64,000 bases of DNA from Nesterenkonia lutea (GTDB taxonomy: Bacteria > Actinomycetota > Actinomycetes > Actinomycetales > Micrococcaceae). Positions within the stretch are counted from its first letter, which is position 1; each line of letters opens with the position of its first letter. The notes beneath the pieces were generated by a model. The model saw only the letters and a list, made by a program, of their open reading frames with translations, searched no databases and was not told the DNA's origin. The stretch is from assembly GCF_014873955.1 (NCBI RefSeq), contig NZ_JADBED010000001.1:2108001-2172000 (forward strand). Direction: 5' to 3'. This document shows, piece by piece, positions 1 through 64,000 of the stretch. The translations under genes and the position numbers were made by a program.

Positions 1-132
1 TGGAAGCAGGCGCTGCGCGAGAACCCGCACCTGGCCAAGGGACTCAACGTCCACGGAGGGGCGATCACCAATGCCCCGGTGGCGGAGGCGCTCGGCGCCG
101 AGTACCGCGACATCGAGGACGTCCTGGCCTGA
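1..132 (+). CDS. ald: alanine dehydrogenase, C-terminal end (partial)
   Basis: The first 43 codons in frame 1 run to a TGA at 130-132 and are the end of a gene that begins before the window. The segment reads WKQALRENPHLAKGLNVHGG and ends in AEYRDIEDVLA, which resembles the C-terminus of NAD-dependent L-alanine dehydrogenase (alanine to pyruvate plus ammonia, cytoplasmic). Only the tail is visible, so no catalytic residue can be checked. The stop abuts the stop of the convergent gene directly (132/133), leaving no room for a terminator between them. Confidence 0.75.
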   Translation, partial: WKQALRENPHLAKGLNVHGGAITNAPVAEALGAEYRDIEDVLA

Positions 133-1248
133 TCAGAGGCTCTGGACCTCGCTGAGCCGCCGGCCCGGCACCGGCGTGAAGTACGTCTGGACGAGGCCCT
201 CACCGACGTCCTGGAGTCGGGCCGGACTCCATCGAGGCTCACGATCCTTGTCGATGATCTGCGCGCGGATGCCTTCACGGAAATCTTGTGATCGCAGCAT
301 GTGCACAGCGATCGTGAACTCCTGCTCCAGCGCCGCTCGCAGCGAGAGCTGTTCGGCGGCGAGGATCGCCCGGTGAGCGACCTTCAACGAGACCGGTGAC
401 TTCTCCCGCAGCGCCTGTGCGGCTGCGCCGGCCTGCTCATGCGCGGGTGCGAGCTCATCGAGACGCTCGAGCACCTGCTCCACCGTGGGAGCCGAATACG
501 CCTGGTCGATCCACTCTCGGGCCTCAACGAGCCCCGAAGACTCGGCGGCCACGGCGAACTTCGGGAGCACGACCTCCACAGGTGCGGTGCTCAGCGCCTG
601 GGTCAGGTCATTGAGCTCCTCCGCGGGGACCAGCACGTCGGCCAGTCCGGCGGCGATGGCATCTGCGGCATCGAGATGGGCGCCGGTGAGCCCGGCGTGC
701 AGACCCAGCCGTCCAGGAGCCTGAGCCAGGAGCCAGGTCCCGCCGACGTCGGGAGAGAACCCGATGGTGGTCTCCGGCATGCCTGCTCGTGTGCGTTCGG
801 TGACCACCCTGTGTGAGCCATGGGCCGAGACGCCGATGCCTCCACCCAGCACCAGCCCGTCCATCAGTGCGATGAAGGGCTTGGGGTACTCGGCGATCGT
901 CTGGTTGAGCGCGTACTCGTCGGCGAGGAACGGCTCGCTGGTGAAATCGGCGGCGTAGCCCGGCGTGCCGACAGGGAGGATCTCTCCGCCGTCCTGGGAC
1001 TGCAGGGCGACCATCTCCTGGTACAGGCTCGAGACATCGCCGCCGGCGCAGAGCCCTCGGTCACCGGCACCCCTGATCAGCACCTGTGTCACCGTGTCGT
1101 CCACGGCCCAGTCCCGGAGCTGCACCAGCAGGCACTCACACATGAGCTGGGTCAGCGCGTTGACGGTGCGGGGTCGGTTCAGCGTGATGATTCCCAGGTG
1201 GCCGCGCAGCTCGAAGGCCACATCTCCGGTATACGTCTCCCTGCCCAT
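133..1248 (-). CDS. enoyl-CoA hydratase/isomerase family protein, probable 3-hydroxyisobutyryl-CoA hydrolase
   Basis: This 371-residue protein has the crotonase fold. The N-terminal part carries GIITLNRPRTVNALT and the oxyanion-hole segment GLCAGGDVSSLY, and the middle has GLVLGGGIGVSAHGS. The length and a long C-terminal part rich in helices, ending in ACTINOBACTERIAL-type PRWSPARL sequence, fit 3-hydroxyisobutyryl-CoA hydrolase of valine breakdown better than a 260-residue simple enoyl-CoA hydratase. That would suit the nearby branched-chain oxoacid dehydrogenase operon, although the assignment within the superfamily is inferred. The start is set at ATG 1248 and not at the upstream TTG 1284, because a TAACCT hexamer lies 7 nt before it and no Shine-Dalgarno site is visible. 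Confidence 0.82.
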   Translation of the reverse strand: MGRETYTGDVAFELRGHLGIITLNRPRTVNALTQLMCECLLVQLRDWAVDDTVTQVLIRGAGDRGLCAGGDVSSLYQEMVALQSQDGGEILPVGTPGYAADFTSEPFLADEYALNQTIAEYPKPFIALMDGLVLGGGIGVSAHGSHRVVTERTRAGMPETTIGFSPDVGGTWLLAQAPGRLGLHAGLTGAHLDAADAIAAGLADVLVPAEELNDLTQALSTAPVEVVLPKFAVAAESSGLVEAREWIDQAYSAPTVEQVLERLDELAPAHEQAGAAAQALREKSPVSLKVAHRAILAAEQLSLRAALEQEFTIAVHMLRSQDFREGIRAQIIDKDREPRWSPARLQDVGEGLVQTYFTPVPGRRLSEVQSL

Positions 1249-1255
1249 GTGACAG

Positions 1256-1261
1256 AGGTTA
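1256..1261 (-). promoter_or_regulatory. -10 element of a leaderless promoter (enoyl-CoA hydratase family gene)
   Basis: The minus strand reads TAACCT, seven bases, then ATG at 1248. A TANNNT hexamer this close to a start codon places transcription initiation at or next to the ATG. I see no clear -35 hexamer. Confidence 0.45.
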
Positions 1262-1335
1262 CACTGCGCGTTCTGCCCGCCCAAAAGTGCCGTGACCTGG
1301 GCCTGTGTCCAGTCTGCGTAGTCAGTGCGGCGGAG

Positions 1336-2181
1336 TCAGGCGTTCCAGAGGCCGTAGGAGTCAGCCAGGGAGGCGATCTTCTGCGCGCGCGCGAGGCGGG
1401 GCAGATATGAGCCGTCGCCGATGGACCCGCCGGCCTCGTGTGCCTCGATCAGCTCGCGAGCCCAGCTCAGCTCGTCCTCTGAGGGTGCCAGGCCGGTGTT
1501 GATGTGTTCCACCTGGGCCCGGTTCAGCGAGAGCTTGCCGGTCATGCCCATGTTGGCGGTGACCAGACAGGCCTCTGCGGTCTGCTGCGGATCGGCATCG
1601 GCGGCAGTGGGTCCGTCGATCGCGCCGGGAAGCCCGCCGACGCGGGAGGCGATGACCAGCCTGGACCTGGCGTAGGCCAGCGCCATCGGGTCGGCGGAGA
1701 CGCCGACGTCCTTGCGGAAGTCATTGGTTCCGAAGGCCAGCCGGAACGTGCCGGGGGCCGAGGCGATCAACGTGGCATTCTCCACGCCGAGAGCCGACTC
1801 CACCAGGGCGATCACCGGCGTGCCGGCGCGCAGCCGCATGGCGGTGTAGGTGACCTGCTCGGGACGCTCCGTCTCGGCCAACATGACACCGCGGAGCCCT
1901 TCGGCCCGGGAGAGGGCGCTCAGATCGTCCTCCCAATGCTCAGAGGTCGTGGGACTGATGCGCACCCAGGCCGTCATGCCGCCGTTCAGGGCGCGCAGCA
2001 CTGCCTCCCGTGCCGCAACCTTGCCGTCATCGGGCACGGAGGCCTCGAGGTCGAAGATGACCGAATCCGCCTCACTTGCCAGCCCAGGGGCAAAGTCCGC
2101 CTCTCTGGCGGCATTGATCAGCAGCCAGGAGCGGGAGAGTTTCGCGGGAAGCGCCGCAGCGCGCCGGTTCCGGATGGGCAT
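1336..2181 (-). CDS. HpcH/HpaI aldolase / citrate lyase beta-like CoA ester lyase
   Basis: This 281-residue protein belongs to the CitE-like family of metal-dependent CoA ester lyases (for example L-malyl-CoA or citramalyl-CoA lyase). Recognisable parts are SRSWLLINAA near the start, DSVIFDLEASVPDDGK (the acidic metal-binding segment), AWVRISPTTS, VIALVESALGVENA, and FGTNDFRKDVG. The start is taken at ATG 2181 because GGAGG lies just upstream (ctGGAGGcc-ATG); a 37-residue upstream extension of the frame is proline/arginine-rich and is not expected to be translated. The gene runs in the same direction as the enoyl-CoA hydratase gene 87 bp downstream, so they may form a small acyl-CoA catabolic unit. 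The exact substrate cannot be read from sequence. Confidence 0.82.
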   Translation of the reverse strand: MPIRNRRAAALPAKLSRSWLLINAAREADFAPGLASEADSVIFDLEASVPDDGKVAAREAVLRALNGGMTAWVRISPTTSEHWEDDLSALSRAEGLRGVMLAETERPEQVTYTAMRLRAGTPVIALVESALGVENATLIASAPGTFRLAFGTNDFRKDVGVSADPMALAYARSRLVIASRVGGLPGAIDGPTAADADPQQTAEACLVTANMGMTGKLSLNRAQVEHINTGLAPSEDELSWARELIEAHEAGGSIGDGSYLPRLARAQKIASLADSYGLWNA

Positions 2182-2320
2182 GGCCTCCAGCCTACCGGAC
2201 CTGACCGGACAGAACCGGGCCCATGCCGCGGGCCCCCGGGAGCGAGCCGGAGGTCGGGGGCACGGGGTCAGGGGGCCAGGAGGCCAGGGCAAGGGGCACG
2301 GTGGCCAGGGCCAAGGGGTG

Positions 2321-2349
2321 TTGACATTGCACGGAGCGGGATCCAGTAT
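2321..2349 (+). promoter_or_regulatory. sigma-70-type promoter candidate
   Basis: TTGACA at 2321-2326 is a perfect -35 hexamer. A weak -10 (CAGTAT, 2344-2349) follows after a 17-bp spacer. It points toward the hairpin at 2512-2555 and not directly to a gene, since the lipoprotein gene 290 bp further on has its own -10. Confidence 0.4.
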
Positions 2350-2511
2350 GAGTCTCGCAGACGTTCAAGTTTGAATTATCGGGCTTGCAGCGTCGCCGCG
2401 GACGCGGCTTCAGGAGTCCCGTTCTCTCCTCGCCGGCGTCGCCCTGATGGTGAGGATCTGCCTGCTGGGTGCATGACGATCCGCCCTCGTCTGCCCCAGC
2501 CCCTCACCCCT

Positions 2512-2555
2512 CTCGCGGGCGGAAGGCCTCCCCGTTCAGGCCTTCCGCCCGCGAG
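2512..2555. terminator. perfect 18-bp hairpin, terminator-like
   Basis: The left arm 2512-2529 (CTCGCGGGCGGAAGGCCT) and right arm 2538-2555 are exact reverse complements around the 8-nt loop ccccgttc. There is no T-tract. A further copy of GGAAGGCCT lies at 2565-2573. It stands in a divergent intergenic region, so it is not a terminator of either neighbouring coding gene. It may end a short transcript from the 2321 promoter, or be a palindromic repeat. Confidence 0.55.
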
Positions 2556-2602
2556 GGCCGGGATGGAAGGCCTGAGGATTCGGCGTGCGCCCCGACAGCT
2601 TC

Positions 2603-2608
2603 TATCCT
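2603..2608 (+). promoter_or_regulatory. -10 element of a leaderless promoter (lipoprotein gene)
   Basis: TATCCT is followed by exactly six bases and ATG 2615. This is the same layout as at the paiB-like and trmB genes. No Shine-Dalgarno sequence precedes the ATG. Confidence 0.6.
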
Positions 2609-2614
2609 GGTGCC

Positions 2615-3340
2615 ATGACATGCACCTGCTCCCCCCGACCCCGGCGCCGCTGGGTCGCCGCGGGACTGGGACTCGCCCTGCTCATCAGCGGCTGCGGCTC
2701 CGGCGAGGCCACCCAGGAGCAGGAGGAGGAGGAGGAGCCGGGGATCTCCATTCCGCAGCCGGAGGTCGACTCCGACGACTCTGTGCGGCTGCCGCTGGCC
2801 ATGGTCAGTCCCGCCGAGCAGGCTGAGTCAGCACCCCTCCCGCAGGACGGCACCCTGGAGGGCTCCGAGGCGCCGGGCAGCCCCGTGGAGGATGACTCCG
2901 ACGACGCCGCGGGACAGCAGGCGCATGAGATCGAGACTGCGCGCACCGAGTCGTTCGGCTGTGAGGACACGCTCTCGGTGATCCAGTCAGTGCCTGTGGT
3001 CACCGAGGAGCCCGCCGTCGCCGCACTGGAGTACCTGATCAGCGATCAGCTCTACTCCCACGGCTCTCCTTCCTTCACGAACCCCCTCTCCGCCTCTGAC
3101 GGACTCAGCGTGGAGTCGGTGGAGCTGGAGGGGGACACGGTCACCGTCCAGCTCAGCGGGGAGGCGGTGTCCAGCAGCGAGTGCGAGTCCTGGCAGGTGC
3201 TGACCCAGATCGAGACCACCGCCCGAATGGCCACGGGAGCCAGCGACAGCGAGGTCCTCCTGGAGGGGCAGCCCCTCGTCGAGGTCTTCGGCCTCGCTCC
3301 CCGGACGAGCCCGATCGAGATTCGCGAGATCACCGGCTGA
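2615..3340 (+). CDS. lipoprotein with a GerMN-type domain
   Basis: The 241-residue product begins with a lipoprotein signal: basic SPRPRRRWVAA, a hydrophobic stretch and the lipobox LLISGCGSG. A glutamate-rich linker (QEQEEEEEPG) and an acidic spacer follow. The C-terminal half (about residues 110-240) reads AALEYLISDQLYSHGSPSFT, then GDTVTVQLSGEA and a region ending in SPIEIREITG, which resembles the GerMN domain of sporulation/spore-germination and LpqB proteins. It is probably anchored on the outer face of the cell membrane. The function is unknown. The start is ATG 2615, with an in-register -10 six bases upstream. It faces the bkd operon and ends 17 bp before the E2 gene. Confidence 0.7.
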   Translation: MTCTCSPRPRRRWVAAGLGLALLISGCGSGEATQEQEEEEEPGISIPQPEVDSDDSVRLPLAMVSPAEQAESAPLPQDGTLEGSEAPGSPVEDDSDDAAGQQAHEIETARTESFGCEDTLSVIQSVPVVTEEPAVAALEYLISDQLYSHGSPSFTNPLSASDGLSVESVELEGDTVTVQLSGEAVSSSECESWQVLTQIETTARMATGASDSEVLLEGQPLVEVFGLAPRTSPIEIREITG

Positions 3341-3361
3341 GCCGAGGGTCACCAGGCTCAG
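3337..3361. terminator. short bidirectional hairpin between convergent genes
   Basis: CTGAGCC (3337-3343) and GGCTCAG (3355-3361) are perfect inverted arms around an 11-nt loop. The stems contain the stop codons of both converging genes. There is no T-run, so termination strength is uncertain. Confidence 0.4.
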
Positions 3362-4854
3362 TCGATCAACAGACCGGGCTGCTCCATCACCGCGGCCACG
3401 TCGGAGATGAACCGACCCGCGAGGTCGCCATCGATGAGCCGATGGTCAAAGGACCCGCCGATCACCATCACATCGCGCGGCACGATCTGCCCCTCGACCA
3501 CCCACGGCTTCTTCCGCACGGCGCCGAGCGCGACGATCGACGCCTGTCCGGGCGGCAGGATGGGCGTCCCGCTGTCCAGCCCGAGCGTGCCGATATTGGT
3601 GATCGAGACGGTTCCTCCCTGCATCTCCCCCGGAGTGGTCCGACCCTCGCGCGCGTCGATGGTCAGCTGCGTGATCGCCGCGGCGAGCCCGCGCGTGTTG
3701 AAGGCGTGGGCCTCATGGATCACCGGCACCACCAGTCCACGCGGGGTGGCGGCGGCGATGCCGAGATTGAGGTAGTTCTTCAATGTGTAATGGGTGTCGT
3801 GCCAGGTCGCATTGACCTGCGGGTTGCGGCGGGCCGCCCAGATGATGGCCTTGGCGGCGAAGAGCATCGGCGAGACGCTCAGCCCGGCATAGGAGGGATC
3901 CTGCTTCAGCGCCAGTCGCAGCTCCATGGTGCGCGTGACGTCGACCTCCTTGAAGACCGAGACATGCGGAACCGTGGTGGCGGAGGCGGTGACGTTGCGC
4001 GCCGTCGCCTTGCGCACGCCGCGCACCTGCACGTTCTCCTCACGCGGACCCTCGTAGAGCAGTCCTTCCTCCGCCGGAGTGGCCCTGCGCCTGCCCGGGG
4101 AGGGGGCACCCGTGGAGGGCACCTGCCCGGTGGCGCGCTGCTCGCGCTTCTGCCGCGCCTGGCGCTCCACATCATCACGGGTGATCTGACCATTGCGTCC
4201 GGAGCCCACGAGCTCCCAGACCGCCACGCCCAGACGCTTTGCCAGGGCACGCACGGGCGGGCTTGCCCGCGCCACGATGTCGGCGATGTCTGTGGCGGCG
4301 CCGGTGGGCGCGGGGGCGGGAATCTCGAGCCCCTCCATGTCCACGAGGTCCGGCGCCGTGGACCGGGTCCTGAGCCGGCGCGCGGCAGAGTCCGCCTTCG
4401 GCCCCGAGCCGACCAGTGCCTTGTTCTCGTCCACGCCCTCAGCGGTCGCCGCCCGTGCCGCCTTCTCGGAAGCCTCGGCCTTCTCGGCCTTCTCGGCGGC
4501 CCTGCGGCCCCGTCCCGAGCGAGCGCGTCCGCTCTTCTCCGCGGGGGCGGCAGCCGCCTCCTCCTCGGCATCGGTCTGCGCGGGGGCGGCGGACTCCGGA
4601 GCAGAGGTGTCCTCTCCCTCGGCGGCGATCCTGATCAGCGGGGAGCCGACCTCGATGGTCTCGCCCTCGGCGGCCACGAGTTCGGTGACCGTCCCGGCGA
4701 ACGGCACAGGCAGCTCCACCAGGGACTTGGCCGTCTCGATCTCGACGACGATGTCGTTGACCTCGACGGTGTCCCCGGCCGCGACGCGCCAGGTGACGAT
4801 CTCAGCCTCGGTGAGTCCTTCACCGACATCGGGAAGGTTGAAGGTCTCGGCCAT
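3358..4854 (-). CDS. bkdC: 2-oxoacid dehydrogenase E2 (dihydrolipoamide acyltransferase)
   Basis: The 498-residue protein has the normal E2 order. A lipoyl domain occupies residues 1-76, with the lipoylated lysine at K43 in EIETAKSLVEL. An alanine/acid-rich linker follows, then a peripheral-subunit-binding domain near 196-232 (RASPPVRALAKRLGV), and the acyltransferase domain fills the rest. The active site is DHRLIDG near the C-terminus with H471. It transfers the acyl group to CoA in the branched-chain (possibly pyruvate) dehydrogenase complex. The single lipoyl domain and linkage to separate E1a and E1b genes fit the branched-chain type. It follows the E1b gene by 2 bp, so the three genes form one operon. 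No E3 gene is present in the window. Confidence 0.93.
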   Translation of the reverse strand: MAETFNLPDVGEGLTEAEIVTWRVAAGDTVEVNDIVVEIETAKSLVELPVPFAGTVTELVAAEGETIEVGSPLIRIAAEGEDTSAPESAAPAQTDAEEEAAAAPAEKSGRARSGRGRRAAEKAEKAEASEKAARAATAEGVDENKALVGSGPKADSAARRLRTRSTAPDLVDMEGLEIPAPAPTGAATDIADIVARASPPVRALAKRLGVAVWELVGSGRNGQITRDDVERQARQKREQRATGQVPSTGAPSPGRRRATPAEEGLLYEGPREENVQVRGVRKATARNVTASATTVPHVSVFKEVDVTRTMELRLALKQDPSYAGLSVSPMLFAAKAIIWAARRNPQVNATWHDTHYTLKNYLNLGIAAATPRGLVVPVIHEAHAFNTRGLAAAITQLTIDAREGRTTPGEMQGGTVSITNIGTLGLDSGTPILPPGQASIVALGAVRKKPWVVEGQIVPRDVMVIGGSFDHRLIDGDLAGRFISDVAAVMEQPGLLID

Positions 4855-4856
4855 GC

Positions 4857-5852
4857 TCAGACACCTCTCTGGTAGCTGAAGCTGCGTTCCACGGCTTCCA
4901 GCATGCGGTCGATATCGGGCAGATACCGGTGCTCCTGGGAGGAGGGCGGGTAGGGCATGTGGAACCCTCCCACCCGCAGCACGGGCGCCAGCAGCCGCGG
5001 ATGCGCCCGCTCAGCCACTCGGGCCGCGATCTCTCCGCCCATGCCGCCGAAGGTGGGCGCCTCATGGGCCACCACCAGGCGCTGCGTCTTGGCGGCGGAG
5101 CGTGCGATGGTCTCGTCGTCCAGCGGGCTGATGGACCGGATGTCGATGACCTCGATGCTGCGCTGATCGGCTCGTGCGGCCTCGGCGGCCGCGAGGGCCA
5201 CCGGCACCAGCGGTCCATAGGTGGCGATCGTCGCGTCGGTGCCCTCCCGCAGCACCTGGGCGCGGAAGGCATCCGGTGCCGGGTTCTCCATGTCGACCCT
5301 GCCCTTGAGCCAGTAGCGTCGCTTCGGCTCCAGGATGATCACCGGGTCGTCGCTGACGATGGCCTGACGGGTCATCCAGTAGGCGTCCTGGGGGTTCGAG
5401 GGGGCCACGATCCGCAGCCCGGCGGTGTGCGCAAAGAGCGCCTCCGGGGACTCGGAGTGGTGCTCCACCGAACCGATGTGCCCGCCGTAGGGGATCCTGA
5501 TGGTCACCGGCACCTTGATCTTGCCGTCTGTGCGGTTGTGCATCTTGGCGAGCTGGGTGGTGATCTGGTTGAAGGCGGGGAAGACGAACCCGTCGAACTG
5601 GATCTCTGCCACCGGACGATAGCCGCGCATCGCCATGCCGATGCAGGCGCCGATGATGCCGGATTCGGCCAGCGGCGAGTCGATCACCCGGTGAGTGCCG
5701 AACTCGGCCTGGAGCCCGTCGGTGACCCGGAAGACCCCGCCGAGCGCGCCGATGTCCTCACCGATCAGCAGCGTCTTCTGGTCCGCGGCCAGCTCATCGC
5801 GCAGGGCGGCGGTGATGGCCTTCGCCATGGGCATCTCTTTGATCGCGCTCAT
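4857..5852 (-). CDS. bkdB: 2-oxoacid dehydrogenase E1 component, beta subunit
   Basis: The 331-residue protein is a full-length transketolase-like E1 beta subunit. Signature segments are LLIGEDIGALGGVF near residue 30, RVIDSPLAESGIIGACIGMAM, AEIQFDGFVFPAFNQ, and the C-terminal domain segment EVIDIRSISPLDDETI. With the alpha subunit it binds thiamine diphosphate and decarboxylates branched-chain 2-oxoacids. Its ATG overlaps the E1 alpha stop by four bases, indicating translational coupling, and the E2 gene starts 2 bp after its stop. Confidence 0.93.
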   Translation of the reverse strand: MSAIKEMPMAKAITAALRDELAADQKTLLIGEDIGALGGVFRVTDGLQAEFGTHRVIDSPLAESGIIGACIGMAMRGYRPVAEIQFDGFVFPAFNQITTQLAKMHNRTDGKIKVPVTIRIPYGGHIGSVEHHSESPEALFAHTAGLRIVAPSNPQDAYWMTRQAIVSDDPVIILEPKRRYWLKGRVDMENPAPDAFRAQVLREGTDATIATYGPLVPVALAAAEAARADQRSIEVIDIRSISPLDDETIARSAAKTQRLVVAHEAPTFGGMGGEIAARVAERAHPRLLAPVLRVGGFHMPYPPSSQEHRYLPDIDRMLEAVERSFSYQRGV

Positions 5853-6991
5853 CGTGTGGTGCCCGCTTCCGTGGCGTTCGTCTCTTCGGCGAATCCTGCC
5901 TCGTAGTCCTTGAGCCAGGCCTTCTCGGCCTCCACCTGGCGGTGCGGCTCCGAGTAGACGGTGTCGAAGACCCGCTCCAGATCAATGGGCTCCAGGGCGA
6001 GCACGGACTTGCGCATGTCCGAGGCCAGGTCTTTGGCGTCGGCGTCCACCTGCTCGAAGAAGGACTCGTCTGCATCCCCGGTGGAGCTGAGCCAGGAGCG
6101 GTAGCGCCGGATCGGGTCGCGTCCCTCCCAGAGTTCGAGCTCCTGGGAGCTCCGGTACTTGGTGGGGTCATCGGCCGTGGTGTGAGCGCCCATCCGGTAG
6201 GTGACGGACTCGATCAGCTTCGGTCCCTTGCCTGCACGGATCTCTCCGGAGAGCCTGGTGGCCACTGCGTAGCTGGCCAGCACATCGTTGCCGTCCACGC
6301 GGACCCCTTCGAAGCCGTAGCCCTGGGCGCGGTTCACCAGCGGCCCGCGGGACTGTGTGCGCGTGGGCACCGAGATCGCCCAGTGGTTGTTCTGGATGAA
6401 ATAGAGCATCGGCAGCTCATAGGAGCTGGCGAAGACCATGGATTCGTGGACGTCCCCCTGGCTGGTGGCGCCGTCGCCGATGCACGCCACGACGATCTCG
6501 TCCTCGGCGCGGTCCCGCGGGATGCTGCCCATGCGCAGGTCCTGATTGATGCCCATGGCCCAGCCCGCGGCGTGCAGGGTCTGCGCGGCCAGCACCAGGG
6601 TGTAGACCTGGAAGTTGTGCTCCCGCGGGTCCCAGCCGGTATGCCGGGTGGCGCGGAACATGGTCAGCAGCTGCTCCGGGGAGATGCCTCGGTACAGTGC
6701 CATGGCATGTTCGCGGTAGGTCGGAAACACCATGTCAGTGGGCTTCAGCGCGGCGATGGTGCCCACCTGGGCGGCTTCCTGACCCTGTGCGGGCGCCCAG
6801 AGCGCGAGCTGGCCCTGGCGCTGCAGCGAGGTGGCTTCAGCGTCCAGCCGGCGCTCCACTGCCATGTGTCGGTAGAGCTCGCGAAGCTCTTCGGCGCTCA
6901 GGGCGGCGATATAAGGGCTGTAGACCTCATTCTCCGCGAGCGTCCCGTCCGGGGCGAGCAGCTGAATGGGCTGCACCTCTTGTGGCTGCAC
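5849..6991 (-). CDS. bkdA: 2-oxoacid dehydrogenase E1 component, alpha subunit
   Basis: This 380-residue protein carries the thiamine-diphosphate motif starting GDGATSQGDVHES and ending in NN about 25 residues later. It also has FPTYREHAMALYRGI, LRMGSIPRDRAEDE and the phosphorylation-loop-like YRMGAHTTADDPTKYR. It catalyses decarboxylation of the 2-oxoacid. I place the start at GTG 6991 because GGAGAGGA lies 7-8 nt upstream; an upstream ATG at 7048 in the same frame would add 19 basic residues without a good ribosome site. It is the first gene of the bkdABC operon. An aminotransferase gene ends 78 bp upstream on the same strand and could be co-transcribed. Confidence 0.93.
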   Translation of the reverse strand: MQPQEVQPIQLLAPDGTLAENEVYSPYIAALSAEELRELYRHMAVERRLDAEATSLQRQGQLALWAPAQGQEAAQVGTIAALKPTDMVFPTYREHAMALYRGISPEQLLTMFRATRHTGWDPREHNFQVYTLVLAAQTLHAAGWAMGINQDLRMGSIPRDRAEDEIVVACIGDGATSQGDVHESMVFASSYELPMLYFIQNNHWAISVPTRTQSRGPLVNRAQGYGFEGVRVDGNDVLASYAVATRLSGEIRAGKGPKLIESVTYRMGAHTTADDPTKYRSSQELELWEGRDPIRRYRSWLSSTGDADESFFEQVDADAKDLASDMRKSVLALEPIDLERVFDTVYSEPHRQVEAEKAWLKDYEAGFAEETNATEAGTTR

Positions 6992-7069
6992 TGTGTGATC
7001 CTCTCCGGTGGCACCGCGCGTGGCCCTCCTGCAGATGAGCAGGACCACCGTTCATTGTGTCAGCTGGAC

Positions 7070-8176
7070 TCAGTCGCGGAATCTGTAGGTCCGGCACAAC
7101 TCGATGAAACGATCGTTGGCCTCGACCTCACCGATGGTCACCCGCACGCCCTCCCCGGCAAAGGCACGCACGGCCAGGGCCTGGACCCCTGCCTGCGCGG
7201 CGAAGTCCTGGGACCTCTCCCCCAGCGGCAGCCAGACGAAGTTGCCCTGCGACTCCGGAATGGTCCACCCGGCCTGGTGCAGGGCGGCGCTCACACGTCC
7301 GCGCTCGGCCACCAGGGAGTCGACCCGCTCGTGGACCTGATCGAGATGTTCCAGAGAGGCGAGCGCGGCGGCCTCAGCGAGCGTGGAGACGCCGAAGGGC
7401 GCCGCGACCACGCGCAGATGCTGGGTGATCTGCTGGGAGGCGATGGAGTAGCCCACACGCAGCGCGGCCAGGCCGTGCGCCTTGGAGAAGGTGCGCAGCA
7501 CCACGACATTGGGGTGTGTGCGGTAGAGCGAGAGCGCGTCGAGCCGATCGTCGCTGCGCACGAATTCCTGATAGGCCTCATCCAGGACGACGACGACGTC
7601 GCTGGGCGCCTTGGCGAGGAAGTCCTCGACCTCGCTGTGGCTCAGTGCAGGGCCCGTCGGATTGTTCGGGGTGCAGAGCAGGATGACCTTCGTCCTCTCG
7701 GTGATCGCGGCCAGCATCGCCTCCAGATCATGGCGGCCGTCGGCCATCACGGGCACCGTGACGTCCCGTGCGCCCGCCGTTCGGACCACGATCGGGTAGG
7801 CCTCGAAGGACCGCCAGGCGTAGATGACCTCGTCCTGGCTCCCATCGCTGTTGGATCCGGCGAAGGCATTGATGATCTGGGTCAGTGCGCCGAGGCTGCC
7901 CGTTCCCGCCACGATGTCCTCCACCGGAACCTCGAGCAGACCGGCCAGACCGGTGCGGAGCCCCTCTGCGGTCGGGTTGGGGTAGCGGTGCAGCGTGTCG
8001 ATCTCGGCGAGGGCCTGCGTCACCGCGGGGACGGGCCCCAGCGGGTTCTCGTTGGAGGAGAGCTTATAAGGGGTCAGTCCGTCAGCCGGCTGAGGCGGCT
8101 TGCCTGCGGAATATGCTGGCAGAAGGCTGACGCTTTCCCGTGGGGTGATCGACCCGGCGCGTGAGAACATAGTCAT
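7070..8176 (-). CDS. histidinol-phosphate/aromatic aminotransferase family protein
   Basis: The 368-residue protein is a fold-type I PLP aminotransferase of the HisC/Pat subgroup. Visible motifs are KLSSNENPLGP near the N-terminus, AGTGSLGAL, LLCTPNNPTGP, VVVLDEAYQEF (the PLP aspartate/tyrosine segment) and RTFSKAHGLAALRVGY, which holds the Schiff-base lysine. It could be histidinol-phosphate or aromatic-amino-acid aminotransferase; lack of other his genes nearby argues mildly for the second. The start ATG 8176 (next in-frame ATG 8170) lies one base from the GTG start of the divergent gene. A TAGGAT hexamer lies 7 nt upstream, inside that neighbour's coding sequence. Confidence 0.85.
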   Translation of the reverse strand: MTMFSRAGSITPRESVSLLPAYSAGKPPQPADGLTPYKLSSNENPLGPVPAVTQALAEIDTLHRYPNPTAEGLRTGLAGLLEVPVEDIVAGTGSLGALTQIINAFAGSNSDGSQDEVIYAWRSFEAYPIVVRTAGARDVTVPVMADGRHDLEAMLAAITERTKVILLCTPNNPTGPALSHSEVEDFLAKAPSDVVVVLDEAYQEFVRSDDRLDALSLYRTHPNVVVLRTFSKAHGLAALRVGYSIASQQITQHLRVVAAPFGVSTLAEAAALASLEHLDQVHERVDSLVAERGRVSAALHQAGWTIPESQGNFVWLPLGERSQDFAAQAGVQALAVRAFAGEGVRVTIGEVEANDRFIELCRTYRFRD

Positions 8177-8189
8177 CGTGAGAATCCTA
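8168..8189. promoter_or_regulatory. interlocked divergent start region
   Basis: The minus-strand gene has TAGGAT at 8189-8184, then seven bases and ATG 8176. The plus-strand gene has CATAGT at 8168-8173, then four bases and GTG 8178. Each -10 candidate therefore lies within the first codons of the opposite gene. The minus-strand element is the stronger; the plus-strand spacing of four is short. Confidence 0.45.
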
Positions 8190-8567
8190 CTGGCAATCAT
8201 CTTGAACGCCCTGGCCCTCGCCGCAGCGGCATTCCTCATCCCCGGCATCTACGTGGACGGCGCTGAGCAGGGCACCGGAGCGACGATCCTGGCCTTCCTG
8301 TTCGTCGGGGCGGTCTTCGGGCTGGTCAATGTGATCATCAAACCGATCATCTCGCTGCTCTCGCTGCCCATCACCTGCCTGACCCTCGGCCTCTTCGCCG
8401 TGGTCATCAACGCCGGGATGCTGATGCTCACCGCTTGGCTGACCTCCTGGGTTCCGGTGCACTTCGTGGTCGAGGACTTCTTCTTCAGCGCGGTCCTGGG
8501 ATCCATCGTGGTCTCTCTGGTCTCAGCGCTGCTGAACCGGTTCATCCTGCGCCCCCTCGACGCCTAG
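8178..8567 (+). CDS. phage holin family membrane protein (4 TM)
   Basis: The 129-residue protein is almost entirely hydrophobic with four predicted membrane segments, starting VRILLAIILNALALAAAAFL. Segments FGLVNVIIKPIISLLSLPIT and LGLFAVVINAGMLMLTAWL are typical of the 'phage holin family' (DUF of the Mycobacteriales and Micrococcales), whose cellular role is unknown and which is not phage-borne here. GTG 8178 is chosen because the family starts at M/V-RIL and the sequence upstream is not membrane-like. The 3' end overlaps the convergent hydrolase gene by 45 bp. Confidence 0.78.
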   Translation: MRILLAIILNALALAAAAFLIPGIYVDGAEQGTGATILAFLFVGAVFGLVNVIIKPIISLLSLPITCLTLGLFAVVINAGMLMLTAWLTSWVPVHFVVEDFFFSAVLGSIVVSLVSALLNRFILRPLDA

Positions 8568-10025
8568 TCCAAGCTCCCCTTCGCCCGGCTGCAGCTTCGC
8601 TGCGAGCTCGGCGACGGCCTCCTCCACCTCTCGTGTCCCCTGGGCATCCCACTGGGTGGAGTACACCGTGGCCCGGTGCTCGCCGCGCACCTGCTGCGTC
8701 AGCTCCTGGAGATGCTCCTGCGCTCCGGCGTCGAGATGAGCGGCGGGATCGGCCTCCAGACGTCGGATCGCCTCGGTGTTGTGGTCGTAGCCGTGGCTCT
8801 GCCCGAAGATGCCGCCCGGCTCGCCCTGGGGCGCCTGGTGCTCATAGCGGATCTCCACGCGCGATGCGGAGAGCTGACTCTGCTCGCCCATCAGCCGCGG
8901 CACCGGGTCATTGACGTCCTGGAAGCTCGTGGTCCTGACTCCGGGGCTGATCGGGCCCTCCCTGCCCGGTGCGCCCACGGTGACCACATCCGTGATGCGG
9001 TATTTCCTTGCGAGGACGCCGCCGGCGGCGATGTTGAGCGCGTGCAGACCTCCCTGTGAATACCCGGAGATGACCAGCTCATCACCGGGCTGCGCCCCTG
9101 AGCGCTGCAGGGCCTCCTCGATGACGCCCTGCAGGTGCGAGGAGTCATTGGTGACGGCATCCGCCAGGCTGTTCAGTCCTCGTCCTGCGCTGAGATCAAG
9201 CTCCCCCTCGGCGAGGTCCTGCAGATCCATCTCCGCCAGACCCTCGGGAAGCTCGAGCCCGGGGATGTGCACCCTATGCACCCTGGTCCCCGATCGTGCG
9301 GTCGAGGAGATGCTGAAGTCACCATGCCGGGCCACCTCGGCATGGGCCTCGAGGTAGTCCGCGACCTGAGCAGAGCGCCTCGGGGCGAGCCGACGGGCGC
9401 CCGGGTCCAGCGACTGGCTGCTGGCTCTCGAGCTGCGGCGCACCTTCTCCAGCGCCGCCTGCGCCACGAGTCCTCCGGCTTCGCTCGAGGCGCGCAGCGC
9501 CGGTCGCCTCCTGGCCAGCGCGGTGAAGAGAAGGACGCCGCTGTGTCCGAGGTTGACCGCAGCGGTGCGCGCCCAGGCGTCCGCGACTGCCCTGTCTCCT
9601 TCCGGGTGGAGCACGTGGGGATACACCGCTGGGTACTGGCCGAGGTGGCGCGCCGCTCCAAGCCAGTGCACCACCAGGGATTCGGTGTCGCGGTAGCTCT
9701 CGTGTGCGCGCTCCACCGCTTCGGAGGTCTCCTCCATGGCCCGGGAGCCCGTGAGCATCTGCGCGGTGCTGACGCCGAGCCGAGCACAAAAGATCGGGAC
9801 CCTCCAGTGGGGCACACACCCTGCCGCCGTGCCGAGGAGCTCTTCGCCCATGCCGGCCAGCGCGTGCCCCTGCTCTTCGGCGATGGCGGCCGCATCCTGG
9901 AGTCGCCGCGAACCAAGCTGCAGGGTCTCCAGCACCAGATTCGCCTGCGTGGGTCCCCCATAGGAATGGACCCTGAAATCGCGCGGCTGCGGAGTGCCGA
10001 ACTGATCGGGTCTGAGGATGTACAC
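8523..10025 (-). CDS. alpha/beta-hydrolase (lipase-like) with helical N-terminal region
   Basis: The 500-residue product has an alpha-helical N-terminal half (about 1-200, alanine/glutamate-rich) and a C-terminal hydrolase domain. The nucleophile elbow is ISGYSQGG with S323. A likely acid lies in FQDVNDPVPRL and the likely histidine in FGQSHGYDHN, completing a serine-hydrolase triad. No signal peptide is seen. The start is GTG 10025, with CGGAGAATC upstream. It lies 10 bp after the stop of a WXG100-like gene in the same direction, so the pair looks like one operon. By analogy with WXG100-linked effectors it might be exported by a type VII-like route, but this is inference and no secretion genes are in the window. 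Confidence 0.7.
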   Translation of the reverse strand: MYILRPDQFGTPQPRDFRVHSYGGPTQANLVLETLQLGSRRLQDAAAIAEEQGHALAGMGEELLGTAAGCVPHWRVPIFCARLGVSTAQMLTGSRAMEETSEAVERAHESYRDTESLVVHWLGAARHLGQYPAVYPHVLHPEGDRAVADAWARTAAVNLGHSGVLLFTALARRRPALRASSEAGGLVAQAALEKVRRSSRASSQSLDPGARRLAPRRSAQVADYLEAHAEVARHGDFSISSTARSGTRVHRVHIPGLELPEGLAEMDLQDLAEGELDLSAGRGLNSLADAVTNDSSHLQGVIEEALQRSGAQPGDELVISGYSQGGLHALNIAAGGVLARKYRITDVVTVGAPGREGPISPGVRTTSFQDVNDPVPRLMGEQSQLSASRVEIRYEHQAPQGEPGGIFGQSHGYDHNTEAIRRLEADPAAHLDAGAQEHLQELTQQVRGEHRATVYSTQWDAQGTREVEEAVAELAAKLQPGEGELGLGVEGAQDEPVQQR

Positions 10026-10035
10026 GATTCTCCGT

Positions 10036-10524
10036 TCAGCCGGCTGAGCCGGTCTGCATGCCCATCAGTCGCACGGGCAGACCGCCGTGATCCCTGAGAA
10101 ACCGAAGGAAGCTCTCGGCGCTGTCCCCGGCGCCGCGAGCGCGCCTGAGCAGATCCTCAAGGCCCGGGTCAGCCAGGCCCGAAGCAGCCAGGTTCGGGGC
10201 AGCGCCGGCCAGGGCGGCGATCGCCGCCGCCAGCGTGCGGGCGAGGCGCGCATGCTCCGCCAGCTCGCCCGCGATCGTCCTCGCGCTGCCTGCCAGCTCC
10301 GCGACCGACTCCTGTCTCTCCCGCGCGAGCCTGACGTGATGGAAGGTCATCGCCGTGAACGCCTGACCGGCGGGAGAGTCCCAGCGCACGCTGTCTGCGG
10401 AGGCGAAGACGGCGCCGAGACAATCCTCGCCACGCATCGCCACCACATCGAGTCGCGTGGCGAACTGCTCAAACTGACCCGCCGCCGCCTCCAGCTGCTG
10501 TGCCGCCGGTGAGAACCCGAACAT
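10036..10524 (-). CDS. WXG100-like small helical protein
   Basis: The 162-residue protein is predicted to be mostly helical. Its centre reads SVRWDSPAGQAFTAM, a form of the W-x-G turn seen in actinobacterial WXG100 relatives, with long amphipathic helices on each side. It is longer than the classic 100 residues, and the extra C-terminal part is alanine-rich. GGGAGGA lies just 6 nt before ATG 10524; an ATG at 10530 overlaps that ribosome site and is less likely. It is the first gene before the hydrolase at 8523-10025. Family membership rests on the motif and helical pattern only. Confidence 0.55.
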   Translation of the reverse strand: MFGFSPAAQQLEAAAGQFEQFATRLDVVAMRGEDCLGAVFASADSVRWDSPAGQAFTAMTFHHVRLARERQESVAELAGSARTIAGELAEHARLARTLAAAIAALAGAAPNLAASGLADPGLEDLLRRARGAGDSAESFLRFLRDHGGLPVRLMGMQTGSAG

Positions 10525-10670
10525 CTGCATTCCTCCCTGCCTGCTGACCTCACAGCCCCTGTCGTGCTCGTAATCTATGCGGCCCGGAAGCGGAGCGGCG
10601 CCCGCCTGCAGCGCTCGTGGAGAGTCGACCGGGCCGGCGTCGTCGACCGTGTCCTGGGGAAAACTCATGA

Positions 10671-10676
10671 AAGAAT
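10671..10676 (+). promoter_or_regulatory. -10-like element, possible leaderless purB start
   Basis: AAGAAT is followed by six bases and ATG 10683. It departs from TANNNT at the first base, so it is weaker than the other examples. No good Shine-Dalgarno site competes with it. Confidence 0.3.
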
Positions 10677-10682
10677 CAGCCC

Positions 10683-12188
10683 ATGGTCACCTCCTCCTCC
10701 ACTGCCGCCTCCCCCGAGAATTCGCACAGCGAGAACCAGAACAGCGAGAATCAGAACAGCGAGGATCAGCACGGCGCGCGCCGCATCAGCCTTGCTGATG
10801 CAGAGCCGCAGATCGCCCTCGGGGCCTTGGATGGCCGGTATCGCAGCGCAGTGGCCCCGCTGGTGGACCATCTCTCCGAAGCGGCGCTGAACCGCAATCG
10901 TCTGCACGTGGAGATCGAGTGGTTCATCCACCTGTGCACCGAGGAGGTGCTCCCCGGGCTGCCGCGGCTGAGCGAGGAACAGCTGCGCGGGCTGCGCCGG
11001 ATCGTGACCAGCTTCGGTTCGGCCGAGCTGGCCGAGCTCGGCGCCATCGAGGCCGAGACCCTGCATGACGTCAAGGCGGTGGAGTACTTCATCGCACGCC
11101 GGCTTCCCGGACTGGGCCTGGGCGAGCTGACTCCGCTGGTGCATTTCGCCTGCACCAGCGAAGACATCAACAACCTCTCCTACGCCGTGGGGATCCGTGA
11201 CGCGGTGGAGCAGGTCTGGCTTCCCGCCGCGCACACGGCGGTGGAGGGTCTGGCCGAGCTGGCCCAGAACTCCGCGCAGGTGGCGATGCTCGCGCGAACC
11301 CATGGCCAGCCCGCCACACCGACCACCCTGGGCAAGGAGATCGCCGTCTTCGTGCACCGTCTGCGCCGACAGCTGCGCCGGATCGAGTCCCAGGAGTTCC
11401 TGGGCAAGCTCAACGGCGCTACCGGCACCTACGCGGCCCACCTCGCGGCCGCTCCCGAGGCTGACTGGCCGGCCGTGGCTCAGGGTTTCGTGGAGAAGCT
11501 GGGGCTGACCTTCAACCCGCTGACCACGCAGATCGAGTCCCATGACTTCCAGGCGGAGCTCTACGCCGACATGGCACGCTTCAACCGGATCCTGCACGGG
11601 CTGTGCGTGGACGTGTGGAGCTACATCTCCATCGGCTTCTTCCGCCAGATCCCGGTGGCAGGCGCGACCGGATCCTCGACCATGCCGCACAAGGTCAACC
11701 CCATCCGCTTCGAGAATGCCGAGGCGAACCTGGAGATCTCCAATGCGCTGCTCGACGCCCTGGGCTCGACCCTGGTGGAGTCCCGCTGGCAGCGCGATCT
11801 CACCGACTCCTCGGGACAGCGCAACATCGGCACCGGAATCGGACACTCGGTTCTAGCGCTGAGCAACGTGAGCAAAGGGCTGAAACAGCTTGCGGTGGCC
11901 GAAGAGGTCATCGCCGCCGACCTCGACGCGAACTGGGAGGTCCTCGGCGAGGCGATCCAGACGGTCATGCGCGCCGAGGCAGTGGCCGGGGTTCCGGGCA
12001 TGGAGAACCCCTACGAGCGGCTCAAGGAGCTCACCCGCGGACGTCGGGTGGACGCGCAGAAGCTCGAGGAGTTCGTCACCGGACTGGGACTGAGCGAGCA
12101 GGCGCAGCGGCGCCTGGCGCAGCTGACCCCCGCGGCGTACACCGGGCTGGCGGCCCGGCTGGCGGAGGACTTCGCGCCGCGCAGCTGA
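10683..12188 (+). CDS. purB: adenylosuccinate lyase
   Basis: The 501-residue protein contains the fumarase/aspartase superfamily signature GSSTMPHKVNPIRFEN, the active-site segments TSEDINNLSYAV and ARTHGQPATPTTLGKE, and an N-terminal ALDGRYR. It cleaves SAICAR and adenylosuccinate in purine synthesis, in the cytoplasm. The length fits the E. coli-type PurB plus about 33 extra residues. Those extra residues are serine/asparagine/glutamate-rich and arise from a 15-bp tandem repeat. Translation could begin at ATG 10683 as called. I see no later start that keeps the conserved IALGALDGRYR. Confidence 0.93.
   Translation: MVTSSSTAASPENSHSENQNSENQNSEDQHGARRISLADAEPQIALGALDGRYRSAVAPLVDHLSEAALNRNRLHVEIEWFIHLCTEEVLPGLPRLSEEQLRGLRRIVTSFGSAELAELGAIEAETLHDVKAVEYFIARRLPGLGLGELTPLVHFACTSEDINNLSYAVGIRDAVEQVWLPAAHTAVEGLAELAQNSAQVAMLARTHGQPATPTTLGKEIAVFVHRLRRQLRRIESQEFLGKLNGATGTYAAHLAAAPEADWPAVAQGFVEKLGLTFNPLTTQIESHDFQAELYADMARFNRILHGLCVDVWSYISIGFFRQIPVAGATGSSTMPHKVNPIRFENAEANLEISNALLDALGSTLVESRWQRDLTDSSGQRNIGTGIGHSVLALSNVSKGLKQLAVAEEVIAADLDANWEVLGEAIQTVMRAEAVAGVPGMENPYERLKELTRGRRVDAQKLEEFVTGLGLSEQAQRRLAQLTPAAYTGLAARLAEDFAPRS
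10716..10775 (+). repeat. four imperfect 15-bp tandem repeats within purB
   Basis: Units at 10716, 10731, 10746 and 10761 encode ENSHS, ENQNS, ENQNS and EDQHG. The consensus is gagaaYcagaacagc. The array makes up most of the non-conserved N-terminal tail of PurB and keeps the reading frame. Confidence 0.85.
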
Positions 12189-12306
12189 AGCACAGCCGTG
12201 CCGTGGACCCGGCACCAGGGTCTTGGCTCTGCGCACCGCCGCAGATGAGAATGAGCGCGTCCCATACACACGGTGCGGTCTGCACCCTGGTGGAGAGAGG
12301 CTCCCC

Positions 12307-12717
12307 ATGACCATTGGTCTGACCCCGTACCTGCAGTTCTCCGGAACGGCGCGCAGCGCGCTCGAGTTCTACCACTCCATCTTTGCCGGAGAGCTCGGCC
12401 TGCTGACCTATGCCGAGGGCATGGGCGCCGAGGATGAGACCCGGGACCTGATCATGCACGGCTCCCTGTTCGTAGACCACGGCATCCACCTCATGGCCGC
12501 CGACGGCCCTGTGGGGGCGCCCAGCGTGCTGGGCACTGTCTCGCTGAGCAACAGCGTCGCCGACGAGGCGGAACACCAGACGCTCGAGCAGTGGTGGGCC
12601 GGGCTCGCCGAAGGCGCGGAGATCAGCGAGCCGCTGGCGAAGGCCCCCTGGGGTGACACCTTCGGGATGCTCACCGACAAGTTCGGTGTGCCCTGGATGT
12701 TCAACGCCGCGCTCTGA
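12307..12717 (+). CDS. VOC family (PhnB/glyoxalase-like) protein
   Basis: The 136-residue protein begins LTPYLQFSGTARSALEFYHSIF, typical of PhnB-like members of the vicinal oxygen chelate superfamily. Later it has DHGIHLMAADGP and a C-terminal AKAPWGDTFGMLTDKFGVPW. Members include bleomycin-resistance and 3-demethylubiquinone-methyltransferase-like proteins; the substrate is unknown. ATG 12307 is preceded by GGAGAGAGG. It is convergent with the carotenoid operon (39 bp between stops). Confidence 0.8.
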   Translation: MTIGLTPYLQFSGTARSALEFYHSIFAGELGLLTYAEGMGAEDETRDLIMHGSLFVDHGIHLMAADGPVGAPSVLGTVSLSNSVADEAEHQTLEQWWAGLAEGAEISEPLAKAPWGDTFGMLTDKFGVPWMFNAAL

Positions 12718-12756
12718 TCGGATGTGGCGACCCAGCGGCTCAGCGGCCGACCGGCT

Positions 12757-13623
12757 TCACCAGAACAGGATCATCATCATGGTGGCGAGGAACCCGCAGC
12801 CGTAGTTCAGCCAGATGAACCGGCGCCAGGCCGCGTTCACCCCGGCCGAGGACTCATCGGTGACGTTCCACCACGGCAGCGAGATGGCGACATAGGGGAT
12901 CACCAGCACGGCCGTCAGCGGGATGGGCCACTGCCCCGCCAGGAGCAGGACCCCCGCTCCCGCCCAGAGCAGCACGGCCATGCGCACGGTGAACCGGGCC
13001 CCGAGCTTGGTGGCCACCGAGCCGATCCCACCCTCGCGGTCCGGCACCACATCCTGCACGGCGCCGAAGGCATGCGCCGCCATGCCCCAGAGGAAGAAGG
13101 CGCTCAGAACGAGCACCACGGTCCCACTCGGGGAGTAGTCCACACGGTCATGGGCCAGCGCGAACCCCACCAGCGCCGGACTGACGAAGTGGGTGCTGGA
13201 GGTCAGCGAATCGATGAAGGGGCGCTCCTTGAAGCGAAGCTTCGGCACCGAGTAGGCGGCCACGGCGAACAGGCTCACCAGCACCGCCGCCCAGGTCGCC
13301 GGCCCGCCCGCACTCATCAGCAGCGCCGCCGCCGGCAGAGTGCTCAGGGCGGAGATCCAGAGCACCGCGGGATGGAGCCGGGGAGCGAGCAGCGCGCCCT
13401 CGATCCCTCCCTTGCGCGGATTGTGCAGGTCGGAGGCGTAGTCAAACACATCGTTGATGCCGTACATCGCGACGTTGTAGGGGATCAGGAAGAACAGCGC
13501 GCCCAGGATCAGCACCCAGTCGATCTCCCTGACCGCGAAGAGATACGCGGCGGCGAAGGGGAACGCGGTGTTGATCCAGCTGAAGGGGCGCGAGGAGACC
13601 AGCAGCTGGCGGATCAGGCTCAT
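12757..13623 (-). CDS. crtEb: lycopene elongase / UbiA-type prenyltransferase
   Basis: The 288-residue membrane protein belongs to the UbiA superfamily. It has NDVFDYASDLHNPRKGG, which holds the Mg-prenyl-diphosphate aspartates, and several membrane helices. CrtEb adds two dimethylallyl units to lycopene to give the C50 carotenoid flavuxanthin. The start overlaps the crtYf stop by four bases. Its position at the end of an idi-crtB-crtI-crtYe-crtYf operon makes this function much more likely than menaquinone synthesis. Confidence 0.88.
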   Translation of the reverse strand: MSLIRQLLVSSRPFSWINTAFPFAAAYLFAVREIDWVLILGALFFLIPYNVAMYGINDVFDYASDLHNPRKGGIEGALLAPRLHPAVLWISALSTLPAAALLMSAGGPATWAAVLVSLFAVAAYSVPKLRFKERPFIDSLTSSTHFVSPALVGFALAHDRVDYSPSGTVVLVLSAFFLWGMAAHAFGAVQDVVPDREGGIGSVATKLGARFTVRMAVLLWAGAGVLLLAGQWPIPLTAVLVIPYVAISLPWWNVTDESSAGVNAAWRRFIWLNYGCGFLATMMMILFW

Positions 13624-13958
13624 CCGTGGTCCTGCCTGGTCTGGGGTTCAGTGCCGAGCTGGACATCCGTGCGGCGACGCGCACGCAGCAGGTGCCAGGC
13701 GGCAGGCAGCAGCAGCACCCCGGCCAGCGGGTAGCTGAAGTCCTCCAGCGGCGCGAGCCCCAGGTAGAGGCCCATCAGGTGCTCATGGCCATAGCGCACG
13801 ATGTCGAGACCGATGATGACGTTGTCGAAGACCGCCGTGAGGATCAGCAGCACCAGCGTCGTGACTCCCACCGCCGCCCAGTGGATCCGGTGACGCAGCG
13901 CCACGGCCGCGAGCACCGCGGGCACCATGAAGGCCAGGCTCAGCCAGAGGTAGGCCAT
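13620..13958 (-). CDS. crtYf: C50 carotenoid epsilon-cyclase subunit
   Basis: The 112-residue protein has three membrane segments and matches one half of the heterodimeric lycopene-cyclase-domain family: MAYLWLSLAFMVPAVLAAVA, then VFDNVIIGLDIVRYGHEHLMG and a conserved PLEDFSYP. Heterodimeric cyclases of this type cyclise both ends of C50 carotenoids to decaprenoxanthin or sarcinaxanthin. The start is ATG 13958, which overlaps the preceding stop by one base (TGATG). Which ring type is made cannot be told from the sequence alone. Confidence 0.85.
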   Translation of the reverse strand: MAYLWLSLAFMVPAVLAAVALRHRIHWAAVGVTTLVLLILTAVFDNVIIGLDIVRYGHEHLMGLYLGLAPLEDFSYPLAGVLLLPAAWHLLRARRRTDVQLGTEPQTRQDHG

Positions 13959-14290
13959 CAGGCGCTCCCCTGCCCGGCGCGGGAGTCCAGCAGCTTGACC
14001 GCGCCGGTGTAGAGGATCATCGTGCACAGGCTCAGGAACGCCAGGAACACCGGCTCCTCGAGCGGCATCTCCGGGGCAAGCATGATGCCGGTCATGTAGG
14101 CGCTGTGGCCCACCAGGAAGATTCCAAGTCCGATTCCCGCGAAGTCCCAGAGCAGGAAGAAGACGAGGCCGACCACGGTCACCACCGCCGCCACGCGCGG
14201 GTCACGGAAGAAGAAGAGCCGAAAACGGCGATCGATCAGCAGCATGCAGGCGGCCGAGAGCAGCAGCCCCACCAGGTAGAGGTATGACAC
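13958..14290 (-). CDS. crtYe: C50 carotenoid epsilon-cyclase subunit
   Basis: The 110-residue protein is the other half of the heterodimeric cyclase. It starts SYLYLVGLLLSAACMLLIDRR, has LLWDFAGIGLGIFLVG and ends APEMPLEEPVFLAFLSLC plus a short tail. The PLEEP motif mirrors the PLEDF motif of crtYf. The start is GTG 14290, two bases after the crtI stop. Confidence 0.85.
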   Translation of the reverse strand: MSYLYLVGLLLSAACMLLIDRRFRLFFFRDPRVAAVVTVVGLVFFLLWDFAGIGLGIFLVGHSAYMTGIMLAPEMPLEEPVFLAFLSLCTMILYTGAVKLLDSRAGQGSA

Positions 14291-14292
14291 GC

Positions 14293-15921
14293 TCAGCCTC
14301 CCGTGCCGGCGTGCGGGACGGCGACCTGGGGCTCGGTGCGCAGCGGGCCGGCGCTGTAGTCCCGGCGCATGTGCTTGAGCACCAGCTCAGCGCTGATCAG
14401 ACACATCGGCACGCCGATGCCCGGCGCCACGGTGCCGCCCGCGTAATAGAGACCGCCCACCTTGGCAGAGGTGTTCTGCGGGCGGAACATCGCGCTCTGT
14501 CGCAGCGTGTGCGCCTGGCCGAGCACCGATCCTCGCCAGGAGTTGTAGTCGGTCGCGAAATCCGCCGGTCCCACCGTGTGGCGCAGCACGATCCGCTCCT
14601 CGAAATCCTCGATGCCGGCCCACGCACCGATCTGTTCGATGGCGGCCTGGGCCACCTGCTCGACGGCGGGGTCACCCCGCCCGTCGGCTCCACCGTGTCC
14701 CAGTGAGACATCAGCCGGCACGGGCACCAGCACGAAGAGGTTCTCGTGATCCTCCGGCGCCAGCCCCGTTTCGCTGGCGCTCGGCCGGCACACATAGGAG
14801 GAGGCAGGGGTGGGCACCGTCGGGTTCGCACCGAAGATGGACTCGAAGTTCGCGGTCCAGTCGCGGGTGAAGAACAGCGAATGGTGGGCCAGCTCGGGAA
14901 GCGTGCCGCGCACTCCGAGCATCACCAGCACCGCACCGGGACCGCTGGTGACCTTCTCCCACCAGGACTCCGGATAGCTTCGATCCTGCTCGGAGAGCAG
15001 CGCGGTCTCGGTGTGGTGCAGATCCGCGGCGGAGACCACATCGTCGGCGTCCTCGGAATGGATCACCCCGTGCTCGTCGCGCCAGCGCACTCCGGTGGCG
15101 ACCCGCCGAGGCCCGCGTCCCAGACGACGACGTCGCGCTGGCGCCGTGACGATCTCGGTCACCTCTGCGCCGGTGATGATCTGGACTCCGGCCTGCTCGG
15201 CGAGCCGGCGGAAGCTGGCAAGGACCTCCCAGAAGCCGCCCAGCGGGTAGCGGACCCCGTCATCGAGGTCCAGGGCGCTCATCAGGTGGTACATCGCCGG
15301 TGCATCCTGGGGTCGCGTGCCCAGAAAGACCGCGGGGTAGCCGAGGATCTGGCGCAGCACGGGATGGCTGAACCGACGCTGCACATGGCGCTCCAGGGAG
15401 GTCAGCAGCAGCCGGGCCAGCTCCGGGCCGGCTGCGAGCACCTCCGGCACCGCCAGGTTGTTCAGCCGCTTGAAGGGGTTGTAGAGGAAACGCCGCTCGG
15501 CGATCTCGGTGGTCCGCCTGGCCGAGGCGATATAGCGATCGAGCCTCGGACCGCTGCCGGGCTCCAGCTCCTCGAAGAGCAGGCGGACTCGATCGGCCCC
15601 CCGCGGGAGGTCCACGGGCGGCGGGGTCGCGCCGCCGGACTCCGGCTCGGAGTAGACCCGGTACGCGGGATCCAGGTCCACCAGGGTGAGCTGCTCCTGC
15701 GTCGTCGTGCCCAGAAGATTGTAGAAGTGCTCGAAGACCGAGGGCATCAGATACCAGGAGGGTCCGGTGTCGAACTGGAAGCCGTCGCGCTCCAGCACCC
15801 CGGCGCGGCCCCCGGTCCGATCACCCTTCTCCAGCACCAGGACCTCATGGCCCTCCCGGGCCAGCAGCGCTGCGGTGGCAAGTCCGGCGACTCCGGCGCC
15901 GATCACGATCGTGCGGGGCAT
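14293..15921 (-). CDS. crtI: phytoene desaturase
   Basis: The 542-residue flavoprotein begins with an FAD-binding Rossmann motif (IVIGAGVAGLATAALLAREG), followed by GGRAGVLERDGFQFDTGPSW. The bacterial-type CrtI C-terminal signature YYAGGTVAPGIGVPMCLISA is intact. It converts phytoene to lycopene in four desaturations, at the membrane. The ATG overlaps the crtB stop by one base (TGATG), which indicates coupled translation. Confidence 0.93.
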   Translation of the reverse strand: MPRTIVIGAGVAGLATAALLAREGHEVLVLEKGDRTGGRAGVLERDGFQFDTGPSWYLMPSVFEHFYNLLGTTTQEQLTLVDLDPAYRVYSEPESGGATPPPVDLPRGADRVRLLFEELEPGSGPRLDRYIASARRTTEIAERRFLYNPFKRLNNLAVPEVLAAGPELARLLLTSLERHVQRRFSHPVLRQILGYPAVFLGTRPQDAPAMYHLMSALDLDDGVRYPLGGFWEVLASFRRLAEQAGVQIITGAEVTEIVTAPARRRRLGRGPRRVATGVRWRDEHGVIHSEDADDVVSAADLHHTETALLSEQDRSYPESWWEKVTSGPGAVLVMLGVRGTLPELAHHSLFFTRDWTANFESIFGANPTVPTPASSYVCRPSASETGLAPEDHENLFVLVPVPADVSLGHGGADGRGDPAVEQVAQAAIEQIGAWAGIEDFEERIVLRHTVGPADFATDYNSWRGSVLGQAHTLRQSAMFRPQNTSAKVGGLYYAGGTVAPGIGVPMCLISAELVLKHMRRDYSAGPLRTEPQVAVPHAGTGG

Positions 15922-16796
15922 CAGTGAGACTCCAGTCGTGTGGTCAGGGCGGCCCGGGCGGCAAGTCCGGCCTTGCGGACGTTGGACACCCGCACCCGGG
16001 TCTCGTAGAGCTCGTGGACCTCGGAGACGGCGATCTTCTCCAGCAGCGCCTCGAAGAGCGCGCAGGCGCTGCGCACCGCGGTCCGGGCGTCCCGCGGCAG
16101 CAGCGGCATCGATGCACGGGCGTCCTCGAGCTGATCACGGACGGCTTCGACCCATTGGTCACGCTGAGCCTCACTCAGTCCCGCGCCGCCGCCGAGGTAG
16201 TCCCGACCGAGCTGATCGGTGTCCTCGGCCAGATCTCGCAGGAAGTTGATGTTCTGGAAGGCCGCCCCCAGCTGGCGGGCCCCGGTGGCCAGGATCTCGC
16301 GGGCGGCGGGGCTGCGCCGCTCCTCGCGGAGGAACACCTGCAGGCACATCAGCCCGATCACCTCGGCGGACCCGTAGACATAGCGGGCGTGCTCTTCAGC
16401 GCCATAGCTGGCAGGTTCCAGATCGGCGCGCATCGAGTCGAAGAAGGGATCGATCAGCTCAGGACCGATCTGCGCCTCGATCGCCGTGCGGGCGAAGGCA
16501 TGCACCACGAGATCCGTGCTGTAGCCGCGTGCGATCGCCGCTCGAGTCTCCGCGGCGTAGCGTTCAAGCGCCTGCGCCTTCTGCTGCGCGTCCAGTCCCG
16601 CTGCGGAGGCGGCCCCGTCCACGACCTCGTCGGCCACTCGGACCAGCGCGTAGAGGCTGCGGATGTGACCGCGGTGCCGCGGTCCCAGCAGCTTGGTGGC
16701 CAGCCCGAAGGAGGTCGAGTAGGAGGAGATGACGCAGTCTGCGGCGGCACGCGCGGCCGCGGTGAAGTGATCGGCCGGATCGGCGGGTGCGCTCAC
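15921..16796 (-). CDS. crtB: phytoene synthase
   Basis: The 291-residue squalene/phytoene synthase has both aspartate-rich motifs: VADEVVDG in the N-terminal half, and NFLRDLAEDTDQLGRD in the C-terminal half. It also has SSYSTSFGLATKLLG near the start. It condenses two geranylgeranyl diphosphates. GTG 16796 overlaps the idi stop by four bases (GTGA), so I prefer it to the longer upstream frame. No geranylgeranyl-diphosphate synthase (crtE) gene lies in the operon. Confidence 0.92.
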   Translation of the reverse strand: MSAPADPADHFTAAARAAADCVISSYSTSFGLATKLLGPRHRGHIRSLYALVRVADEVVDGAASAAGLDAQQKAQALERYAAETRAAIARGYSTDLVVHAFARTAIEAQIGPELIDPFFDSMRADLEPASYGAEEHARYVYGSAEVIGLMCLQVFLREERRSPAAREILATGARQLGAAFQNINFLRDLAEDTDQLGRDYLGGGAGLSEAQRDQWVEAVRDQLEDARASMPLLPRDARTAVRSACALFEALLEKIAVSEVHELYETRVRVSNVRKAGLAARAALTTRLESH

Positions 16797-17347
16797 GCGG
16801 TGGCGCCCCAGTGCGCCGCCTGCATCGCGGGCAGCTGCTCCACCATCCACGGGCTGAAGGCGAAGGGGGTCTCGCGGACCGCTCGGTGCACAGCTTCGGG
16901 GTCCGCCCACTCCCACTGACTGATCTCCTCGGGCACGGGGGCGAGCTCCCCGGTGAGGACTGCGGCGAACACCGGACAGATCTCGTTCTCGACGACGCCG
17001 CTCGCGTCCACTGCCCGGTATCGAAACTCGGCCAGCACCTCCTGGACCTGGGTGACCTCGGCTCCGAGCTCCTGGCGCGCACGGCGGCGCACCGCCAGCT
17101 CGAGCTCCTCGTCACGTCCTGGATGTCCGCAGAAGCTGTTGGTCCAGACTCCGGGCCAGGTGGCCTTGCTCAGCGCCCGGCGGGTGAGTAGGAGCCGTCC
17201 GGCGGAGTCGAAGAGATAGCAGGAGAAGCCCAGATGCAGCGGGGTGTCCTGGGTGTGCACCGTGCGCTTGGGGGCCACACCTGTGGCCGCTCCGGTCTCT
17301 GAGAGCAGAACGACGTGTTCCTCCGCCGAGGACGAGCCTGAGGTCAT
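16793..17347 (-). CDS. idi: isopentenyl-diphosphate delta-isomerase (type 1)
   Basis: The 184-residue Nudix-fold protein has PLHLGFSCYLFDSAGRLLLT, the catalytic-cysteine segment TNSFCGHPGRDE, and the Glu-containing ENEICPVFAA. It interconverts IPP and DMAPP, supplying both phytoene synthesis and the two C5 units added by CrtEb. It is the first gene of the carotenoid operon. The start is ATG 17347, because TATGCT lies six bases upstream with no ribosome site, predicting a leaderless operon mRNA. Confidence 0.92.
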   Translation of the reverse strand: MTSGSSSAEEHVVLLSETGAATGVAPKRTVHTQDTPLHLGFSCYLFDSAGRLLLTRRALSKATWPGVWTNSFCGHPGRDEELELAVRRRARQELGAEVTQVQEVLAEFRYRAVDASGVVENEICPVFAAVLTGELAPVPEEISQWEWADPEAVHRAVRETPFAFSPWMVEQLPAMQAAHWGATA

Positions 17348-17353
17348 GTCACG

Positions 17354-17359
17354 AGCATA
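17354..17359 (-). promoter_or_regulatory. -10 element of the carotenoid operon (leaderless)
   Basis: On the minus strand TATGCT is followed by six bases and ATG 17347. This would be the only promoter needed for the six tightly overlapping carotenoid genes. Confidence 0.55.
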
Positions 17360-17400
17360 GCCAGTCGCAGCCGCTCCGCGCTGGATGCGACGCCGGCGGA

Positions 17401-17449
17401 GCATGCGCATGCGACGGTGTTAGATTGGCCGAGACGTGCCGCGGCACGT
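17401..17449. promoter_or_regulatory. two palindromes and a -10 candidate upstream of the SDR gene
   Basis: GCATGCGCATGC (17401-17412) is a perfect 12-bp palindrome. A -10-like TAGATT follows at 17421-17426. A perfect 16-bp palindrome, ACGTGCCGCGGCACGT, covers 17434-17449, about where transcription would begin. The layout suggests repressor binding between the divergent idi and SDR genes, but the regulator is unknown. Confidence 0.4.
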
Positions 17450-17500
17450 GAGAAGCACGCCTGCCCGCCGCGGAGACTTCCGACCAAGGATGTGTGCCTG

Positions 17501-18976
17501 ATGGGAACAGCAGCAGTGACCGGGGCGACCGGATACATCGGAGGACGGCTGGTGCCCCAGCTGCTCCGGGCAGGGCACACGGTGCGTGTGCTCACCCGTC
17601 GAGCAGAGGCCCTGCGTGATGTCCCCTGGCGCGACGAGGTCACCGTGGTCGAAGGGGATCTGACCGATCCCGACGCGGCCGCCGAGCTCTGTGCGGGTGC
17701 TGACACCGCCTACTACCTCGTGCACTCGATGACCTCGGACCGCAGCTTCGAGGAGCTCGACGAACGCTGCGCCCAGGTCCTGGGGACCGCGGCGAGCGAG
17801 GCCGGCGTCGACCATCTGGTCTATCTCGCGGGTCTGCACCCTGACTCGCGGGAGGGCGAGCTCAGCGCCCACCTTCGCTCCCGGGTCCACGTAGGCGAGG
17901 TGCTGGAGTCCAGCGGCGTGCCCACACTCACCCTCCAGGCCGGACTGGTGATCGGTTCGGGATCCGCCAGCTTCGAGATGATCCGACACCTCACCGACGT
18001 GCTTCCGGTCATGCCGGCTCCGAAATGGGTGATGAACCAGATCCAGCCCATCGCGGTCCGCGATGCGCTGCACTATCTGACCCGCGCGATGGACATCGAA
18101 CTCAGCTCCAGCGTGCGCGCCGACATCGGCGGCCCTGATGTCCACAGCTATGCCCAGCTGATGAAGATCTACGCGCGCACCGCTGAGCTCAACGAGCCTC
18201 GCGTCATTCCGCTGCCGGTGCTGACTCCCTGGCTGGCCGCCCAGTGGGTCAATCTGGTGACCCCCATCCCGCGCACGCTGGCGATACCTCTGGTCGAGTC
18301 GCTGCAGCATGACTGCGTGGTCAAGGATCAGATCATCGACGACATCATCGCACCTCCTGAAGAGGGCCTCACCGACTACGAGACCTCGGTCAGGCTGGCG
18401 CTGGACAAGATCTCGGCGGACCGGGTGGAGACCACCTGGGCGGCCGCACACCCGCTGGACGTGCCCTCGGAGTCGCTGCCCTCGGACCCCGACTGGACCG
18501 GGCGCTCGGTCCTGGTCGATGAACGCCAGCGGCTCTCCACCGCATCGCCGGAGGCGGTCTTCGCCGTGATCGAGGGGATCGGCGGGGAGACCGGTTACTT
18601 CTCCCTCTCGCGCGCCTGGGCGCTTCGCGGTCTCGCGGACAAGCTGGTCGGCGGGGTCGGTCTGGGACGCGGCCGCAGAAGCCGCGGGCAGCTGGCTCTC
18701 GGTGACACCTTGGACTGGTGGCGGGTGGAGGACCTCGACCGCGGACACCTGCTGCGGCTGCGGGCAGAGATGAAGGTCCCCGGACAGGCCTGGCTGGAGT
18801 TCGTGGTGGAGCCTGAGGGCTCCGGCGCGCGCTACCGACAGCGGGCGATCTTCTTCCCGCGGGGACTCGCCGGACGCGCCTACTGGCTGGCGCTGGCTCC
18901 CTTCCACGCCGTCATCTTCCGCAAGATGGCGGCCCGGATCCTGGCCGATGCCGAGGGTTCCGGCCCACAGAGCTGA
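17501..18976 (+). CDS. NAD(P)-binding SDR protein with DUF2867 domain
   Basis: The 491-residue protein has an atypical-SDR Rossmann domain (VTGATGYIGGRLVPQLLRAG) in residues 1-300 with VEGDLTDPD and HLVYLAGLHP. A DUF2867 domain follows in about 340-490, with QRLSTASPEAVFAVIEGIGG and LDWWRVEDLDRGHLLRLRAE and a hydrophobic end. Such fusion proteins are common in actinobacteria near isoprenoid genes; the reaction is unknown. ATG 17501 is used because AAGGA lies about ten bases upstream and the Rossmann motif starts immediately after. It is divergent from the carotenoid operon. Confidence 0.78.
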   Translation: MGTAAVTGATGYIGGRLVPQLLRAGHTVRVLTRRAEALRDVPWRDEVTVVEGDLTDPDAAAELCAGADTAYYLVHSMTSDRSFEELDERCAQVLGTAASEAGVDHLVYLAGLHPDSREGELSAHLRSRVHVGEVLESSGVPTLTLQAGLVIGSGSASFEMIRHLTDVLPVMPAPKWVMNQIQPIAVRDALHYLTRAMDIELSSSVRADIGGPDVHSYAQLMKIYARTAELNEPRVIPLPVLTPWLAAQWVNLVTPIPRTLAIPLVESLQHDCVVKDQIIDDIIAPPEEGLTDYETSVRLALDKISADRVETTWAAAHPLDVPSESLPSDPDWTGRSVLVDERQRLSTASPEAVFAVIEGIGGETGYFSLSRAWALRGLADKLVGGVGLGRGRRSRGQLALGDTLDWWRVEDLDRGHLLRLRAEMKVPGQAWLEFVVEPEGSGARYRQRAIFFPRGLAGRAYWLALAPFHAVIFRKMAARILADAEGSGPQS

Positions 18977-18978
18977 AC

Positions 18979-19024
18979 CGGATGGTGGACGGCCGAGAAA
19001 AGAATCTCGGACATCCACCATCCG
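18979..19024. terminator. long hairpin after the SDR gene, overlapping the next promoter
   Basis: Outer arms CGGATGGTGGA (18979-18989) and TCCACCATCCG (19014-19024) are perfect complements. Inner arms CCGAGA and TCTCGG (18993-18998, 19005-19010) close a 6-nt loop. It begins three bases after the SDR stop codon, so it could end that transcript. Its right arm also contains the CCATCC of the putative SigK promoter for the FAS1 gene. Confidence 0.6.
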
Positions 19025-19044
19025 ATCCTGTCTTCGCTCCGAAC
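19018..19044 (+). promoter_or_regulatory. SigK-like promoter of the FAS1 lipoprotein gene
   Basis: CCATCC (19018-19023), a 15-bp spacer and CCGAAC (19039-19044) resemble the mycobacterial SigK promoter as I recall it (CCATCC-N16/17-CCGAAT). The last -10 base and the spacer length differ, so this is weaker than the copy at 21429. It predicts a leader of about 70 nt with an AGGAG ribosome site. Confidence 0.5.
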
Positions 19045-19121
19045 TCTGAGCACATGACCTGGTCGAGACAACGATCAGATGTCATGCCAGAGACCACGTG
19101 CGATCAACAGGAGATTCAGTC

Positions 19122-19841
19122 ATGAAGACCGAGATGCGCAAAACAACTTCCCTGCTCGGAATCGGAATGGTCGCCCTGCTGGGCCTGACCGCCTGCGGCG
19201 GCTCGGAGGAGCCCGCCGAGGAGACCGACCAGGAGATGACCGAGGAAGAGCCCATGGAGTCAGAGGCTCCGATGGACGAAGAGTCCTCGGAGTCGGAAGA
19301 GCCCATGGATGAAGAGTCGATGGACGAGTCTGATCCCGCCGCAAGCCTGGTCGGCGCCTCCTGTGAGGCCTACGCCGAGGAGGTTCCCGAGGGTGAGGGT
19401 TCGGTCGGCGGGATGGCCGAGGATCCGGTGGCCACCGCGGCCTCGAACAACCCGATGCTGACCACGCTCACCGCAGCAGTCTCCGGCGAGCTGAACCCGG
19501 ACGTCGACCTCGTGGACACGCTCAACGGCGGCGAGTTCACCGTGATCGCCCCCACTGATGATGCCTTCGCCGAGATTCCGGAGGAGGACCTCAACGCTGT
19601 GGTCGAAGACGCTGACATGCTGACCAGCGTCCTGACCTACCACGTCATCGAAGGTCAGATGTCCCCCGATGAGATCGCCGGTGAGCACGAGACCGTCAAC
19701 GGCGCCACCGTGACCATCGAGGGCGAAGGCGAAGACCTGATGTTCGACGACGCAGGCCTGGTCTGCGGCGGCGTCCAGACCGCCAACGCCACCGTCTACA
19801 TGGTCGATGCTGTCCTGATGCCCGAGGCGGCCGAAGAGTGA
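19122..19841 (+). CDS. FAS1 (fasciclin) domain lipoprotein
   Basis: The 239-residue product starts with a lipoprotein signal whose lipobox is LLGLTACGG. A very acidic spacer with repeated EEPMESEAPMDEES-like runs covers about residues 26-75. One FAS1 domain follows, with NPMLTTLTAAVSG, FTVIAPTDDAFAEIP, LTYHVIEGQMSP and the end box ANATVYMVDAVLMP. It is related in domain type to mycobacterial MPT70/MPT83, which are under SigK control. ATG 19122 has AGGAG upstream. It sits directly before sigK-rskA and is probably exported and surface-anchored. Confidence 0.85.
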   Translation: MKTEMRKTTSLLGIGMVALLGLTACGGSEEPAEETDQEMTEEEPMESEAPMDEESSESEEPMDEESMDESDPAASLVGASCEAYAEEVPEGEGSVGGMAEDPVATAASNNPMLTTLTAAVSGELNPDVDLVDTLNGGEFTVIAPTDDAFAEIPEEDLNAVVEDADMLTSVLTYHVIEGQMSPDEIAGEHETVNGATVTIEGEGEDLMFDDAGLVCGGVQTANATVYMVDAVLMPEAAEE

Positions 19842-19893
19842 TCTGCACGGGCGCGGTCACTGCTGACCGTTCCTGAGGAACAGGCGAGAGCAC

Positions 19894-19942
19894 ACGGCGG
19901 CGTCCGGCACCCACCTGCACGACAGGGTGCGGGCGCCGCCGT
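19894..19942 (+). terminator. nested hairpin after the FAS1 gene
   Basis: Outer arms ACGGCGGCG (19894-19902) and CGCCGCCGT (19934-19942) enclose a second stem, GCACCC (19907-19912) with GGGTGC (19925-19930). TGTT follows the right arm. It lies 52 bp after the FAS1 stop and before sigK, so it would separate the two transcripts. A smaller stem GTTCCT/AGGAAC lies at 19869-19881. Confidence 0.6.
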
Positions 19943-19968
19943 TGTTCGTCCCGGGGGTGTGGCATTCT

Positions 19969-20580
19969 ATGGGGATGCATGACATGGGCACCTCAGCTTC
20001 GGCCGCCGACGGCGCGCCGCCTGTGCATGCACCCGCGGACACCTGCAGAGACCTTCTCCTGAAGATCCAGCAGGGAGATGAGCAGGCGTTCGAGCAGCTG
20101 TATCGAGAGCAGAGCGCGATTCTGCTGGCCACCGCGCTGCGTGTGCTGCGGAACAGATCCCTCGCCGAAGAGGTTCTCCAGGAGATCTTCACCGAGGTGT
20201 GGGTCAACTGTCACAGCTACCGCCCCCAGGCTGGCAGCGGCAGGGCCTGGCTGACGACCATGTGTCGCCGTCGGGCCATCGACAGGGTCCGAGCAGTGCA
20301 GGCCCAGCAGAACAGAGATTTCACCCAGGGGGTGAAGGAGGCTCATATCCATGAGCCCGATGTCCAGGACTCCGTCCTCACCCAGGTGGAGGCGGCCCGC
20401 GCGCAGACCGCGCTGCGGACCCTTCCCGAGGAGCAGGCCACCGCCATAGCGATGGCCTACTATCAAGAGCTGTCTCATTCGGAGATCTCTCGGCGGCTCG
20501 ACGTGCCGCTGGGAACAGTGAAATCGCGGATCCGAGACGGCATGCAGCGACTCAGGACACAGCTAGGAGGTGCCGGATGA
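19969..20580 (+). CDS. sigK: ECF RNA polymerase sigma factor, SigK type
   Basis: The 203-residue protein has sigma region 2 (about 45-115; FEQLYREQSAILLATALRVL and WLTTMCRRRAIDRVRAVQ) and region 4 (about 150-200; LPEEQATAIAMAYYQELSHS and LDVPLGTVKSRIRDGMQRLR). Three ATGs (19969, 19975, 19984) could start it, and I take the first. The stop overlaps the start of the rskA-like gene by four bases. Pairing with an RskA-type anti-sigma factor, and a FAS1 gene next door, argues for the SigK subgroup. Confidence 0.88.
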   Translation: MGMHDMGTSASAADGAPPVHAPADTCRDLLLKIQQGDEQAFEQLYREQSAILLATALRVLRNRSLAEEVLQEIFTEVWVNCHSYRPQAGSGRAWLTTMCRRRAIDRVRAVQAQQNRDFTQGVKEAHIHEPDVQDSVLTQVEAARAQTALRTLPEEQATAIAMAYYQELSHSEISRRLDVPLGTVKSRIRDGMQRLRTQLGGAG

Positions 20581-21410
20581 ACGCCGATCGCGAATACCTG
20601 GCCGCCGGCTGTGCGCTCGGGACCCTGGACGGGGCCGAGCTGCGCGAAGCACTCGAGCTGGAGGCCGCTGACCCGAGCTTCGCCGAGGAGGTGCAGTCCT
20701 TCCGCGAGACGCTGGGGCTGCTGGCCGAGTCCGACGACGCCGTCGCGCCCAGCGCCGAGGTGGAGGCCGGCATCCTGCCCATCCCGCGGCGTGAACAGCA
20801 GAACCCAGCCCCAGAGACACAAGAAGCCCCAGAGACCCTTGATGTTCCAGAAGCCCCCGGGACACGCGAGGCGCCCGAGGCACCCGAGCCTGCGGCGGTC
20901 ACCGGCAGTTCGCCTTCCGGGGCCGCGCCTCGCCGTCGTCAGCCGCTGACCACCCTCTTCGCCCTGGCGGCCTCCACTCTGCTGGTGCTCTCCGCCGTGC
21001 TGGCCGGCGTGGTGGTCAACCAGCAGCAGGACACCACCGACATGGAAGAGTCGCTCACCGCGGCCGAGGCTGAACGGGAACGCGCGCAGCGCCTGCTCGG
21101 CGCCGCTGATCTCTCGTTCACCGAGGCGGAGGCCACTGTGGGCGGACGCGTGACCCTGGCCTATTCAGTCTCCGAGCAGATGCTCCACCTGACCCCGCAC
21201 GACATGCCGGAGCTGCCCGAGGACCAGACCATGCAGCTCTGGCTGATCGATGAGGAGGGACCACACAGCGCCGGCCTGATGACCGGCACGCAGACCGAGC
21301 TGCTCACCGATGTGGCCATGGACGAGGGCATGACCTTCGGCGTCACCGTGGAACCGGCCGGCGGCTCCGAGGAACCGACCACCGAACCGGTCCTGCTCGC
21401 CGACCTCTGA
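20577..21410 (+). CDS. rskA: anti-sigma-K factor, RskA type
   Basis: The 277-residue protein has an N-terminal cytoplasmic domain (YLAAGCALGTLDGAELREAL...) that should bind the sigma factor. A proline/glutamate-rich linker covers about 78-110. One membrane helix follows (TTLFALAASTLLVLSAVLAG), then a short helical stretch and an extracytoplasmic RskA domain (AYSVSEQMLHLTPHDMPELP, QLWLIDEEGPHSAGLM). No zinc-binding HxxxCxxC motif is present, as in RskA. Regulated proteolysis of such proteins normally releases the sigma factor. It is translationally coupled to sigK (ATGA). Confidence 0.88.
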   Translation: MNADREYLAAGCALGTLDGAELREALELEAADPSFAEEVQSFRETLGLLAESDDAVAPSAEVEAGILPIPRREQQNPAPETQEAPETLDVPEAPGTREAPEAPEPAAVTGSSPSGAAPRRRQPLTTLFALAASTLLVLSAVLAGVVVNQQQDTTDMEESLTAAEAERERAQRLLGAADLSFTEAEATVGGRVTLAYSVSEQMLHLTPHDMPELPEDQTMQLWLIDEEGPHSAGLMTGTQTELLTDVAMDEGMTFGVTVEPAGGSEEPTTEPVLLADL

Positions 21411-21428
21411 AGACTCTGGCTCGAACAC

Positions 21429-21457
21429 CCATCCAGCAGGCCCCTCCACTCCGAATA
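21429..21457 (+). promoter_or_regulatory. SigK-type promoter of the molybdenum oxidoreductase gene
   Basis: CCATCC (21429-21434), exactly 16 bp, and CCGAATA (21451-21457) match the full mycobacterial SigK consensus as I recall it. Seven bases then lead to ATG 21465, so transcription should start at or very near the ATG. The site lies in the 54-bp gap after rskA. Confidence 0.75.
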
Positions 21458-21464
21458 AGCAGAC

Positions 21465-23126
21465 ATGACACAGACGGCGCGCAGGACCCAAGACCCGGCC
21501 CCCTCCGGCCCCGGCCAGCCGCTGCTGCGCCTGGCGCCCCATCTGCTGGCCGGCGTCCTCGCCGCGGCGGTGTTCCTCGGAGCGGCCGACCTGGTGTCGC
21601 GACTCTTCGGTCCCACCTCCTCGCCGCTCATCGCGCTGGGCTCAACCGTCATCGAGCTCTCCCCGAGCTGGCTGCAGGACTTCGCCATCTCAGCCTTCGG
21701 CAGCAACAACAAGCTTGTGCTCTACATCAGCATGGGAGTGGTGGGCGCGGTGCTGGCCGCCCTGATCGGAGTGCTGGCCCGGGCTCGCATGCGCCTCGCA
21801 CTGGGGGTCTTCGCCCTCGTGGGCGTGATCCTGCTCATCGCGGTGCTGCGCCGCCCGGAGAACTCGGCCATCGATTCCGTCCCCACTCTGCTCGGCGCCC
21901 TCGTGGGTCTGCTCACGCTGCTGCTGCTCAGCGGCGCGGCGACGGGATGGCTGGGTCACCCCGGAACACAGGATCCCGCGCAGCACTCCGTACAGGATCC
22001 GGCCCAGGACCCGGCACAGGACCCGGCACAGGACCCGGCACAGGATCCGGCGCACTCCCGGCGCAGGTTCCTCGGTCTGGCCGCTGCCGGCACCGCCCTC
22101 GCCGCCGGCTCCATCGCCTTCGGACGCTCGGTCAACGCCCTGGGGCGCGACGTCGGAGCTGCGGCCGCCCAGCTGGTCCTTCCCACTCCAGCTGTGCGCG
22201 CCGCCGCCATCCCGGAGGCCGCGAGCGTCGGCGTCGAGGGCGTGCCGCCGTTCATCACGCCCAATGACGAGTTCTACCGGATCGACACTGCTCTGGCGGT
22301 GCCGGAGCTGAGCCCCGAAGAATGGACGCTGCGCATCCACGGCATGGTCGAGGAGGAGGTCACCATCGACATGGCCGAGCTCCTGGACCTTCCGCTCGAG
22401 GAGCACCATGTCACGCTGACCTGTGTCTCGAACCCCGTGGGTGGAGACCTGGTCGGGAACGCCACCTGGCTGGGTCATCCCATCCGCGAGCTGCTCGCCC
22501 GCGCGCGGCCCACCGGCGATGCGGACATGGTGCTCTCTCGCTCGATCGACGGATGGACGGCCTCGACTCCCCTTGAGGTGCTCACCGACGAAGACCGTGC
22601 GTCCCTTCTCGCCGTGGGCATGAACGGCGAGCCGCTTCCGGCCCAGCATGGCTATCCTGCTCGGCTCGTGGTGCCCGGACTCTACGGATTCGTCTCGGCG
22701 ACCAAATGGGTCACCGAACTCGAGGTCACCCGCTTCGACGAGCAGACCGCCTACTGGACCGATCGCGGCTGGAACGAGAGGGGACCGGTCCTCGTGGCCT
22801 CGCGCATCGATGTGCCCCGGCCCCTGGCCGAGGTCCCCGGCGAGGAGCTGATCGTGGCCGGCACCGCCTGGGCGACGCATGTGGGTGTGGAGACTGTCGA
22901 GGTCCGGCTCGACGACGGCGACTGGGAGTCGGTGGAGCTCGCCGAGGAGGTCAGCACCGACACCTGGAGGCAGTGGAGGCACACCTTCGCCGATGTCGGC
23001 TCGGGACGCCACTCGGTGACGGTGCGCGCGACCAACGCCGAGGGGGAGGCGCAGATCGCCGAGCGCGCCGACCCGATCCCTGGCGCCGCCACAGGCCAGC
23101 ACCGCATCGAGTTCAGCGTCAGCTGA
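21465..23126 (+). CDS. membrane-anchored molybdopterin-dependent oxidoreductase (sulfite-oxidase fold)
   Basis: The 553-residue protein starts with five membrane helices (residues about 20-160). A QDPA-repeat linker (about 165-198) follows, then a twin-arginine-like SRRRFLGLAAAG with a further hydrophobic stretch, and a large extracytoplasmic catalytic domain. The molybdenum-ligating cysteine is C320 in VTLTCVSNPVGG. Further family signatures are NATWLGHPIRELL, HGYPARLVVPGLYGF and the C-terminal dimerisation domain. The reaction is unknown (sulfite, methionine sulfoxide or similar). It lies in the SigK gene group, and molybdate transport genes follow after one aminotransferase. No ribosome site is seen. 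Confidence 0.85.
   Translation: MTQTARRTQDPAPSGPGQPLLRLAPHLLAGVLAAAVFLGAADLVSRLFGPTSSPLIALGSTVIELSPSWLQDFAISAFGSNNKLVLYISMGVVGAVLAALIGVLARARMRLALGVFALVGVILLIAVLRRPENSAIDSVPTLLGALVGLLTLLLLSGAATGWLGHPGTQDPAQHSVQDPAQDPAQDPAQDPAQDPAHSRRRFLGLAAAGTALAAGSIAFGRSVNALGRDVGAAAAQLVLPTPAVRAAAIPEAASVGVEGVPPFITPNDEFYRIDTALAVPELSPEEWTLRIHGMVEEEVTIDMAELLDLPLEEHHVTLTCVSNPVGGDLVGNATWLGHPIRELLARARPTGDADMVLSRSIDGWTASTPLEVLTDEDRASLLAVGMNGEPLPAQHGYPARLVVPGLYGFVSATKWVTELEVTRFDEQTAYWTDRGWNERGPVLVASRIDVPRPLAEVPGEELIVAGTAWATHVGVETVEVRLDDGDWESVELAEEVSTDTWRQWRHTFADVGSGRHSVTVRATNAEGEAQIAERADPIPGAATGQHRIEFSVS
21993..22052 (+). repeat. five 12-bp tandem repeats within the oxidoreductase gene
   Basis: Units caggaYccggcN at 21993, 22005, 22017, 22029 and 22041 encode QDPA repeats. 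A related copy lies at 21969. They form the flexible linker between the membrane part and the catalytic part, and keep the frame. Confidence 0.85.
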
Positions 23127-24315
23127 GCGGGGCCTGCCCAGCCTGATCCCGCTGGAACTGCAGGATCCGGCGCAGCCCTTCGGCCACCGCCTGCTCCCCC
23201 GGGGCGAGGCTGAGTCGGACCCATTCATGCCCGCCCACCGGATCAAAGTCGGTGCCCGGCACGATCGCCACCCCCGCCTCCTCCAGCAGGGACCGGCAGT
23301 ACGCGGCGGAATCGCCGAATCGGGCGAGCTGCCCACTCAGGTGGGCATAGACGTAGAACGCGCCGTCGGCCGGTGCCGCTTCTCCCCAGCCCAGTTCCCC
23401 GAGCCGGTCCAGCACCAGCGCGCGGGCCGCCGCATATCCCTGCACCTGCGCTGCGGCGAAACTCAGCGACTCCGGACTGAAGGCCTGGACCGCTGCCAGC
23501 TGGGTGGCATGGGGAGGACACAGCGACACGTTGCCGGCGAGCCGTGAGACCGGATCGACCAGATGTTCGGGCAGCACCATCCAGCCCAGCCGCCACCCGG
23601 GCATGCCCCAGTACTTGGAGAAGGAGGAGATGACCACCGCCTCGGACTCCATCTCGCTCGCGCTGACGTTCTCCGCCCCGAAGCTGATGCCGTGGTAGAT
23701 CTCATCGCTGATCAGCTGCACATCATGGTCGGCGCACCAGCGGGAGAGCTCGACGAGCGTCGCGCGTTCGACCATGGTGCCGGTGGGATTGGCCGGGGAT
23801 GCGAGGATCAGGCCGGAGAGCTCGCCATGGGTGCGGACCTCTGCCTCGAGCTGGGCCACTGTGGGCTGGAAGCGCTCCGCCGGACCGCAGTCGAGGTCCA
23901 CCACCTCGATCCCCAGGGCCGTGAGGATGTTGCGGTAGGCGGGGTAGCCGGGCCGCGCCAGGGCCACGCGGTCGCCCGGATCGAAGGCCGCCAGGAAGCT
24001 GAGCATGAAGGCCCCTGAGGAGCCGGTGGTCACCGCGATCCGCTCCACCGGCACCGTGACCCCGTACCAGCGCTCGTAGTGGCCCGCGATGGCCTCGCGC
24101 AGCGGCATGATCCCCATCGCGGCGGTGTAGTTCAGCACCGTGTTGGCCGCGTGGATCTGCGCGGCCGCCTGGTTCACCGCCTCCGGGGCTCCGGATCCGG
24201 GCTCCCCCGCGGTCAGCGAGACCACGTCTCTGCCGGCCGCGCGCATGGCGTCGATGCGGGCCAGGATGCTCATCACCTCGAATCCGGGCACCTGTGATCT
24301 CTGCGAGGGCATCAT
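23119..24315 (-). CDS. class I/II pyridoxal-phosphate aminotransferase
   Basis: The 398-residue protein has the fold-type I aminotransferase motifs VVSLTAGEPGSGAPEAV, LNYTAAMGIMPLREAIAGHY, GLILASPANPTGTMVE, DEIYHGISFG and SSFSKYWGMPGWRLGW, in which the lysine forms the Schiff base. It resembles aspartate/alanine aminotransferase-like proteins; the substrate is not clear. ATG 24315 (followed by a second ATG) has TAGGCT six bases upstream. It ends with an 8-bp overlap with the convergent oxidoreductase gene. Confidence 0.85.
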   Translation of the reverse strand: MMPSQRSQVPGFEVMSILARIDAMRAAGRDVVSLTAGEPGSGAPEAVNQAAAQIHAANTVLNYTAAMGIMPLREAIAGHYERWYGVTVPVERIAVTTGSSGAFMLSFLAAFDPGDRVALARPGYPAYRNILTALGIEVVDLDCGPAERFQPTVAQLEAEVRTHGELSGLILASPANPTGTMVERATLVELSRWCADHDVQLISDEIYHGISFGAENVSASEMESEAVVISSFSKYWGMPGWRLGWMVLPEHLVDPVSRLAGNVSLCPPHATQLAAVQAFSPESLSFAAAQVQGYAAARALVLDRLGELGWGEAAPADGAFYVYAHLSGQLARFGDSAAYCRSLLEEAGVAIVPGTDFDPVGGHEWVRLSLAPGEQAVAEGLRRILQFQRDQAGQAPLS

Positions 24316-24321
24316 ATGACC

Positions 24322-24333
24322 AGCCTATAGACT
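24322..24333. promoter_or_regulatory. back-to-back -10 elements of divergent leaderless genes
   Basis: Minus-strand TAGGCT (24327-24322) is six bases from ATG 24315, and plus-strand TAGACT (24328-24333) is eight bases from ATG 24342. The two hexamers abut in AGCCTATAGACT. Any -35 elements must lie inside the opposite coding sequences. Confidence 0.5.
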
Positions 24334-24341
24334 CACTGCCT

Positions 24342-25187
24342 ATGCGCAGCTCAGCCCGAATCGGCATGCCCGGCGCCCGGTCGAGGGTCGCTGCCGGGCT
24401 GCTCCTCGCCGGACTGCTGGCACTGGCCGGATGCAGCTCCGCCCCCGGATCCGAGACCGAGTCCACCTCGGACTCCCTGACTGCTTCCGAGATCAGCGTG
24501 TTCGTCGCGGCATCCCTCGATGAGGTGATGACCACGATCGCCGCAGATTTCGAGGCGGACACGGGCATCTCCGTGCGGCTCAGCTCGGCGGGCTCTGCGG
24601 ACCTGCTCGCCCAGCTCCTGCAGGGTGCGCCTGCGGACCTCTTCATCCCCGCCGATGAGCGGACCATGGACCGCGCCGCGACGCAGGACCTGATCTCCGC
24701 ACCGACCCAGCTCATCGCCTCGAACACCCTGGTCATCGCGGTTCCCGCCGGGAACCCCGCGCAGATCGACGCCCTGGAGGACCTCGAGGGCCCCGCCGGG
24801 GCGTCCTCAGCCCCGAACTCACCGGTGCTGGTGCAGTGCGCCCCTCAGGTGCCCTGCGGCGCCGCCGCGAGACAGGTCGCGGCGGCGGCCGATGTCAGTC
24901 TCGCCCCGGTGAGCGAGGAGCTTTCGGTGACCGATGTGCTGGGCAAGGTGCGCAGCGGCGAGGCCGATGCCGGCCTGGTCTACTCCACCGATGTGCGCCT
25001 CGCCGCCGCCGAAGTGGACGCGGTGGACATCCCGGAGGCCGCAGAGTTCCCGAACCGGTATCCGGCCGCAGTGCTGGCCGAGTCCGCCCAGCCGGAGGCC
25101 GCGGCGGCGTTCCTCGAGTTCCTGCTCACCGAGGACGGGCAGCGGCCGCTGCGCGAGGCCGGGTTCACCCCGGCGGGTGAGTCGTGA
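24342..25187 (+). CDS. modA: molybdate ABC transporter substrate-binding lipoprotein
   Basis: The 281-residue protein has a lipoprotein signal with lipobox LLALAGCSS and the ModA sequence pattern: [49 protein letters not shown] and the C-terminal [13 protein letters not shown]. It binds molybdate or tungstate outside the membrane. The stop overlaps the modB start by four bases. It follows the molybdenum oxidoreductase locus, suggesting a shared role in molybdenum use. Confidence 0.88.
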
Positions 25188-25981
25188 GCCGCCGGGCTGC
25201 GGCCGCCGCGCCGAGATGGATCCTGCTCCCCGCCGCGCTGGGGGCCGTCTTCATCCTGCTGCCCATCACGGCGCTGCTGATCCGCATCGAGCTCGCCGAA
25301 CTGCCCGCGCTGCTGAGCTCCGCGGCGGCACTGTCCGCACTGTGGCTGAGCCTGCGCACCGCGGTCCTGGCCACCGTGCTCTGCACTGTCCTCGGCGTGC
25401 CGCTGGCCCTGGTGCTCAGCCATGCCAGCTTCAAGGGCAGCGGCGCCCTGCGCACACTGATCCTGCTGCCCCTGGTGCTGCCGCCGGTCATCGGCGGCAT
25501 CGCGCTGCTGAACACCTTCGGGCGGCAGGGGCTGCTGGGCGAGACCCTGGATGTGCTGGGGATCCAGGTCGCGTTCTCCACAGCAGCGGTGGTGCTGGCG
25601 CAGACCTTCGTCTCGCTGCCCTTCATGGTGATCGCCGTGGAGGCGGCGCTGCGCGGAGTGCAGAAGGAGGTGGTGGAGGCGGCCGTGGTCGATGGCGCCG
25701 GTCCGACCCAGCTGCTGCGCAGCATCGTGCTGCCGCTGATCGCGCCTGGAATGGTCTCGGGCGTGGTGCTCGCCTTTGCGCGCTCGCTCGGTGAGTTCGG
25801 CGCGACCATCGCTTTCGCGGGAAGCCTGCAGGGGGTCACCCGGACCCTGCCGCTGGAGATCTACCTGCAGCGGGAGACGGACCCGGACGCCGCCGTCGCC
25901 CTCTCGGTGCTGCTGATCGTGGTTGCGGTGGTCGTCATCGGCCTCACTCGGCCACGTACCGCGCCAGATGCTCTCCGGTGA
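25184..25981 (+). CDS. modB: molybdate ABC transporter permease
   Basis: The 265-residue protein has about five or six membrane helices, and the permease EAA-type loop reads [25 protein letters not shown], with [13 protein letters not shown] nearby, typical of ModB. It is of normal length and ends in TAPDALR. Its 3' end overlaps the convergent UvrA-like gene by 38 bp. No modC ATPase gene follows, so the transporter must borrow an ATPase encoded elsewhere, or modC has been lost. Confidence 0.87.
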
Positions 25982-28319
25982 GCGTGTCCGCCCGCGCGAT
26001 GAGCTGGGCAGGAGTGCCGGTGAAGACCACGCGTCCGCCGTCGCCGCCTGCTCCCGGGCCCAGATCGATGATCCAGTCGGCATGGGCCATGACCGCCTGA
26101 TGATGTTCGATCACCACCACTGAGGTCCCGGAGTCCACGAGGCGGTCGAGCAGCCCCAGCAGATTCTCCACATCAGCCAGATGGAGCCCTGTGGTGGGCT
26201 CGTCCAGCACATAGACCCCTCCCGGATCAGCCATGCGTGTGGCGAGCTTGATCCGCTGACGCTCACCTCCGGAGAGGGTGTTCAGCCGCTGGCCGAGGCG
26301 GAGGTACCCCAGTCCGACGTCGGCGAGTCGGGTCAGGATCTTCGACGCCGCCGGCAGTCGTGAGGCTCCTGCGGCGAAGAACTCCGCGGCCTGGTCCACC
26401 GAGAGGTCGAGCACTTCGCTGATGTTCTTGGCTCCGCCGTCGGGATCTCCCAGAGTGTGCTCGAGCACGTCATGGCGGAAACGCCGGCCCTCGCACTCCT
26501 CGCAGGGGCTCGCCACGGTCTCCATCACGCCCAGCTCGGTGTAGATGACTCCGGCGCCGCCGCAGGTCGGGCAGGCTCCCTCGGAGTTCGCGCTGAACAG
26601 GGCCGGCTTGACCCCGTTGGCCTTGGCGAAGGCCTTGCGGATGGGTTCCAGCAGCCCGGTGTAGGTGGCGGGGTTGGAGCGGGACGAGCCTCTGATTCCG
26701 GTCTGATCGATGAACGCCACGCCCTCGCGGCCCGCGAGGCTGCCCTCGATCAGCGTGGACTTGCCGGATCCGGCCACCCCGGTGACCACGGTGAGCACTC
26801 CCGTGGGGATGTCCACATCCACGTCGCGCAGATTGTTCGCGCCGGCGCCGCGGATCTCGATCACCCCGGTGGCCTCGCGCACGTGGTCCCTGTCCTTGAC
26901 CCGCGCCCGGTAGTCCAGGTGGCGGCCGGTCAGCGTGTCCGACTCGCGCAGCTGCGCCACGCTCCCGGCGAAGCAGAGCTCCCCGCCGGAGTCTCCGGCC
27001 CGGGGGCCCAGGTCCACCACATGGTCGGCGATCTCGATGGTCTCGGGCTTGTGCTCCACGACCAGGACGGTGTTCCCCTTGTCCCGCAGGCGCAGCAGCA
27101 TCTGGTTCATCCGGGAGATGTCGTGCGGATGCAGCCCGATGGTGGGCTCGTCGAAGACGTAAGTGATGTCGGTCAGCGCCGAGCCCAGATGCCTGATCAT
27201 CTTGACCCGCTGCGCCTCGCCTCCGGAGAGGGTGCCAGCGGGCCGGTCCAGACTCAGATAGCCCAGCCCGATCTCGATGAAGTGCTCCACGCTCTGCAGC
27301 AGGGATGCGCGCAGCGGCGCCACGGCGGGGTCCTCGAGGGACCGCAGCCAGTCCGCGAGCTCGCGCAGCTCCATGGCGCAGACCTCGGCGATGTCACGGC
27401 CCTGAACCTTCACTGAACGGGTGAGCTCGCTGAACCGGGTTCCGCCACATTCGGGGCAGGTCACGAAGGTCACGGCGCGGTCCACGAAGGCCTTGATATG
27501 GGGCTGCATGGCTTCGCGGTCCTTGGACAGCATGGACCTGCGGACCTGCGGCACCAGGCCCTGATAGGTCATATTGACCCCGCTCATCCTGACCTTCTCC
27601 GACTCGCGGTGCAGCAGATCGTGGCGCTCCTGCTCGGTGTAGTCGCGAATGGCCTTGTCGGGGTCGAAGAAGCCGGATTCCGCGTAGAACTTCACCGACC
27701 AGCCGCCGGCCTTATAGCCGGGCACCGTGATCGCGCCCTCGTTCAGCGATCTCGTCTCGTCGATCAGCTGGGAGACGTCGATGTCATTGATCTGCCCGCG
27801 ACCTTCACAGCGGGAGCACATGCCCCCGGTGATGCTGAACTCCCGGCGTTCCCTGGTCTTCTCGCCGCCGCGCTCGAAGGTCACCGCCCCTGCACCGCTG
27901 ACGCTGGCCACGTTGAAGGAGAATGCCTGCGGGGAGCCGATATGCGGCTCTCCGATCCGGCTGAAGAGGATGCGCAGCAGGGTGAACACATCGGTCACCG
28001 TGCCCACGGTGGAACGGACATTGGCGCCCAGACGCTCCTGGTCCACCACGATCGCGGCTGTGAGCCCCTGGAGGTCGTCGACCTCGGGACGGTTGAGGCT
28101 GGGCATGAACCCCTGCAGAAAGGCGCTGTAGGTCTCGTTGATCATCCGCTGGGACTCCGCGGCGATCGTGCCGAAGACCAGCGAGGACTTCCCCGAGCCG
28201 GAGACTCCGGTGAAGACTGTGAGCGCCCGTTTGGGAATCTCGAGACTGAATCCCTTGAGGTTGTTCTCCCTCGCCCCGACCACGCGGATGACGTCGTGGT
28301 GGCTCAGCTCTTCGCTCAC
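25944..28319 (-). CDS. UvrA-like ABC-type ATPase (drug-resistance/class II UvrA)
   Basis: The 791-residue protein has two ABC ATPase modules. Walker A sequences are [11 protein letters not shown] near residue 40 and [11 protein letters not shown] in the second half. Signatures [10 protein letters not shown] and [10 protein letters not shown] and Walker B-like FDEPTIGLH and LDEPTTGLH are present. Zinc-binding Cys pairs ([25 protein letters not shown] with CEECEGRRF) are present too. It is shorter than UvrA (about 950) and lacks the full UvrB-binding region, like class II UvrA proteins linked to antibiotic resistance (DrrC type). GTG 28319 has AGAGGA upstream. No UvrB or UvrC gene is nearby. 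Confidence 0.87.
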
Positions 28320-28350
28320 GGGGCGGGTCCTCTGCTCTCAGTCCACTGGT

Positions 28351-29784
28351 CTAGTCTTCCGCGGCGGCGAGCTGGCCGCAGGCACCGTCGATCTCTTTGC
28401 CTCGGGTGTCGCGCAGCGTGGTGGGCACGCCGAGTGCCTCGAGCCGGTTCACGAAGGCCCGCATGACCTCGGGCTCCGAGGAGGTCCAGATGGAACCGGG
28501 AGTGGGGTTCAGCGGGATCGGGTTCACGTGCACCCAGCCGCGGCCGCGGGCATTGAGCTTCTCGGCCAGCAGCTCCGCACGCCACTGGTGGTCGTTCATG
28601 TCCTTGATCAGCGCATATTCGATGGACACGCGCCGGCCGGTGGTCTTGTAGTAGTGGTGAGCCGCGTCGATGGCCTCATCGGCCTTCCAGCGGGAGTTCA
28701 CCGGGATGAGCTGGTCGCGCAGCTCATCATCAGGGGCGTGCAGGCTCAGCGCGAAGGTGATCGGCAGGTTCTCGTCGGCCAGCTTTCGGATGGCCGGGAC
28801 CAGTCCCACAGTCGAGATGGTGATGCCGCGAGCGCTCATCCCCAGTCCCTCGGGGGCCGGGTCGACCATGCGCCGCACGGCGTTCATCACCCGCTTATAG
28901 TTCGCCAGCGGCTCGCCCATGCCCATGAACACGATGTTGGAGACCCGCTGCGGGCCCACGCCCGCCGACGACGACGACGAGGCACTCTTGCCCGCTGCGG
29001 CCGATTCCTCGGACTCGGCGAAGTCGGTCTCCTCGCCGAGCGCGGCATGGTCCTTCTCCTCGGCGACCTCTGCGGCGTTCGGGGCGTCCAGCTCACCGGC
29101 GGCGATGGCGCGGTTGGCCTGGACGATCTGATCCACGATCTCGGCGGAGGACATGTTGCGGGTGAGCCCGTTCTGGCCGGTGGCACAGAAGGGGCAGTTC
29201 ATCCCGCAGCCGCACTGCGAGGAGATGCACAGCGTGATGCGGCTGCGATAGCGCATCAGCACGGACTCCACCAGGGCGCCGTCGAAGAGCCGCCAGAGGA
29301 ACTTGATCGTGGCGCCGTCGTCGGTCTTGAGCCGCCGCACCTCGGTGAGCAGCGGCGGCAGGAACTCCTCCACGAGCTGCTCGCGGGTCTCCGCGGGGAG
29401 ATCGGTCATCTGGTCGGGATCCGCGGTGTAGTGACGGAAGTAGTGCACCGAGAGCTGCTTGGCGCGGAACCCGGAGATTCCCAGCTCCTTGGCCTTGGCG
29501 ATTCGCTCGTCCAGTGTCATGTCAGCCAGATGCTGGGGCGGCTGCTTGACCTTGGGCTGGGCGAACTGGAGCTTCGGGCGACCCTCGGCGTCCATGGGCT
29601 GCTTCCAGCCCTCGGCCTTGGGCCGGATCTGCGGCCGCGAAGAGTCGACGGCGCGCCCCGTCGGCTGGCCAGCGGGACCGCCGGGACCACGCTCGGCGGC
29701 GGGCTGTCCAGCGGCTCGACGGGCGGACCCCTGCTTGGGTGCTGAGCTGGCGGGTTCTGGGCGCGGGTTCTTCGAAGGTGACAT
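28351..29784 (-). CDS. rlmN: 23S rRNA (adenine2503-C2)-methyltransferase / dual-specificity RlmN
   Basis: The 477-residue radical SAM protein contains the CxxxCxxC cluster motif as [19 protein letters not shown], and [16 protein letters not shown]. It methylates C2 of A2503 in 23S rRNA and A37 in some tRNAs. It is about 100 residues longer than usual. An N-terminal 90-residue Ser/Pro/Gly-rich tail and a low-complexity insertion of about 45 residues ([20 protein letters not shown] and a serine run) just before [11 protein letters not shown] account for that. ATG 29784 has GGGAGA upstream. Confidence 0.92.
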
Positions 29785-29835
29785 CGTGTTGATTCTCCCA
29801 CGGGCGCGGCCGAACTGGTATGCCCACCGTGAATC

Positions 29836-29910
29836 AGGCGCCGGCGCGGCTGCAACCTCAGGCGCCGGCGCGGCTGGCCACACTAGGCGCCGGCGCGGCT
29901 GGCCACCCTA
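29836..29910 (-). repeat. three 25-bp tandem repeats that each repeat a stop codon
   Basis: On the minus strand the siderophore-interacting protein gene ends GCGCCGGCGCC-TAG (stop 29908-29910). The same end is then repeated at 25-bp steps with TAG at 29883-29885, TGA at 29858-29860 and, 24 bp on, TGA at 29834-29836. Because 25 is one more than a multiple of three, the first three stops lie in three different frames. Each unit contains the palindrome GCGCCGGCGC. Confidence 0.85.
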
Positions 29911-30918
29911 GGCGCCGGCGCGCCCGTGCTTCCAGTACCCCATGAAGGAGACCTGCTTGCGACTGAGCCCGATGTCCTTGACCAGGTGGCGGCGCAGCCC
30001 GGTGATGACACCGGCCTCCCCGGCCAGCCAGGCATATTCGCGGAAGCCCTCGGCGTCGGCGACCTCCCACAGCAGATCACCCTCGCCGATCTCGCTGAGG
30101 TCCTCGGCCCCCGAGGGAGCTCCCACGGGCTCACCGCGCTCGGGCTGCCAGGAGGAGCGGCGCTGGGCGAAGATCTCGGCGCGACGCCGGCCCCAGTTCT
30201 GCACAGCGCGGGCCAGCGGCTCTCCGCGTTCGGTGCCCTCTCGGGGCAGCCAGTAGATCTCCACTCCGGAGCGGTTCACCACGTCCAGCGCATCGGCGCG
30301 GGTGGGGATCTCCAGGTAGGCCTCACCATGGATCCGCTCCGGGAGCATCTCCAGGATGGCGCAGATGGCCGGGACCGCGGTCTCGTCCCCGGCGAGCAGG
30401 ATGTCCCGGGCGGTGCCCGGATTGAACTCGATGCCGCCGCCGGCCTTGGCGGATCGGCCGTCGGGGCCGATGATGACCAGCTCATCGCCCACCTCTGCCT
30501 GCATGGCCCAGGCCGAGGCCGGCCCCTCAGTGCCGTGGACCACGAAGTCCACGTCGATCTGGTCCTGACGAGGCCGGATGGCGCGCACGGTATAGGTCCG
30601 GATCGGATTGCGCTGGGCGTCGGGCAGCTCCCGCCAGGCGGTGTACCAGGTCATCGCCTCCGGCGGCGGCTCGTCCCAGAGGCCGAGCTCGGGCAGGGTG
30701 CCGTCGGCCCGCGGCAGCAGCAGCTTGATCCGCTGGTCCAGTCCGCCGGTGTAGAAGTGGCGCAGCTCCTCGTCCTGCAGCGTGAACCTCAGGAAGTTCG
30801 GGCTGAGCCGGCGCACCCTGGCCACCGTGGTCCGGTACGGCCGCTGCGGAGCGGGCTCGGCGGGCTCCCCCGCCGCGACGCTGCGGGGGGCTTCGGCGAG
30901 GCTGGAGCGCAGGATCAT
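29908..30918 (-). CDS. siderophore-interacting protein (FAD-binding ferric reductase-like)
   Basis: The 336-residue protein has the SIP family layout. An N-terminal FAD-binding beta-barrel has RTYTVRAIRPRQDQIDVDFV and VVHGTEGPASAWA, and a C-terminal domain has DILLAGDETAVPAICAIL, WLPREG, and YAWLAGEAGVITGLRRHL. It reduces ferric siderophores in the cytoplasm and releases iron. Its ATG overlaps the stop of the iron-siderophore binding protein gene by four bases, so both are in one operon. It ends at the stop-containing repeat array. Confidence 0.9.
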   Translation of the reverse strand: MILRSSLAEAPRSVAAGEPAEPAPQRPYRTTVARVRRLSPNFLRFTLQDEELRHFYTGGLDQRIKLLLPRADGTLPELGLWDEPPPEAMTWYTAWRELPDAQRNPIRTYTVRAIRPRQDQIDVDFVVHGTEGPASAWAMQAEVGDELVIIGPDGRSAKAGGGIEFNPGTARDILLAGDETAVPAICAILEMLPERIHGEAYLEIPTRADALDVVNRSGVEIYWLPREGTERGEPLARAVQNWGRRRAEIFAQRRSSWQPERGEPVGAPSGAEDLSEIGEGDLLWEVADAEGFREYAWLAGEAGVITGLRRHLVKDIGLSRKQVSFMGYWKHGRAGA

Positions 30919-31964
30919 CGGCCCAGCGTCTCCTCGATCTCGCCGCTGAGCTCCTCGATGGCGAAGATCTGCGCCTCAGGCGTGCCCAGGGAGAAGGCCG
31001 AGGCGAGGTCGTCGGTGATCACCATGGACCGGTCGTCCTCCACGGCGGGAATGCTGTTCCAGCCGTCATCCTCGGTGATCTCGGTGGGCTCGATGAAGAT
31101 CGGGAAGCCGACGAGCAGGTCCGCGTCGAGGAGGTTCAGCTGCTCATCGGAGATGTCCACGCTGAATTCACCATCCCCGCCCAGCTCGGCGATCTCGGTG
31201 TTCTGCTCGAAGCCGAGGTCCTGCATGAAGGCGACTCGGCCGTCGGCCTCGGTGTACGCGCCCCAGCCCTCGGCGGTGCGGGTGGCCACGGTGACGGTCT
31301 GTCCCTCCCACTCCGGGTGCTCCTCGGTGACCTGGGCGAAGGCCTCCTCCTGTTCGGCGAGCATCTCGTCACCAGCCTCGGATCGGCCGAGTGCGGCAGC
31401 GATCATCTGCACCTGCTCTTCGGAGTCGGTCAGGTAGTTCGCCCCGCCCGGCGCCACGCCCACCGTGGGAGCGATCGAGCTCAGCCGCTCGTGCCGCTCC
31501 TGGTCCCCGGAGCTGCGCACGTCGAGGATCAGGTCAGGCTCCAGGGCCGCGACAGCTTCATAGGAGAGCTCCAGCGTGCCGAGGATCTCCGGATCCTCGG
31601 TGTAGGTGTTCTCCACCCAGGGGCCGACACCGTTGGAGTCCTCGAAGCCGATCCAGTCGGAGGCCCCCACCGGCTCCACGCCCAGATCCAGGGCCACCTC
31701 GGCGTCTCCCCAGCCCAGGGCGACGACGCGCTGCGGCTCCTCCTCGACGGTGACCTCACCGAACTCGGTCTCGATCGTGGCGGGGAAGCCTGCTGCGGAC
31801 TCGCTCTCCTGTGCCGCGCCTGATTCCGCACCGCTGGCTTCAGCACCATCCTCCTCGGCGGAGGATGAGCAGCCGGTCAGCGCCAGCAGCGCCGCCGCGG
31901 CGACCGCGATTCCGGCTGAGGGCGAGCGGGTGACCGAGGGGGAGAGGGGGCGTGATCCGCGCAA
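30915..31964 (-). CDS. iron-siderophore ABC transporter substrate-binding lipoprotein
   Basis: The 349-residue protein has a lipoprotein signal with LALTGCSSSAEEDG. It then has an acidic linker and a periplasmic-binding domain of the FhuD/BtuF type, with PQRVVALGWGDAEVALDLGV and AVAALEPDLILDVR, typical of ferric-siderophore binding. I take TTG 31964 as the start. AGGAGG lies six bases upstream, and the frame before it is not signal-like. A -10 TATCCT at 32022-32017 gives a leader of about 50 nt. It is divergent from two permease genes. Confidence 0.85.
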   Translation of the reverse strand: MRGSRPLSPSVTRSPSAGIAVAAAALLALTGCSSSAEEDGAEASGAESGAAQESESAAGFPATIETEFGEVTVEEEPQRVVALGWGDAEVALDLGVEPVGASDWIGFEDSNGVGPWVENTYTEDPEILGTLELSYEAVAALEPDLILDVRSSGDQERHERLSSIAPTVGVAPGGANYLTDSEEQVQMIAAALGRSEAGDEMLAEQEEAFAQVTEEHPEWEGQTVTVATRTAEGWGAYTEADGRVAFMQDLGFEQNTEIAELGGDGEFSVDISDEQLNLLDADLLVGFPIFIEPTEITEDDGWNSIPAVEDDRSMVITDDLASAFSLGTPEAQIFAIEELSGEIEETLGR

Positions 31965-32016
31965 GAGGATCCTCCTAGGGGTGAAAGGATGTGGGGAGCC
32001 GATTGACCGCCCCACC

Positions 32017-32078
32017 AGGATAGAACAAATTAGAGAACAAGACAGTACCTATTTCCTACTAAGGCTAGACTAATCACG
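32017..32078. promoter_or_regulatory. divergent iron-uptake promoter region with DtxR/IdeR-like box
   Basis: The sequence TAAGGCTAGACTAATCACG (32060-32078) matches the DtxR/IdeR box TTAGGTTAGSCTAACCTAA at about 12 of 19 positions. It covers the -10 TAGACT (32066-32071), which lies nine bases before ATG 32081. On the other strand TATCCT (32022-32017) serves the binding-protein gene. Direct repeats AGAACAA start at 32022 and 32034, 12 bp apart, and may be a second regulator site. Confidence 0.5.
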
Positions 32079-32080
32079 GC

Positions 32081-33151
32081 ATGACGGCAGAATCACACAC
32101 TCTCCGACGACCCGGCCGCCCGGGCATGCATCCGCATGCCCTGGGACGCAGCGCGACCCCACGGACCCGGTTCGCGCTCATCCTCGGACTGTTCCTCCTG
32201 CTGCTGCTGTGCCTGGCCAGCATCAGCATCGGCAGCCGCGGCATCGGCCTGGACACGATCTGGGCGGCGCTCAGCGCAGGAGAGGTCAGCGCCGCAGACG
32301 AGCACGCCGTGCTGGGTCTGCGAGTGCCGCGCACGCTCGCCGCCGTCGTCGTCGGTGCCGCTCTTGCCGTGGCGGGAGCGCTGATGCAGTCACTGACCCG
32401 CAATCCGCTGGCCGAGCCCGGTCTGCTCGGCGTGTCCGCCGGCTCCGCCTTCGCAGTGGCCATCGCGATCGTCGGCTTCGGCATCACCGCCCCGCTGGGC
32501 TATATCTGGTTCGCCCTGGCAGGAGCGTTCGGCGCCACGGTGACCGTGGCGCTGATCGGCGGGATGTCCTCCGGCCGGGCAGACCCGATGCGCCTGGTCC
32601 TCGCGGGTGTCGCCCTCTCGGCCGTGCTCTCCGGGATCATCGGGGCGCTGCGCCTCTCCGATCCGCGCACCTTCAACGCGCTGCAGGTCTGGGAGGCCGG
32701 GATCCTCGCCGGACGCGGCCTCGACGTCACCCTCACCGTGGCGCCGCTGGTGCTGGCCGCGCTGCTGGTCGCACTGCCGCTGGGCAAGGGGCTGAACACC
32801 CTCGCCCTCGGCGATGAGCTGGCTGCCGCACTGGGCGTCTCGCTCTGGAAGACGCGGGTGCTGAGCATCCTGGCCATCACCGTGCTGGCCGGCGGAGCCG
32901 CGGCGATCGCCGGGCCGATCGCCTTCATCGGACTGATGGTCCCGCATGCCGCGCGCTTCTTCGCCGGCGCCGACCAGCGCTGGGTGCTGCTGCTCTCGAT
33001 GGTCTTCGGTCCCATCCTGATGCTCACCGCCGACATCCTGGCCCGGCTCATCGTCTGGCCCGGGGAGATGCCCGTGGGCCTGGTCAGCGCGCTGATCGGT
33101 GCGCCCGTGCTGGTGCTGCTGATCCGACGGCGGAAGGCGCTGAAGCTGTGA
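32081..33151 (+). CDS. FecCD-family siderophore ABC transporter permease
   Basis: The 356-residue protein has about nine membrane helices. FecCD motifs LGLRVPRTLAAVVVGAALAV, LTRNPLAEPGLLGVSAGSAF, and AGPIAFIGLMVPHAARFF are present. It forms the transmembrane channel for ferric siderophores with the next gene, which begins four bases before its stop (overlap). It is divergent from the binding protein and downstream of a DtxR-like box; an ATG at 32081 with a -10 nine bases upstream suggests a leaderless transcript. Confidence 0.9.
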   Translation: MTAESHTLRRPGRPGMHPHALGRSATPRTRFALILGLFLLLLLCLASISIGSRGIGLDTIWAALSAGEVSAADEHAVLGLRVPRTLAAVVVGAALAVAGALMQSLTRNPLAEPGLLGVSAGSAFAVAIAIVGFGITAPLGYIWFALAGAFGATVTVALIGGMSSGRADPMRLVLAGVALSAVLSGIIGALRLSDPRTFNALQVWEAGILAGRGLDVTLTVAPLVLAALLVALPLGKGLNTLALGDELAAALGVSLWKTRVLSILAITVLAGGAAAIAGPIAFIGLMVPHAARFFAGADQRWVLLLSMVFGPILMLTADILARLIVWPGEMPVGLVSALIGAPVLVLLIRRRKALKL

Positions 33152-34200
33152 CTGCGGCTCTGGACTCCCCCACGCCCCGCGCCCCGGCGACACCGCGGCT
33201 CACTCACCGTCCGGTCCGCTCGGTGCTCGTCGCGGCGGGCCTGTGCCTCGCCCTGGTGATCCTGACCGTCATCGCGCTGGGCATGGGCGACTACCCGCTG
33301 AATCCCGGCGAGGTGCTGACCGCGCTGACCGGAGCCGGCGAGTTCGACTCCACCGTGGTGCTCTCCTGGCGACTGCCGCGGATCACCGCCGCGCTGGTCT
33401 TCGGTGCGGCCCTGGCCCTCTCGGGGGCACTGTTCCAGACGCTCACCCGCAACCCGCTGGGGTCCCCGGACATCATCGGCTTCTCCACCGGCGCCTACAC
33501 CGGAGTGCTCCTCGCCACAGTCGGCATCGGTGGGGTGACCCTGGCCGACGGGCTGATCGGCACCGCGCTGGGCGCCCTGATCGGCGGACTGGGCACTGCG
33601 CTGCTGGTCTACTTCCTGGCGTACCGGCAGGGCGTGCAGGGCTTCCGGCTGATCGTGGTCGGCATCGGGGTCACCGCCGCGCTGCATGCGGTGAACTCCT
33701 GGATCCTGCTGCGTGCGCAGACCGAGACGGCCATGGGCGCGGCGATCTGGGGCGCCGGCTCGCTGAGCCTGACCAGCTGGTCAGACGTGCTGCCGGCGAT
33801 CGGGATCGTGGTGGCGGTGCTGCCGCTGCTGCTGATCTCGGTGCGACCGCTGCGCCAGCTCGAGCTCGGTGACGATGTGGCCGCGTCCCACGGGGTCAAG
33901 GTCGAGCCCACCCGGCTCGTCATCCTCGGAGTCGGCGTGCTGCTCACCGCACTGGTCACCGCCGCGACCGGTCCCATCGCCTTCGTCGCACTGGCGGCCC
34001 CGCAGATCGCGCGACTGGTGGCGCGCTCGGCGGGCATCCCGCTGGTGCATTCGGCGCTCATGGGAGCGCTGGTGCTGCTGGGCTCGGACATGATCGCGCA
34101 GCAGGCGCTGGCCCAGCCCATTCCGGTCGGGATGGTCACCGTGGTGCTCGGCGGCGGCTACCTGGCCGCGCTGCTGGCCCACCAGGCCCGCCGGGAGTGA
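33148..34200 (+). CDS. FecCD-family siderophore ABC transporter permease, second subunit
   Basis: The 350-residue protein matches the FecD/FepG half of the channel, with LSWRLPRITAALVFGAALAL, LTRNPLGSPDIIGFSTGAY and GPIAFVALAAPQIARL. It starts at GTG 33148, overlapping the first permease gene by four bases. No ATPase gene follows it; the intergenic run to the next gene is only 33 bp and convergent. The likely ATPase is at 44112-44903. Confidence 0.9.
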   Translation: MTAALDSPTPRAPATPRLTHRPVRSVLVAAGLCLALVILTVIALGMGDYPLNPGEVLTALTGAGEFDSTVVLSWRLPRITAALVFGAALALSGALFQTLTRNPLGSPDIIGFSTGAYTGVLLATVGIGGVTLADGLIGTALGALIGGLGTALLVYFLAYRQGVQGFRLIVVGIGVTAALHAVNSWILLRAQTETAMGAAIWGAGSLSLTSWSDVLPAIGIVVAVLPLLLISVRPLRQLELGDDVAASHGVKVEPTRLVILGVGVLLTALVTAATGPIAFVALAAPQIARLVARSAGIPLVHSALMGALVLLGSDMIAQQALAQPIPVGMVTVVLGGGYLAALLAHQARRE

Positions 34201-34233
34201 TGCCGCGCGTGGGCGCCCGGCCGAGGTGCCCGC

Positions 34234-35790
34234 TCAGCTGATGCCGTCGTAGGTCAGCCGGCCGCCGAGCAGCGTGGCGGCCACCCCCATCTCGCGGAGC
34301 CGCCCGCCCGCGGGGTCCCCCAGCGGATCACTGTCCACCACGACCAGGTCCGCGATGTCCCCGGGCCGGACGAGATGCCCAGCGCCTGCCGTGCCGCGTC
34401 CTGCCGCGCCGCCTGCTGTGCCGCCTCGCACCGCCGCCGCGAGCGCGGTGGCGGGATCCAGCCGCTGTTCGGGATGCCAGGCTCTTCGTCCGTCGCGGCT
34501 TCTGCTCACTGCCGCAGCCATGGCCACCCAGGGATCCAGCGGAGCCACCGGGGCGTCCGAGCCCAGCCGAAGCGGGACCCCCGCCCGGTTCAGCGCGTCC
34601 AGCGGGAAGGCACGCTCCGTGCGGCCGGCCCAGAAGGCATCGGCGACATCGCGGTCATCCATGGCATGCTCCGGCTGCACACTGGCGGTGAGCCCCAGCC
34701 GGGCGAAGCGCGGGATGTCCTCCCAGCGCAGCAGCTGCGCGTGCTCGATCACTCCGCGCATCCCCAGCGCCTCGAAGGCATCGAGCACCGCAGAGTTCGC
34801 GCGATCTCCGATGGCATGGATCGCGGCGGCGATCTCGGCGTCGCGGGCCTGCCGCATCACCTGCTGCAGCTCCTCGATCGGCACGGTCTGCATCCCGCAG
34901 CTGTGCGGGTGGCCCAGGTCCACGTCGGGATAGGGCTCCCAGCACCAGGCCGTGCGCGTGTTCAGCGAGCCGTCGGAGATGACCTTGAGCGGGCCCATGG
35001 TCACGAGTCCGCGCTCATCGAGGACGTCCCCGGTCTTCAGCCCCGCCGCGATCGCCGCCTGGAGCGAATCAGGCCAGACCGAGACCTCCACGCGCAGCGA
35101 ATCGACTCCCGCGGCGGTGCGCAGCGGCCACTGGCCGATGTTGTCGGCGTTCTCGAACTCGACGATCCCCACCACCCCGCGCCGGGCGGCATCGGCCGCC
35201 GTCTGCGCGTAGATCTGCGTGGTCAGCGCGGCCGGGTCCTGGAGCTGATCCATCACCGCGAAGGACTCGCCCTCCCGGAGCAGCCCGCTGGAGTCGGTGC
35301 AGACTCCGAGCTTCCTCTGCAGCGCGGAGTTCAGCCAGATGCAGTGCAGATCACCGCTGATCAGTCCCACGGGAACGGAGCCGGTGGCCTCATCCAGGCT
35401 GCGCAGCGTGGGCAGGTCCGGCCACAGGCCGTCCCGGAACCCGTAGCCGACGACGCCGGAGCTCGCCGTCTGCCCCGAGGCCAGTGCGCCGCGGACCAGC
35501 TGGAGCACATCGGCCGCGCTGGCAGTGTCGGCCAGGTCCAGGCGCTGGCGCTGGATGACCCACTGGGTGAAGTGCACGTGGTGGTCCCACAGCCCGGGAA
35601 TGAGGAACCGGCCCGCTGCGTCGAGGCTGTCGCCGGCGAGAGATCCTGGGGCGCCCGCAGCCGCCGGCCTCAGCGAGACCACACGAGACTCGGCGAGCTG
35701 GGCGTCCAGGAGCGTCTCTGTTCCGGGGAGCCGAACATTGCGCAGGGTGAGCGGCGTGCGCGGCGTGTCCTCGGGCCGCGACTGGTTCAT
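34234..35790 (-). CDS. amidohydrolase family protein (YtcJ-like)
   Basis: The 518-residue protein has amidohydrolase metal-binding features: GLWDHHVHF near residue 65, HAIGDRANSAVLDAF, IEHAQLL, and LGSDAPVAPLDPWVAM, plus a C-terminal urease-type beta domain ending DIADLVVVDSDPL. It resembles YtcJ/AepA-like metal-dependent hydrolases of unknown substrate. The ATG overlaps the stop of the PaiB-like gene by four bases. A proline/glycine/alanine-rich segment (GGTAGGAAGRGTAGAG) interrupts the C-terminal region. Confidence 0.85.
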   Translation of the reverse strand: MNQSRPEDTPRTPLTLRNVRLPGTETLLDAQLAESRVVSLRPAAAGAPGSLAGDSLDAAGRFLIPGLWDHHVHFTQWVIQRQRLDLADTASAADVLQLVRGALASGQTASSGVVGYGFRDGLWPDLPTLRSLDEATGSVPVGLISGDLHCIWLNSALQRKLGVCTDSSGLLREGESFAVMDQLQDPAALTTQIYAQTAADAARRGVVGIVEFENADNIGQWPLRTAAGVDSLRVEVSVWPDSLQAAIAAGLKTGDVLDERGLVTMGPLKVISDGSLNTRTAWCWEPYPDVDLGHPHSCGMQTVPIEELQQVMRQARDAEIAAAIHAIGDRANSAVLDAFEALGMRGVIEHAQLLRWEDIPRFARLGLTASVQPEHAMDDRDVADAFWAGRTERAFPLDALNRAGVPLRLGSDAPVAPLDPWVAMAAAVSRSRDGRRAWHPEQRLDPATALAAAVRGGTAGGAAGRGTAGAGHLVRPGDIADLVVVDSDPLGDPAGGRLREMGVAATLLGGRLTYDGIS

Positions 35791-36470
35791 GCAGAGTCCC
35801 CGAGCATCTCGGCGTTGACCCGCTCCATCCGGTCCGCGAGCGCCGGCTGGGCATAGGGGCCCGGGGAGCGCAGCTCCTCGATGATGTTGCGCACCGATCC
35901 GGGCGGCTTGTCCTGGTTCATCTTCTCCTTGGCCTCGATGCGGGTGACGCGCATCCGGAATCCGACGGTCCCGCGCACGATCCGCCGCGCATATTCACTG
36001 TTCTCCTGGGTGGCATCGAGCAGGTGCGGGTCCGGAAGCGGTCGTTCGAAGTGCTCCACCAGCCGGTGCAGCACTGCCAGGTTCTCCGCGTCCGAGAGGA
36101 CTTCGGGGACGCCGTAGAGATGGGCCGTGGCGAAGTTCCAGGTCGGCACATTGGGCCGATATCCGTACCAGCTCGGGGAGATGTAGCCGTGCGGGCCCTG
36201 AATGATGGCCAGCAGCTCCTCCTCCCGACCTTCACCGGCTCGACCCAGCCCGAGCCTGGTCTCATCCGGCCTGCCCACATGGCTGAGCAGCACGAGCTCG
36301 TCGTCGTCGTCCTGACCCTGACCCTGGGCCTGCTCCTCGAGCAGCACCGGGTAGTGCGAGGCGATGAGCCCCTCCGGGGTGTGTGCCACGAAGATGCACC
36401 AGGGGTGCTGCCTGATGAGCTCCTTGATGCCCGCGAGGTCTTCCAGGGCGTAGTCAGGATTATGGCGCAT
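35787..36470 (-). CDS. FMN-binding protein, PaiB family
   Basis: The 227-residue protein is a PaiB-like flavin-binding family member. It starts MRHNPDYALEDLAGIKELI and has CIFVAHTPEGLIASHYPVLL, QGPHGYISPSWYG and VPTWNFATAHLYG. PaiB proteins are called transcriptional regulators of sporulation and protease genes in Bacillus, but bind flavin and probably act as oxidases or reductases. ATG 36470 has TATCCT six bases upstream and is a clear leaderless candidate. It is divergent from the M14 peptidase and coupled to the amidohydrolase gene. Confidence 0.85.
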   Translation of the reverse strand: MRHNPDYALEDLAGIKELIRQHPWCIFVAHTPEGLIASHYPVLLEEQAQGQGQDDDDELVLLSHVGRPDETRLGLGRAGEGREEELLAIIQGPHGYISPSWYGYRPNVPTWNFATAHLYGVPEVLSDAENLAVLHRLVEHFERPLPDPHLLDATQENSEYARRIVRGTVGFRMRVTRIEAKEKMNQDKPPGSVRNIIEELRSPGPYAQPALADRMERVNAEMLGDSA

Positions 36471-36475
36471 CCCAC

Positions 36476-36482
36476 TAGGATA
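36476..36482. promoter_or_regulatory. palindromic -10 serving two divergent genes
   Basis: The seven bases TAGGATA read TAGGAT on the plus strand and TATCCT on the minus strand. The minus element is six bases before ATG 36470. The plus element is eleven bases before GTG 36493, where GGGAG also provides a ribosome site. Confidence 0.55.
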
Positions 36483-36492
36483 GGGAGCTGCC

Positions 36493-37998
36493 GTGGCCGC
36501 CTCCAATTTGTCAGGACTGAAGCAGATGCACACCAGCGGACTCTCCGCCGCTCTGGCCCCGCTGCAGCGCGAGGAGATCCTGCGGCGGGCCAGGGGCCTT
36601 CCCGAGGTGCACCACTACCCCACCGTCGATCAGCTGAACCGGGCCTTCGCCGAACTGGAGGCCGAACATCCCGAGCTCATGAGCGTCCAGCAGATCGGAC
36701 ACTCGCGCGCCGGTGACCCGATCCTGCTCTACAGCATCCGCGGCGGGCCGACTGCGGCGCTGAACGGACTGCTGGCAGGAGGTGTGCATCCGAACGAGCC
36801 GATCGGTTCCTGGACCATGCTGTATCTGGCTCGGGAGCTGCTCAGCGATCCGGAGCTGCGCAGCAGACTCGGTGCCAGCTGGCACTTCCTGCCCTGCGCC
36901 GACCCCGATGCCATGCGGCTGAACGAGGGGTGGTTCCACGACCCGCAGGATCGCACCCGGTACTTCGAACACTTCTACCGGCCCGCGGGGCGGGAGCAGG
37001 TGGAGTGGACCTTTCCGTTCACCTACAAGTCAGCGCACTTCGACGCGATGCTGCCCGAGACGCGGGCGCTGCAGCGGGCCATCGACCGCGTCCGACCGGA
37101 CCTCTACATGCCGCTGCACAATGCCGAGGCGGGCGGCGCCTACTACTACCTCTCCGAACCGATGGAGCCGCTGCATGAGCTCCTCGGCGAGCTGCCCCCG
37201 AGCCTGGGCGTGCCGCTGCATCGGGGGGAGCCTGAGGCCGCGCATTTCGAGGTGCTGGCCCCCGGGGTCTTCGCCATGGGCACCCTGGAGGAGGCCTATG
37301 ACTGGACGGAGGCGCTGGGCCTGGATCCTTTCCCCGAAGGTTCGACCGGCGAATCCTCCACCGGCTACGCCCGGACCTTCGGCACGGTCTCGATGGTGGC
37401 AGAGATGCCGCTGTGGAAGCACCCCGGCGCCGATGACGTCAGTCTCACCCAGCACAGCTACGCGCGGCTGCTCGAAGAGCAGGCCCAGCAGCTCTCCAGC
37501 TCAGGAGCGCTGCTCATGGATCTGCTGGAGCGCTTCGACGCGCAGGGCGAGAAGTCTGCAGGATCAGCCCCGACCGAGCCGCCGCTGCTGCGCGCCAGTC
37601 GCGCCTTCCTGCCGCTGCTGGGCCAGGCCGCAGGGTCCCAGCGCGCCCGAGCCGCCGCTGCCGAGTCCCAGCGTGCGGCCACGGTGGCGGAGGCCCATGG
37701 CCTGCGCGGGATCCTGCATATGCTCCGGCTGCGCTTCGGCGGGATGTTCCTGCGCGCGCTGCGCCAGGCAGCCACAGCTGATGCGGATGACAGCGCCGGT
37801 GCGCAGCGCACGGTCGCCGGGCGCCTGGCCGCTGAGCTGGCACCGGAGCACGCCGACTGGCTGGCCCAGGCGCTGGCCGAGGAGACGGAGCTGGAGGCCA
37901 TCCCGATCAAGGATGTCGCCGGCCTGCAGTACGGCGCGGTGCTGGCGCTCACGGCTCATGTGCTCCGCGAGCGCCAGCAGGTCAGTGGGTCTGCATGA
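36493..37998 (+). CDS. M14-family zinc carboxypeptidase
   Basis: The 501-residue protein carries the HxxE zinc motif in GGVHPNEPIGSWTM, the second histidine in MPLHNAEAGGAYYYL, and a probable catalytic glutamate in SMVAEMPLWKHP. It resembles the M14 zinc carboxypeptidase/deacylase-like proteins of actinobacteria. A C-terminal helical region (about 330-500) is alanine-rich. The start is GTG 36493 with GGGAG eight bases upstream. It overlaps putA by 17 bp at the 3' ends. Confidence 0.82.
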   Translation: MAASNLSGLKQMHTSGLSAALAPLQREEILRRARGLPEVHHYPTVDQLNRAFAELEAEHPELMSVQQIGHSRAGDPILLYSIRGGPTAALNGLLAGGVHPNEPIGSWTMLYLARELLSDPELRSRLGASWHFLPCADPDAMRLNEGWFHDPQDRTRYFEHFYRPAGREQVEWTFPFTYKSAHFDAMLPETRALQRAIDRVRPDLYMPLHNAEAGGAYYYLSEPMEPLHELLGELPPSLGVPLHRGEPEAAHFEVLAPGVFAMGTLEEAYDWTEALGLDPFPEGSTGESSTGYARTFGTVSMVAEMPLWKHPGADDVSLTQHSYARLLEEQAQQLSSSGALLMDLLERFDAQGEKSAGSAPTEPPLLRASRAFLPLLGQAAGSQRARAAAAESQRAATVAEAHGLRGILHMLRLRFGGMFLRALRQAATADADDSAGAQRTVAGRLAAELAPEHADWLAQALAEETELEAIPIKDVAGLQYGAVLALTAHVLRERQQVSGSA

Positions 37999-40900
37999 GC
38001 TGACCCGCCAGCTGATGGAAGTCCCGGGCGGGATTGCCGAAGCGGTGCATCGTCATCGAGACCGCCTGCTCCTTGACCCAGTGACGCAGCTCCACCCGGC
38101 CCGAGGCCGTCACCTCGTCGGCGAGGAGCGCCACCTCAGGCCGCTGGGCGAGGCGCTGCTGCAGCTTCGCATCGAGCGTGCCGACCATGCGCACTCGCGC
38201 CCCGACACCGGTGTCATGGACGCCCTCCGCCAGCTCGGTGGAGAACTGGCGGGCGCTGGCCTCCTGCACGCGCAGGTTCATCGCTCGCCGGCCCAGCTCC
38301 ACGGCCTTGGCCGTCTTCGCCGGAAGGCCGGGCTCTGTCGAGACCTCCACAGGAGCACCGGCCCGCAGCGCGGCGAGCAGAGTGCGCAGCACCTGTGCCG
38401 CGGAGGCGTCGACGCCCACGCGCAGCAGGACGTCCTCGCCCAGATAGCGGAAGATGTTCGCCTCGCTGTCCAGACCCGTGTGGTCCTTGGGCTGACCGAA
38501 CTCCTCGGTCCACCAGCGCTGGTCATCGGCAGCAGCGGCGGCGAGCCATGCACGGTCCGCACCGGCGACGACCCCGGCGCTCACCGCTGAGTCGAGCAGC
38601 GATCGCACGCCGTCGTCCAGGGCGACCGCTGAGGCCTGCAGCTCCACGCCGACGGCGTCGTCCTCCCAGCGCCCGAAGAGCATCACGTAGTTGGGGCCCC
38701 CGGCCTTGGAGCCGAGGCCCACCGAGGACTGCTTCCAGCCGCCGAAGGACTGGCGCCGCACGATGGCTCCGGTGATCCCCCGGTTCACATAGGCGTTGCC
38801 CACCTGCACCCGGCCCAGCCACTCGCGGACCTCGGCGGGCTCCAGCGAGTGGATGCCCCCGGTGAGGCCGAAATCGACCTGGTTCTGCAGCGCGATCGCC
38901 TCATCCAGATCGGCGGCGTCCATCAGGCCCAGGACCGGACCGAAGACCTCGGTCAGGTGGAAGAAGGACCCTGGCTTCACCCCGTCCTTGATCCCCGGTG
39001 ACCAGAGCAGTCCGGTGTCATCAAGCTGCTTCGGCTCCAGCAGCCAGGACTCCCCGGGCTCGAGCGTGGTCAGTGCGCGGGTCAGCTTCTCCGCGGGGTC
39101 CTCGGTCAGCGGCCCGACGGTGGCGGCCAGGTTGCTGGGCCAGTCCACGACCATGGAGGAGGCGGCGTCGACGAGCTGACGACGGAACCGCTCCGAGTCA
39201 TAGACGCTGCCCACCAGGATCCCCAGCGAGGCGGCGGAGCATTTCTGGCCCGCGTGGCCGAAGGCCGAGGTCACCAGATCCGCCACTGCGAGGTCCCGGT
39301 CGGCAGAGGGCGTGATGATCAGCGCGTTCTTGCCGGAGGTCTCTGCGTTGATCTGAAGCTCCGGCTTCCAGGAGCGGAACATCGCCGCCGTCTCGGAGGC
39401 GCCGGTGAGGATCACCCGGTCGACTCCCGCGTGGGAGACCAGTCGCTGGCCGTCCTTCCCCTCGAAGGGATAGACCCCGTGCAGGACGTCTCGGGGGACG
39501 CCCGCATCCCAGAGCGCCTCGAGGATCGCCATGGAGCAGTGCGGAGTGTGATTGGAGGGCTTGTGGATCACGGCCGCGCCGGCGGCCAGGGCCGCGAAGG
39601 TTCCGCCCGCCGGGATGGCCAGCGGGAAGTTCCATGGCGGGGTGATCAGTACGAGCCGGTCGGGGATGAAGCGGGCATGGTCCACCTGTTCGATCTCCAC
39701 AGCGCTGTGCGCGTAGTAGCGGGCGAAGTCGATGGCCTCGGAGATCTCCGGGTCGGTCTGCGCCACCGACTTGCCCACCTCTGCGGCGGCGATGGACACC
39801 AGGTGTCCGCGGCGCGAGGACAGGATGTCGGCCGCGCGGTAGAGGATGCGAGCACGTTCGACGGCGGGGCGTGCCGCCCACTGCTCACCGGCCGCGCGGG
39901 CCTGGTCCACGAGCTCGTCGATGCGGTCGCCGCTGATCTTCTCGGGCAGCGACTGCTTCTCGAGCCAGCCCGGCTGTCCCGCGCGCTCGATCGCCTGCGC
40001 GGCCCAGCGCTGGTTCGCCGGCAGGGCCGGGTCCGTGTCGGGCTCGTTGACGAAGGGCGGGAGGGCGGCGTCGTCGTCGTTCTTCAGCTGACCTGCACCC
40101 TTGAGCTCACCGGCGCCCTTGAGCTCACCGGCGCCGTGGCGCTCCTCCGCGCCGCGGTCCTGGGTGTGGGCAGGGCTGGGCGCGGTGTGGCCGCTGCTGG
40201 CCAGGATCTCTTCGAGCAGGGCCAGGGACTCGCGGAAACGCCGCGCCTCGCGCTCGAAGACCTCGCTGCCTCGGCCGGAGGAGTCCACCTCGAGCTCGAA
40301 GATGCCGGACATGAAGTTCTCGCTCGCGGCGTTCTCCTCCAGTCGGCGGACCAGATAGGAGATGGCGACGTCGAATTCGGCCGGGCGCACTGCGGGGACA
40401 TAGAGCAACAGCTGCCCGACGTCGGCGCTGACCGCCTCTGCCTGCTCGGTGGCCATGCCCTGGAGCATCTCGAACTCGAGCCTCTCGGTGACCCCGCGCT
40501 GTGCGCCGAGCAGGTGGGCGAAGGCGATGTCGAAGAGGTTGTGCCCGGCCACGCCGAGGCGCACGCCGGCCATGTTCCCACTCGTCAGCAGCCAGTGCAG
40601 CACGAGCTTATAGTTCGCGTCGGTGGCCTCTTTGGACTCGCAGGTGACCTTCGGCCAGCCGGCGATCTCTCCGTGGACCTTCTCCATGGCGAGATTGGCA
40701 CCCTTGACCAGGCGGATCTTGATCCCGGCTCCGCCTGCGGCGACCCGGTCATTGGCGAAGCGTGCCAGCTCCTGGGTGGCTCCGAGGGCGTCGGGGAGGT
40801 ATGCCTGCAGCACGATGCCGGCCTCGTAGTGCTGCAGCTCGGGGCGCGAGAGCAGCTCTTTGAACACCGCGATGGTCAGGTTGAGATCGCGGTACTCCTC

Positions 40901-41689
40901 CATGTCCAGGTTGATGAACTTGGACCCGGCGGGGGCCTTTGCCGCCTCCTGGTACATCGGGATGAGTCGGGCGACCACGTAGTCCACGGTCTGCTCGAAG
41001 CCCCACATGGAGATCTGCGAAGCGATGGAGGAGACCTTGATGGAGACGTAGTCCACGTCCTCTCGGCGGAGCAGCTCCACCGTGTCCTGCAGATGCTTGT
41101 CCGCCTCCGCCTCGCCGAGCACGGCCTCGCCCAGGAGGTTGATGTTCAGACGGTGCCCGTCCTGCTTGATCGTGGCCACGGCCTTGCCGAAGGGCTTGTC
41201 GCGGGCGTCGACCACCATATGGCCCACCATGGAACGCATGCGCGCCCGAGCCGCCGGGACGACGACGTCGGGGAGGACCTTGGCCAGGGCGCTGCCGGCG
41301 CGGATCTGGGCCCGGTCAAGGGCGGAGAGCGTGTCCGGCGCCAGTTCGCCGAGTTCGGAGAGCGCCGAGGCCGCAGCCTTGGTGTCTTCGGTGCGGATCA
41401 CTCGGTCGACGAACCCGACGGTGAAGTCCAGACCGTTGGGGTGAGAGAGCACCGCGGAGAGACGCTGCGCGGATTTGTCCGCTGCGGCGTGGTTCTTGCT
41501 GGGCTTGCTGGACGTGCTGGGCTTGCCGGGCTTGCTGGTCGTGCCGGACTTGCTGGACGTGGCGGCATCGTTCGACTCGTCCTGTGCGGAGCTGCCAGCC
41601 TCGCCGGGAGTGCGCTGCAGCCAGCGGGTGACCTTGGAGACCGCAGCCTCGGCAAGATCGGTCAGCTCGGTGGTGTTCAGAGTGGACAT
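37982..41689 (-). CDS. putA: bifunctional proline dehydrogenase / delta-1-pyrroline-5-carboxylate dehydrogenase
   Basis: The 1235-residue protein combines a proline dehydrogenase domain (about residues 100-480; SIASQISMWGFEQTVDYV, FINLDMEEYRDLNLT, IKIRLVKGANLAMEK and an active-site RRLEEN) with an aldehyde dehydrogenase domain (about 580-1090; ITPPWNFPLAIPAGG, ETSGKNALIITP, and catalytic C in GHAGQKCSAAS). It oxidises proline to glutamate. An N-terminal Ser/Lys/Pro-rich tail (KSGTTSKPGKPSTSSKPSKN) and a GELK-repeat linker between the domains are unusual. ATG 41689 has GAGG upstream. A two-HTH regulator is divergent. Confidence 0.94.
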   Translation of the reverse strand: MSTLNTTELTDLAEAAVSKVTRWLQRTPGEAGSSAQDESNDAATSSKSGTTSKPGKPSTSSKPSKNHAAADKSAQRLSAVLSHPNGLDFTVGFVDRVIRTEDTKAAASALSELGELAPDTLSALDRAQIRAGSALAKVLPDVVVPAARARMRSMVGHMVVDARDKPFGKAVATIKQDGHRLNINLLGEAVLGEAEADKHLQDTVELLRREDVDYVSIKVSSIASQISMWGFEQTVDYVVARLIPMYQEAAKAPAGSKFINLDMEEYRDLNLTIAVFKELLSRPELQHYEAGIVLQAYLPDALGATQELARFANDRVAAGGAGIKIRLVKGANLAMEKVHGEIAGWPKVTCESKEATDANYKLVLHWLLTSGNMAGVRLGVAGHNLFDIAFAHLLGAQRGVTERLEFEMLQGMATEQAEAVSADVGQLLLYVPAVRPAEFDVAISYLVRRLEENAASENFMSGIFELEVDSSGRGSEVFEREARRFRESLALLEEILASSGHTAPSPAHTQDRGAEERHGAGELKGAGELKGAGQLKNDDDAALPPFVNEPDTDPALPANQRWAAQAIERAGQPGWLEKQSLPEKISGDRIDELVDQARAAGEQWAARPAVERARILYRAADILSSRRGHLVSIAAAEVGKSVAQTDPEISEAIDFARYYAHSAVEIEQVDHARFIPDRLVLITPPWNFPLAIPAGGTFAALAAGAAVIHKPSNHTPHCSMAILEALWDAGVPRDVLHGVYPFEGKDGQRLVSHAGVDRVILTGASETAAMFRSWKPELQINAETSGKNALIITPSADRDLAVADLVTSAFGHAGQKCSAASLGILVGSVYDSERFRRQLVDAASSMVVDWPSNLAATVGPLTEDPAEKLTRALTTLEPGESWLLEPKQLDDTGLLWSPGIKDGVKPGSFFHLTEVFGPVLGLMDAADLDEAIALQNQVDFGLTGGIHSLEPAEVREWLGRVQVGNAYVNRGITGAIVRRQSFGGWKQSSVGLGSKAGGPNYVMLFGRWEDDAVGVELQASAVALDDGVRSLLDSAVSAGVVAGADRAWLAAAAADDQRWWTEEFGQPKDHTGLDSEANIFRYLGEDVLLRVGVDASAAQVLRTLLAALRAGAPVEVSTEPGLPAKTAKAVELGRRAMNLRVQEASARQFSTELAEGVHDTGVGARVRMVGTLDAKLQQRLAQRPEVALLADEVTASGRVELRHWVKEQAVSMTMHRFGNPARDFHQLAGQLMQTH
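40082..40135 (-). repeat. three 18-bp tandem repeats in the putA linker
   Basis: Units at 40082, 40100 and 40118 encode AGELKG or AGQLKN in the linker between the two enzyme domains. The last two are identical and the first is degenerate. The reading frame is kept. Confidence 0.8.
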
Positions 41690-41826
41690 CGTGGCCTCAA
41701 TTCACGCAATGCTGCGGCTGCAGCCGTCGGACAGCTCGATCTGCTGCTCCTCAGTGTGTGGCGCGCGGCACTCGGATGGCACGGCGCAGTCGTGTTCCGC
41801 GGTATCTTCTGAGTCAGAAATCAGCG

Positions 41827-43314
41827 ATGATGAGAGCTATGGATTCAGTCGGCCGGGGTCGCCCGCGCATGCAGGAGCGGGCCGACGACATCGTGGCCAG
41901 CGTGCTGGCCACCGCGGGGGCACGGGTGAGCACGCCGGACTTCTCCTCCCGCCGGGTGGCCGAGCTGACCGGATTGAGCCAGACTCTGGTCAGCCGGGCC
42001 TTCCGGCGCATCCGCCGGGCGCAGGCCGACGGCGGAATGACTGGCGGAACGGCCGGCGGCCGATCCTGGGACAGCTCGAAGAGCCCCGGCCGTGCTGGGG
42101 GATCTGGCCTCCCTGGGGGATCTGACCGGGATGACCGGCCGCTCGTCCTGGTGGAGGTGCGGGTCAGCTTTCCGCAGATTCTGTTCCACTTCGACGCGGC
42201 TGACGAGGCCGGCGGCGCAGGTGATTCTCCGGCCCGCGGGAGGGTTGCGTTCGAGCGCCGGGCCACGGCACTGATGGCCGCGCTGCGGGTCTCCGAGGCG
42301 GCGCAGTGGCGCACCAGCGACGTGGTCGCGCCTTCCGCTGCAGCGAGGCCGCCCCACGGAACGAGTGCCCGCTGGGACCCGCGGAGCGAACAGCGCTGGG
42401 AGCATTTCCTGGATCATGCCGCGGCCCTTCTCTCCCGCTGCGAACCGGGAGGCGAGGCCATCCCGGGAGAGCTCCTCGATCTGCTCGCCAGACGGGCCGG
42501 CCGCGGCCTGCATGGGACCGAGTGGCAGAGGGCACCCCGGGACATCCCTGCAGAAATCGGCCGTCTTTCTGACTCACAGAAGCAGGCTCGATCTCCGCTG
42601 CTCGAGCCCGAGCGGTCCCCTCGCAATACCTGGTTCGCGCAGGTCGAGCTCTCGGTCACCGAACAGATCGCCATCGCCCTGCGCAAGGAGATCACGAACT
42701 CGGGATTCCGGGCCGGGGACCGCCTCTCCCCCGGTGCGCTGGCAGAACGACTGGGACTGGGCCGCGCGGTCGTGCGCACGGCTATGCACCGCCTCGTGGA
42801 CGACGGACTCCTGGACCTGCGTGAAGGCAGCTTCCGCGTTCCCTCTGTGACCGGGGCTGACGTGGTGGACCTCTACGCCGCCCGCCTGCACCTGGGAATG
42901 GTGCTGCTCCGGGCATGCGCTGCCCAGCCGCGACACAGGATGCTGCCGGTCAGGCTGGCGCTCGGCGCGGTGGAGGCCGCCGCGACTCAGGGAACCAGGT
43001 CCGACGTCGGACTCGCCGACCTGCAGTTTCAGCAGGAGCTTGCCGAGGCTTCCGGGCTGAGCCAGTCTGCGCGGGGGTTCCATGCGCTGACCCTGCGCGT
43101 GCGCATGTTCATCGCGGTGCTGCAGCTGGACTACAGTCCGGCGGTGGAGCGGATCGTGAGTGATGACCGGCGGATGCTGGCGGCGGTGCTCGCCGGCGAT
43201 GCCGAGGGGGCAGTCCTCGCGTGGCGGCTGAAACTGGACAATGCGGTGCGCCACATGTCCGCCCTCGCCCCTGAGTCATTCGATGCCGAGCTGTGGTCGC
43301 GGCTGAGCCGCTGA
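41827..43314 (+). CDS. transcriptional regulator with two winged-helix/HTH domains (GntR type)
   Basis: The 495-residue protein has an N-terminal helix-turn-helix (DFSSRRVAELTGLSQTLVSRA), a middle region of unknown fold (about 80-235, VEVRVSFPQILFHFD), then a GntR winged helix at about 265-345 (EQIAIALRKEITNSGFRAGD, LAERLGLGRAVVRTAMHRLV), and an FCD-type ligand domain (LYAARLHLGMVLLRACAA...). It is divergent from putA and may regulate proline use; no known regulator has this arrangement to my knowledge. The start is ATG 41827, with ATG 41839 as the alternative. TATCTT at 41803-41808 is a candidate -10. Confidence 0.72.
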   Translation: MMRAMDSVGRGRPRMQERADDIVASVLATAGARVSTPDFSSRRVAELTGLSQTLVSRAFRRIRRAQADGGMTGGTAGGRSWDSSKSPGRAGGSGLPGGSDRDDRPLVLVEVRVSFPQILFHFDAADEAGGAGDSPARGRVAFERRATALMAALRVSEAAQWRTSDVVAPSAAARPPHGTSARWDPRSEQRWEHFLDHAAALLSRCEPGGEAIPGELLDLLARRAGRGLHGTEWQRAPRDIPAEIGRLSDSQKQARSPLLEPERSPRNTWFAQVELSVTEQIAIALRKEITNSGFRAGDRLSPGALAERLGLGRAVVRTAMHRLVDDGLLDLREGSFRVPSVTGADVVDLYAARLHLGMVLLRACAAQPRHRMLPVRLALGAVEAAATQGTRSDVGLADLQFQQELAEASGLSQSARGFHALTLRVRMFIAVLQLDYSPAVERIVSDDRRMLAAVLAGDAEGAVLAWRLKLDNAVRHMSALAPESFDAELWSRLSR

Positions 43315-43336
43315 GGCGAGCCCGCCCGAGGCCAGG

Positions 43337-43891
43337 TCAGGGCAGCGTCGCATACCGCATCTGGACCATTCCGTTGGCAAAGCCTCGCTCCTCGAGCAGT
43401 CGCAGGTCCATTCTCCGCTCGGGCAGCATGCGCAGGCCTCCCCCAAGGACCACTGGACAGACCAGCTGGTGGATCTCGTCCACCAGTCCAGCTCGCAGGG
43501 CATGAGCCGCGAGAGTGGGTCCGTCCACCGTCAGATCCGCCGCGGTGGCGTCCTTGAGCCGCTGAATCTCTGCGGGAACGAATTCGCGTTCGATCCTGGT
43601 GCGCGATGTGTACGGTTGGTTCAGCGTGGTGGAGAAGACGACCTTATCCGCCGCCGACCAGATCTCGGCAAACTCCACCGACCGGGGCGAGTAGGGCAGG
43701 GACGCGTCCGTCTCCCAGACGCTCATGACCTCATACATTCGGCGTCCGTAGAGGAACGTCCCCACGCCCGTCATCTGTTGATTGATCACAGCGAGGACCT
43801 CTTCATCCGGCACGCCCCATTGGAAGTCACCCCGCTCATCGGTGACGTAGCCGTCCAGCGACACGATCATGGAAAAGATGAGCCTGCCCAC
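43337..43891 (-). CDS. dihydrofolate reductase family protein (RibD C-terminal-like)
   Basis: The 184-residue protein starts GRLIFSMIVSLDGYVTD and has FLYGRRMYEVMSVWE, SRTRIEREFVPAEIQRLKD and VDGPTLAAHALRAGLVDEI, the pattern of small 'RibD C-terminal domain' reductases related to DHFR. Its substrate is unknown. GTG 43891 has GGGAGG six bases upstream. It ends 22 bp from the convergent regulator gene. Confidence 0.83.
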   Translation of the reverse strand: MGRLIFSMIVSLDGYVTDERGDFQWGVPDEEVLAVINQQMTGVGTFLYGRRMYEVMSVWETDASLPYSPRSVEFAEIWSAADKVVFSTTLNQPYTSRTRIEREFVPAEIQRLKDATAADLTVDGPTLAAHALRAGLVDEIHQLVCPVVLGGGLRMLPERRMDLRLLEERGFANGMVQMRYATLP

Positions 43892-44111
43892 AGCGACCTC
43901 CCTAGTGTGCCGCGCCAATGCTGAGGCCGGCGTCGGTGCCGGCATCGGTGTCGGCGCTCAGCAGTGTGGCACGCGGACGGCGGGAACAGAAGATGCCGTC
44001 GCCCGGGCTCGGCGGGGCGACGCCCGGGCTGGGCGCCGATCGCTGGGCGGCGCCCGGGCTGTGTCCCGGCGGCGTGTGGCATGCCAGCGAGACGAGGTGC
44101 CGAGCTTCGCC
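43892..44111. other. intergenic region with three CGCCCGGGCT copies
   Basis: The 220 bp between the ABC ATPase stop and the reductase start contain CGCCCGGGCT at 44000, 44021 and 44051. An imperfect inverted repeat involves gtgccgcgcc and ggcac sequences near 43915-43975. No gene or clear promoter is visible apart from the GGGAGG ribosome site of the reductase. Confidence 0.5.
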
Positions 44112-44903
44112 TCAGTGCACCGGCGCCCTGGGGATCATGAGCGGTTTGCCGGTCTCCGGGTCCTCGATGACACGGGAGTCCACGCCGAAGACGCTGCGGA
44201 TGGTCTCCTCGGTGCCCACTTCTTCTGCAGTGCCCTCCGCCGCGATGCGACCGTCCTTCATGGCGACGATGTGCGAGGCGTAGCGAAGCACCTGGTTGAT
44301 GTCGTGGAGAACGGCGACCAGGGTGCGGCCCTCCCGCTGGAGCCGTGCGCACAGCTCGAGGATCTCGATCTGGTGCGCGATGTCGAGGTACGTGGTCGGT
44401 TCGTCCAGAAGCAGCAGTGGAGTCTCCTGGGCCAACGCCATCGCGATCCAGGCGCGCTGCCGCTGCCCCCCTGAGAGTGCATCGACTTCGCGACTCGCGA
44501 GCTGAGTCATCGCGGTGTTCTCCAGTGCCGTGCGGACGGCGGCCTCGTCCTCGTTTCCCCAGCGCTTGAACATGTGCTGGTGCGGGTGTCGTCCGCGAGA
44601 GACCAGATCGAAGACGGTGATCCCGTCGGGAGCGATGGCCGACTGCGGCAGCAGCCCGACTGTCCGAGCAAGCTCCTTGGTGGGCATGTTGGAGATGGAC
44701 TCACCATCGAGCAGCACCTGCCCGCCGGTGGGCTTGATGAGCCGAGCGAGACTGCGCAGGAGAGTGGACTTCCCGCACGCGTTGGGCCCCATGATGACGG
44801 TGAACGATCCGTCCGGGATGCTGATGGTGAGGTCCTCCAGGACCTGGCGCTCCTCGTAGCCCGAGGTCAGGCTTGCTGCGGAGAGGCGGTATTCGTCAGT
44901 CAT
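44112..44903 (-). CDS. iron-siderophore-type ABC transporter ATP-binding protein
   Basis: The 263-residue protein has Walker A GPNACGKSTLL, Q-loop LLPQSA, signature LSGGQRQRAWIAMALAQ, Walker B LLLLDEPTTYLD and H-loop LVAVLHDINQ. The YLDIAHQIEIL and DLVSRGRHPHQ segments are typical of FepC/FhuC, the ATPases of siderophore uptake. It is encoded alone, 10 kb from the permease and binding-protein genes that lack an ATPase. ATG 44903 has AAAGGA upstream. An upstream part of the frame is not translated. Confidence 0.9.
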   Translation of the reverse strand: MTDEYRLSAASLTSGYEERQVLEDLTISIPDGSFTVIMGPNACGKSTLLRSLARLIKPTGGQVLLDGESISNMPTKELARTVGLLPQSAIAPDGITVFDLVSRGRHPHQHMFKRWGNEDEAAVRTALENTAMTQLASREVDALSGGQRQRAWIAMALAQETPLLLLDEPTTYLDIAHQIEILELCARLQREGRTLVAVLHDINQVLRYASHIVAMKDGRIAAEGTAEEVGTEETIRSVFGVDSRVIEDPETGKPLMIPRAPVH

Positions 44904-44940
44904 CGGGTCCTTTGCGAAGTGGCGCTCTGCTGGAGCCAGC

Positions 44941-46605
44941 TTACGTGGTGCGCAAGGGGAGCCGGACTGCGGGAACGTCGAGGAATCCCGCGGTTTTGAG
45001 CCGGTGATGCTTCCGACACAGCGCCCAGAGGTTGGCACCCGTGGTCTGCCCATGTGGCCAGGGAATCTGGTGATCGATGTCGCAGTGCTCTGCGGCGACC
45101 ATGCACCCCGGCGCCTGACAGGTGCCGTCCCGGAATTCGATGGCACGGCGCAGCAGCCGCGGCACGAATCTGCTCTGGTACACCCGCTCGAGGACTGGAA
45201 CCGGTCCGTCCTCAGGGGGCGAACCCGTCACCGAAGGATCACCTCGCTGCGGGTGCCCATGCGGCGGGCCCAGGGCCGGCGGGGGCTCGCCCAGTGGCCG
45301 ATAGTCGGGCGGTTCCTCGCCGGGCCGAGCTTCAGCCGGTGGCCACGCTCCGGGCCGACCATCCTTCGGCAGGTGTTCGCCCGACCCACCTGCATCCCGC
45401 AGCTCCAGGGGCGTCGAATGGTCAAATGCCTCCGGGACCTGGGTCCAGGTCAGCCGGTGGTGATCGGCCTGAACGATCCGTCGGATCATCTCGGCCGGAT
45501 AGGCATGGCGGCGATTCCGGCTCACTGCTGGAGTCTCGGCCACGGCCGGAGTCCTCGTCGATCCCTCTCGAGGTTCGATGAGGCTTTCGGCGGAGATGAG
45601 CAGGCCGATATGACCGTTGATCGGGGTGTCCGAATCCACCTGGCCAATCAGCAGCCAATGTGAGAGCAGGTCCGCCTCGCGCTGTCCCTGCGTCCTGTCG
45701 TCACCGCCGGTGCGGCTCATCCCGCCAGGGTCCTTGTGCCGCGGGTCCGCGCCCTCCGTTCCAGCAGTCCGGGAGGCTCCTTGCTGCGATGCCGCCCACA
45801 CCTTCGGCGAACTCTCGAGGTGCCGGGCGTCCGGCGAACCCTCGACGCTCCGGGCGTCCCAGGCAACTGACGATTCGCCACTGGGCAGCCCGAGCCAGTC
45901 GGTGTGCACATGGTTGGTGGCTGCGCCTCCGGTCCGGACCGACGGCGGTTCGACGCAGGGGTCATAGGGGACGGGCTGCTTGGGGCTTCGTGCCACTTCA
46001 ACAAGTCGATTCTTGATCGCCTCGGCGGTCAAGGTGGGCAGCATCGCGTGCAGGATGCTGAGCCCGTCCTCCACATGTTCCAGCCAGACTCGGCGTTCCG
46101 CGTGGTTGCGGTGGCAGCGCTGGGCCTGCTGCTCCGGCTCGACTCTCGCGACGAATCGATTGAGCCAGGCGTTGAGCTGCGCGGGCCTGTGGCTCGTCGC
46201 GTAGACCTCGGCCTCGCGGTCCATGCGCTCCACGCTGGCGGGCGAGACCAGACGTTCAGCCGCCGAGACCACACGCAGAAGCGAGCGCACCGGAATATCA
46301 CCCCGCCGGGTGCGGGCCCACACTGCGGGAAGGTTCTGGCGTGCGAACCGAGCCTGCTGGTACTGGCTGCAGACGTGTCCCTCGCCGGCGGTCAGCGCCT
46401 CCGCGGCGTTCATGATCGCTGCGGATTCAGCGGTGCCGCGGCCCTGGGCGGTGCTCATGAGGTGAGGGTCGACCACCTCGGCCTCACGCAGGAACGACTC
46501 CACATAATCGACGAGCATCCTCAGCTGCTCAGCCTGAACCCGATTGATCTCCCGCTGTGACTCCCAGAGCGGTTCGGTCATCGGATCGGTGCGTACGACC
46601 TGCAT
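44941..46605 (-). CDS. HNH endonuclease of the 13E12/DUF222 family
   Basis: The 554-residue protein begins with the DUF222 helical region (residues about 20-260, RQNLPAVWARTRRGDIPVRS, ERRVWLEHVEDGLSILHAML). A long acidic, low-complexity middle (about 280-470) follows. The C-terminal HNH nuclease reads FRDGTCQAPGCMVAAEHCDI, then DHQIPWPHGQTTGANLWALC and HHRLKTAGF. ATG 46605 is chosen because TATATT is six bases upstream within a LexA box, and no ribosome site exists. The function is unknown; 13E12 proteins occur in many copies in mycobacteria, where several are SOS-controlled. Confidence 0.88.
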   Translation of the reverse strand: MQVVRTDPMTEPLWESQREINRVQAEQLRMLVDYVESFLREAEVVDPHLMSTAQGRGTAESAAIMNAAEALTAGEGHVCSQYQQARFARQNLPAVWARTRRGDIPVRSLLRVVSAAERLVSPASVERMDREAEVYATSHRPAQLNAWLNRFVARVEPEQQAQRCHRNHAERRVWLEHVEDGLSILHAMLPTLTAEAIKNRLVEVARSPKQPVPYDPCVEPPSVRTGGAATNHVHTDWLGLPSGESSVAWDARSVEGSPDARHLESSPKVWAASQQGASRTAGTEGADPRHKDPGGMSRTGGDDRTQGQREADLLSHWLLIGQVDSDTPINGHIGLLISAESLIEPREGSTRTPAVAETPAVSRNRRHAYPAEMIRRIVQADHHRLTWTQVPEAFDHSTPLELRDAGGSGEHLPKDGRPGAWPPAEARPGEEPPDYRPLGEPPPALGPPHGHPQRGDPSVTGSPPEDGPVPVLERVYQSRFVPRLLRRAIEFRDGTCQAPGCMVAAEHCDIDHQIPWPHGQTTGANLWALCRKHHRLKTAGFLDVPAVRLPLRTT

Positions 46606-46814
46606 GATTCGAATATACATTCGAATGCGATGAACCACAAGGGTTCCTGACGTAGCGGTTTGATCCAGTTTGTTCCAGTTCAAAAGGTCGCCAGGAACTC
46701 TCTTCCAGGTCCCCGACGACGCAGCTGGGACACCCTCCCTGAGACGCAAGCTGGGGCGCCCTTCCCCGGTGCATGCACCGATGTCCCCGCCGTCGTTCGC
46801 TCTGCGGTCCTGCA
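46606..46814. other. 209-bp gap between phzF-like and HNH genes
   Basis: Apart from the LexA box at its left edge, this stretch has a perfect 14-bp palindrome CGGTGCATGCACCG at 46767-46780, possibly a terminator of the PhzF gene, and repeats of the sequence CCAGTT near 46665. No gene is evident. Confidence 0.4.
46609..46624 (-). promoter_or_regulatory. LexA (SOS) box covering the -10 of the HNH gene
   Basis: The 16-bp sequence TCGAATATACATTCGA is a perfect inverted repeat outside its four central bases. It matches the actinobacterial SOS box TCGAAC-N4-GTTCGA except for one symmetric base change. The -10 TATATT (46617-46612) lies inside it, six bases from ATG 46605. LexA bound here would block initiation. 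Confidence 0.7.
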
Positions 46815-47684
46815 TCACTCCACGCGCGCTTCGGCCCCCACATCGATGCTGCCACTCACGGTCACGTGTGCCCGGCCGCCGACCCACAGCGCCTCACCGG
46901 TGCCCTCGACATGGACCCGTCCGCGGCGCTGCAGCACCGTGCCCTGGCTGGTCACGTAGGGGGGCGACATGCGGCCGGAGTACTCCAGCCACTGCGCCAC
47001 GGAGGCACTGAGGCTGCCAGTCACGGGATCCTCGCGCAGCGCCCCGGTGTCATCCGGGAAGAAGGTGCGCACCTCCAGCGCCGTCGCGGAACCCTCGGGC
47101 TGCGGACCCACGACACCGAGGAACTGATACTCGGACTCTGGGATCTTGGTGATGTCCGGGGTCACGCCGAGCACGGTCTCGGCGCTGTCCAGGAGCACCG
47201 CCACCCAGCCGGGGCCGTTGTCCACCCACGCAGCGTCGACCACCTGTCCGGAGCTCAGGCCCAGCGCCTCGGTGAGCATCTCCCGCGCAGCCCGGGGGAT
47301 GGGACCGGATCGCACCAGCCCCGGAGCGCCGAAGGAGAGGTACTCGGCGCCGATATGCACCGGCACCAGTCCCACACCACACTCCTGGACGACGACGTCG
47401 GCAGATCGCGGCTCATTGCCCAGGTCCAACCATGCGCGGGCCGATCCGAGGGTGGGATGCCCGGCGAAGGGCAGCTCCTTGTCCAGGGCGAAGATGCGGA
47501 CTCGATAGTCCGCCTTGGGCGTGCTCGGCGGGAGCAGAAAGGTGCACTCGGACAGATTCGTCCAGCGCGAGATGGCGCGCATCTGCTCATCGGTCAGGCC
47601 TTGGGCCTCAGCGATCACTGCTACAGGGTTGCCGGCGAACGGTCCGTCACCGAAGACGTCGACCTGGCGAAAGGGTTTCAACAT
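46815..47684 (-). CDS. PhzF family isomerase/epimerase
   Basis: The 289-residue protein has the PhzF signatures FRQVDVFGDGPFAGNPVAVI, NLSECTFLLPPSTPKADYRV, ELPFAGHPTLGSARAW, and the C-terminal FFPDDTGALREDPVTGSLSA. The catalytic glutamate is in NLSECTF. PhzF relatives act as isomerases on varied small molecules; the substrate here is unknown and no phenazine genes lie nearby. ATG 47684 has TAAGAT exactly six bases upstream, a leaderless promoter. Confidence 0.87.
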   Translation of the reverse strand: MLKPFRQVDVFGDGPFAGNPVAVIAEAQGLTDEQMRAISRWTNLSECTFLLPPSTPKADYRVRIFALDKELPFAGHPTLGSARAWLDLGNEPRSADVVVQECGVGLVPVHIGAEYLSFGAPGLVRSGPIPRAAREMLTEALGLSSGQVVDAAWVDNGPGWVAVLLDSAETVLGVTPDITKIPESEYQFLGVVGPQPEGSATALEVRTFFPDDTGALREDPVTGSLSASVAQWLEYSGRMSPPYVTSQGTVLQRRGRVHVEGTGEALWVGGRAHVTVSGSIDVGAEARVE

Positions 47685-47690
47685 GAACTC

Positions 47691-47696
47691 ATCTTA
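47691..47696 (-). promoter_or_regulatory. -10 element of the leaderless phzF-like gene
   Basis: TAAGAT, six bases (GAGTTC), then ATG 47684 on the minus strand. No ribosome site is present. Confidence 0.55.
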
Positions 47697-47709
47697 GGCA
47701 GGACCTGCA

Positions 47710-47786
47710 GCCAGAACCCGGTCAGATCCCGGCCAGACCCCCGCGAGACGCCTGCCAGACCCCCCTGAGATCTCGGGCAGAACCGC
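47710..47786 (-). repeat. degenerate 22-bp tandem array after the copA stop
   Basis: Three units of about 22 bp start at 47710, 47732 and 47754 (gccagaMcccN...). A fourth at about 47776 runs into the copA stop. They end just after the copA TAA and resemble its last bases, as in the arrays after the siderophore-interacting protein and trmB genes, but are more diverged. Confidence 0.5.
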
Positions 47787-50249
47787 TTAGACGCCCTTGA
47801 AGCCGCGCAGTCGCAGACTGTTTCCCACCACGGAGAGCGAGGAGAAGACCATCGCCGCCCCGGCGAGCATCGGATTGAGCAGACCCAGCGCAGCCAGTGG
47901 TATCGCGGCGGTGTTGTAGCCGAAGGCCCAGAACAGGTTGGAGCGGATCACACGCAGCGTCCGGCGGGAGAGCGCGATCGAGTCCGCCACGCTGCGCAGA
48001 TCACCGCGCAGGACCGTGATCCCTGCGGCATCGATCGCCGCATCCGTCCCGGTCCCCATCGCGATTCCCAGGTCGGCCTGGGCCAGCGCGGCGGCGTCGT
48101 TGACACCGTCACCCACCATCGCGACCTTCCGGCCCTGCTCCTGCAGACGAGCGACGGCGGCCACCTTGTCCTGCGGCAGCGCTTCTGCGATGAACTCCTC
48201 GATGCCCACCTCAGCGGCCACTCGACGGGCGGCCCCCGCGTTGTCACCGGTCAGCAGGACCGTGCTCAGGCCCATGGCGGCGAACCGTGCGACCGCCTCC
48301 GCAGAGGTGTCCTTGACCGCGTCGGAGATGATCAGCACCCCGGCGAAGACTCCCTCCTGCGCTACCAGCACCGGCGTGGCGCCGCGGGACTCTGCCTCCG
48401 CGAGCATCTCCTCCACCTCACCGGGCACGGCGATCCCGCGCTGACGCAACAGTTCACGGCGCCCCACGAGAGCCTCCCGGCCGGCCACCGTGCCGGAGAT
48501 GCCGAAACCCTGATGACTCTGAAAGTCCTGGACCTCGGGCAGGGCCCCCGAGGTGGAGCCCAGAGACTCCCGCGCGGCATTGGTCACTGCGCGGCCGATG
48601 GGATGCTCGGAGGCTGACTCCAGAGCCCCGGCCAGCCGGAGCAGCTCGACGTCGCCCCCGGCCTCCGCGCCAGCTCCGGCCCCAGCGCCAGCTCCGACCC
48701 CGGCATCGCCCCACGTGCGGGCCGAATGCATCGCCACCAGCTCCATGGCCCCCGTGGTGACGGTTCCCGTCTTGTCCAGGACCACCGTGTCGATCCCCCG
48801 CGCGGTCTCGAGCACCTCGGGACCGCGGATCAGGATTCCCAGCTGGGCGCCGCGGCCGGTGCCGACCAGCAGTGCGGTGGGAGTGGCCAGGCCCAGCGCG
48901 CAGGGACAGGCGATGATCAGCACCGCCACCGAGGCGGTGAACGCAAACTCCGCCGAGGGCCCGACCAGCAGCCAGACGCCCAGCGTGATCAGCGCGATCC
49001 CCAGCACGATGGGCACGAAGATCCCGGAGACCCGATCAGCCAGGCGCTGGACCTGAGCCTTTCCCGACTGGGCCTGTTCCACCAGCGCGGCCATCTGGGC
49101 GAGCTGGGTCTCCGAGCCGACGCGGGTGGCACGGACCCGGAGGCGTCCCGAGGTGTTCACCGTGGCTCCGGTGACGCTGTCACCCTCAGCGACGTCCACG
49201 GGCACCGACTCACCGGTGAGCATGGACATGTCCACTGCAGAGGCCCCGGCGGTGACGGTGCCGTCGGTGGCGATCTTCTCCCCCGGCCGGACGATGAACT
49301 CGTCCCCGACGGTGAGCTCGCTGACGGGGATGCGAACCTCGGCACCCTCGCGCAGGACCGCCACCTCCTTGGCCCCCATGTTCAGCAGCGAGCGCAGGGC
49401 TTGGCCGGCGCGGGATTTTGACCGCTTCTCGAAATAGCGGCCGAGCAGCAGGAAGACGGTGACGGCCGTCGCCACTTCGAAGTAGATGTTCGCCGCTCCC
49501 CCGGCATGCGCGGCGTCGGAGAGCCATGGCGGCTCCGCGAAGAACACGAACTCGTGGCGCAGCTGCGGATCCCCTGCCTGCCCGAAGACCATGGCATAGA
49601 CGGACCAGAGCAGCGCCGCGAGCGTGCCCAGCGAGATGAGCGTGTCCATGGTCGCGGAGCCGGCCCGGGCGTTGAGCGCAGCTGCGCGGTGGAAGGGCCA
49701 CCCGGCCCAGAGCACCACGGGAAGGCTCAGCGCCAGGGAGACCCAGTTCCACCAGGGGAACTGAAGGGCAGGCACCATGGCCAGCAGGGCGACGGGGACG
49801 GCGAGCGCGGCAGAGACCAGCAGCCGACGACGCAGCCTGGCCAGCTCTCGCTCCCCGGCGCCCGCGCCTGAGGAGTCCTCGCTGGGCGGAGCGGGCTCCT
49901 GTGCGCTGTAGCCGGACTTCTCCACGGCCGCGATGAGCTCCGCGACGGTGGCATCGCGGTCGAGCCGGGTCGCCCCGCCTGCGCCCGTGCCTGTGATTGG
50001 GCCTGTGCCTGTGCTCGGGCTCGCGCCGGCGCCGGCCCCTGTGCCCGCGTTGGCCCCGGCGCCTGCGTGAACTGTGGCCTTCTCCGTGGCGTAGTTGACG
50101 CTGGCCGTCACACCTTCAAGCTTGTTGAGTCGACGCTCGACCCGCTGCGCGCAGGCGGCACAGGTCATTCCACCGATCTCGAGCTCGATGCGCTCCGCCG
50201 CGGCGTCCGTCACGGCGCCCGTCGCGGCGTCGGTCGCGGCGCGGCTCAC
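47787..50249 (-). CDS. copA: copper-exporting P1B-type ATPase
   Basis: The 820-residue protein has an N-terminal heavy-metal domain ([13 protein letters not shown], metal cysteines C30 and C33), several membrane helices, the CPC ion motif in [14 protein letters not shown], phosphorylation site [12 protein letters not shown] motif [10 protein letters not shown] and hinge [12 protein letters not shown]. It exports Cu(I). Odd features are a glycine/alanine/threonine-rich insertion of about 30 residues inside the metal-binding domain (about 62-93) and a [11 protein letters not shown] run in the nucleotide domain. GTG 50249 overlaps the copZ stop by four bases. Confidence 0.93.
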
Positions 50250-50464
50250 GGCTGCCTCGTCGCGTCATAGCCGGCCTCGTCCACGGCGGCGAGCACCTGC
50301 GCGTCGGCGAGCGCCGGTTCGGTGACCGTGAGCTCCAACAGTCCAGTGGAGGCGCTCACCTCGAGGGACGCGACTCCGGTCAGCTGTTCGACCTCTTCGC
50401 GCACGGCACTCTCGCAGTGGCTGCAGGACATGCCGGTGACGGCGTATCGGCGGGTCTCGACCAT
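50246..50464 (-). CDS. copZ: copper chaperone (heavy-metal-associated domain)
   Basis: The 72-residue protein is a single heavy-metal domain with the [15 protein letters not shown] motif; the two cysteines bind Cu(I). It delivers copper to CopA. ATG 50464 has GAGGAG upstream. The stop overlaps the copA start by four bases. The CsoR operator lies about 55 bp upstream of the start. Confidence 0.92.
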
Positions 50465-50516
50465 GGTGAGCTCCTCTGTGGACGATGGGGATGTCGGTGA
50501 TCCAAGAACAGTCACC

Positions 50517-50539
50517 AATATACCCCCTTAGGGTATATT
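50517..50539. promoter_or_regulatory. CsoR operator between divergent copZA and csoR
   Basis: Perfect 9-bp arms AATATACCC (50517-50525) and GGGTATATT (50531-50539) flank CCTTA. The pattern is that of known CsoR operators. The minus-strand TATATT within the left arm may be the copZ -10, and TATAGT (50556-50561) the csoR -10, so one operator can repress both directions. Confidence 0.8.
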
Positions 50540-50614
50540 TGTGCACGACGGACCATATAGTGATGGCCTGAAGTGATGGCGTGAAGAAGTGGCGTGGCCA
50601 CAGGAGGAGGATCC

Positions 50615-50905
50615 ATGGAAGCCCAGCACGGGTACATGACCGAGAAGGACAAGTACCTCAGCAGGCTGCGCCGGATCGAAGGTCAGGCCCGCGGCCTCCA
50701 CCGCATGGTGGATGAGGACACCTACTGCATCGACATCCTCACCCAGATCAGCGCGACGACTGCCGCCCTGGAGAATGTGGCCATGGCCCTGCTCGAGGAT
50801 CACCTGCGACACTGCGTGGCCGACGCGGTCACCGCTGGCGGGGAGGAGGCCGAGGAGAAGATCCAGGAGGCCACCGCCGCCATCCGCCGACTCGTGAAGT
50901 CCTAG
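50615..50905 (+). CDS. csoR: copper-sensing repressor CsoR
   Basis: The 96-residue helical protein has the copper ligands C38, H63 and C67 with the same spacing as M. tuberculosis CsoR (25 and 4 residues). It starts MEAQHGYMTEKDKYLSRLRR and has IEGQARGLHRMVDEDTYCID. ATG 50615 has AGGAGGAGG six bases upstream. Copper binding would release it from the operator at 50517-50539. The transporter gene starts 7 bp after its stop. Confidence 0.92.
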   Translation: MEAQHGYMTEKDKYLSRLRRIEGQARGLHRMVDEDTYCIDILTQISATTAALENVAMALLEDHLRHCVADAVTAGGEEAEEKIQEATAAIRRLVKS

Positions 50906-50912
50906 CCGCTCC

Positions 50913-51947
50913 ATGGCAGCCTCGGCACAGATGGTCCCAGGCAGAAGGACGCCGGGCAGGATGACCCCAGCCCGTGGCGTGGTCCTGATGGTGCTGGGCA
51001 CCCTGGCAATGGCCTCCTCGGCGGCGATGATCTCCGCCATCGACGGCGAGCCGCTCAGCGTCGCGGCCTGGCGCTGTCTGCTCGCCGTGCCGATGCTGCT
51101 CCCGATGGCGGCCTGGGAGCTGCTGCGCCGCACCGGGCAGGCGGGACCATCGCGTCGCATGCTGATGGGCGCGCTGATCGCCGGCGTCGCCCTGGGCGTG
51201 GACTACAGCTTCTACAACACCTCGATCGCCATGATCGGACCAGGCATCGCCACCGTGCTGATCAATGTGCAGATCGTGATCCTGCCGCTGCTCGCCTGGA
51301 TGCTGGAAGGCGTCCGTCCCATGCGACAGCTCGCCCTCATCATCCCCCTGATGTTGGCCGGGGTGGCCCTCACCGCCGGAGCGATGGACCTGGAGAATCT
51401 CCAGCTGGCCGGCGTGCTGGCAGGCCTTGCCGCGGGCACGGGGTATGCCCTCTACCTCGCCATCATTCGACGCTCCGCCCAGGAGAGTCGGGACAGCCGG
51501 GACCGCAGGGGCGCAGGACGGGAGCACCGGTCCGCACCCTTCACGGTGCTGAGCCTGGTCTGCCTCTCGGCAGGCGCGACGACGGCGCTGACCGCCACCG
51601 GACTCGGCCGGCTCCAGGTGCCCGAAGGGCTCGAGGGCTGGGGGGCGATGCTCGCGCTGGCCTTCGTCGGCCAGGTGCTGACCTACCTGTGCTTCAACAT
51701 CGCAATGACCAGCATCTCCGAGACCGCCTCCAGCACGTTGATGCTGCTCTCCGCTGTCTTCGCAGTGGCACTGGCCGCAGTGATCTTCGCCGACATCCCC
51801 AGCGCCTGGCAGCTGCTGGGCTGCGCGATGATCATCGGTGGCGCCTGGTGGACCGCGGCGGCGGCACGAAGAAGGGCCGGACGCGTGATCGCTCCGACCC
51901 TTCCCGCAGGCGACTCCGCGAAGAGCACCCTGGACCCACAGCGCTGA
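50913..51947 (+). CDS. EamA/DMT family transporter
   Basis: The 344-residue membrane protein has ten predicted helices in two EamA repeats. The first starts ARGVVLMVLGTLAMASSAAM and the second FTVLSLVCLSAGATTALTA; YSFYNTSIAMIGPGIATVLI and ITSISETASSTLMLLSAVFA-like segments are typical. It probably exports a small metabolite. It starts 7 bp after csoR and may be co-transcribed with it, but no link to copper is known. ATG 50961 is a possible later start. Confidence 0.78.
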   Translation: MAASAQMVPGRRTPGRMTPARGVVLMVLGTLAMASSAAMISAIDGEPLSVAAWRCLLAVPMLLPMAAWELLRRTGQAGPSRRMLMGALIAGVALGVDYSFYNTSIAMIGPGIATVLINVQIVILPLLAWMLEGVRPMRQLALIIPLMLAGVALTAGAMDLENLQLAGVLAGLAAGTGYALYLAIIRRSAQESRDSRDRRGAGREHRSAPFTVLSLVCLSAGATTALTATGLGRLQVPEGLEGWGAMLALAFVGQVLTYLCFNIAMTSISETASSTLMLLSAVFAVALAAVIFADIPSAWQLLGCAMIIGGAWWTAAAARRRAGRVIAPTLPAGDSAKSTLDPQR

Positions 51948-51987
51948 GCGCGCTCCGCCCAGCCGAGACGCCGGTCAGCACGACCGA

Positions 51988-53409
51988 TCAGTCGTGATCG
52001 TGGCCCTCGTGGTCGTCCTCCTCAGCGGCCTCGTTCTCGGCGTGCTCGTCCTCGTGCTCGTCCTCGTGCTCGCCCTCTGCGTGCTCACCCTCGTGGTCCT
52101 CCGCACCCTCGGCGGCGCGGCCGTCCACAGCGGCGATCTCGTTGGGCGTGAAGTCCAGCTCGGCGGTGTTGATGATCTCCATCGAGGTCAGATCCACCAT
52201 GTGCAGCGTCTGCGCGTCGGGCTCAGTGATGTAGGCGATGTCGTCCAGCACACGGATGGCCGGGCGCGGCTCCTGCCACTCCTCGGGCTCGGTCCACTCG
52301 TCCATGACCTCCAGCTGGTCGGTCTGCTCGCCGGTTTCCGGATCGATCACATGCAGCTGTCCATCCTCGGCAAGCACCAACGCCTCACCCTCAGGGCCGC
52401 GGGCCAGCGAGCGGAAGTTGTACGCAGCGCCGACGTCGACCACTGAGACCTCCTCGCTCGCCGCATCGACGAGCGCCACCTGGGTCATCGGCTCCTCACC
52501 GTCGGCGTCGAGGTTGTAGTCACCGAGGAAGACGGTGGAGTCCTCAGCCGGGAAGAGGTTCCCGGTGCGCGCATAGTCCTCGCCGGAGTCGATCTTGGAG
52601 AACTCGGCACCGTCCCAGAGAAGCACCCCGTCCTCACATCCGACGGCGATGATCCCCTCGGGTCCGGCGGCCTCCCCGTGGACACCAGGGCAGTCCTCGC
52701 TGCGGGCGATCTCCTCACCCTCGGCGTCGAGCACGCGGGCGCCGCTGCGCTCGTCCTCATCACCCAGGGTCTCGAAGCGCCCGCCGTCGGCGAAGACCGC
52801 GGCCACACCGTGATGAGCCTCCTCGGTCGAGGTCACGTCCGTCTCGAGCTCGGACTCGATGTCCAGCTCGGCGAGGTCGTAGCTGTGGATATCGCCGCTG
52901 CCGTCGAAGAACAGGGTGCCGATCCCGTCGTGGGAGACCACGTGCCCGGGCTCCGGTCCGTCCACTGTGACATCACTGAGCTGGGGGTCGGTGGTGTAGA
53001 AGTGATCGTGATCGCCGTGGGGCTCGGCCCAGGTGCCGCCGTCGATCAGCCGGAAGCTCTCGCCCTCGGTGAGGAAGAAGTGCCGACCGTCGCCGGCCGC
53101 ATTGACCCGGACGAACCCTTCGGCCTCCTGATCGCTGAGCACCTCGAGAGTGGCGCCGTCGAGCACAGCCACCCCGCCGTCATAGGTCACCGCGACTCGT
53201 GGACTGGGCCCCCCGGCCTCGTGGGTCTCGCGGTCTGAAGGTTCGACCGCGGCGGAGGAGTCGGCGGCGGCCGTGGAGTCGGCGGCCGTCGGGGCGGCGG
53301 ACTCCGGCGAACCCTCCGCGTCGGCGCCGGAGGCGTCGTCGGCGCAGGAGGAGAGCGCCAGAGCCGAGACCATGACGATCGAGGACAGTGTGAGTGATCT
53401 AGTGTTCAT
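51988..53409 (-). CDS. AztD-like zinc-binding beta-propeller lipoprotein
   Basis: The 473-residue protein starts with a lipoprotein signal (LTLSSIVMVSALALSSCADD) and a Ser/Ala/acid-rich spacer. The main part is a beta-propeller with repeated blades (VRVNAAGDGRHFFLTEGES, GDHDHFYTTDPQ...). The last 40 residues are rich in His, Glu and Asp (EGEHEDEHEDEHAE), a likely zinc-binding tail. It resembles AztD, a zinc chaperone for an ABC importer; no aztABC genes are in the window. Two Zur-like boxes lie at its start. ATG 53409 is used, though in-frame ATGs at 53418 and 53424 also exist. Confidence 0.75.
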   Translation of the reverse strand: MNTRSLTLSSIVMVSALALSSCADDASGADAEGSPESAAPTAADSTAAADSSAAVEPSDRETHEAGGPSPRVAVTYDGGVAVLDGATLEVLSDQEAEGFVRVNAAGDGRHFFLTEGESFRLIDGGTWAEPHGDHDHFYTTDPQLSDVTVDGPEPGHVVSHDGIGTLFFDGSGDIHSYDLAELDIESELETDVTSTEEAHHGVAAVFADGGRFETLGDEDERSGARVLDAEGEEIARSEDCPGVHGEAAGPEGIIAVGCEDGVLLWDGAEFSKIDSGEDYARTGNLFPAEDSTVFLGDYNLDADGEEPMTQVALVDAASEEVSVVDVGAAYNFRSLARGPEGEALVLAEDGQLHVIDPETGEQTDQLEVMDEWTEPEEWQEPRPAIRVLDDIAYITEPDAQTLHMVDLTSMEIINTAELDFTPNEIAAVDGRAAEGAEDHEGEHAEGEHEDEHEDEHAENEAAEEDDHEGHDHD

Positions 53410-53423
53410 GCGAACCATTCTCA
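53409..53423 (-). promoter_or_regulatory. Zur-like box 1 at the AztD start
   Basis: The minus strand reads TGAGAATGGTTCGCA, 11 of 15 matches to the actinobacterial Zur pattern TGAAAATGATTTTCA as I recall it. It overlaps the start codon of the AztD-like gene. Confidence 0.45.
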
Positions 53424-53441
53424 TCTGAATCAGCAGGCAAT

Positions 53442-53456
53442 TGCAAATCGTTCGCA
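53442..53456 (-). promoter_or_regulatory. Zur-like box 2 upstream of AztD
   Basis: The minus strand reads TGCGAACGATTTGCA, 11 of 15 matches to the same pattern. It lies 33 bp upstream of box 1. Two copies close together make repression by zinc plausible. Confidence 0.45.
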
Positions 53457-53520
53457 TTAGTGTTGACTCATCCGAGTGTCGGATTGTGTCGCTCACCGGG
53501 CGATCGTCTCCGACCCCGCT

Positions 53521-53526
53521 TAGACT
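53521..53526 (+). promoter_or_regulatory. -10 element of the leaderless methyltransferase gene
   Basis: TAGACT, six bases (CGACGA), then ATG 53533. No ribosome site is present. Confidence 0.6.
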
Positions 53527-53532
53527 CGACGA

Positions 53533-54327
53533 ATGCCCAGCACCCAGTGGAACCCGGGGGCGTATCTGACCTATGCCTCCGAACGGACCCAGCCCTTCAT
53601 CGACCTGCTCCAGCGTGTGCGCGCGCCCCGAGCCGCCAGGATCGTGGACCTCGGCTGCGGCCCGGGCAACGGCATGCCGGTGCTGCGCGGCATGTGGCCC
53701 ACGGCGCAGATCACCGGGATCGACTCCTCCGAAGAGATGCTCGAGCGGGCCCGCGAGGCCACCGACGACGATCGGATCTCCTACACCCGTGCCGATATCC
53801 GCGATCTTCACCTGCAGGAGCCCGCAGATCTGATCGTGTCCAATGCGGCGCTGCAGTGGATTCCGGAGCACCGCGAGCTGCTTCCCTCGATCATGGACAA
53901 TGTGGCGGAGGGCGGCATGCTGGCCGTGCAGGTGCCCGGCAACTTCAACGCCCCGAGCCACCAGCTGCTTGCCGAATTCGCCGCCAAGAGGCCCTACGCC
54001 GAGCACATCGACCCGGTCGCGCTGCTGAAGCCCACGGCAGAGCTGACGGACTACATGCTCGACGTCTCCCAGACCGGCTGGGAGGTCGAGGCCTGGGAGA
54101 CCCGCTATCACCATGTGCTCCACGGCGAGGACCCGGTCTTCGACTGGATCTCGGCCGCAGCGGCACGGCCGGTGCTCCAGGCGCTCCCCGGAGAGGTCCG
54201 CGAGCAGTTCAGCGCGGAGTACAAGGCCGCGCTGCGCGAGGCCTACCCGCAGACACGCATCGGAACCATCCTGCCGTTCCGTCGCATGTTCTTCATCGCC
54301 CGACGCCAGGACGCCCAGCGAGGCTGA
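53533..54327 (+). CDS. tam: trans-aconitate 2-methyltransferase
   Basis: The 264-residue SAM-dependent methyltransferase starts PSTQWNPGAYLTYASERTQP and has SAM motif I IVDLGCGPGNGMPVL. It also has LIVSNAALQWIPEHRELLPS and FRRMFFIARR at the end, typical of Tam. It methylates trans-aconitate, a by-product that would inhibit aconitase. It is leaderless according to its -10 and is divergent from the AztD-like gene. Confidence 0.9.
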   Translation: MPSTQWNPGAYLTYASERTQPFIDLLQRVRAPRAARIVDLGCGPGNGMPVLRGMWPTAQITGIDSSEEMLERAREATDDDRISYTRADIRDLHLQEPADLIVSNAALQWIPEHRELLPSIMDNVAEGGMLAVQVPGNFNAPSHQLLAEFAAKRPYAEHIDPVALLKPTAELTDYMLDVSQTGWEVEAWETRYHHVLHGEDPVFDWISAAAARPVLQALPGEVREQFSAEYKAALREAYPQTRIGTILPFRRMFFIARRQDAQRG

Positions 54328-54346
54328 CCCGTCCAGCCGGAGCCGA

Positions 54347-54352
54347 TAGGGT
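54347..54352 (+). promoter_or_regulatory. -10 element of the leaderless CPBP gene
   Basis: TAGGGT, six bases (CGTCGC), then GTG 54359. It lies just after the stop of the methyltransferase gene. Confidence 0.5.
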
Positions 54353-54358
54353 CGTCGC

Positions 54359-55354
54359 GTGACTGCTCCCATCGACACCCTGGCGACGACGCCGCGCACC
54401 CCCCTGGTCATTCTCAGCACCTTCGTGCTGCTCGCCCTGACCCTGGGCTGGCTGGTCGGGCTGCCCCTGGTCCTGATGAGCCCCGAGGAGCGCAGCGCGG
54501 CGCCGAGCGAGGTCTACCTCAACCTGTTCATGCTCACCCCGGCGATCGCCGCTGTGCTGGCCCATGTCCTGGAACGCCGCCAGCCGCTGAGCACGCTCTA
54601 CGGCCACCATGCCCCGAGCCAGGAACCCTCCGGTCGCCTGCTCAAGACGCAGAGCATCACCGATGCTCTGGGGATCACGCCGCTGCGGCCCGTGGGCAGA
54701 CTGCTGGCCTGGAGCATTCTTGCGCTTCTGCTCTTCTTCGGGTTCAGCCTGGCCGCGCTGCCGCTGGGCGGGGCGCTGGGAGCATACCCCCTGGACCTCT
54801 CGATGCCGATCTTCGTGCAGGACCTGAGCACCCGGCTCGGCCGGGACGCCACCGAGTTCATCGCCACAGGCCTCATGGTGGAGGTGGGCTGGATATTCTC
54901 CGGCGCCGTGCTCGGGGTCTTCCTCCACGCCGGCATGGAGATGGGATGGCGGGGCTACCTCTTCCCGCGGCTGCAGCTGCGCTGGGGGCCGCGCGCCGCC
55001 GTCGTGCTGACCGGAGTGATCTCCGGGCTCTGGTACGCGCCGCTGCTGGCGGCCGGCTTCTTCTACGGCCAGACGCCGGTGTTCGTCTCACTGGCGCTGA
55101 TGCTCGGCTTCTCGATCATCATCGGCGGGGTGCTGGCCTGGCTGCGCATGCGGTCGGGCTCCATCTGGCCCGCCGCCTTCGCCCAGTCCATGATCTCTGC
55201 AGCGGCCATTCTGCACTTCTGGTTCGCCTCGGCCGGTGCGCCCGTCGACTTCCGGGTGGCGACGCTGCAGGGCGTCTCGGGCTGGATCCTGCCGGGGATG
55301 CTGCTGCTCGGCCTGCTGGTCTTCGCCCGCCGGGCCTACGGGCCGAATCGCTGA
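54359..55354 (+). CDS. CPBP family intramembrane metalloprotease-like protein
   Basis: The 331-residue membrane protein has eight or so helices and the CPBP/CAAX-protease motif as GMEMGWRGYLFPRLQLRWGP in which the usual EExxxR reads E-M-G-W-R. This is followed by SGLWYAPLL and a later FAQSMISAAAILHFW. The first glutamate of the EE pair is replaced, so activity is uncertain. GTG 54359 with a -10 six bases upstream is taken as the start. Confidence 0.75.
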   Translation: MTAPIDTLATTPRTPLVILSTFVLLALTLGWLVGLPLVLMSPEERSAAPSEVYLNLFMLTPAIAAVLAHVLERRQPLSTLYGHHAPSQEPSGRLLKTQSITDALGITPLRPVGRLLAWSILALLLFFGFSLAALPLGGALGAYPLDLSMPIFVQDLSTRLGRDATEFIATGLMVEVGWIFSGAVLGVFLHAGMEMGWRGYLFPRLQLRWGPRAAVVLTGVISGLWYAPLLAAGFFYGQTPVFVSLALMLGFSIIIGGVLAWLRMRSGSIWPAAFAQSMISAAAILHFWFASAGAPVDFRVATLQGVSGWILPGMLLLGLLVFARRAYGPNR

Positions 55355-55505
55355 GACCGCAGCCCGCCTGAGCCCTCGCACGAGCCGAGCGGCGCAGGAC
55401 ATCTCCGCTTTACACCCAGGACAACACCGAGAAACGCCCGAGCCATAGCCTGAGCCCAGGCAGCCCATGACATGCCTGAAGGCCCCGGCATGGTGAGGAG
55501 CGGTG

Positions 55506-55835
55506 ATGGCGATTCCAGCGCGGCAGACGCCTGAAGAGGATCAGGCCCTGCGACTGCACACCCGCCACGGAGACATCCGGGTCGCCGGAGACACCCTGCA
55601 CCTGCCCCATCCGGGCGCCTCCGCGGTGCAGCTCGCCCCCGGACCGCTGGCGCTGATGCGCGCACTGATGAAGGCTCAGGGAGCCGTTCTCTCCAGGGAG
55701 CACCTGTTGGCAGTGCTTCCGCACTGCGGCTCAGAGCACGCCCTGGAGATGTGGGTCTCACGGCTGCGCCACTCGCTGCCCGACCCGGGGATGGTCAAGA
55801 CCGTGGTCAAGCGCGGCTACCGACTGGTGGTCTGA
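55506..55835 (+). CDS. OmpR-type winged-helix DNA-binding domain protein
   Basis: The 109-residue protein is a lone Trans_reg_C winged helix. It has LMRALMKAQGAVLSREHLLA, ALEMWVSRLRHSLPDPGMVK and ends TVVKRGYRLVV, the typical C-terminal wing. There is no receiver domain and no enzyme domain, so it may be a remnant of a larger regulator such as uroporphyrinogen-III synthase/winged-helix fusions, or a small regulator. ATG 55506 has AGGAG upstream. Its 3' end overlaps the BCCT gene by 19 bp. Confidence 0.72.
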   Translation: MAIPARQTPEEDQALRLHTRHGDIRVAGDTLHLPHPGASAVQLAPGPLALMRALMKAQGAVLSREHLLAVLPHCGSEHALEMWVSRLRHSLPDPGMVKTVVKRGYRLVV

Positions 55836-57838
55836 CCCTCCGGGTCCGGTTCGGCGGCGGGGGAATCGGAGGCGGCCGGGGAATCAGGAACATCACCGGT
55901 CACCACGGTCCCGATCTCACCGGTCTCCGGGTCCCAGCCGTCGGCCCATTCCCCGGTGGCGAAGTCATAGCCCACGGGTGCGCCGTGCTCGTCCGTTCGC
56001 TGGTACCAGGATGTGTAGTCACCATGCTCGGAGTCCACCTGGGCGCCGGCGCCCTCACCCGGATCGGTGGGAACGACCTCCAGCGCGAAGTCATCGCCGT
56101 AGCGGTGCACGCCGTCGAGCACGGCGTTGCTGACGGCGAGATCGGCGTACTTCTCCCGCAGCGCATGCGGGTCCGTGGCGAGCTCTCGGGACCAGGCGAT
56201 CATGATGAGGATCAGGACCACCGCGAACGGCAGTGCCGTGACGATCACCAGTGACTGCAGGCCCTGCAGCGCGGTGCCCTCGCCGAGCAGCAGCATGACC
56301 GTGGCCACGCCGGCCATGACCAGGCCCCAGAAGACCACGACGAGCTTGTTCGGGTCCTGATCGCCGCGGGTGGTGAGGATCCCCATCACCACTGAGGCGG
56401 AGTCTGCCGAGGTGATGAAGAAGATCGCGAGGATCACGACGACGACGATCGGCAGCCACTGCAGGAAGGGAAGCGCGTCGATCACCGCGAAGAGCACCTC
56501 AGGGGCGCTCAGGTCCGGGCTGACGCCGCCCTGGCCCTCCCGGGAGAGCCACATGGAGGTTCCGCCCATGACCCCGTAGGCCACGAAGAGCAGCGAGGAG
56601 GGCACGAGGATCACGCCCAGGATGAACTGCCGGATGGTCCGGCCGCGGGAGACCCGTGCGATGAAGATGCCGACGAAGGGAGACCAGGAGATCCACCAGG
56701 CCCAGTAGTAGACGGTCCACGCCGACTGGAAGTCCAGGGTCTCCTGGCCCCAGGAGGCCGAGCGACCCATCATCTGGAACATGGTCCCCAGGTATTCCAT
56801 GAACGCCGAGGGCAGCAGGTTCAGCAGGAACAGCGTGGGTCCGGCGATGAAGAACAGGGTGATGACGCCGACGGTCAGCACGATGTTGATGCTCGAGAGA
56901 TAGCGGATGCCGCGGGAGATCCCGGAGACGGCGGAGACCACGAAGCATGCGCTGAGCACGGCGATGATGACGACCATCATCGTGTTGGTGAGCTCCGAGG
57001 CGCCGGAGACGATCACCACGCCCTGCCCGATCTGCATCACGGCGATGCCCAGCGCCGCGGCGGTGCCGAAGAGGGTGGCGACGATCGCGAACATGTCGAT
57101 CATCTTTCCGGCGAAGCCCTCGGAGTGCTTCTTGCCGAAGAGCTTCTCGAAGATGGCCGACATCAGCGGGACGCGACCGCGGCGATAGGCGGCGTAGGCC
57201 ACGGCGCCGCCCACCAGGGCGTAGATGCCCCAGGCATGCAGTCCCCAGTGGAAATAGGTCTGCGCCATCGCGCTGTGCAGCGCCTGGTTCGACCCCGGCT
57301 CGTGATCCAGCGGGGCGGGAACGTTGTGGAAGTATGCCAGCGGTTCGGCGGGGCCCCAGAAGAGGACGCCGATGCCGATGCCCGCGGCGAAGAGCATCGC
57401 GATCCAGGCGAAGGTCGAGTACTCCGGCTGCTCCCCGTCCTTGCCCAGCGGAATCCTGCCGTAGCGGGTGGCGGCCAGGATGAGCAGGAAGACCAGGACG
57501 ACGACGGCCAGCGCGTTGAAGAGCCAGCCGGCGTGGACCATGGTCCAGTCATAGGCGACGCCGGCCACCTCTGAGACGCCGGCCGGGTCGGCCACGCCCC
57601 AGATGACGAAGGCCACCGTGAGCACACCGGTGACCGCGAAGATGAACCAGTCGATGCTGTAACGCCGGCGCTGTTCGTCGATGCCGATGCCCGGCACGAG
57701 CGCCGGGTGGGTGTCGTGCGGGTAGCTGGCGCGGGAGATCGGGTTCAGCTGGCCCAGGGCGTGCCCCGCTCGACGGGAGACGCGCCGCGTCTCTTCCCCG
57801 ATTCGCTGACTCCGCTTGGGTGGCTGCTCTTCGGACAT
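55817..57838 (-). CDS. BCCT family betaine/choline transporter
   Basis: The 673-residue protein has twelve membrane helices and the BCCT signatures GIGIGVLFWGPAEPLAYFHN, YFHWGLHAWGIYALVGG and WTVYYWAWWISWSPFVGIFI (with the tryptophan-rich binding box), then ARVSRGRTIRQF. It imports betaine or choline with sodium or protons, against osmotic stress. The C-terminal 130 residues are acidic and cytoplasmic, and could sense osmolarity. ATG 57838 has GAGG upstream. The trmB gene ends 132 bp upstream in the same direction. Confidence 0.92.
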   Translation of the reverse strand: MSEEQPPKRSQRIGEETRRVSRRAGHALGQLNPISRASYPHDTHPALVPGIGIDEQRRRYSIDWFIFAVTGVLTVAFVIWGVADPAGVSEVAGVAYDWTMVHAGWLFNALAVVVLVFLLILAATRYGRIPLGKDGEQPEYSTFAWIAMLFAAGIGIGVLFWGPAEPLAYFHNVPAPLDHEPGSNQALHSAMAQTYFHWGLHAWGIYALVGGAVAYAAYRRGRVPLMSAIFEKLFGKKHSEGFAGKMIDMFAIVATLFGTAAALGIAVMQIGQGVVIVSGASELTNTMMVVIIAVLSACFVVSAVSGISRGIRYLSSINIVLTVGVITLFFIAGPTLFLLNLLPSAFMEYLGTMFQMMGRSASWGQETLDFQSAWTVYYWAWWISWSPFVGIFIARVSRGRTIRQFILGVILVPSSLLFVAYGVMGGTSMWLSREGQGGVSPDLSAPEVLFAVIDALPFLQWLPIVVVVILAIFFITSADSASVVMGILTTRGDQDPNKLVVVFWGLVMAGVATVMLLLGEGTALQGLQSLVIVTALPFAVVLILIMIAWSRELATDPHALREKYADLAVSNAVLDGVHRYGDDFALEVVPTDPGEGAGAQVDSEHGDYTSWYQRTDEHGAPVGYDFATGEWADGWDPETGEIGTVVTGDVPDSPAASDSPAAEPDPEGQTTSR

Positions 57839-57894
57839 GGGTGATGTACCTCGATCTCTTGGTGGTGCGGATCAGGTGGATGCGCAGTTCTGTA

Positions 57895-57974
57895 CAGGTG
57901 CGAGTGTCAGTCAGGTGCGATGCTCAGTCGGGCGCGCGTGCATGTCAGGCGTGCATGTCAGGCGTGCATGTCAG
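57895..57974 (-). repeat. tandem repeats after the trmB stop, 13-bp and 17-bp units
   Basis: Three exact 13-bp units (gcgtgcatgtcag) lie at 57936, 57949 and 57962. On the minus strand each contains TGA, at 57971, 57958 and 57945; the first is the trmB stop. A 13-bp step places the three stops in three different frames. Two imperfect 17-bp units (caggtgcga...cagt) extend the array at 57895 and 57912. The region is also the leader of the BCCT gene. Confidence 0.85.
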
Positions 57975-58948
57975 TCGGGCGTGTCCTGCCTCCTGATGTA
58001 GGTGAGGTCGAAGATCCTGCGGCCCACCGCCAGCGCCTTGGACTCGAAGTCGGTCTGGGCACGGCCGCTGAACCGAGGAGCCCAGCCGCCGTCGTCGTCG
58101 CGGGCCTGCTCCAGCGGCAGCGGCGCAGGATCCCTGCCCATGGACTTCGCGTCCAGATCGTACAGGCGCACCTCGGTGAGCGGCGACTCCTCACCGGAGC
58201 GTTCTCCCGCGTGCGGATTGCTGAACTGCTCCGAGGCGCTGAGGACCTCGCGCATCTGCACCGCGTAGCCTGACCAGTCAGTGGCGAGCCGGAAGACGCC
58301 GCCCTCGGGCAGCACCCGGGCGACCTTGGTGAGGAACCCCGCATCGATCAGACGCCGCTTATTGTGCTTCTTCTTGTGCCACGGGTCAGGGAAGAAGATC
58401 CAGACCTCCGAGACCTGTCCGGGGGCGAAGAGCTGGTCCAGCACCTCGGGCGCGTTGGCCACCGCCACCCGGACGTTGCGGAGGCCCTCGCGGCGGACGC
58501 GGCTCGCCAGCTGGGCCGCGCCGGGACGGTAGACCTCGATGGCGAGGAAATCGGTCTCCGGGTGGTTCGCGGCCGCCTGTGCGACTGCTTCACCGGAGCC
58601 GGAGCCGATCTCCACGATGATCGGCGCGGTGCGACCGAACTCGGCGGGCCAGTCGATGCTGAAGTCCTCAGCCACCGAGGTGTCGCGCTCACCGTGCGGA
58701 ATGTCCAGCAGCTCCTGGCCCAGGGCCGCGTCCCAGGTCCGCTGATAGCTGGGCTTGAGCCGGTTGCTGCGGCGCACGAAGGACAGCGGGCGGCGCATCG
58801 GACGGCTGCGCTCGAAGTGCTCAGGCGCGGCTCCAGGTCCGGAGGCGTCCGGGTCGGAGGTGTCGGTGGGGTCGGGCGGGGAGGTTTCAGGCGTGGAGGA
58901 TTCGGGCGTAGAGGCGTCGGGCTGGGAAGAGTCGGGCTGGGAAGTCAC
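57971..58948 (-). CDS. trmB: tRNA (guanine-N7)-methyltransferase
   Basis: The 325-residue protein has the TrmB signatures IIVEIGSGSGEAVAQAA, DFLAIEVYRPGAAQLASRV, WIFFPDPWHKKKHNKRRLID and LATDWSGYAVQM. It makes m7G46 in tRNA. About the first 50 residues are a Ser/Pro/Asp/Thr-rich tail of short repeats (SQPDSSQPDASTPESSTPET). GTG 58948 has TATCCT six bases upstream, embedded at the end of the PBP gene, whose stop is only 2 bp from the start. It ends with the stop-containing repeat. Confidence 0.92.
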   Translation of the reverse strand: MTSQPDSSQPDASTPESSTPETSPPDPTDTSDPDASGPGAAPEHFERSRPMRRPLSFVRRSNRLKPSYQRTWDAALGQELLDIPHGERDTSVAEDFSIDWPAEFGRTAPIIVEIGSGSGEAVAQAAANHPETDFLAIEVYRPGAAQLASRVRREGLRNVRVAVANAPEVLDQLFAPGQVSEVWIFFPDPWHKKKHNKRRLIDAGFLTKVARVLPEGGVFRLATDWSGYAVQMREVLSASEQFSNPHAGERSGEESPLTEVRLYDLDAKSMGRDPAPLPLEQARDDDGGWAPRFSGRAQTDFESKALAVGRRIFDLTYIRRQDTPD

Positions 58949-58950
58949 CG

Positions 58951-60894
58951 CTACAGGATAGCGGAGGCCCCCTCCAGGAACTCCTGCAGCAGCGGGCCGT
59001 TGGTGGAGCCGCCGAACTCGCCCTCCTCCAGGAAGATCGCCACAGCGAGGTCCCCCTGCATCGCGATCGCCCACGTGTGGGAGTAGGCGTCGTCCCCCTC
59101 ACCCCGTTCCGCGGTGCCGGTCTTGGCGTAGATGGGCTCCCCGGGGATGGCCCCCATGGACTCCAGCGAGCCGAAGTTCACGGTGTCCGTCATCAGCGTG
59201 CGCAGGTCCTCTGCCTCCTCGGCGCTGAGGCCGTCCTCCGGCGCGGCCGGTTCCGACTCGGGCACCACGAGGTGAGGCTGCACGGTCTCCCCCGCGGCGA
59301 TGGATGCGGTGACCGTGGCCATGCCCAGAGGCGAAGCCTCCACATTGCCCTGGCCGAAGAGGTTCGAGGCATGCAGGTTCTGCTCGGAGTCCTGCGGGAT
59401 CGATCCCATCCGGGCGGGAACGCCGATGCTGGGATCCTCGCGCAGGCCGAGGTCCATGGCCGCATCATGCACCTCAGAGGAGGTCACGTCGTCCCAGGCG
59501 TCGGCGAAGACGGTGTTGCAGGAGACCGCCACGGCGTCGCGGAAGTCGATGCTGCCGAGGTAGTTGGCCGGGAAGCCGGAGTAGTTGCCGAACTCCTGAC
59601 CGTGGACGGTGGTGCGGTCGGTGCACTCCACGGAGGACTCCGGGGTCAGGCCGTCACGGAGCATGGCCAGGGCCGAGACCACCTTGAAGGTGGAGCCCGG
59701 CGCGTAGGTGGACTGGGTGGCGATCGGCACGTAGCCGCCCTCGGGGTCATGGCTGGCGGCGGCCAGGATGCCGCCGTCGGAGGGACGGATGGCCACGATG
59801 CCGGCAGCGGTGTCCTGCTCGTCTGCGATGTCCTGTGCGAGGTTCTGCAGTCGCGGAACCATCGTGGTGTCCAGGTCGTCTCCCGGCTCTGGCTCCACCG
59901 CGTACAGGGTCTCCCCCTCGAGCTGGATCTCCATGCCCGGTGTGCCGCGCAGAGTCTCCTCATAGGCGGACTGGATTCCGGAGAGGCCGACCGTGTCACC
60001 CACGGCGAGGCTCGGATCGGATTCGAGGATCTCGGCGGTCACCGGTCCCACCCGGCCCAGCAGCAGCGGAGCGAAGTCGCGGGAATCAGCCAGCGGCATC
60101 TGGTCGTAGACGGATGAGGCGCCGGGGATCGCCTCCACCTCGGTGGCGGTGACCTCGCTCTCGGCGCGGCGCAGCGTGATCGCCTCGACGAAGGCGAGCT
60201 CACCGCCGGCCACGACGGTCTCGGCATAGGCCTCAGCGTCGATGTCGACCAGCTCGGCCAGCTCCTCGGCGGAGGTTCGCAGAGTCTCCGCGTCGGCGGG
60301 CTCGCCGTCCTCGGCCAGCCGGGACTTGTCGATGCCCAGCCGCACGACGTCGCGGTTGTAGACCATGGCCCGGCCCTCGTCGTCCATGATGCGACCACGG
60401 TCCGCCCCTGTGGTCACCAGGTTCAGGGCCTCCTGGCCGCTGTAGTCCGGGAGGATGATCTCCGGCGTGCCCTCCACGGCCCAGGTCTCGGCCTCCTCGT
60501 CATAGACGAGCTCGGCGGTGGTCTCGTAGCTCCAGGTCTCGCCCTCGATGCCCAGCTCGGAGAGGTCCCAGCTGTGCTGCAGCGGGACCGTCGCGGTGAC
60601 CGGGCGCGGGGAGTCCTCCCCCGGTTCATCCAGCGCGATCACCCCGGGGGTGACCGAGGGGGTGATCTCCTCGAGGTGCTCGTGAAGGTTCTCCACCGCG
60701 GAGGTCAGTGACTGCGCGTCGCCCGAGGCGAAGTCCAGCGAGGAGAAGTCCCCGGAGCTCACCGCACCGGCAAGGGACTCGGCCGCCTCGTCCACGGTCT
60801 CCGCCGGGTCAGCGCTGCAGCCGGTCATGAGCATGACGGCCGCGACTCCCAGCGCGCCGACGGCAAGGGAACGGGGAAGCTTCGAGGCAGACAT
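58951..60894 (-). CDS. penicillin-binding protein (PBP2a-like lipoprotein transpeptidase)
   Basis: The 647-residue protein starts with a lipoprotein signal (LMTGCSADPAE). A MecA_N-like NTF2 domain (about 30-145), a PBP dimerisation domain (about 150-320) and a transpeptidase domain (about 350-647) follow. Catalytic motifs are APGSTFKVV (active serine), SCN in VAVSCNTVF, and KTGT in YAKTGTAERG. It is a monofunctional class B PBP, cross-linking peptidoglycan outside the membrane. ATG 60894 has GGAGG very close (two bases) and a GATACT hexamer seven bases upstream. Confidence 0.9.
   Translation of the reverse strand: MSASKLPRSLAVGALGVAAVMLMTGCSADPAETVDEAAESLAGAVSSGDFSSLDFASGDAQSLTSAVENLHEHLEEITPSVTPGVIALDEPGEDSPRPVTATVPLQHSWDLSELGIEGETWSYETTAELVYDEEAETWAVEGTPEIILPDYSGQEALNLVTTGADRGRIMDDEGRAMVYNRDVVRLGIDKSRLAEDGEPADAETLRTSAEELAELVDIDAEAYAETVVAGGELAFVEAITLRRAESEVTATEVEAIPGASSVYDQMPLADSRDFAPLLLGRVGPVTAEILESDPSLAVGDTVGLSGIQSAYEETLRGTPGMEIQLEGETLYAVEPEPGDDLDTTMVPRLQNLAQDIADEQDTAAGIVAIRPSDGGILAAASHDPEGGYVPIATQSTYAPGSTFKVVSALAMLRDGLTPESSVECTDRTTVHGQEFGNYSGFPANYLGSIDFRDAVAVSCNTVFADAWDDVTSSEVHDAAMDLGLREDPSIGVPARMGSIPQDSEQNLHASNLFGQGNVEASPLGMATVTASIAAGETVQPHLVVPESEPAAPEDGLSAEEAEDLRTLMTDTVNFGSLESMGAIPGEPIYAKTGTAERGEGDDAYSHTWAIAMQGDLAVAIFLEEGEFGGSTNGPLLQEFLEGASAIL
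58955..58960 (-). promoter_or_regulatory. -10 element of the leaderless trmB gene
   Basis: TATCCT, six bases (GTAGCG), then GTG 58948 on the minus strand. The hexamer lies in the last codons of the PBP gene. Confidence 0.6.
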
Positions 60895-60965
60895 GTCCTC
60901 CAGTATCCCGGGCCGACCGGCGCGGGGAAGGGAGGACTCGCAGGACAGAGGTCAGCGCGTCAGCC

Positions 60966-61019
60966 CAGCGCCGGCCGAGGCGCAAGCCAGCACCGGCCGA
61001 GGTGCAGGCCAGGGCCGGG
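60966..61019 (-). repeat. 22-bp tandem repeats after the hspR stop
   Basis: Two units, cagcgccggccgaggcgcaagc at 60966 and its close copy at 60988, are followed by a partial third from 61010 (cagggccggg). They lie 9 bp from the hspR stop at 61028-61030. They resemble the other post-stop arrays in position, but do not repeat the stop codon. Confidence 0.7.
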
Positions 61020-61027
61020 ATGAAGAC

Positions 61028-61498
61028 TCAGCGGCGGCGCGGGCCGGGGTCCCAGAGGACCAGCGCCTGGGTGCTGGCCCGGGGGCGTCGGCCGCGGGCC
61101 ACGGTGACGACATCGCCGTGGGGGCCGACGGCGAAGATCCGGGGCTTCGTGGAGTGCCGTTCGGATTCGCGCAGCTCGTGACGCAGCACGTCCACGGTCT
61201 CCTCGAGGACCTCGACGCGGTTCTGCAGCTCGAGGATCCTGCGGATGCCCTCGAGCGAGACGCCTTCCTGGGAGAACTGCTGGATCTGCCTGAGCTGCTC
61301 GATGTTGTACGGGGAGTACCTGCGGTGGCGTCCGCCCTGGCGGCGCGGGGTGACCAGACCGATGCGGTCGTACTGGCGAAGGGTCTGGGGGTGCATGTCC
61401 GCGAGCTCGGCCGCCACAGAGATCACGAACAGCGGCGCGTGCCGCTGGTCCGCCTCGAGCATCCGTGCGTTGAGCACTGTCCGGGCATCCATGATCAC
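61028..61498 (-). CDS. hspR: MerR-family heat-shock repressor HspR
   Basis: The 156-residue protein starts with a MerR winged helix: [36 protein letters not shown], and [11 protein letters not shown], then a coiled coil. It is the last gene of the dnaK-grpE-dnaJ-hspR operon and the usual autorepressor of it, acting with DnaK at HAIR sites upstream of dnaK (outside the window). The start overlaps the dnaJ stop by four bases (ATGA). Confidence 0.9.
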
Positions 61499-62496
61499 AG
61501 CACCGCCTTGGCCTCGAGGCCTTTCCGGGGATCGATGCCCCTGGTGGCTTCCGCGTAGGCCCTGACGGCTTCCAGAGCCTCGGCGGGAAGGTCCTTGGGA
61601 ACCTGGACCTCCAGGGTCACCAGCATGTCGCCCGCAACTTCACGGCCCTTCTCCCGACGACGCACACCGTGGCCCTTGAGCCGCAGCACGCGCCCCGAGG
61701 CCACGCCTGCGGGAATCTTGATGTGCACCTTCTCCCCGTGGACGGTCGGGACCTGGACAGTGGTGCCCAGCGCGGCCTCGTCGAAGGCCACGGGAAGGTG
61801 AATGCGGATGTCATCGCCCTCACGTTCAAAGAACCTGTGTCCGGAGATGGCGACCTCCACGAGCAGGTCGCCGGCGCCACCCGGTCCGCGCTGACCCTTG
61901 CCCTTGACCCGGACCTTCTGCCCGGGTCTGATGCCGGGCGGGATGCGCACGTCGATCACCGTTCCGTTGGGCTCGCGGAGCCCGACAGTGGTGCCGCGGA
62001 TGGAACCGGCGAAGGAGATCGTGGTCTTGGAGGTCCGGTCCGCTCCCTTGGCGGGAGCTCCACCGCCGAAGCGGCCTCCGCCGAACCCGCCGCCTCCGAA
62101 TCCCCCTCCGCCGAAGAGGTCGGAGAGGTCCGGACCGCCGGGGGTCTGTCCCCCTGCGGTGCCACGGCCTGAGCCGCCGTTGAAGAGATTCCCGAAGAGG
62201 TCCTCGAAGCCGCCGCCGGCGGCGCCGCCCGGGCCCGGGCCGCCCGAGAAACGGGCACCCGAGCCCATGGCGCGCACGGCGTCGTACTGTTCGCGCTGCT
62301 TCTTGTCTCCCAGCACGGAGTGGGCCTCGGCGATGTCCTTGAACCTCTGCTCAGAGGCATCATCCCCGGGGTTCTTGTCGGGATGATGCTTCCGGGCGAG
62401 CTTCCGGTACGCCTTCTTGATGTCCTCCTCAGAGGCATCGCGGGAGACGCCGAGGATGGCATAGAAATCTTTATCGATCCAGTCCTGTGAGGCCAT
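61495..62496 (-). CDS. dnaJ: DnaJ-type co-chaperone lacking the zinc finger (CbpA-like)
   Basis: The 333-residue protein has the J-domain ([40 protein letters not shown] with the HPD motif), then a long Gly/Phe-rich part ([19 protein letters not shown]). The C-terminal substrate domains follow directly; no CxxCxGxG repeat is present. This is type B, like CbpA, which is typical of the hspR operon copy in some actinobacteria. It stimulates DnaK. ATG 62496 has GGGAGG upstream. Confidence 0.92.
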
Positions 62497-62525
62497 GGCG
62501 CCTCCCTCCTTCCTTGTCTCTCAGC

Positions 62526-63362
62526 TCAGTTCTCGGCGGGCCCTGAAGAGACCATCACCTGGGCCGCCCGCAGCAGGCGGTCGCCGTGGCGATAGCCGGC
62601 ACGCAGCACCACGGCCACATGGTCGGCGGGGATCTCATCGTTCGGCTGGGTCATGATGGCTTCATGCTGGTTGGGATCGAAGGCCTCCCCGATCTCTCCC
62701 ACCACCACCAGGCCCTGCTGCTGCAGCACCGACTCCAGCCGCGAGGCGATATGTGCGAAGGGACCGTCCTGGAGATCCCCGGCCTGGCGGGCCGAAGAGA
62801 TGTCATCCAGGACCGGCATCAGCTCGGTGATGAGCTGACCCTTGGTCCGGTCGCGCTCGGTGGCGCGATCACGCTCCACCCGACGCCGGTAGTTGACGTA
62901 CTCAGCCTGCAGCCGCTGCAGATCAGCCTGCAGCTCGGCCTCGCGGACAGCGTCCTCAGCAGTGTCTGCCTCGTCCTCTGATGCCATGACCGTCTCGGCG
63001 ATCTCCTCCTCCTCGGTGCCGCGGAGGAACTCATCGGCTGCGTCGATGCGCTCCTCCGGCTCCGTCTCCACGCCGCCGGTGATGCCTTCATCACCGGTGA
63101 CCTGCTGCAGCTCGGGCTCCTCGGCGACCCGTGGGTCGATGTCCTCGGAGGAGACGCCGGCGACCTCTTCAGCTGACACCGGATCTCCGGCGGCGCCATA
63201 GTTCTCGGCCTCGCCCTCGGCTCCGATGGTCTCGATGTCCTCGGCGTCCTCCACGGGGAGGTCCTGCAGGATCTTCTCAGCCTGGGCCAAGGGGTCCTGC
63301 ACCGGGTCCTGCTCCTCCGGCTCTTCGCCGCTGGGAACCTCGGGGTTCTTATGATCTGCCAT
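62526..63362 (-). CDS. grpE: nucleotide exchange factor GrpE
   Basis: The 278-residue protein has a long acidic N-terminal part (about 1-130, rich in Glu/Asp) and the GrpE coiled coil and beta domain: YVNYRRRVERDRATERDRTK, MPVLDDISSARQAGDLQDGP, FDPNQHEAIMTQPN and VAVVLRAGYRHGDRLLRAAQ. It releases ADP from DnaK. It is about 80 residues longer than E. coli GrpE because of the acidic tail. It starts 12 bp after dnaK. Confidence 0.92.
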   Translation of the reverse strand: MADHKNPEVPSGEEPEEQDPVQDPLAQAEKILQDLPVEDAEDIETIGAEGEAENYGAAGDPVSAEEVAGVSSEDIDPRVAEEPELQQVTGDEGITGGVETEPEERIDAADEFLRGTEEEEIAETVMASEDEADTAEDAVREAELQADLQRLQAEYVNYRRRVERDRATERDRTKGQLITELMPVLDDISSARQAGDLQDGPFAHIASRLESVLQQQGLVVVGEIGEAFDPNQHEAIMTQPNDEIPADHVAVVLRAGYRHGDRLLRAAQVMVSSGPAEN

Positions 63363-63374
63363 GAGTCAGACCCC

Positions 63375-64000
<626 letters not shown>

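Follow-up and report, generated by a model that had tools for sequence, protein, structure and literature searches.

The locus described here raises the question whether the sigma factor SigK, known for its FAS1 targets, also drives a molybdenum oxidoreductase (OX). The window, i.e. the whole stretch of DNA that was analysed, comprises 64,000 nucleotides of Nesterenkonia lutea (NZ_JADBED010000001.1, positions 2,108,001 to 2,172,000). The mycobacterial SigK regulon has been described before (Said-Salim 2006 and Veyrier 2008, both as referenced in PMC7509140), and an mpt83-sigK-rskA cassette with a SigK site is reported even for Yersinia (PMC7509140, citing Veyrier 2008). Going by the excerpts of this source, the FAS1-sigK-rskA core is already published, and no mention of a molybdenum enzyme was found in them for the cassette or the regulon (PMC7509140). 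Likewise, no printed link between SigK and OX was found in the literature listings and excerpts searched, in which Veyrier 2008 was represented by citation.

Organization of the locus

The features of the locus are collected in Table 1. A first-pass annotation had reported a FAS1 lipoprotein gene, sigK, rskA, an oxidoreductase gene and two promoter motifs, and all of them were recovered where it had put them.

Table 1. Coordinates of the SigK-type unit and its neighbours (positions in the window)
Feature	Position	Strand	Remarks
SDR-DUF2867 protein just upstream of the unit	17417-18976	+	recurrent FAS1-locus neighbour
P1, SigK-type promoter CCATCC-N15-CCGAAC, upstream of FAS1	19018-19044	+	CCATCC 19018-19023, CCGAAC 19039-19044
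FAS1 (fasciclin) lipoprotein, MPT70/83-like	19122-19841	+	PF02469 87 bits, cut-off 22
Strong RNA hairpin, FAS1-sigK gap	19890-19945	+	-39.1 kcal/mol, z -4.3
sigK, ECF sigma factor	19975-20580	+	other possible starts 19969 or 19984
rskA, full-length membrane anti-sigma factor	20577-21410	+	PF10099 81.9 bits, cut-off 29.4; NF052375 117.4, cut-off 100
P2, SigK-type promoter CCATCC-N16-CCGAAT, upstream of OX	21429-21456	+	CCATCC 21429-21434, CCGAAT 21451-21456
OX, molybdenum oxidoreductase of sulfite-oxidase fold	21465-23126	+	PF00174
Molybdate uptake genes modA + modB, one gene beyond OX	24294-25981	+	TIGR01256 116 bits, cut-off 62.5; TIGR02141 218.9, cut-off 182.6

The sigK product has sigma regions 2 and 4 above the Pfam cut-offs, and its closest solved relative is M. 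tuberculosis SigK. Its best NCBIfam model is SigK as well (NF007228), with 185.5 bits under a cut-off of 226, which counts against the assignment. An RskA_C domain protein is encoded adjacent to sigK. The FAS1 protein has MPT70 as its closest solved relative (E 1.6e-55, 162 residues) and contains a lipobox, recognized by pattern only, followed past the lipobox cysteine by an acidic, methionine-bearing tether. On the + strand between 18800 and 23300 neither a sigma-70 promoter nor a T-run terminator was called, the hairpin between FAS1 and sigK included. This hairpin is possibly an attenuator; a similar one is found at locus L166 of Nesterenkonia sp. Act20, with z -3.7 for a longer and -2.4 for a shorter stretch.

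Conservation of the promoter motif

In the genome of N. lutea CCATCC-N15-17-CCGAA matches 13 times, compared with five matches for the backwards control. Two of the 13 lie inside the 2.4 kb unit, and P2 is the sole match with T as the next base. An excess of this size in one genome is by itself weak evidence; it is the relatives that settle the question. Dyad counting, to which the motif was not supplied, returned ATCCG-N14-CCGAA in 19 of 54 upstream regions of sigK-linked OX genes vs 24 of 5206 controls. The refined motif was present upstream of 23 of the 47 fully linked OX genes, compared with 28 of 5206 control ORFs, 4/22 OX genes accompanied by FAS1 only, 12/124 lone OX genes and none of the reversed OX upstream regions. 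Spacers of 14-18 were permitted in the scan and only 15 (67 sites) and 16 (8 sites) occur among the 75 distinct sites upstream of OX and FAS1; 35 of them end in T, 26 in C and 14 in G. P1 with its N15 spacer and terminal C is consequently not the "weaker copy" it had been taken for, and its boxes are identical in Act20 L166 and further relatives. A printed version of the SigK consensus invoked by the first-pass annotation was not found in the literature searched. The proposal made in that annotation was to fall if the motifs were missing from related genomes; they are conserved there, and the core link of sigma factor, RskA and FAS1 target is kept.

Several counts speak against SigK driving both genes. 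The refined motif is absent from 24 of the 47 fully linked OX genes and from all 18 class FAS1 genes that lie near OX without sigK; the motif-bearing lone OX genes amount to just 10% of their group; and OX of family f7 of the class sample has no motif, the best match at its 12 loci showing 2-4 mismatches. In favour of it, in six genomes with scattered genes, chosen because the unlinked OX there bears the motif, this motif was also found upstream of the distant FAS1 gene in five and of the distant SigK-like gene in all six.

We considered the alternative that the motifs are chance matches and that OX is transcribed by read-through from rskA. The repeated occurrence of the 11-letter form in the genome would fit chance and the gap of just 54 bp between rskA and OX would fit read-through, but the motif is retained where OX lies upstream of FAS1 or is unlinked, with the spacer and the distance to the start codon fixed. 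This alternative is therefore highly improbable. We consider it likely, on the strength of these sequence comparisons, that SigK drives both FAS1 and OX.

The position of the start codon differs between the two promoter types. At P2 the distance from the second box to the ATG is 8 nt (7 if the extra A is counted into the box), and a start codon 7-8 nt past the second box was found at 30 of 41 OX sites vs 2 of 36 FAS1 sites. From this spacing at most OX sites a leaderless OX mRNA, made from the SigK promoter, is predicted.

Linkage in related genomes

The first-pass annotation had the oxidoreductase joining the SigK unit in this organism. It is indeed present, but the association is not local. 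Of 99 MPT70/83-like FAS1 genes in 197 genomes of the class, 52 are situated within 5 kb of OX and co-occurrence of the two is significant (p 2e-20), both among the OX matches listed; this count used 145 listed OX places, spread over 101 of 104 genomes. By gene neighbourhood OX is thus a class-wide partner of the SigK unit, which had been understated. Besides the window, the best 120 listed class OX places were examined, together with 80 named loci kept of at least 586 and 44 of 47 places (in 40 regions) where FAS1 is far from OX; one locus, or two near-identical ones, appears in both sets as L048 and L237, so that the counts are not fully independent. Counting against SigK driving both genes, OX stands alone at 69 of the 121 class loci (best listed) and at 54 of the 80 named loci (of at least 586). 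The interpretation given in the first-pass annotation can be upheld in part, but an "ancestral" SigK output that includes the enzyme goes further than the data: an ancestral link would agree with the wide distribution, which does not establish it, and sigK linkage requires at least 19 changes when mapped onto the tree built from 200 OX proteins. Among the neighbours, an SDR part occurs in 17/111 FAS1 loci vs 0/130 other loci. The modA/modB genes in the adjacent region of OX count in favour of the unit, in which they may have a role.

The molybdenum enzyme and the FAS1 tether

OX belongs to the sulfite oxidase superfamily, with the Moco domain, the molybdenum cysteine and the fold all found. 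That it has a Mo-ligating cysteine was confirmed, C320 being conserved in 200 of 200 homologues. The predicted topology consists of four helices, the twin arginine R199-R200, a fifth helix, and catalytic and C-terminal beta domains on the outside; the structure model has a pLDDT of 87.8 with a helix at 191-234 (a first model from 12 sequences, pLDDT 50.4, was set aside). The twin arginine precedes the last helix in 196/200 homologues. In this arrangement of membrane helices, twin-arginine motif, last helix and outside Mo domain OX is like the dual Sec/Tat proteins of the Sco3746 type, as far as excerpts of PMC5449189 describe them. Unlike these (PMC5449189), it has no conserved heme-ligand histidine in its membrane part: before residue 292 no histidine position is shared by more than 80 of 200 homologues, and therefore there is no sign of b hemes.

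With sulfite oxidase, SorA, SorT and SoxC the enzyme shares the fold, the C-terminal beta domain and, in the active site, the Mo cysteine, Arg and Tyr. It differs from them by its membrane part, by the signature CVSN-x-VGG lacking their second Arg, and by scores far below the curated cut-offs (SorA 102.9 of 600, SorT 71.8 of 570, SoxC 84.7 of 420). OX as MsrP was rejected by cut-off (66.7 of 207), residues and fold, and no MsrQ partner was identified. OX resembles sulfite oxidases rather than MsrP, and on modelled fold and active site sulfite-type chemistry ranks first for its probable substrate.

The tether of the FAS1 protein contains 5.4% methionine in the class set (n=40), 6.7% in the named set (n=22) and 5.3% far from OX (n=23), vs 0.68% in 48 other tether-like lipoproteins; near OX, Leu makes up 0.9% and Ile 0.1%. 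These counts omit 37 of 127 genes in which no lipobox was found and five in which no domain start was found. The idea that only FAS1 proteins linked to OX carry the methionine tether was rejected, near and far tethers being alike (p 0.68).

Two readings of the enzyme's task have to be weighed. OX could be an extracytoplasmic sulfite or S-oxyanion dehydrogenase whose job is unrelated to FAS1, both being co-regulated by SigK as parts of an envelope set. The fold and the retained residues agree with this, but the missing second Arg does not, and FAS1 adjoins OX even where neither sigK nor rskA is near (22/201 loci), with 48 of the 99 FAS1 genes within 500 bp of OX among the OX matches listed; we regard it as possible, though on the unlikely side. 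Alternatively, the tether could serve as a sacrificial oxidant sink in a defence against methionine oxidation, OX reducing methionine sulfoxide. The methionine content of the tether and its scarcity of Leu and Ile speak for this, which nevertheless seems improbable to us. Such a defence would be similar to Azospira SigF-NrsF/MrpX/YedY1, in which an ECF sigma/anti-sigma pair goes together with a methionine-bearing protein that is secreted and with a Mo enzyme located outside the cytoplasm. Also counted in its favour, the architecture of Brucella bcrS-abcS/bcrXQP runs parallel in the same three components, according to excerpts of PMC8315932. Unlike these systems, as far as the excerpts go, the present one is of the ECF19/RskA and not of the ECF16/NrsF type, has a FAS1 lipoprotein in place of an MXKDX peptide, and contains an OX that is not MsrP.

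Proposed mechanism and signal

The reading that we prefer, SigK acting on both genes, would make the locus an autoregulated stress unit of the ECF19 type with two SigK promoters. Without a signal, SigK would be held at the membrane by RskA. Extracytoplasmic stress would lead to the removal of RskA, as has been published for this pair in M. tuberculosis, and SigK would then fire P1 and P2. From P1 the FAS1 lipoprotein gene would be transcribed, followed by sigK and rskA through read-through past the hairpin, and the mRNA from P2 would start on the OX AUG or no more than a few bases away. Both products would act outside the membrane, FAS1 being held there by its lipid anchor and the Mo enzyme of sulfite-oxidase fold being exported by Tat and anchored in the membrane. 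Judged by excerpts of the published accounts, the unit is like the mpt83-sigK-rskA cassette in having FAS1, sigK and a full-length rskA together with a SigK site upstream of FAS1, and unlike it in the added OX with its own promoter and in a SigK without the cysteine pair.

Cysteines 133 and 183 of M. tuberculosis SigK are replaced here by A146 and Q196. Among 61 aligned matches both cysteines are present in 20, one in 2 and neither in 39, and therefore the redox switch of M. tuberculosis cannot be the general entry of the signal. The stimuli of SigK are termed obscure in the excerpted part of PMC9861118. Our best lead, which we put forward tentatively and at less than even chances, is light, UV or photo-oxidative stress. 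Counted toward it are the light-induced SigK-type FAS1 genes of M. kansasii (from a source seen in excerpt), the decrease of RskA under UV-B in Nesterenkonia sp. Act20, and the carotenoid and SDR genes among the neighbours. Act20 has three RskA_C proteins, so that the published UV-B-responsive RskA may be another one.

Taken further, SigK-RskA could be an actinobacterial envelope response to photo-oxidative stress (light, UV, singlet oxygen) with two core products: FAS1, whose methionine tether takes the hit, and the leaderless-expressed Mo enzyme, which repairs or removes the S-oxides formed. We consider this extended proposal rather doubtful, its weakest points being light as the signal and repair as the chemistry. 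If it were true, MPT70/83 would be what is left of a light-stress system.

A switch known from tuberculosis research thus appears, from comparison of genomes, to turn on a surface lipoprotein and a membrane-anchored Mo enzyme in many soil and salt-loving relatives, which hints at defence outside the cell as the wider job of SigK. The class-wide partner enzyme would give the SigK pathway an output that can be tested in soil bacteria that are harmless, and a leaderless OX mRNA off the SigK promoter would be its sharp prediction.

The SigK unit and its promoter motif

In the window, a FAS1 lipoprotein gene, sigK, rskA and the gene of a membrane-anchored sulfite-oxidase-fold molybdenum enzyme (PF00174, here OX) follow one another on the plus strand. 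The first-pass annotation had described this unit with two SigK-type promoters, CCATCC-N15-CCGAAC before FAS1 and CCATCC-N16-CCGAAT before OX. The observation was confirmed, and both sites lie where they had been placed, apart from a difference of one base in counting. The window covers C1:2108001-2172000 of a 2.96 Mb genome. This genome encodes a single FAS1 gene and two PF00174 proteins, one of which is OX, and the closest named relatives of both OX and FAS1 come from Nesterenkonia. The 11-letter form of the motif has 13 matches in the genome versus five for a backwards control; since this is weak for a single genome, the case rests on relatives.

Features in and around the SigK unit
Feature	Location	Strand	Remark
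Carotenoid cluster	window 12757-17410	-	divergent from the unit
Strong hairpin, FAS1-sigK gap	window 19890-19945	+	without T run
Same, Nesterenkonia sp. Act20	L166:5375-5445		without T run
OX	window 21465-23126	+	
modA and modB	window 24294-25981	+	molybdate ABC transporter genes, one gene past OX
Second PF00174 protein (L015)	C1:2336995-2337411	-	626-residue fusion (translated ORF) of a cytochrome-b-like membrane part and a Moco domain

The promoter set comprised 121 class loci (the window and the best 120 of 145 listed OX places) and 80 loci, of at least 586, from named relatives. Pairs of 5-mers with gaps of 13-20 were counted without supplying the motif. The top pair before sigK-linked OX genes, ATCCG-N14-CCGAA (19/54 versus 24/5206 in controls), is the proposed SigK motif. 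A refined form, C[ACG]ATCC-N15/16-CCGAA[TCG], precedes 23 of the 47 OX genes with sigK, rskA and FAS1 nearby, including those of the window and two other Nesterenkonia, 4/22 with FAS1 only and 12/124 standing alone, versus 28/5206 controls, which were the remaining long ORFs at these loci. When the OX upstream regions were reversed, no match was obtained. The respective P values against the controls, which ignore the kinship of the loci, are 2e-36, 8e-6 and 5e-11. Lone OX genes are mostly without the motif. With spacers of 14-18 allowed, 67 of 75 distinct OX and FAS1 sites have 15 and the other eight have 16.

Counting a site at either OX or FAS1, the motif was found at 18/29 class loci with sigK versus 3/18 without it, and at 16/21 named loci having FAS1 and sigK; at FAS1 taken alone it was found at 8/47 loci near OX and 13/40 far from it. 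Four loci of one family, f7 (L258, L260, L262 and L264), have a perfect CCATCC-N15/16-CCGAAT at FAS1 genes lacking nearby sigK or OX; the motif is absent from the OX of this family.

Linkage across the class and in trans

In an even sample of 197 genomes across the class, 104 contain OX homologues, 84 FAS1 homologues and 113 SigK-like proteins. Counting OX among the matches listed, 74 genomes have both OX and FAS1, 27 only OX, 10 only FAS1 and 86 neither (Fisher P = 2e-20). On the same basis 52 of 99 FAS1 genes lie within 5 kb of OX (48 within 500 bp), and in these 52 pairs OX is upstream on the same strand in 49, downstream on the same strand in two and on the other strand in one. Where sigK, rskA and FAS1 are all present, OX precedes FAS1 in 22/26 class loci, whereas FAS1 comes first, as in the window, in 12/20 distinct named loci. 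The latter belong to close relatives, among them Nesterenkonia sp. Act20, Glutamicibacter, Paeniglutamicibacter and Brachybacterium. The gene order of the window is thus rare class-wide and usual among near relatives. OX stands alone in 69/121 class and 54/80 named loci.

Genomes with scattered genes separate shared regulation from co-transcription. Six named genomes (three Arthrobacter, two Pseudarthrobacter and Rhodococcus jostii) were selected for an OX gene that has the motif but no sigK, rskA or FAS1 gene within 7 kb of it; no selection was made on FAS1 or sigK. In five of the six, CNATCC-N15-CCGAAT lies upstream of the distant FAS1 gene on the gene's strand; no such site was found upstream of FAS1 at locus L293. 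Six of nine SigK-like loci, one per genome, carry the motif and three do not. The spacer is N15 at every one of these FAS1 and SigK-like sites, although the search accepted 14-18. The R. jostii FAS1 locus (L298) contains three CCATCC-N15-CCGAAT sites, one of them 7 nt before the ATG of another gene, a possible further SigK target.

Start-codon geometry

Of 41 distinct OX sites, 30 have the in-frame start codon 7 or 8 nt past the second box (27 at 7, including four where an ATG overlaps the box at -2 and the start was counted at 7, and three at 8). These 30 sites span 12 genus labels (four named, eight unnamed), which may overlap; at the remaining 11 the start is 5 to 354 nt away. In the window the distance is 8 nt, and an earlier OX start is ruled out by a stop codon within the promoter. 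Of the FAS1 sites, 26/36 sit 38-101 nt before the start and 2/36 at 7 nt. Sigma factors usually start transcripts 6-8 nt after the second box. If this holds for SigK, the OX mRNA begins at its own AUG and is predicted to be leaderless.

The first-pass annotation had taken the oxidoreductase to join a conserved SigK-RskA-FAS1 core. The direction of this interpretation was right and its core already known, but its view of the oxidoreductase was too narrow, the OX link being class-wide. As far as our literature searches go, with Veyrier 2008 outside them, two things are new: the class-wide link, backed by the evidence in trans, and the leaderless geometry of OX.

The signal

The closest solved relative of the window SigK is M. 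tuberculosis SigK, which is described as having cysteines that form a redox switch (PMC7509140), whereas the corresponding residues here are A146 and Q196. Among 61 aligned SigK matches 20 have both cysteines, 39 neither and two one. RskA is full length in the window, and most likely the signal enters through it here. The FAS1 tether, between lipobox and FAS1 domain, has a similar methionine share near OX (5.4% in 40 class and 6.7% in 22 named proteins measured) and far from it (5.3%, 23 measured), so that the Met-bearing tether is a trait of the FAS1 family and not of OX linkage; 48 other tether-like lipoproteins have 0.68%.

Upstream of the unit lie the carotenoid genes (UbiA prenyltransferase, lycopene cyclase, phytoene-desaturase-like, phytoene synthase and NUDIX/idi-like) and an SDR-DUF2867 gene. 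Relatives of the SDR occur at 17/111 FAS1 loci versus 0/130 others (P = 9e-7), the DUF2867 part at 12/111 versus 0/130 and crtI-like genes at 9/111 versus 1/130. In M. kansasii, light is reported to induce crt and photolyase genes and, weakly, the two SigK-type FAS1 genes (PMC9861118). In Nesterenkonia sp. Act20, RskA is reported to fall under UV-B and later to recover (PMC8965627). Act20 carries the same FAS1-sigK-rskA-OX unit but has three RskA_C proteins, so the RskA of that report may be a different one. The neighbouring genes and these published light and UV-B responses may serve as independent, if indirect, leads on the signal of SigK.
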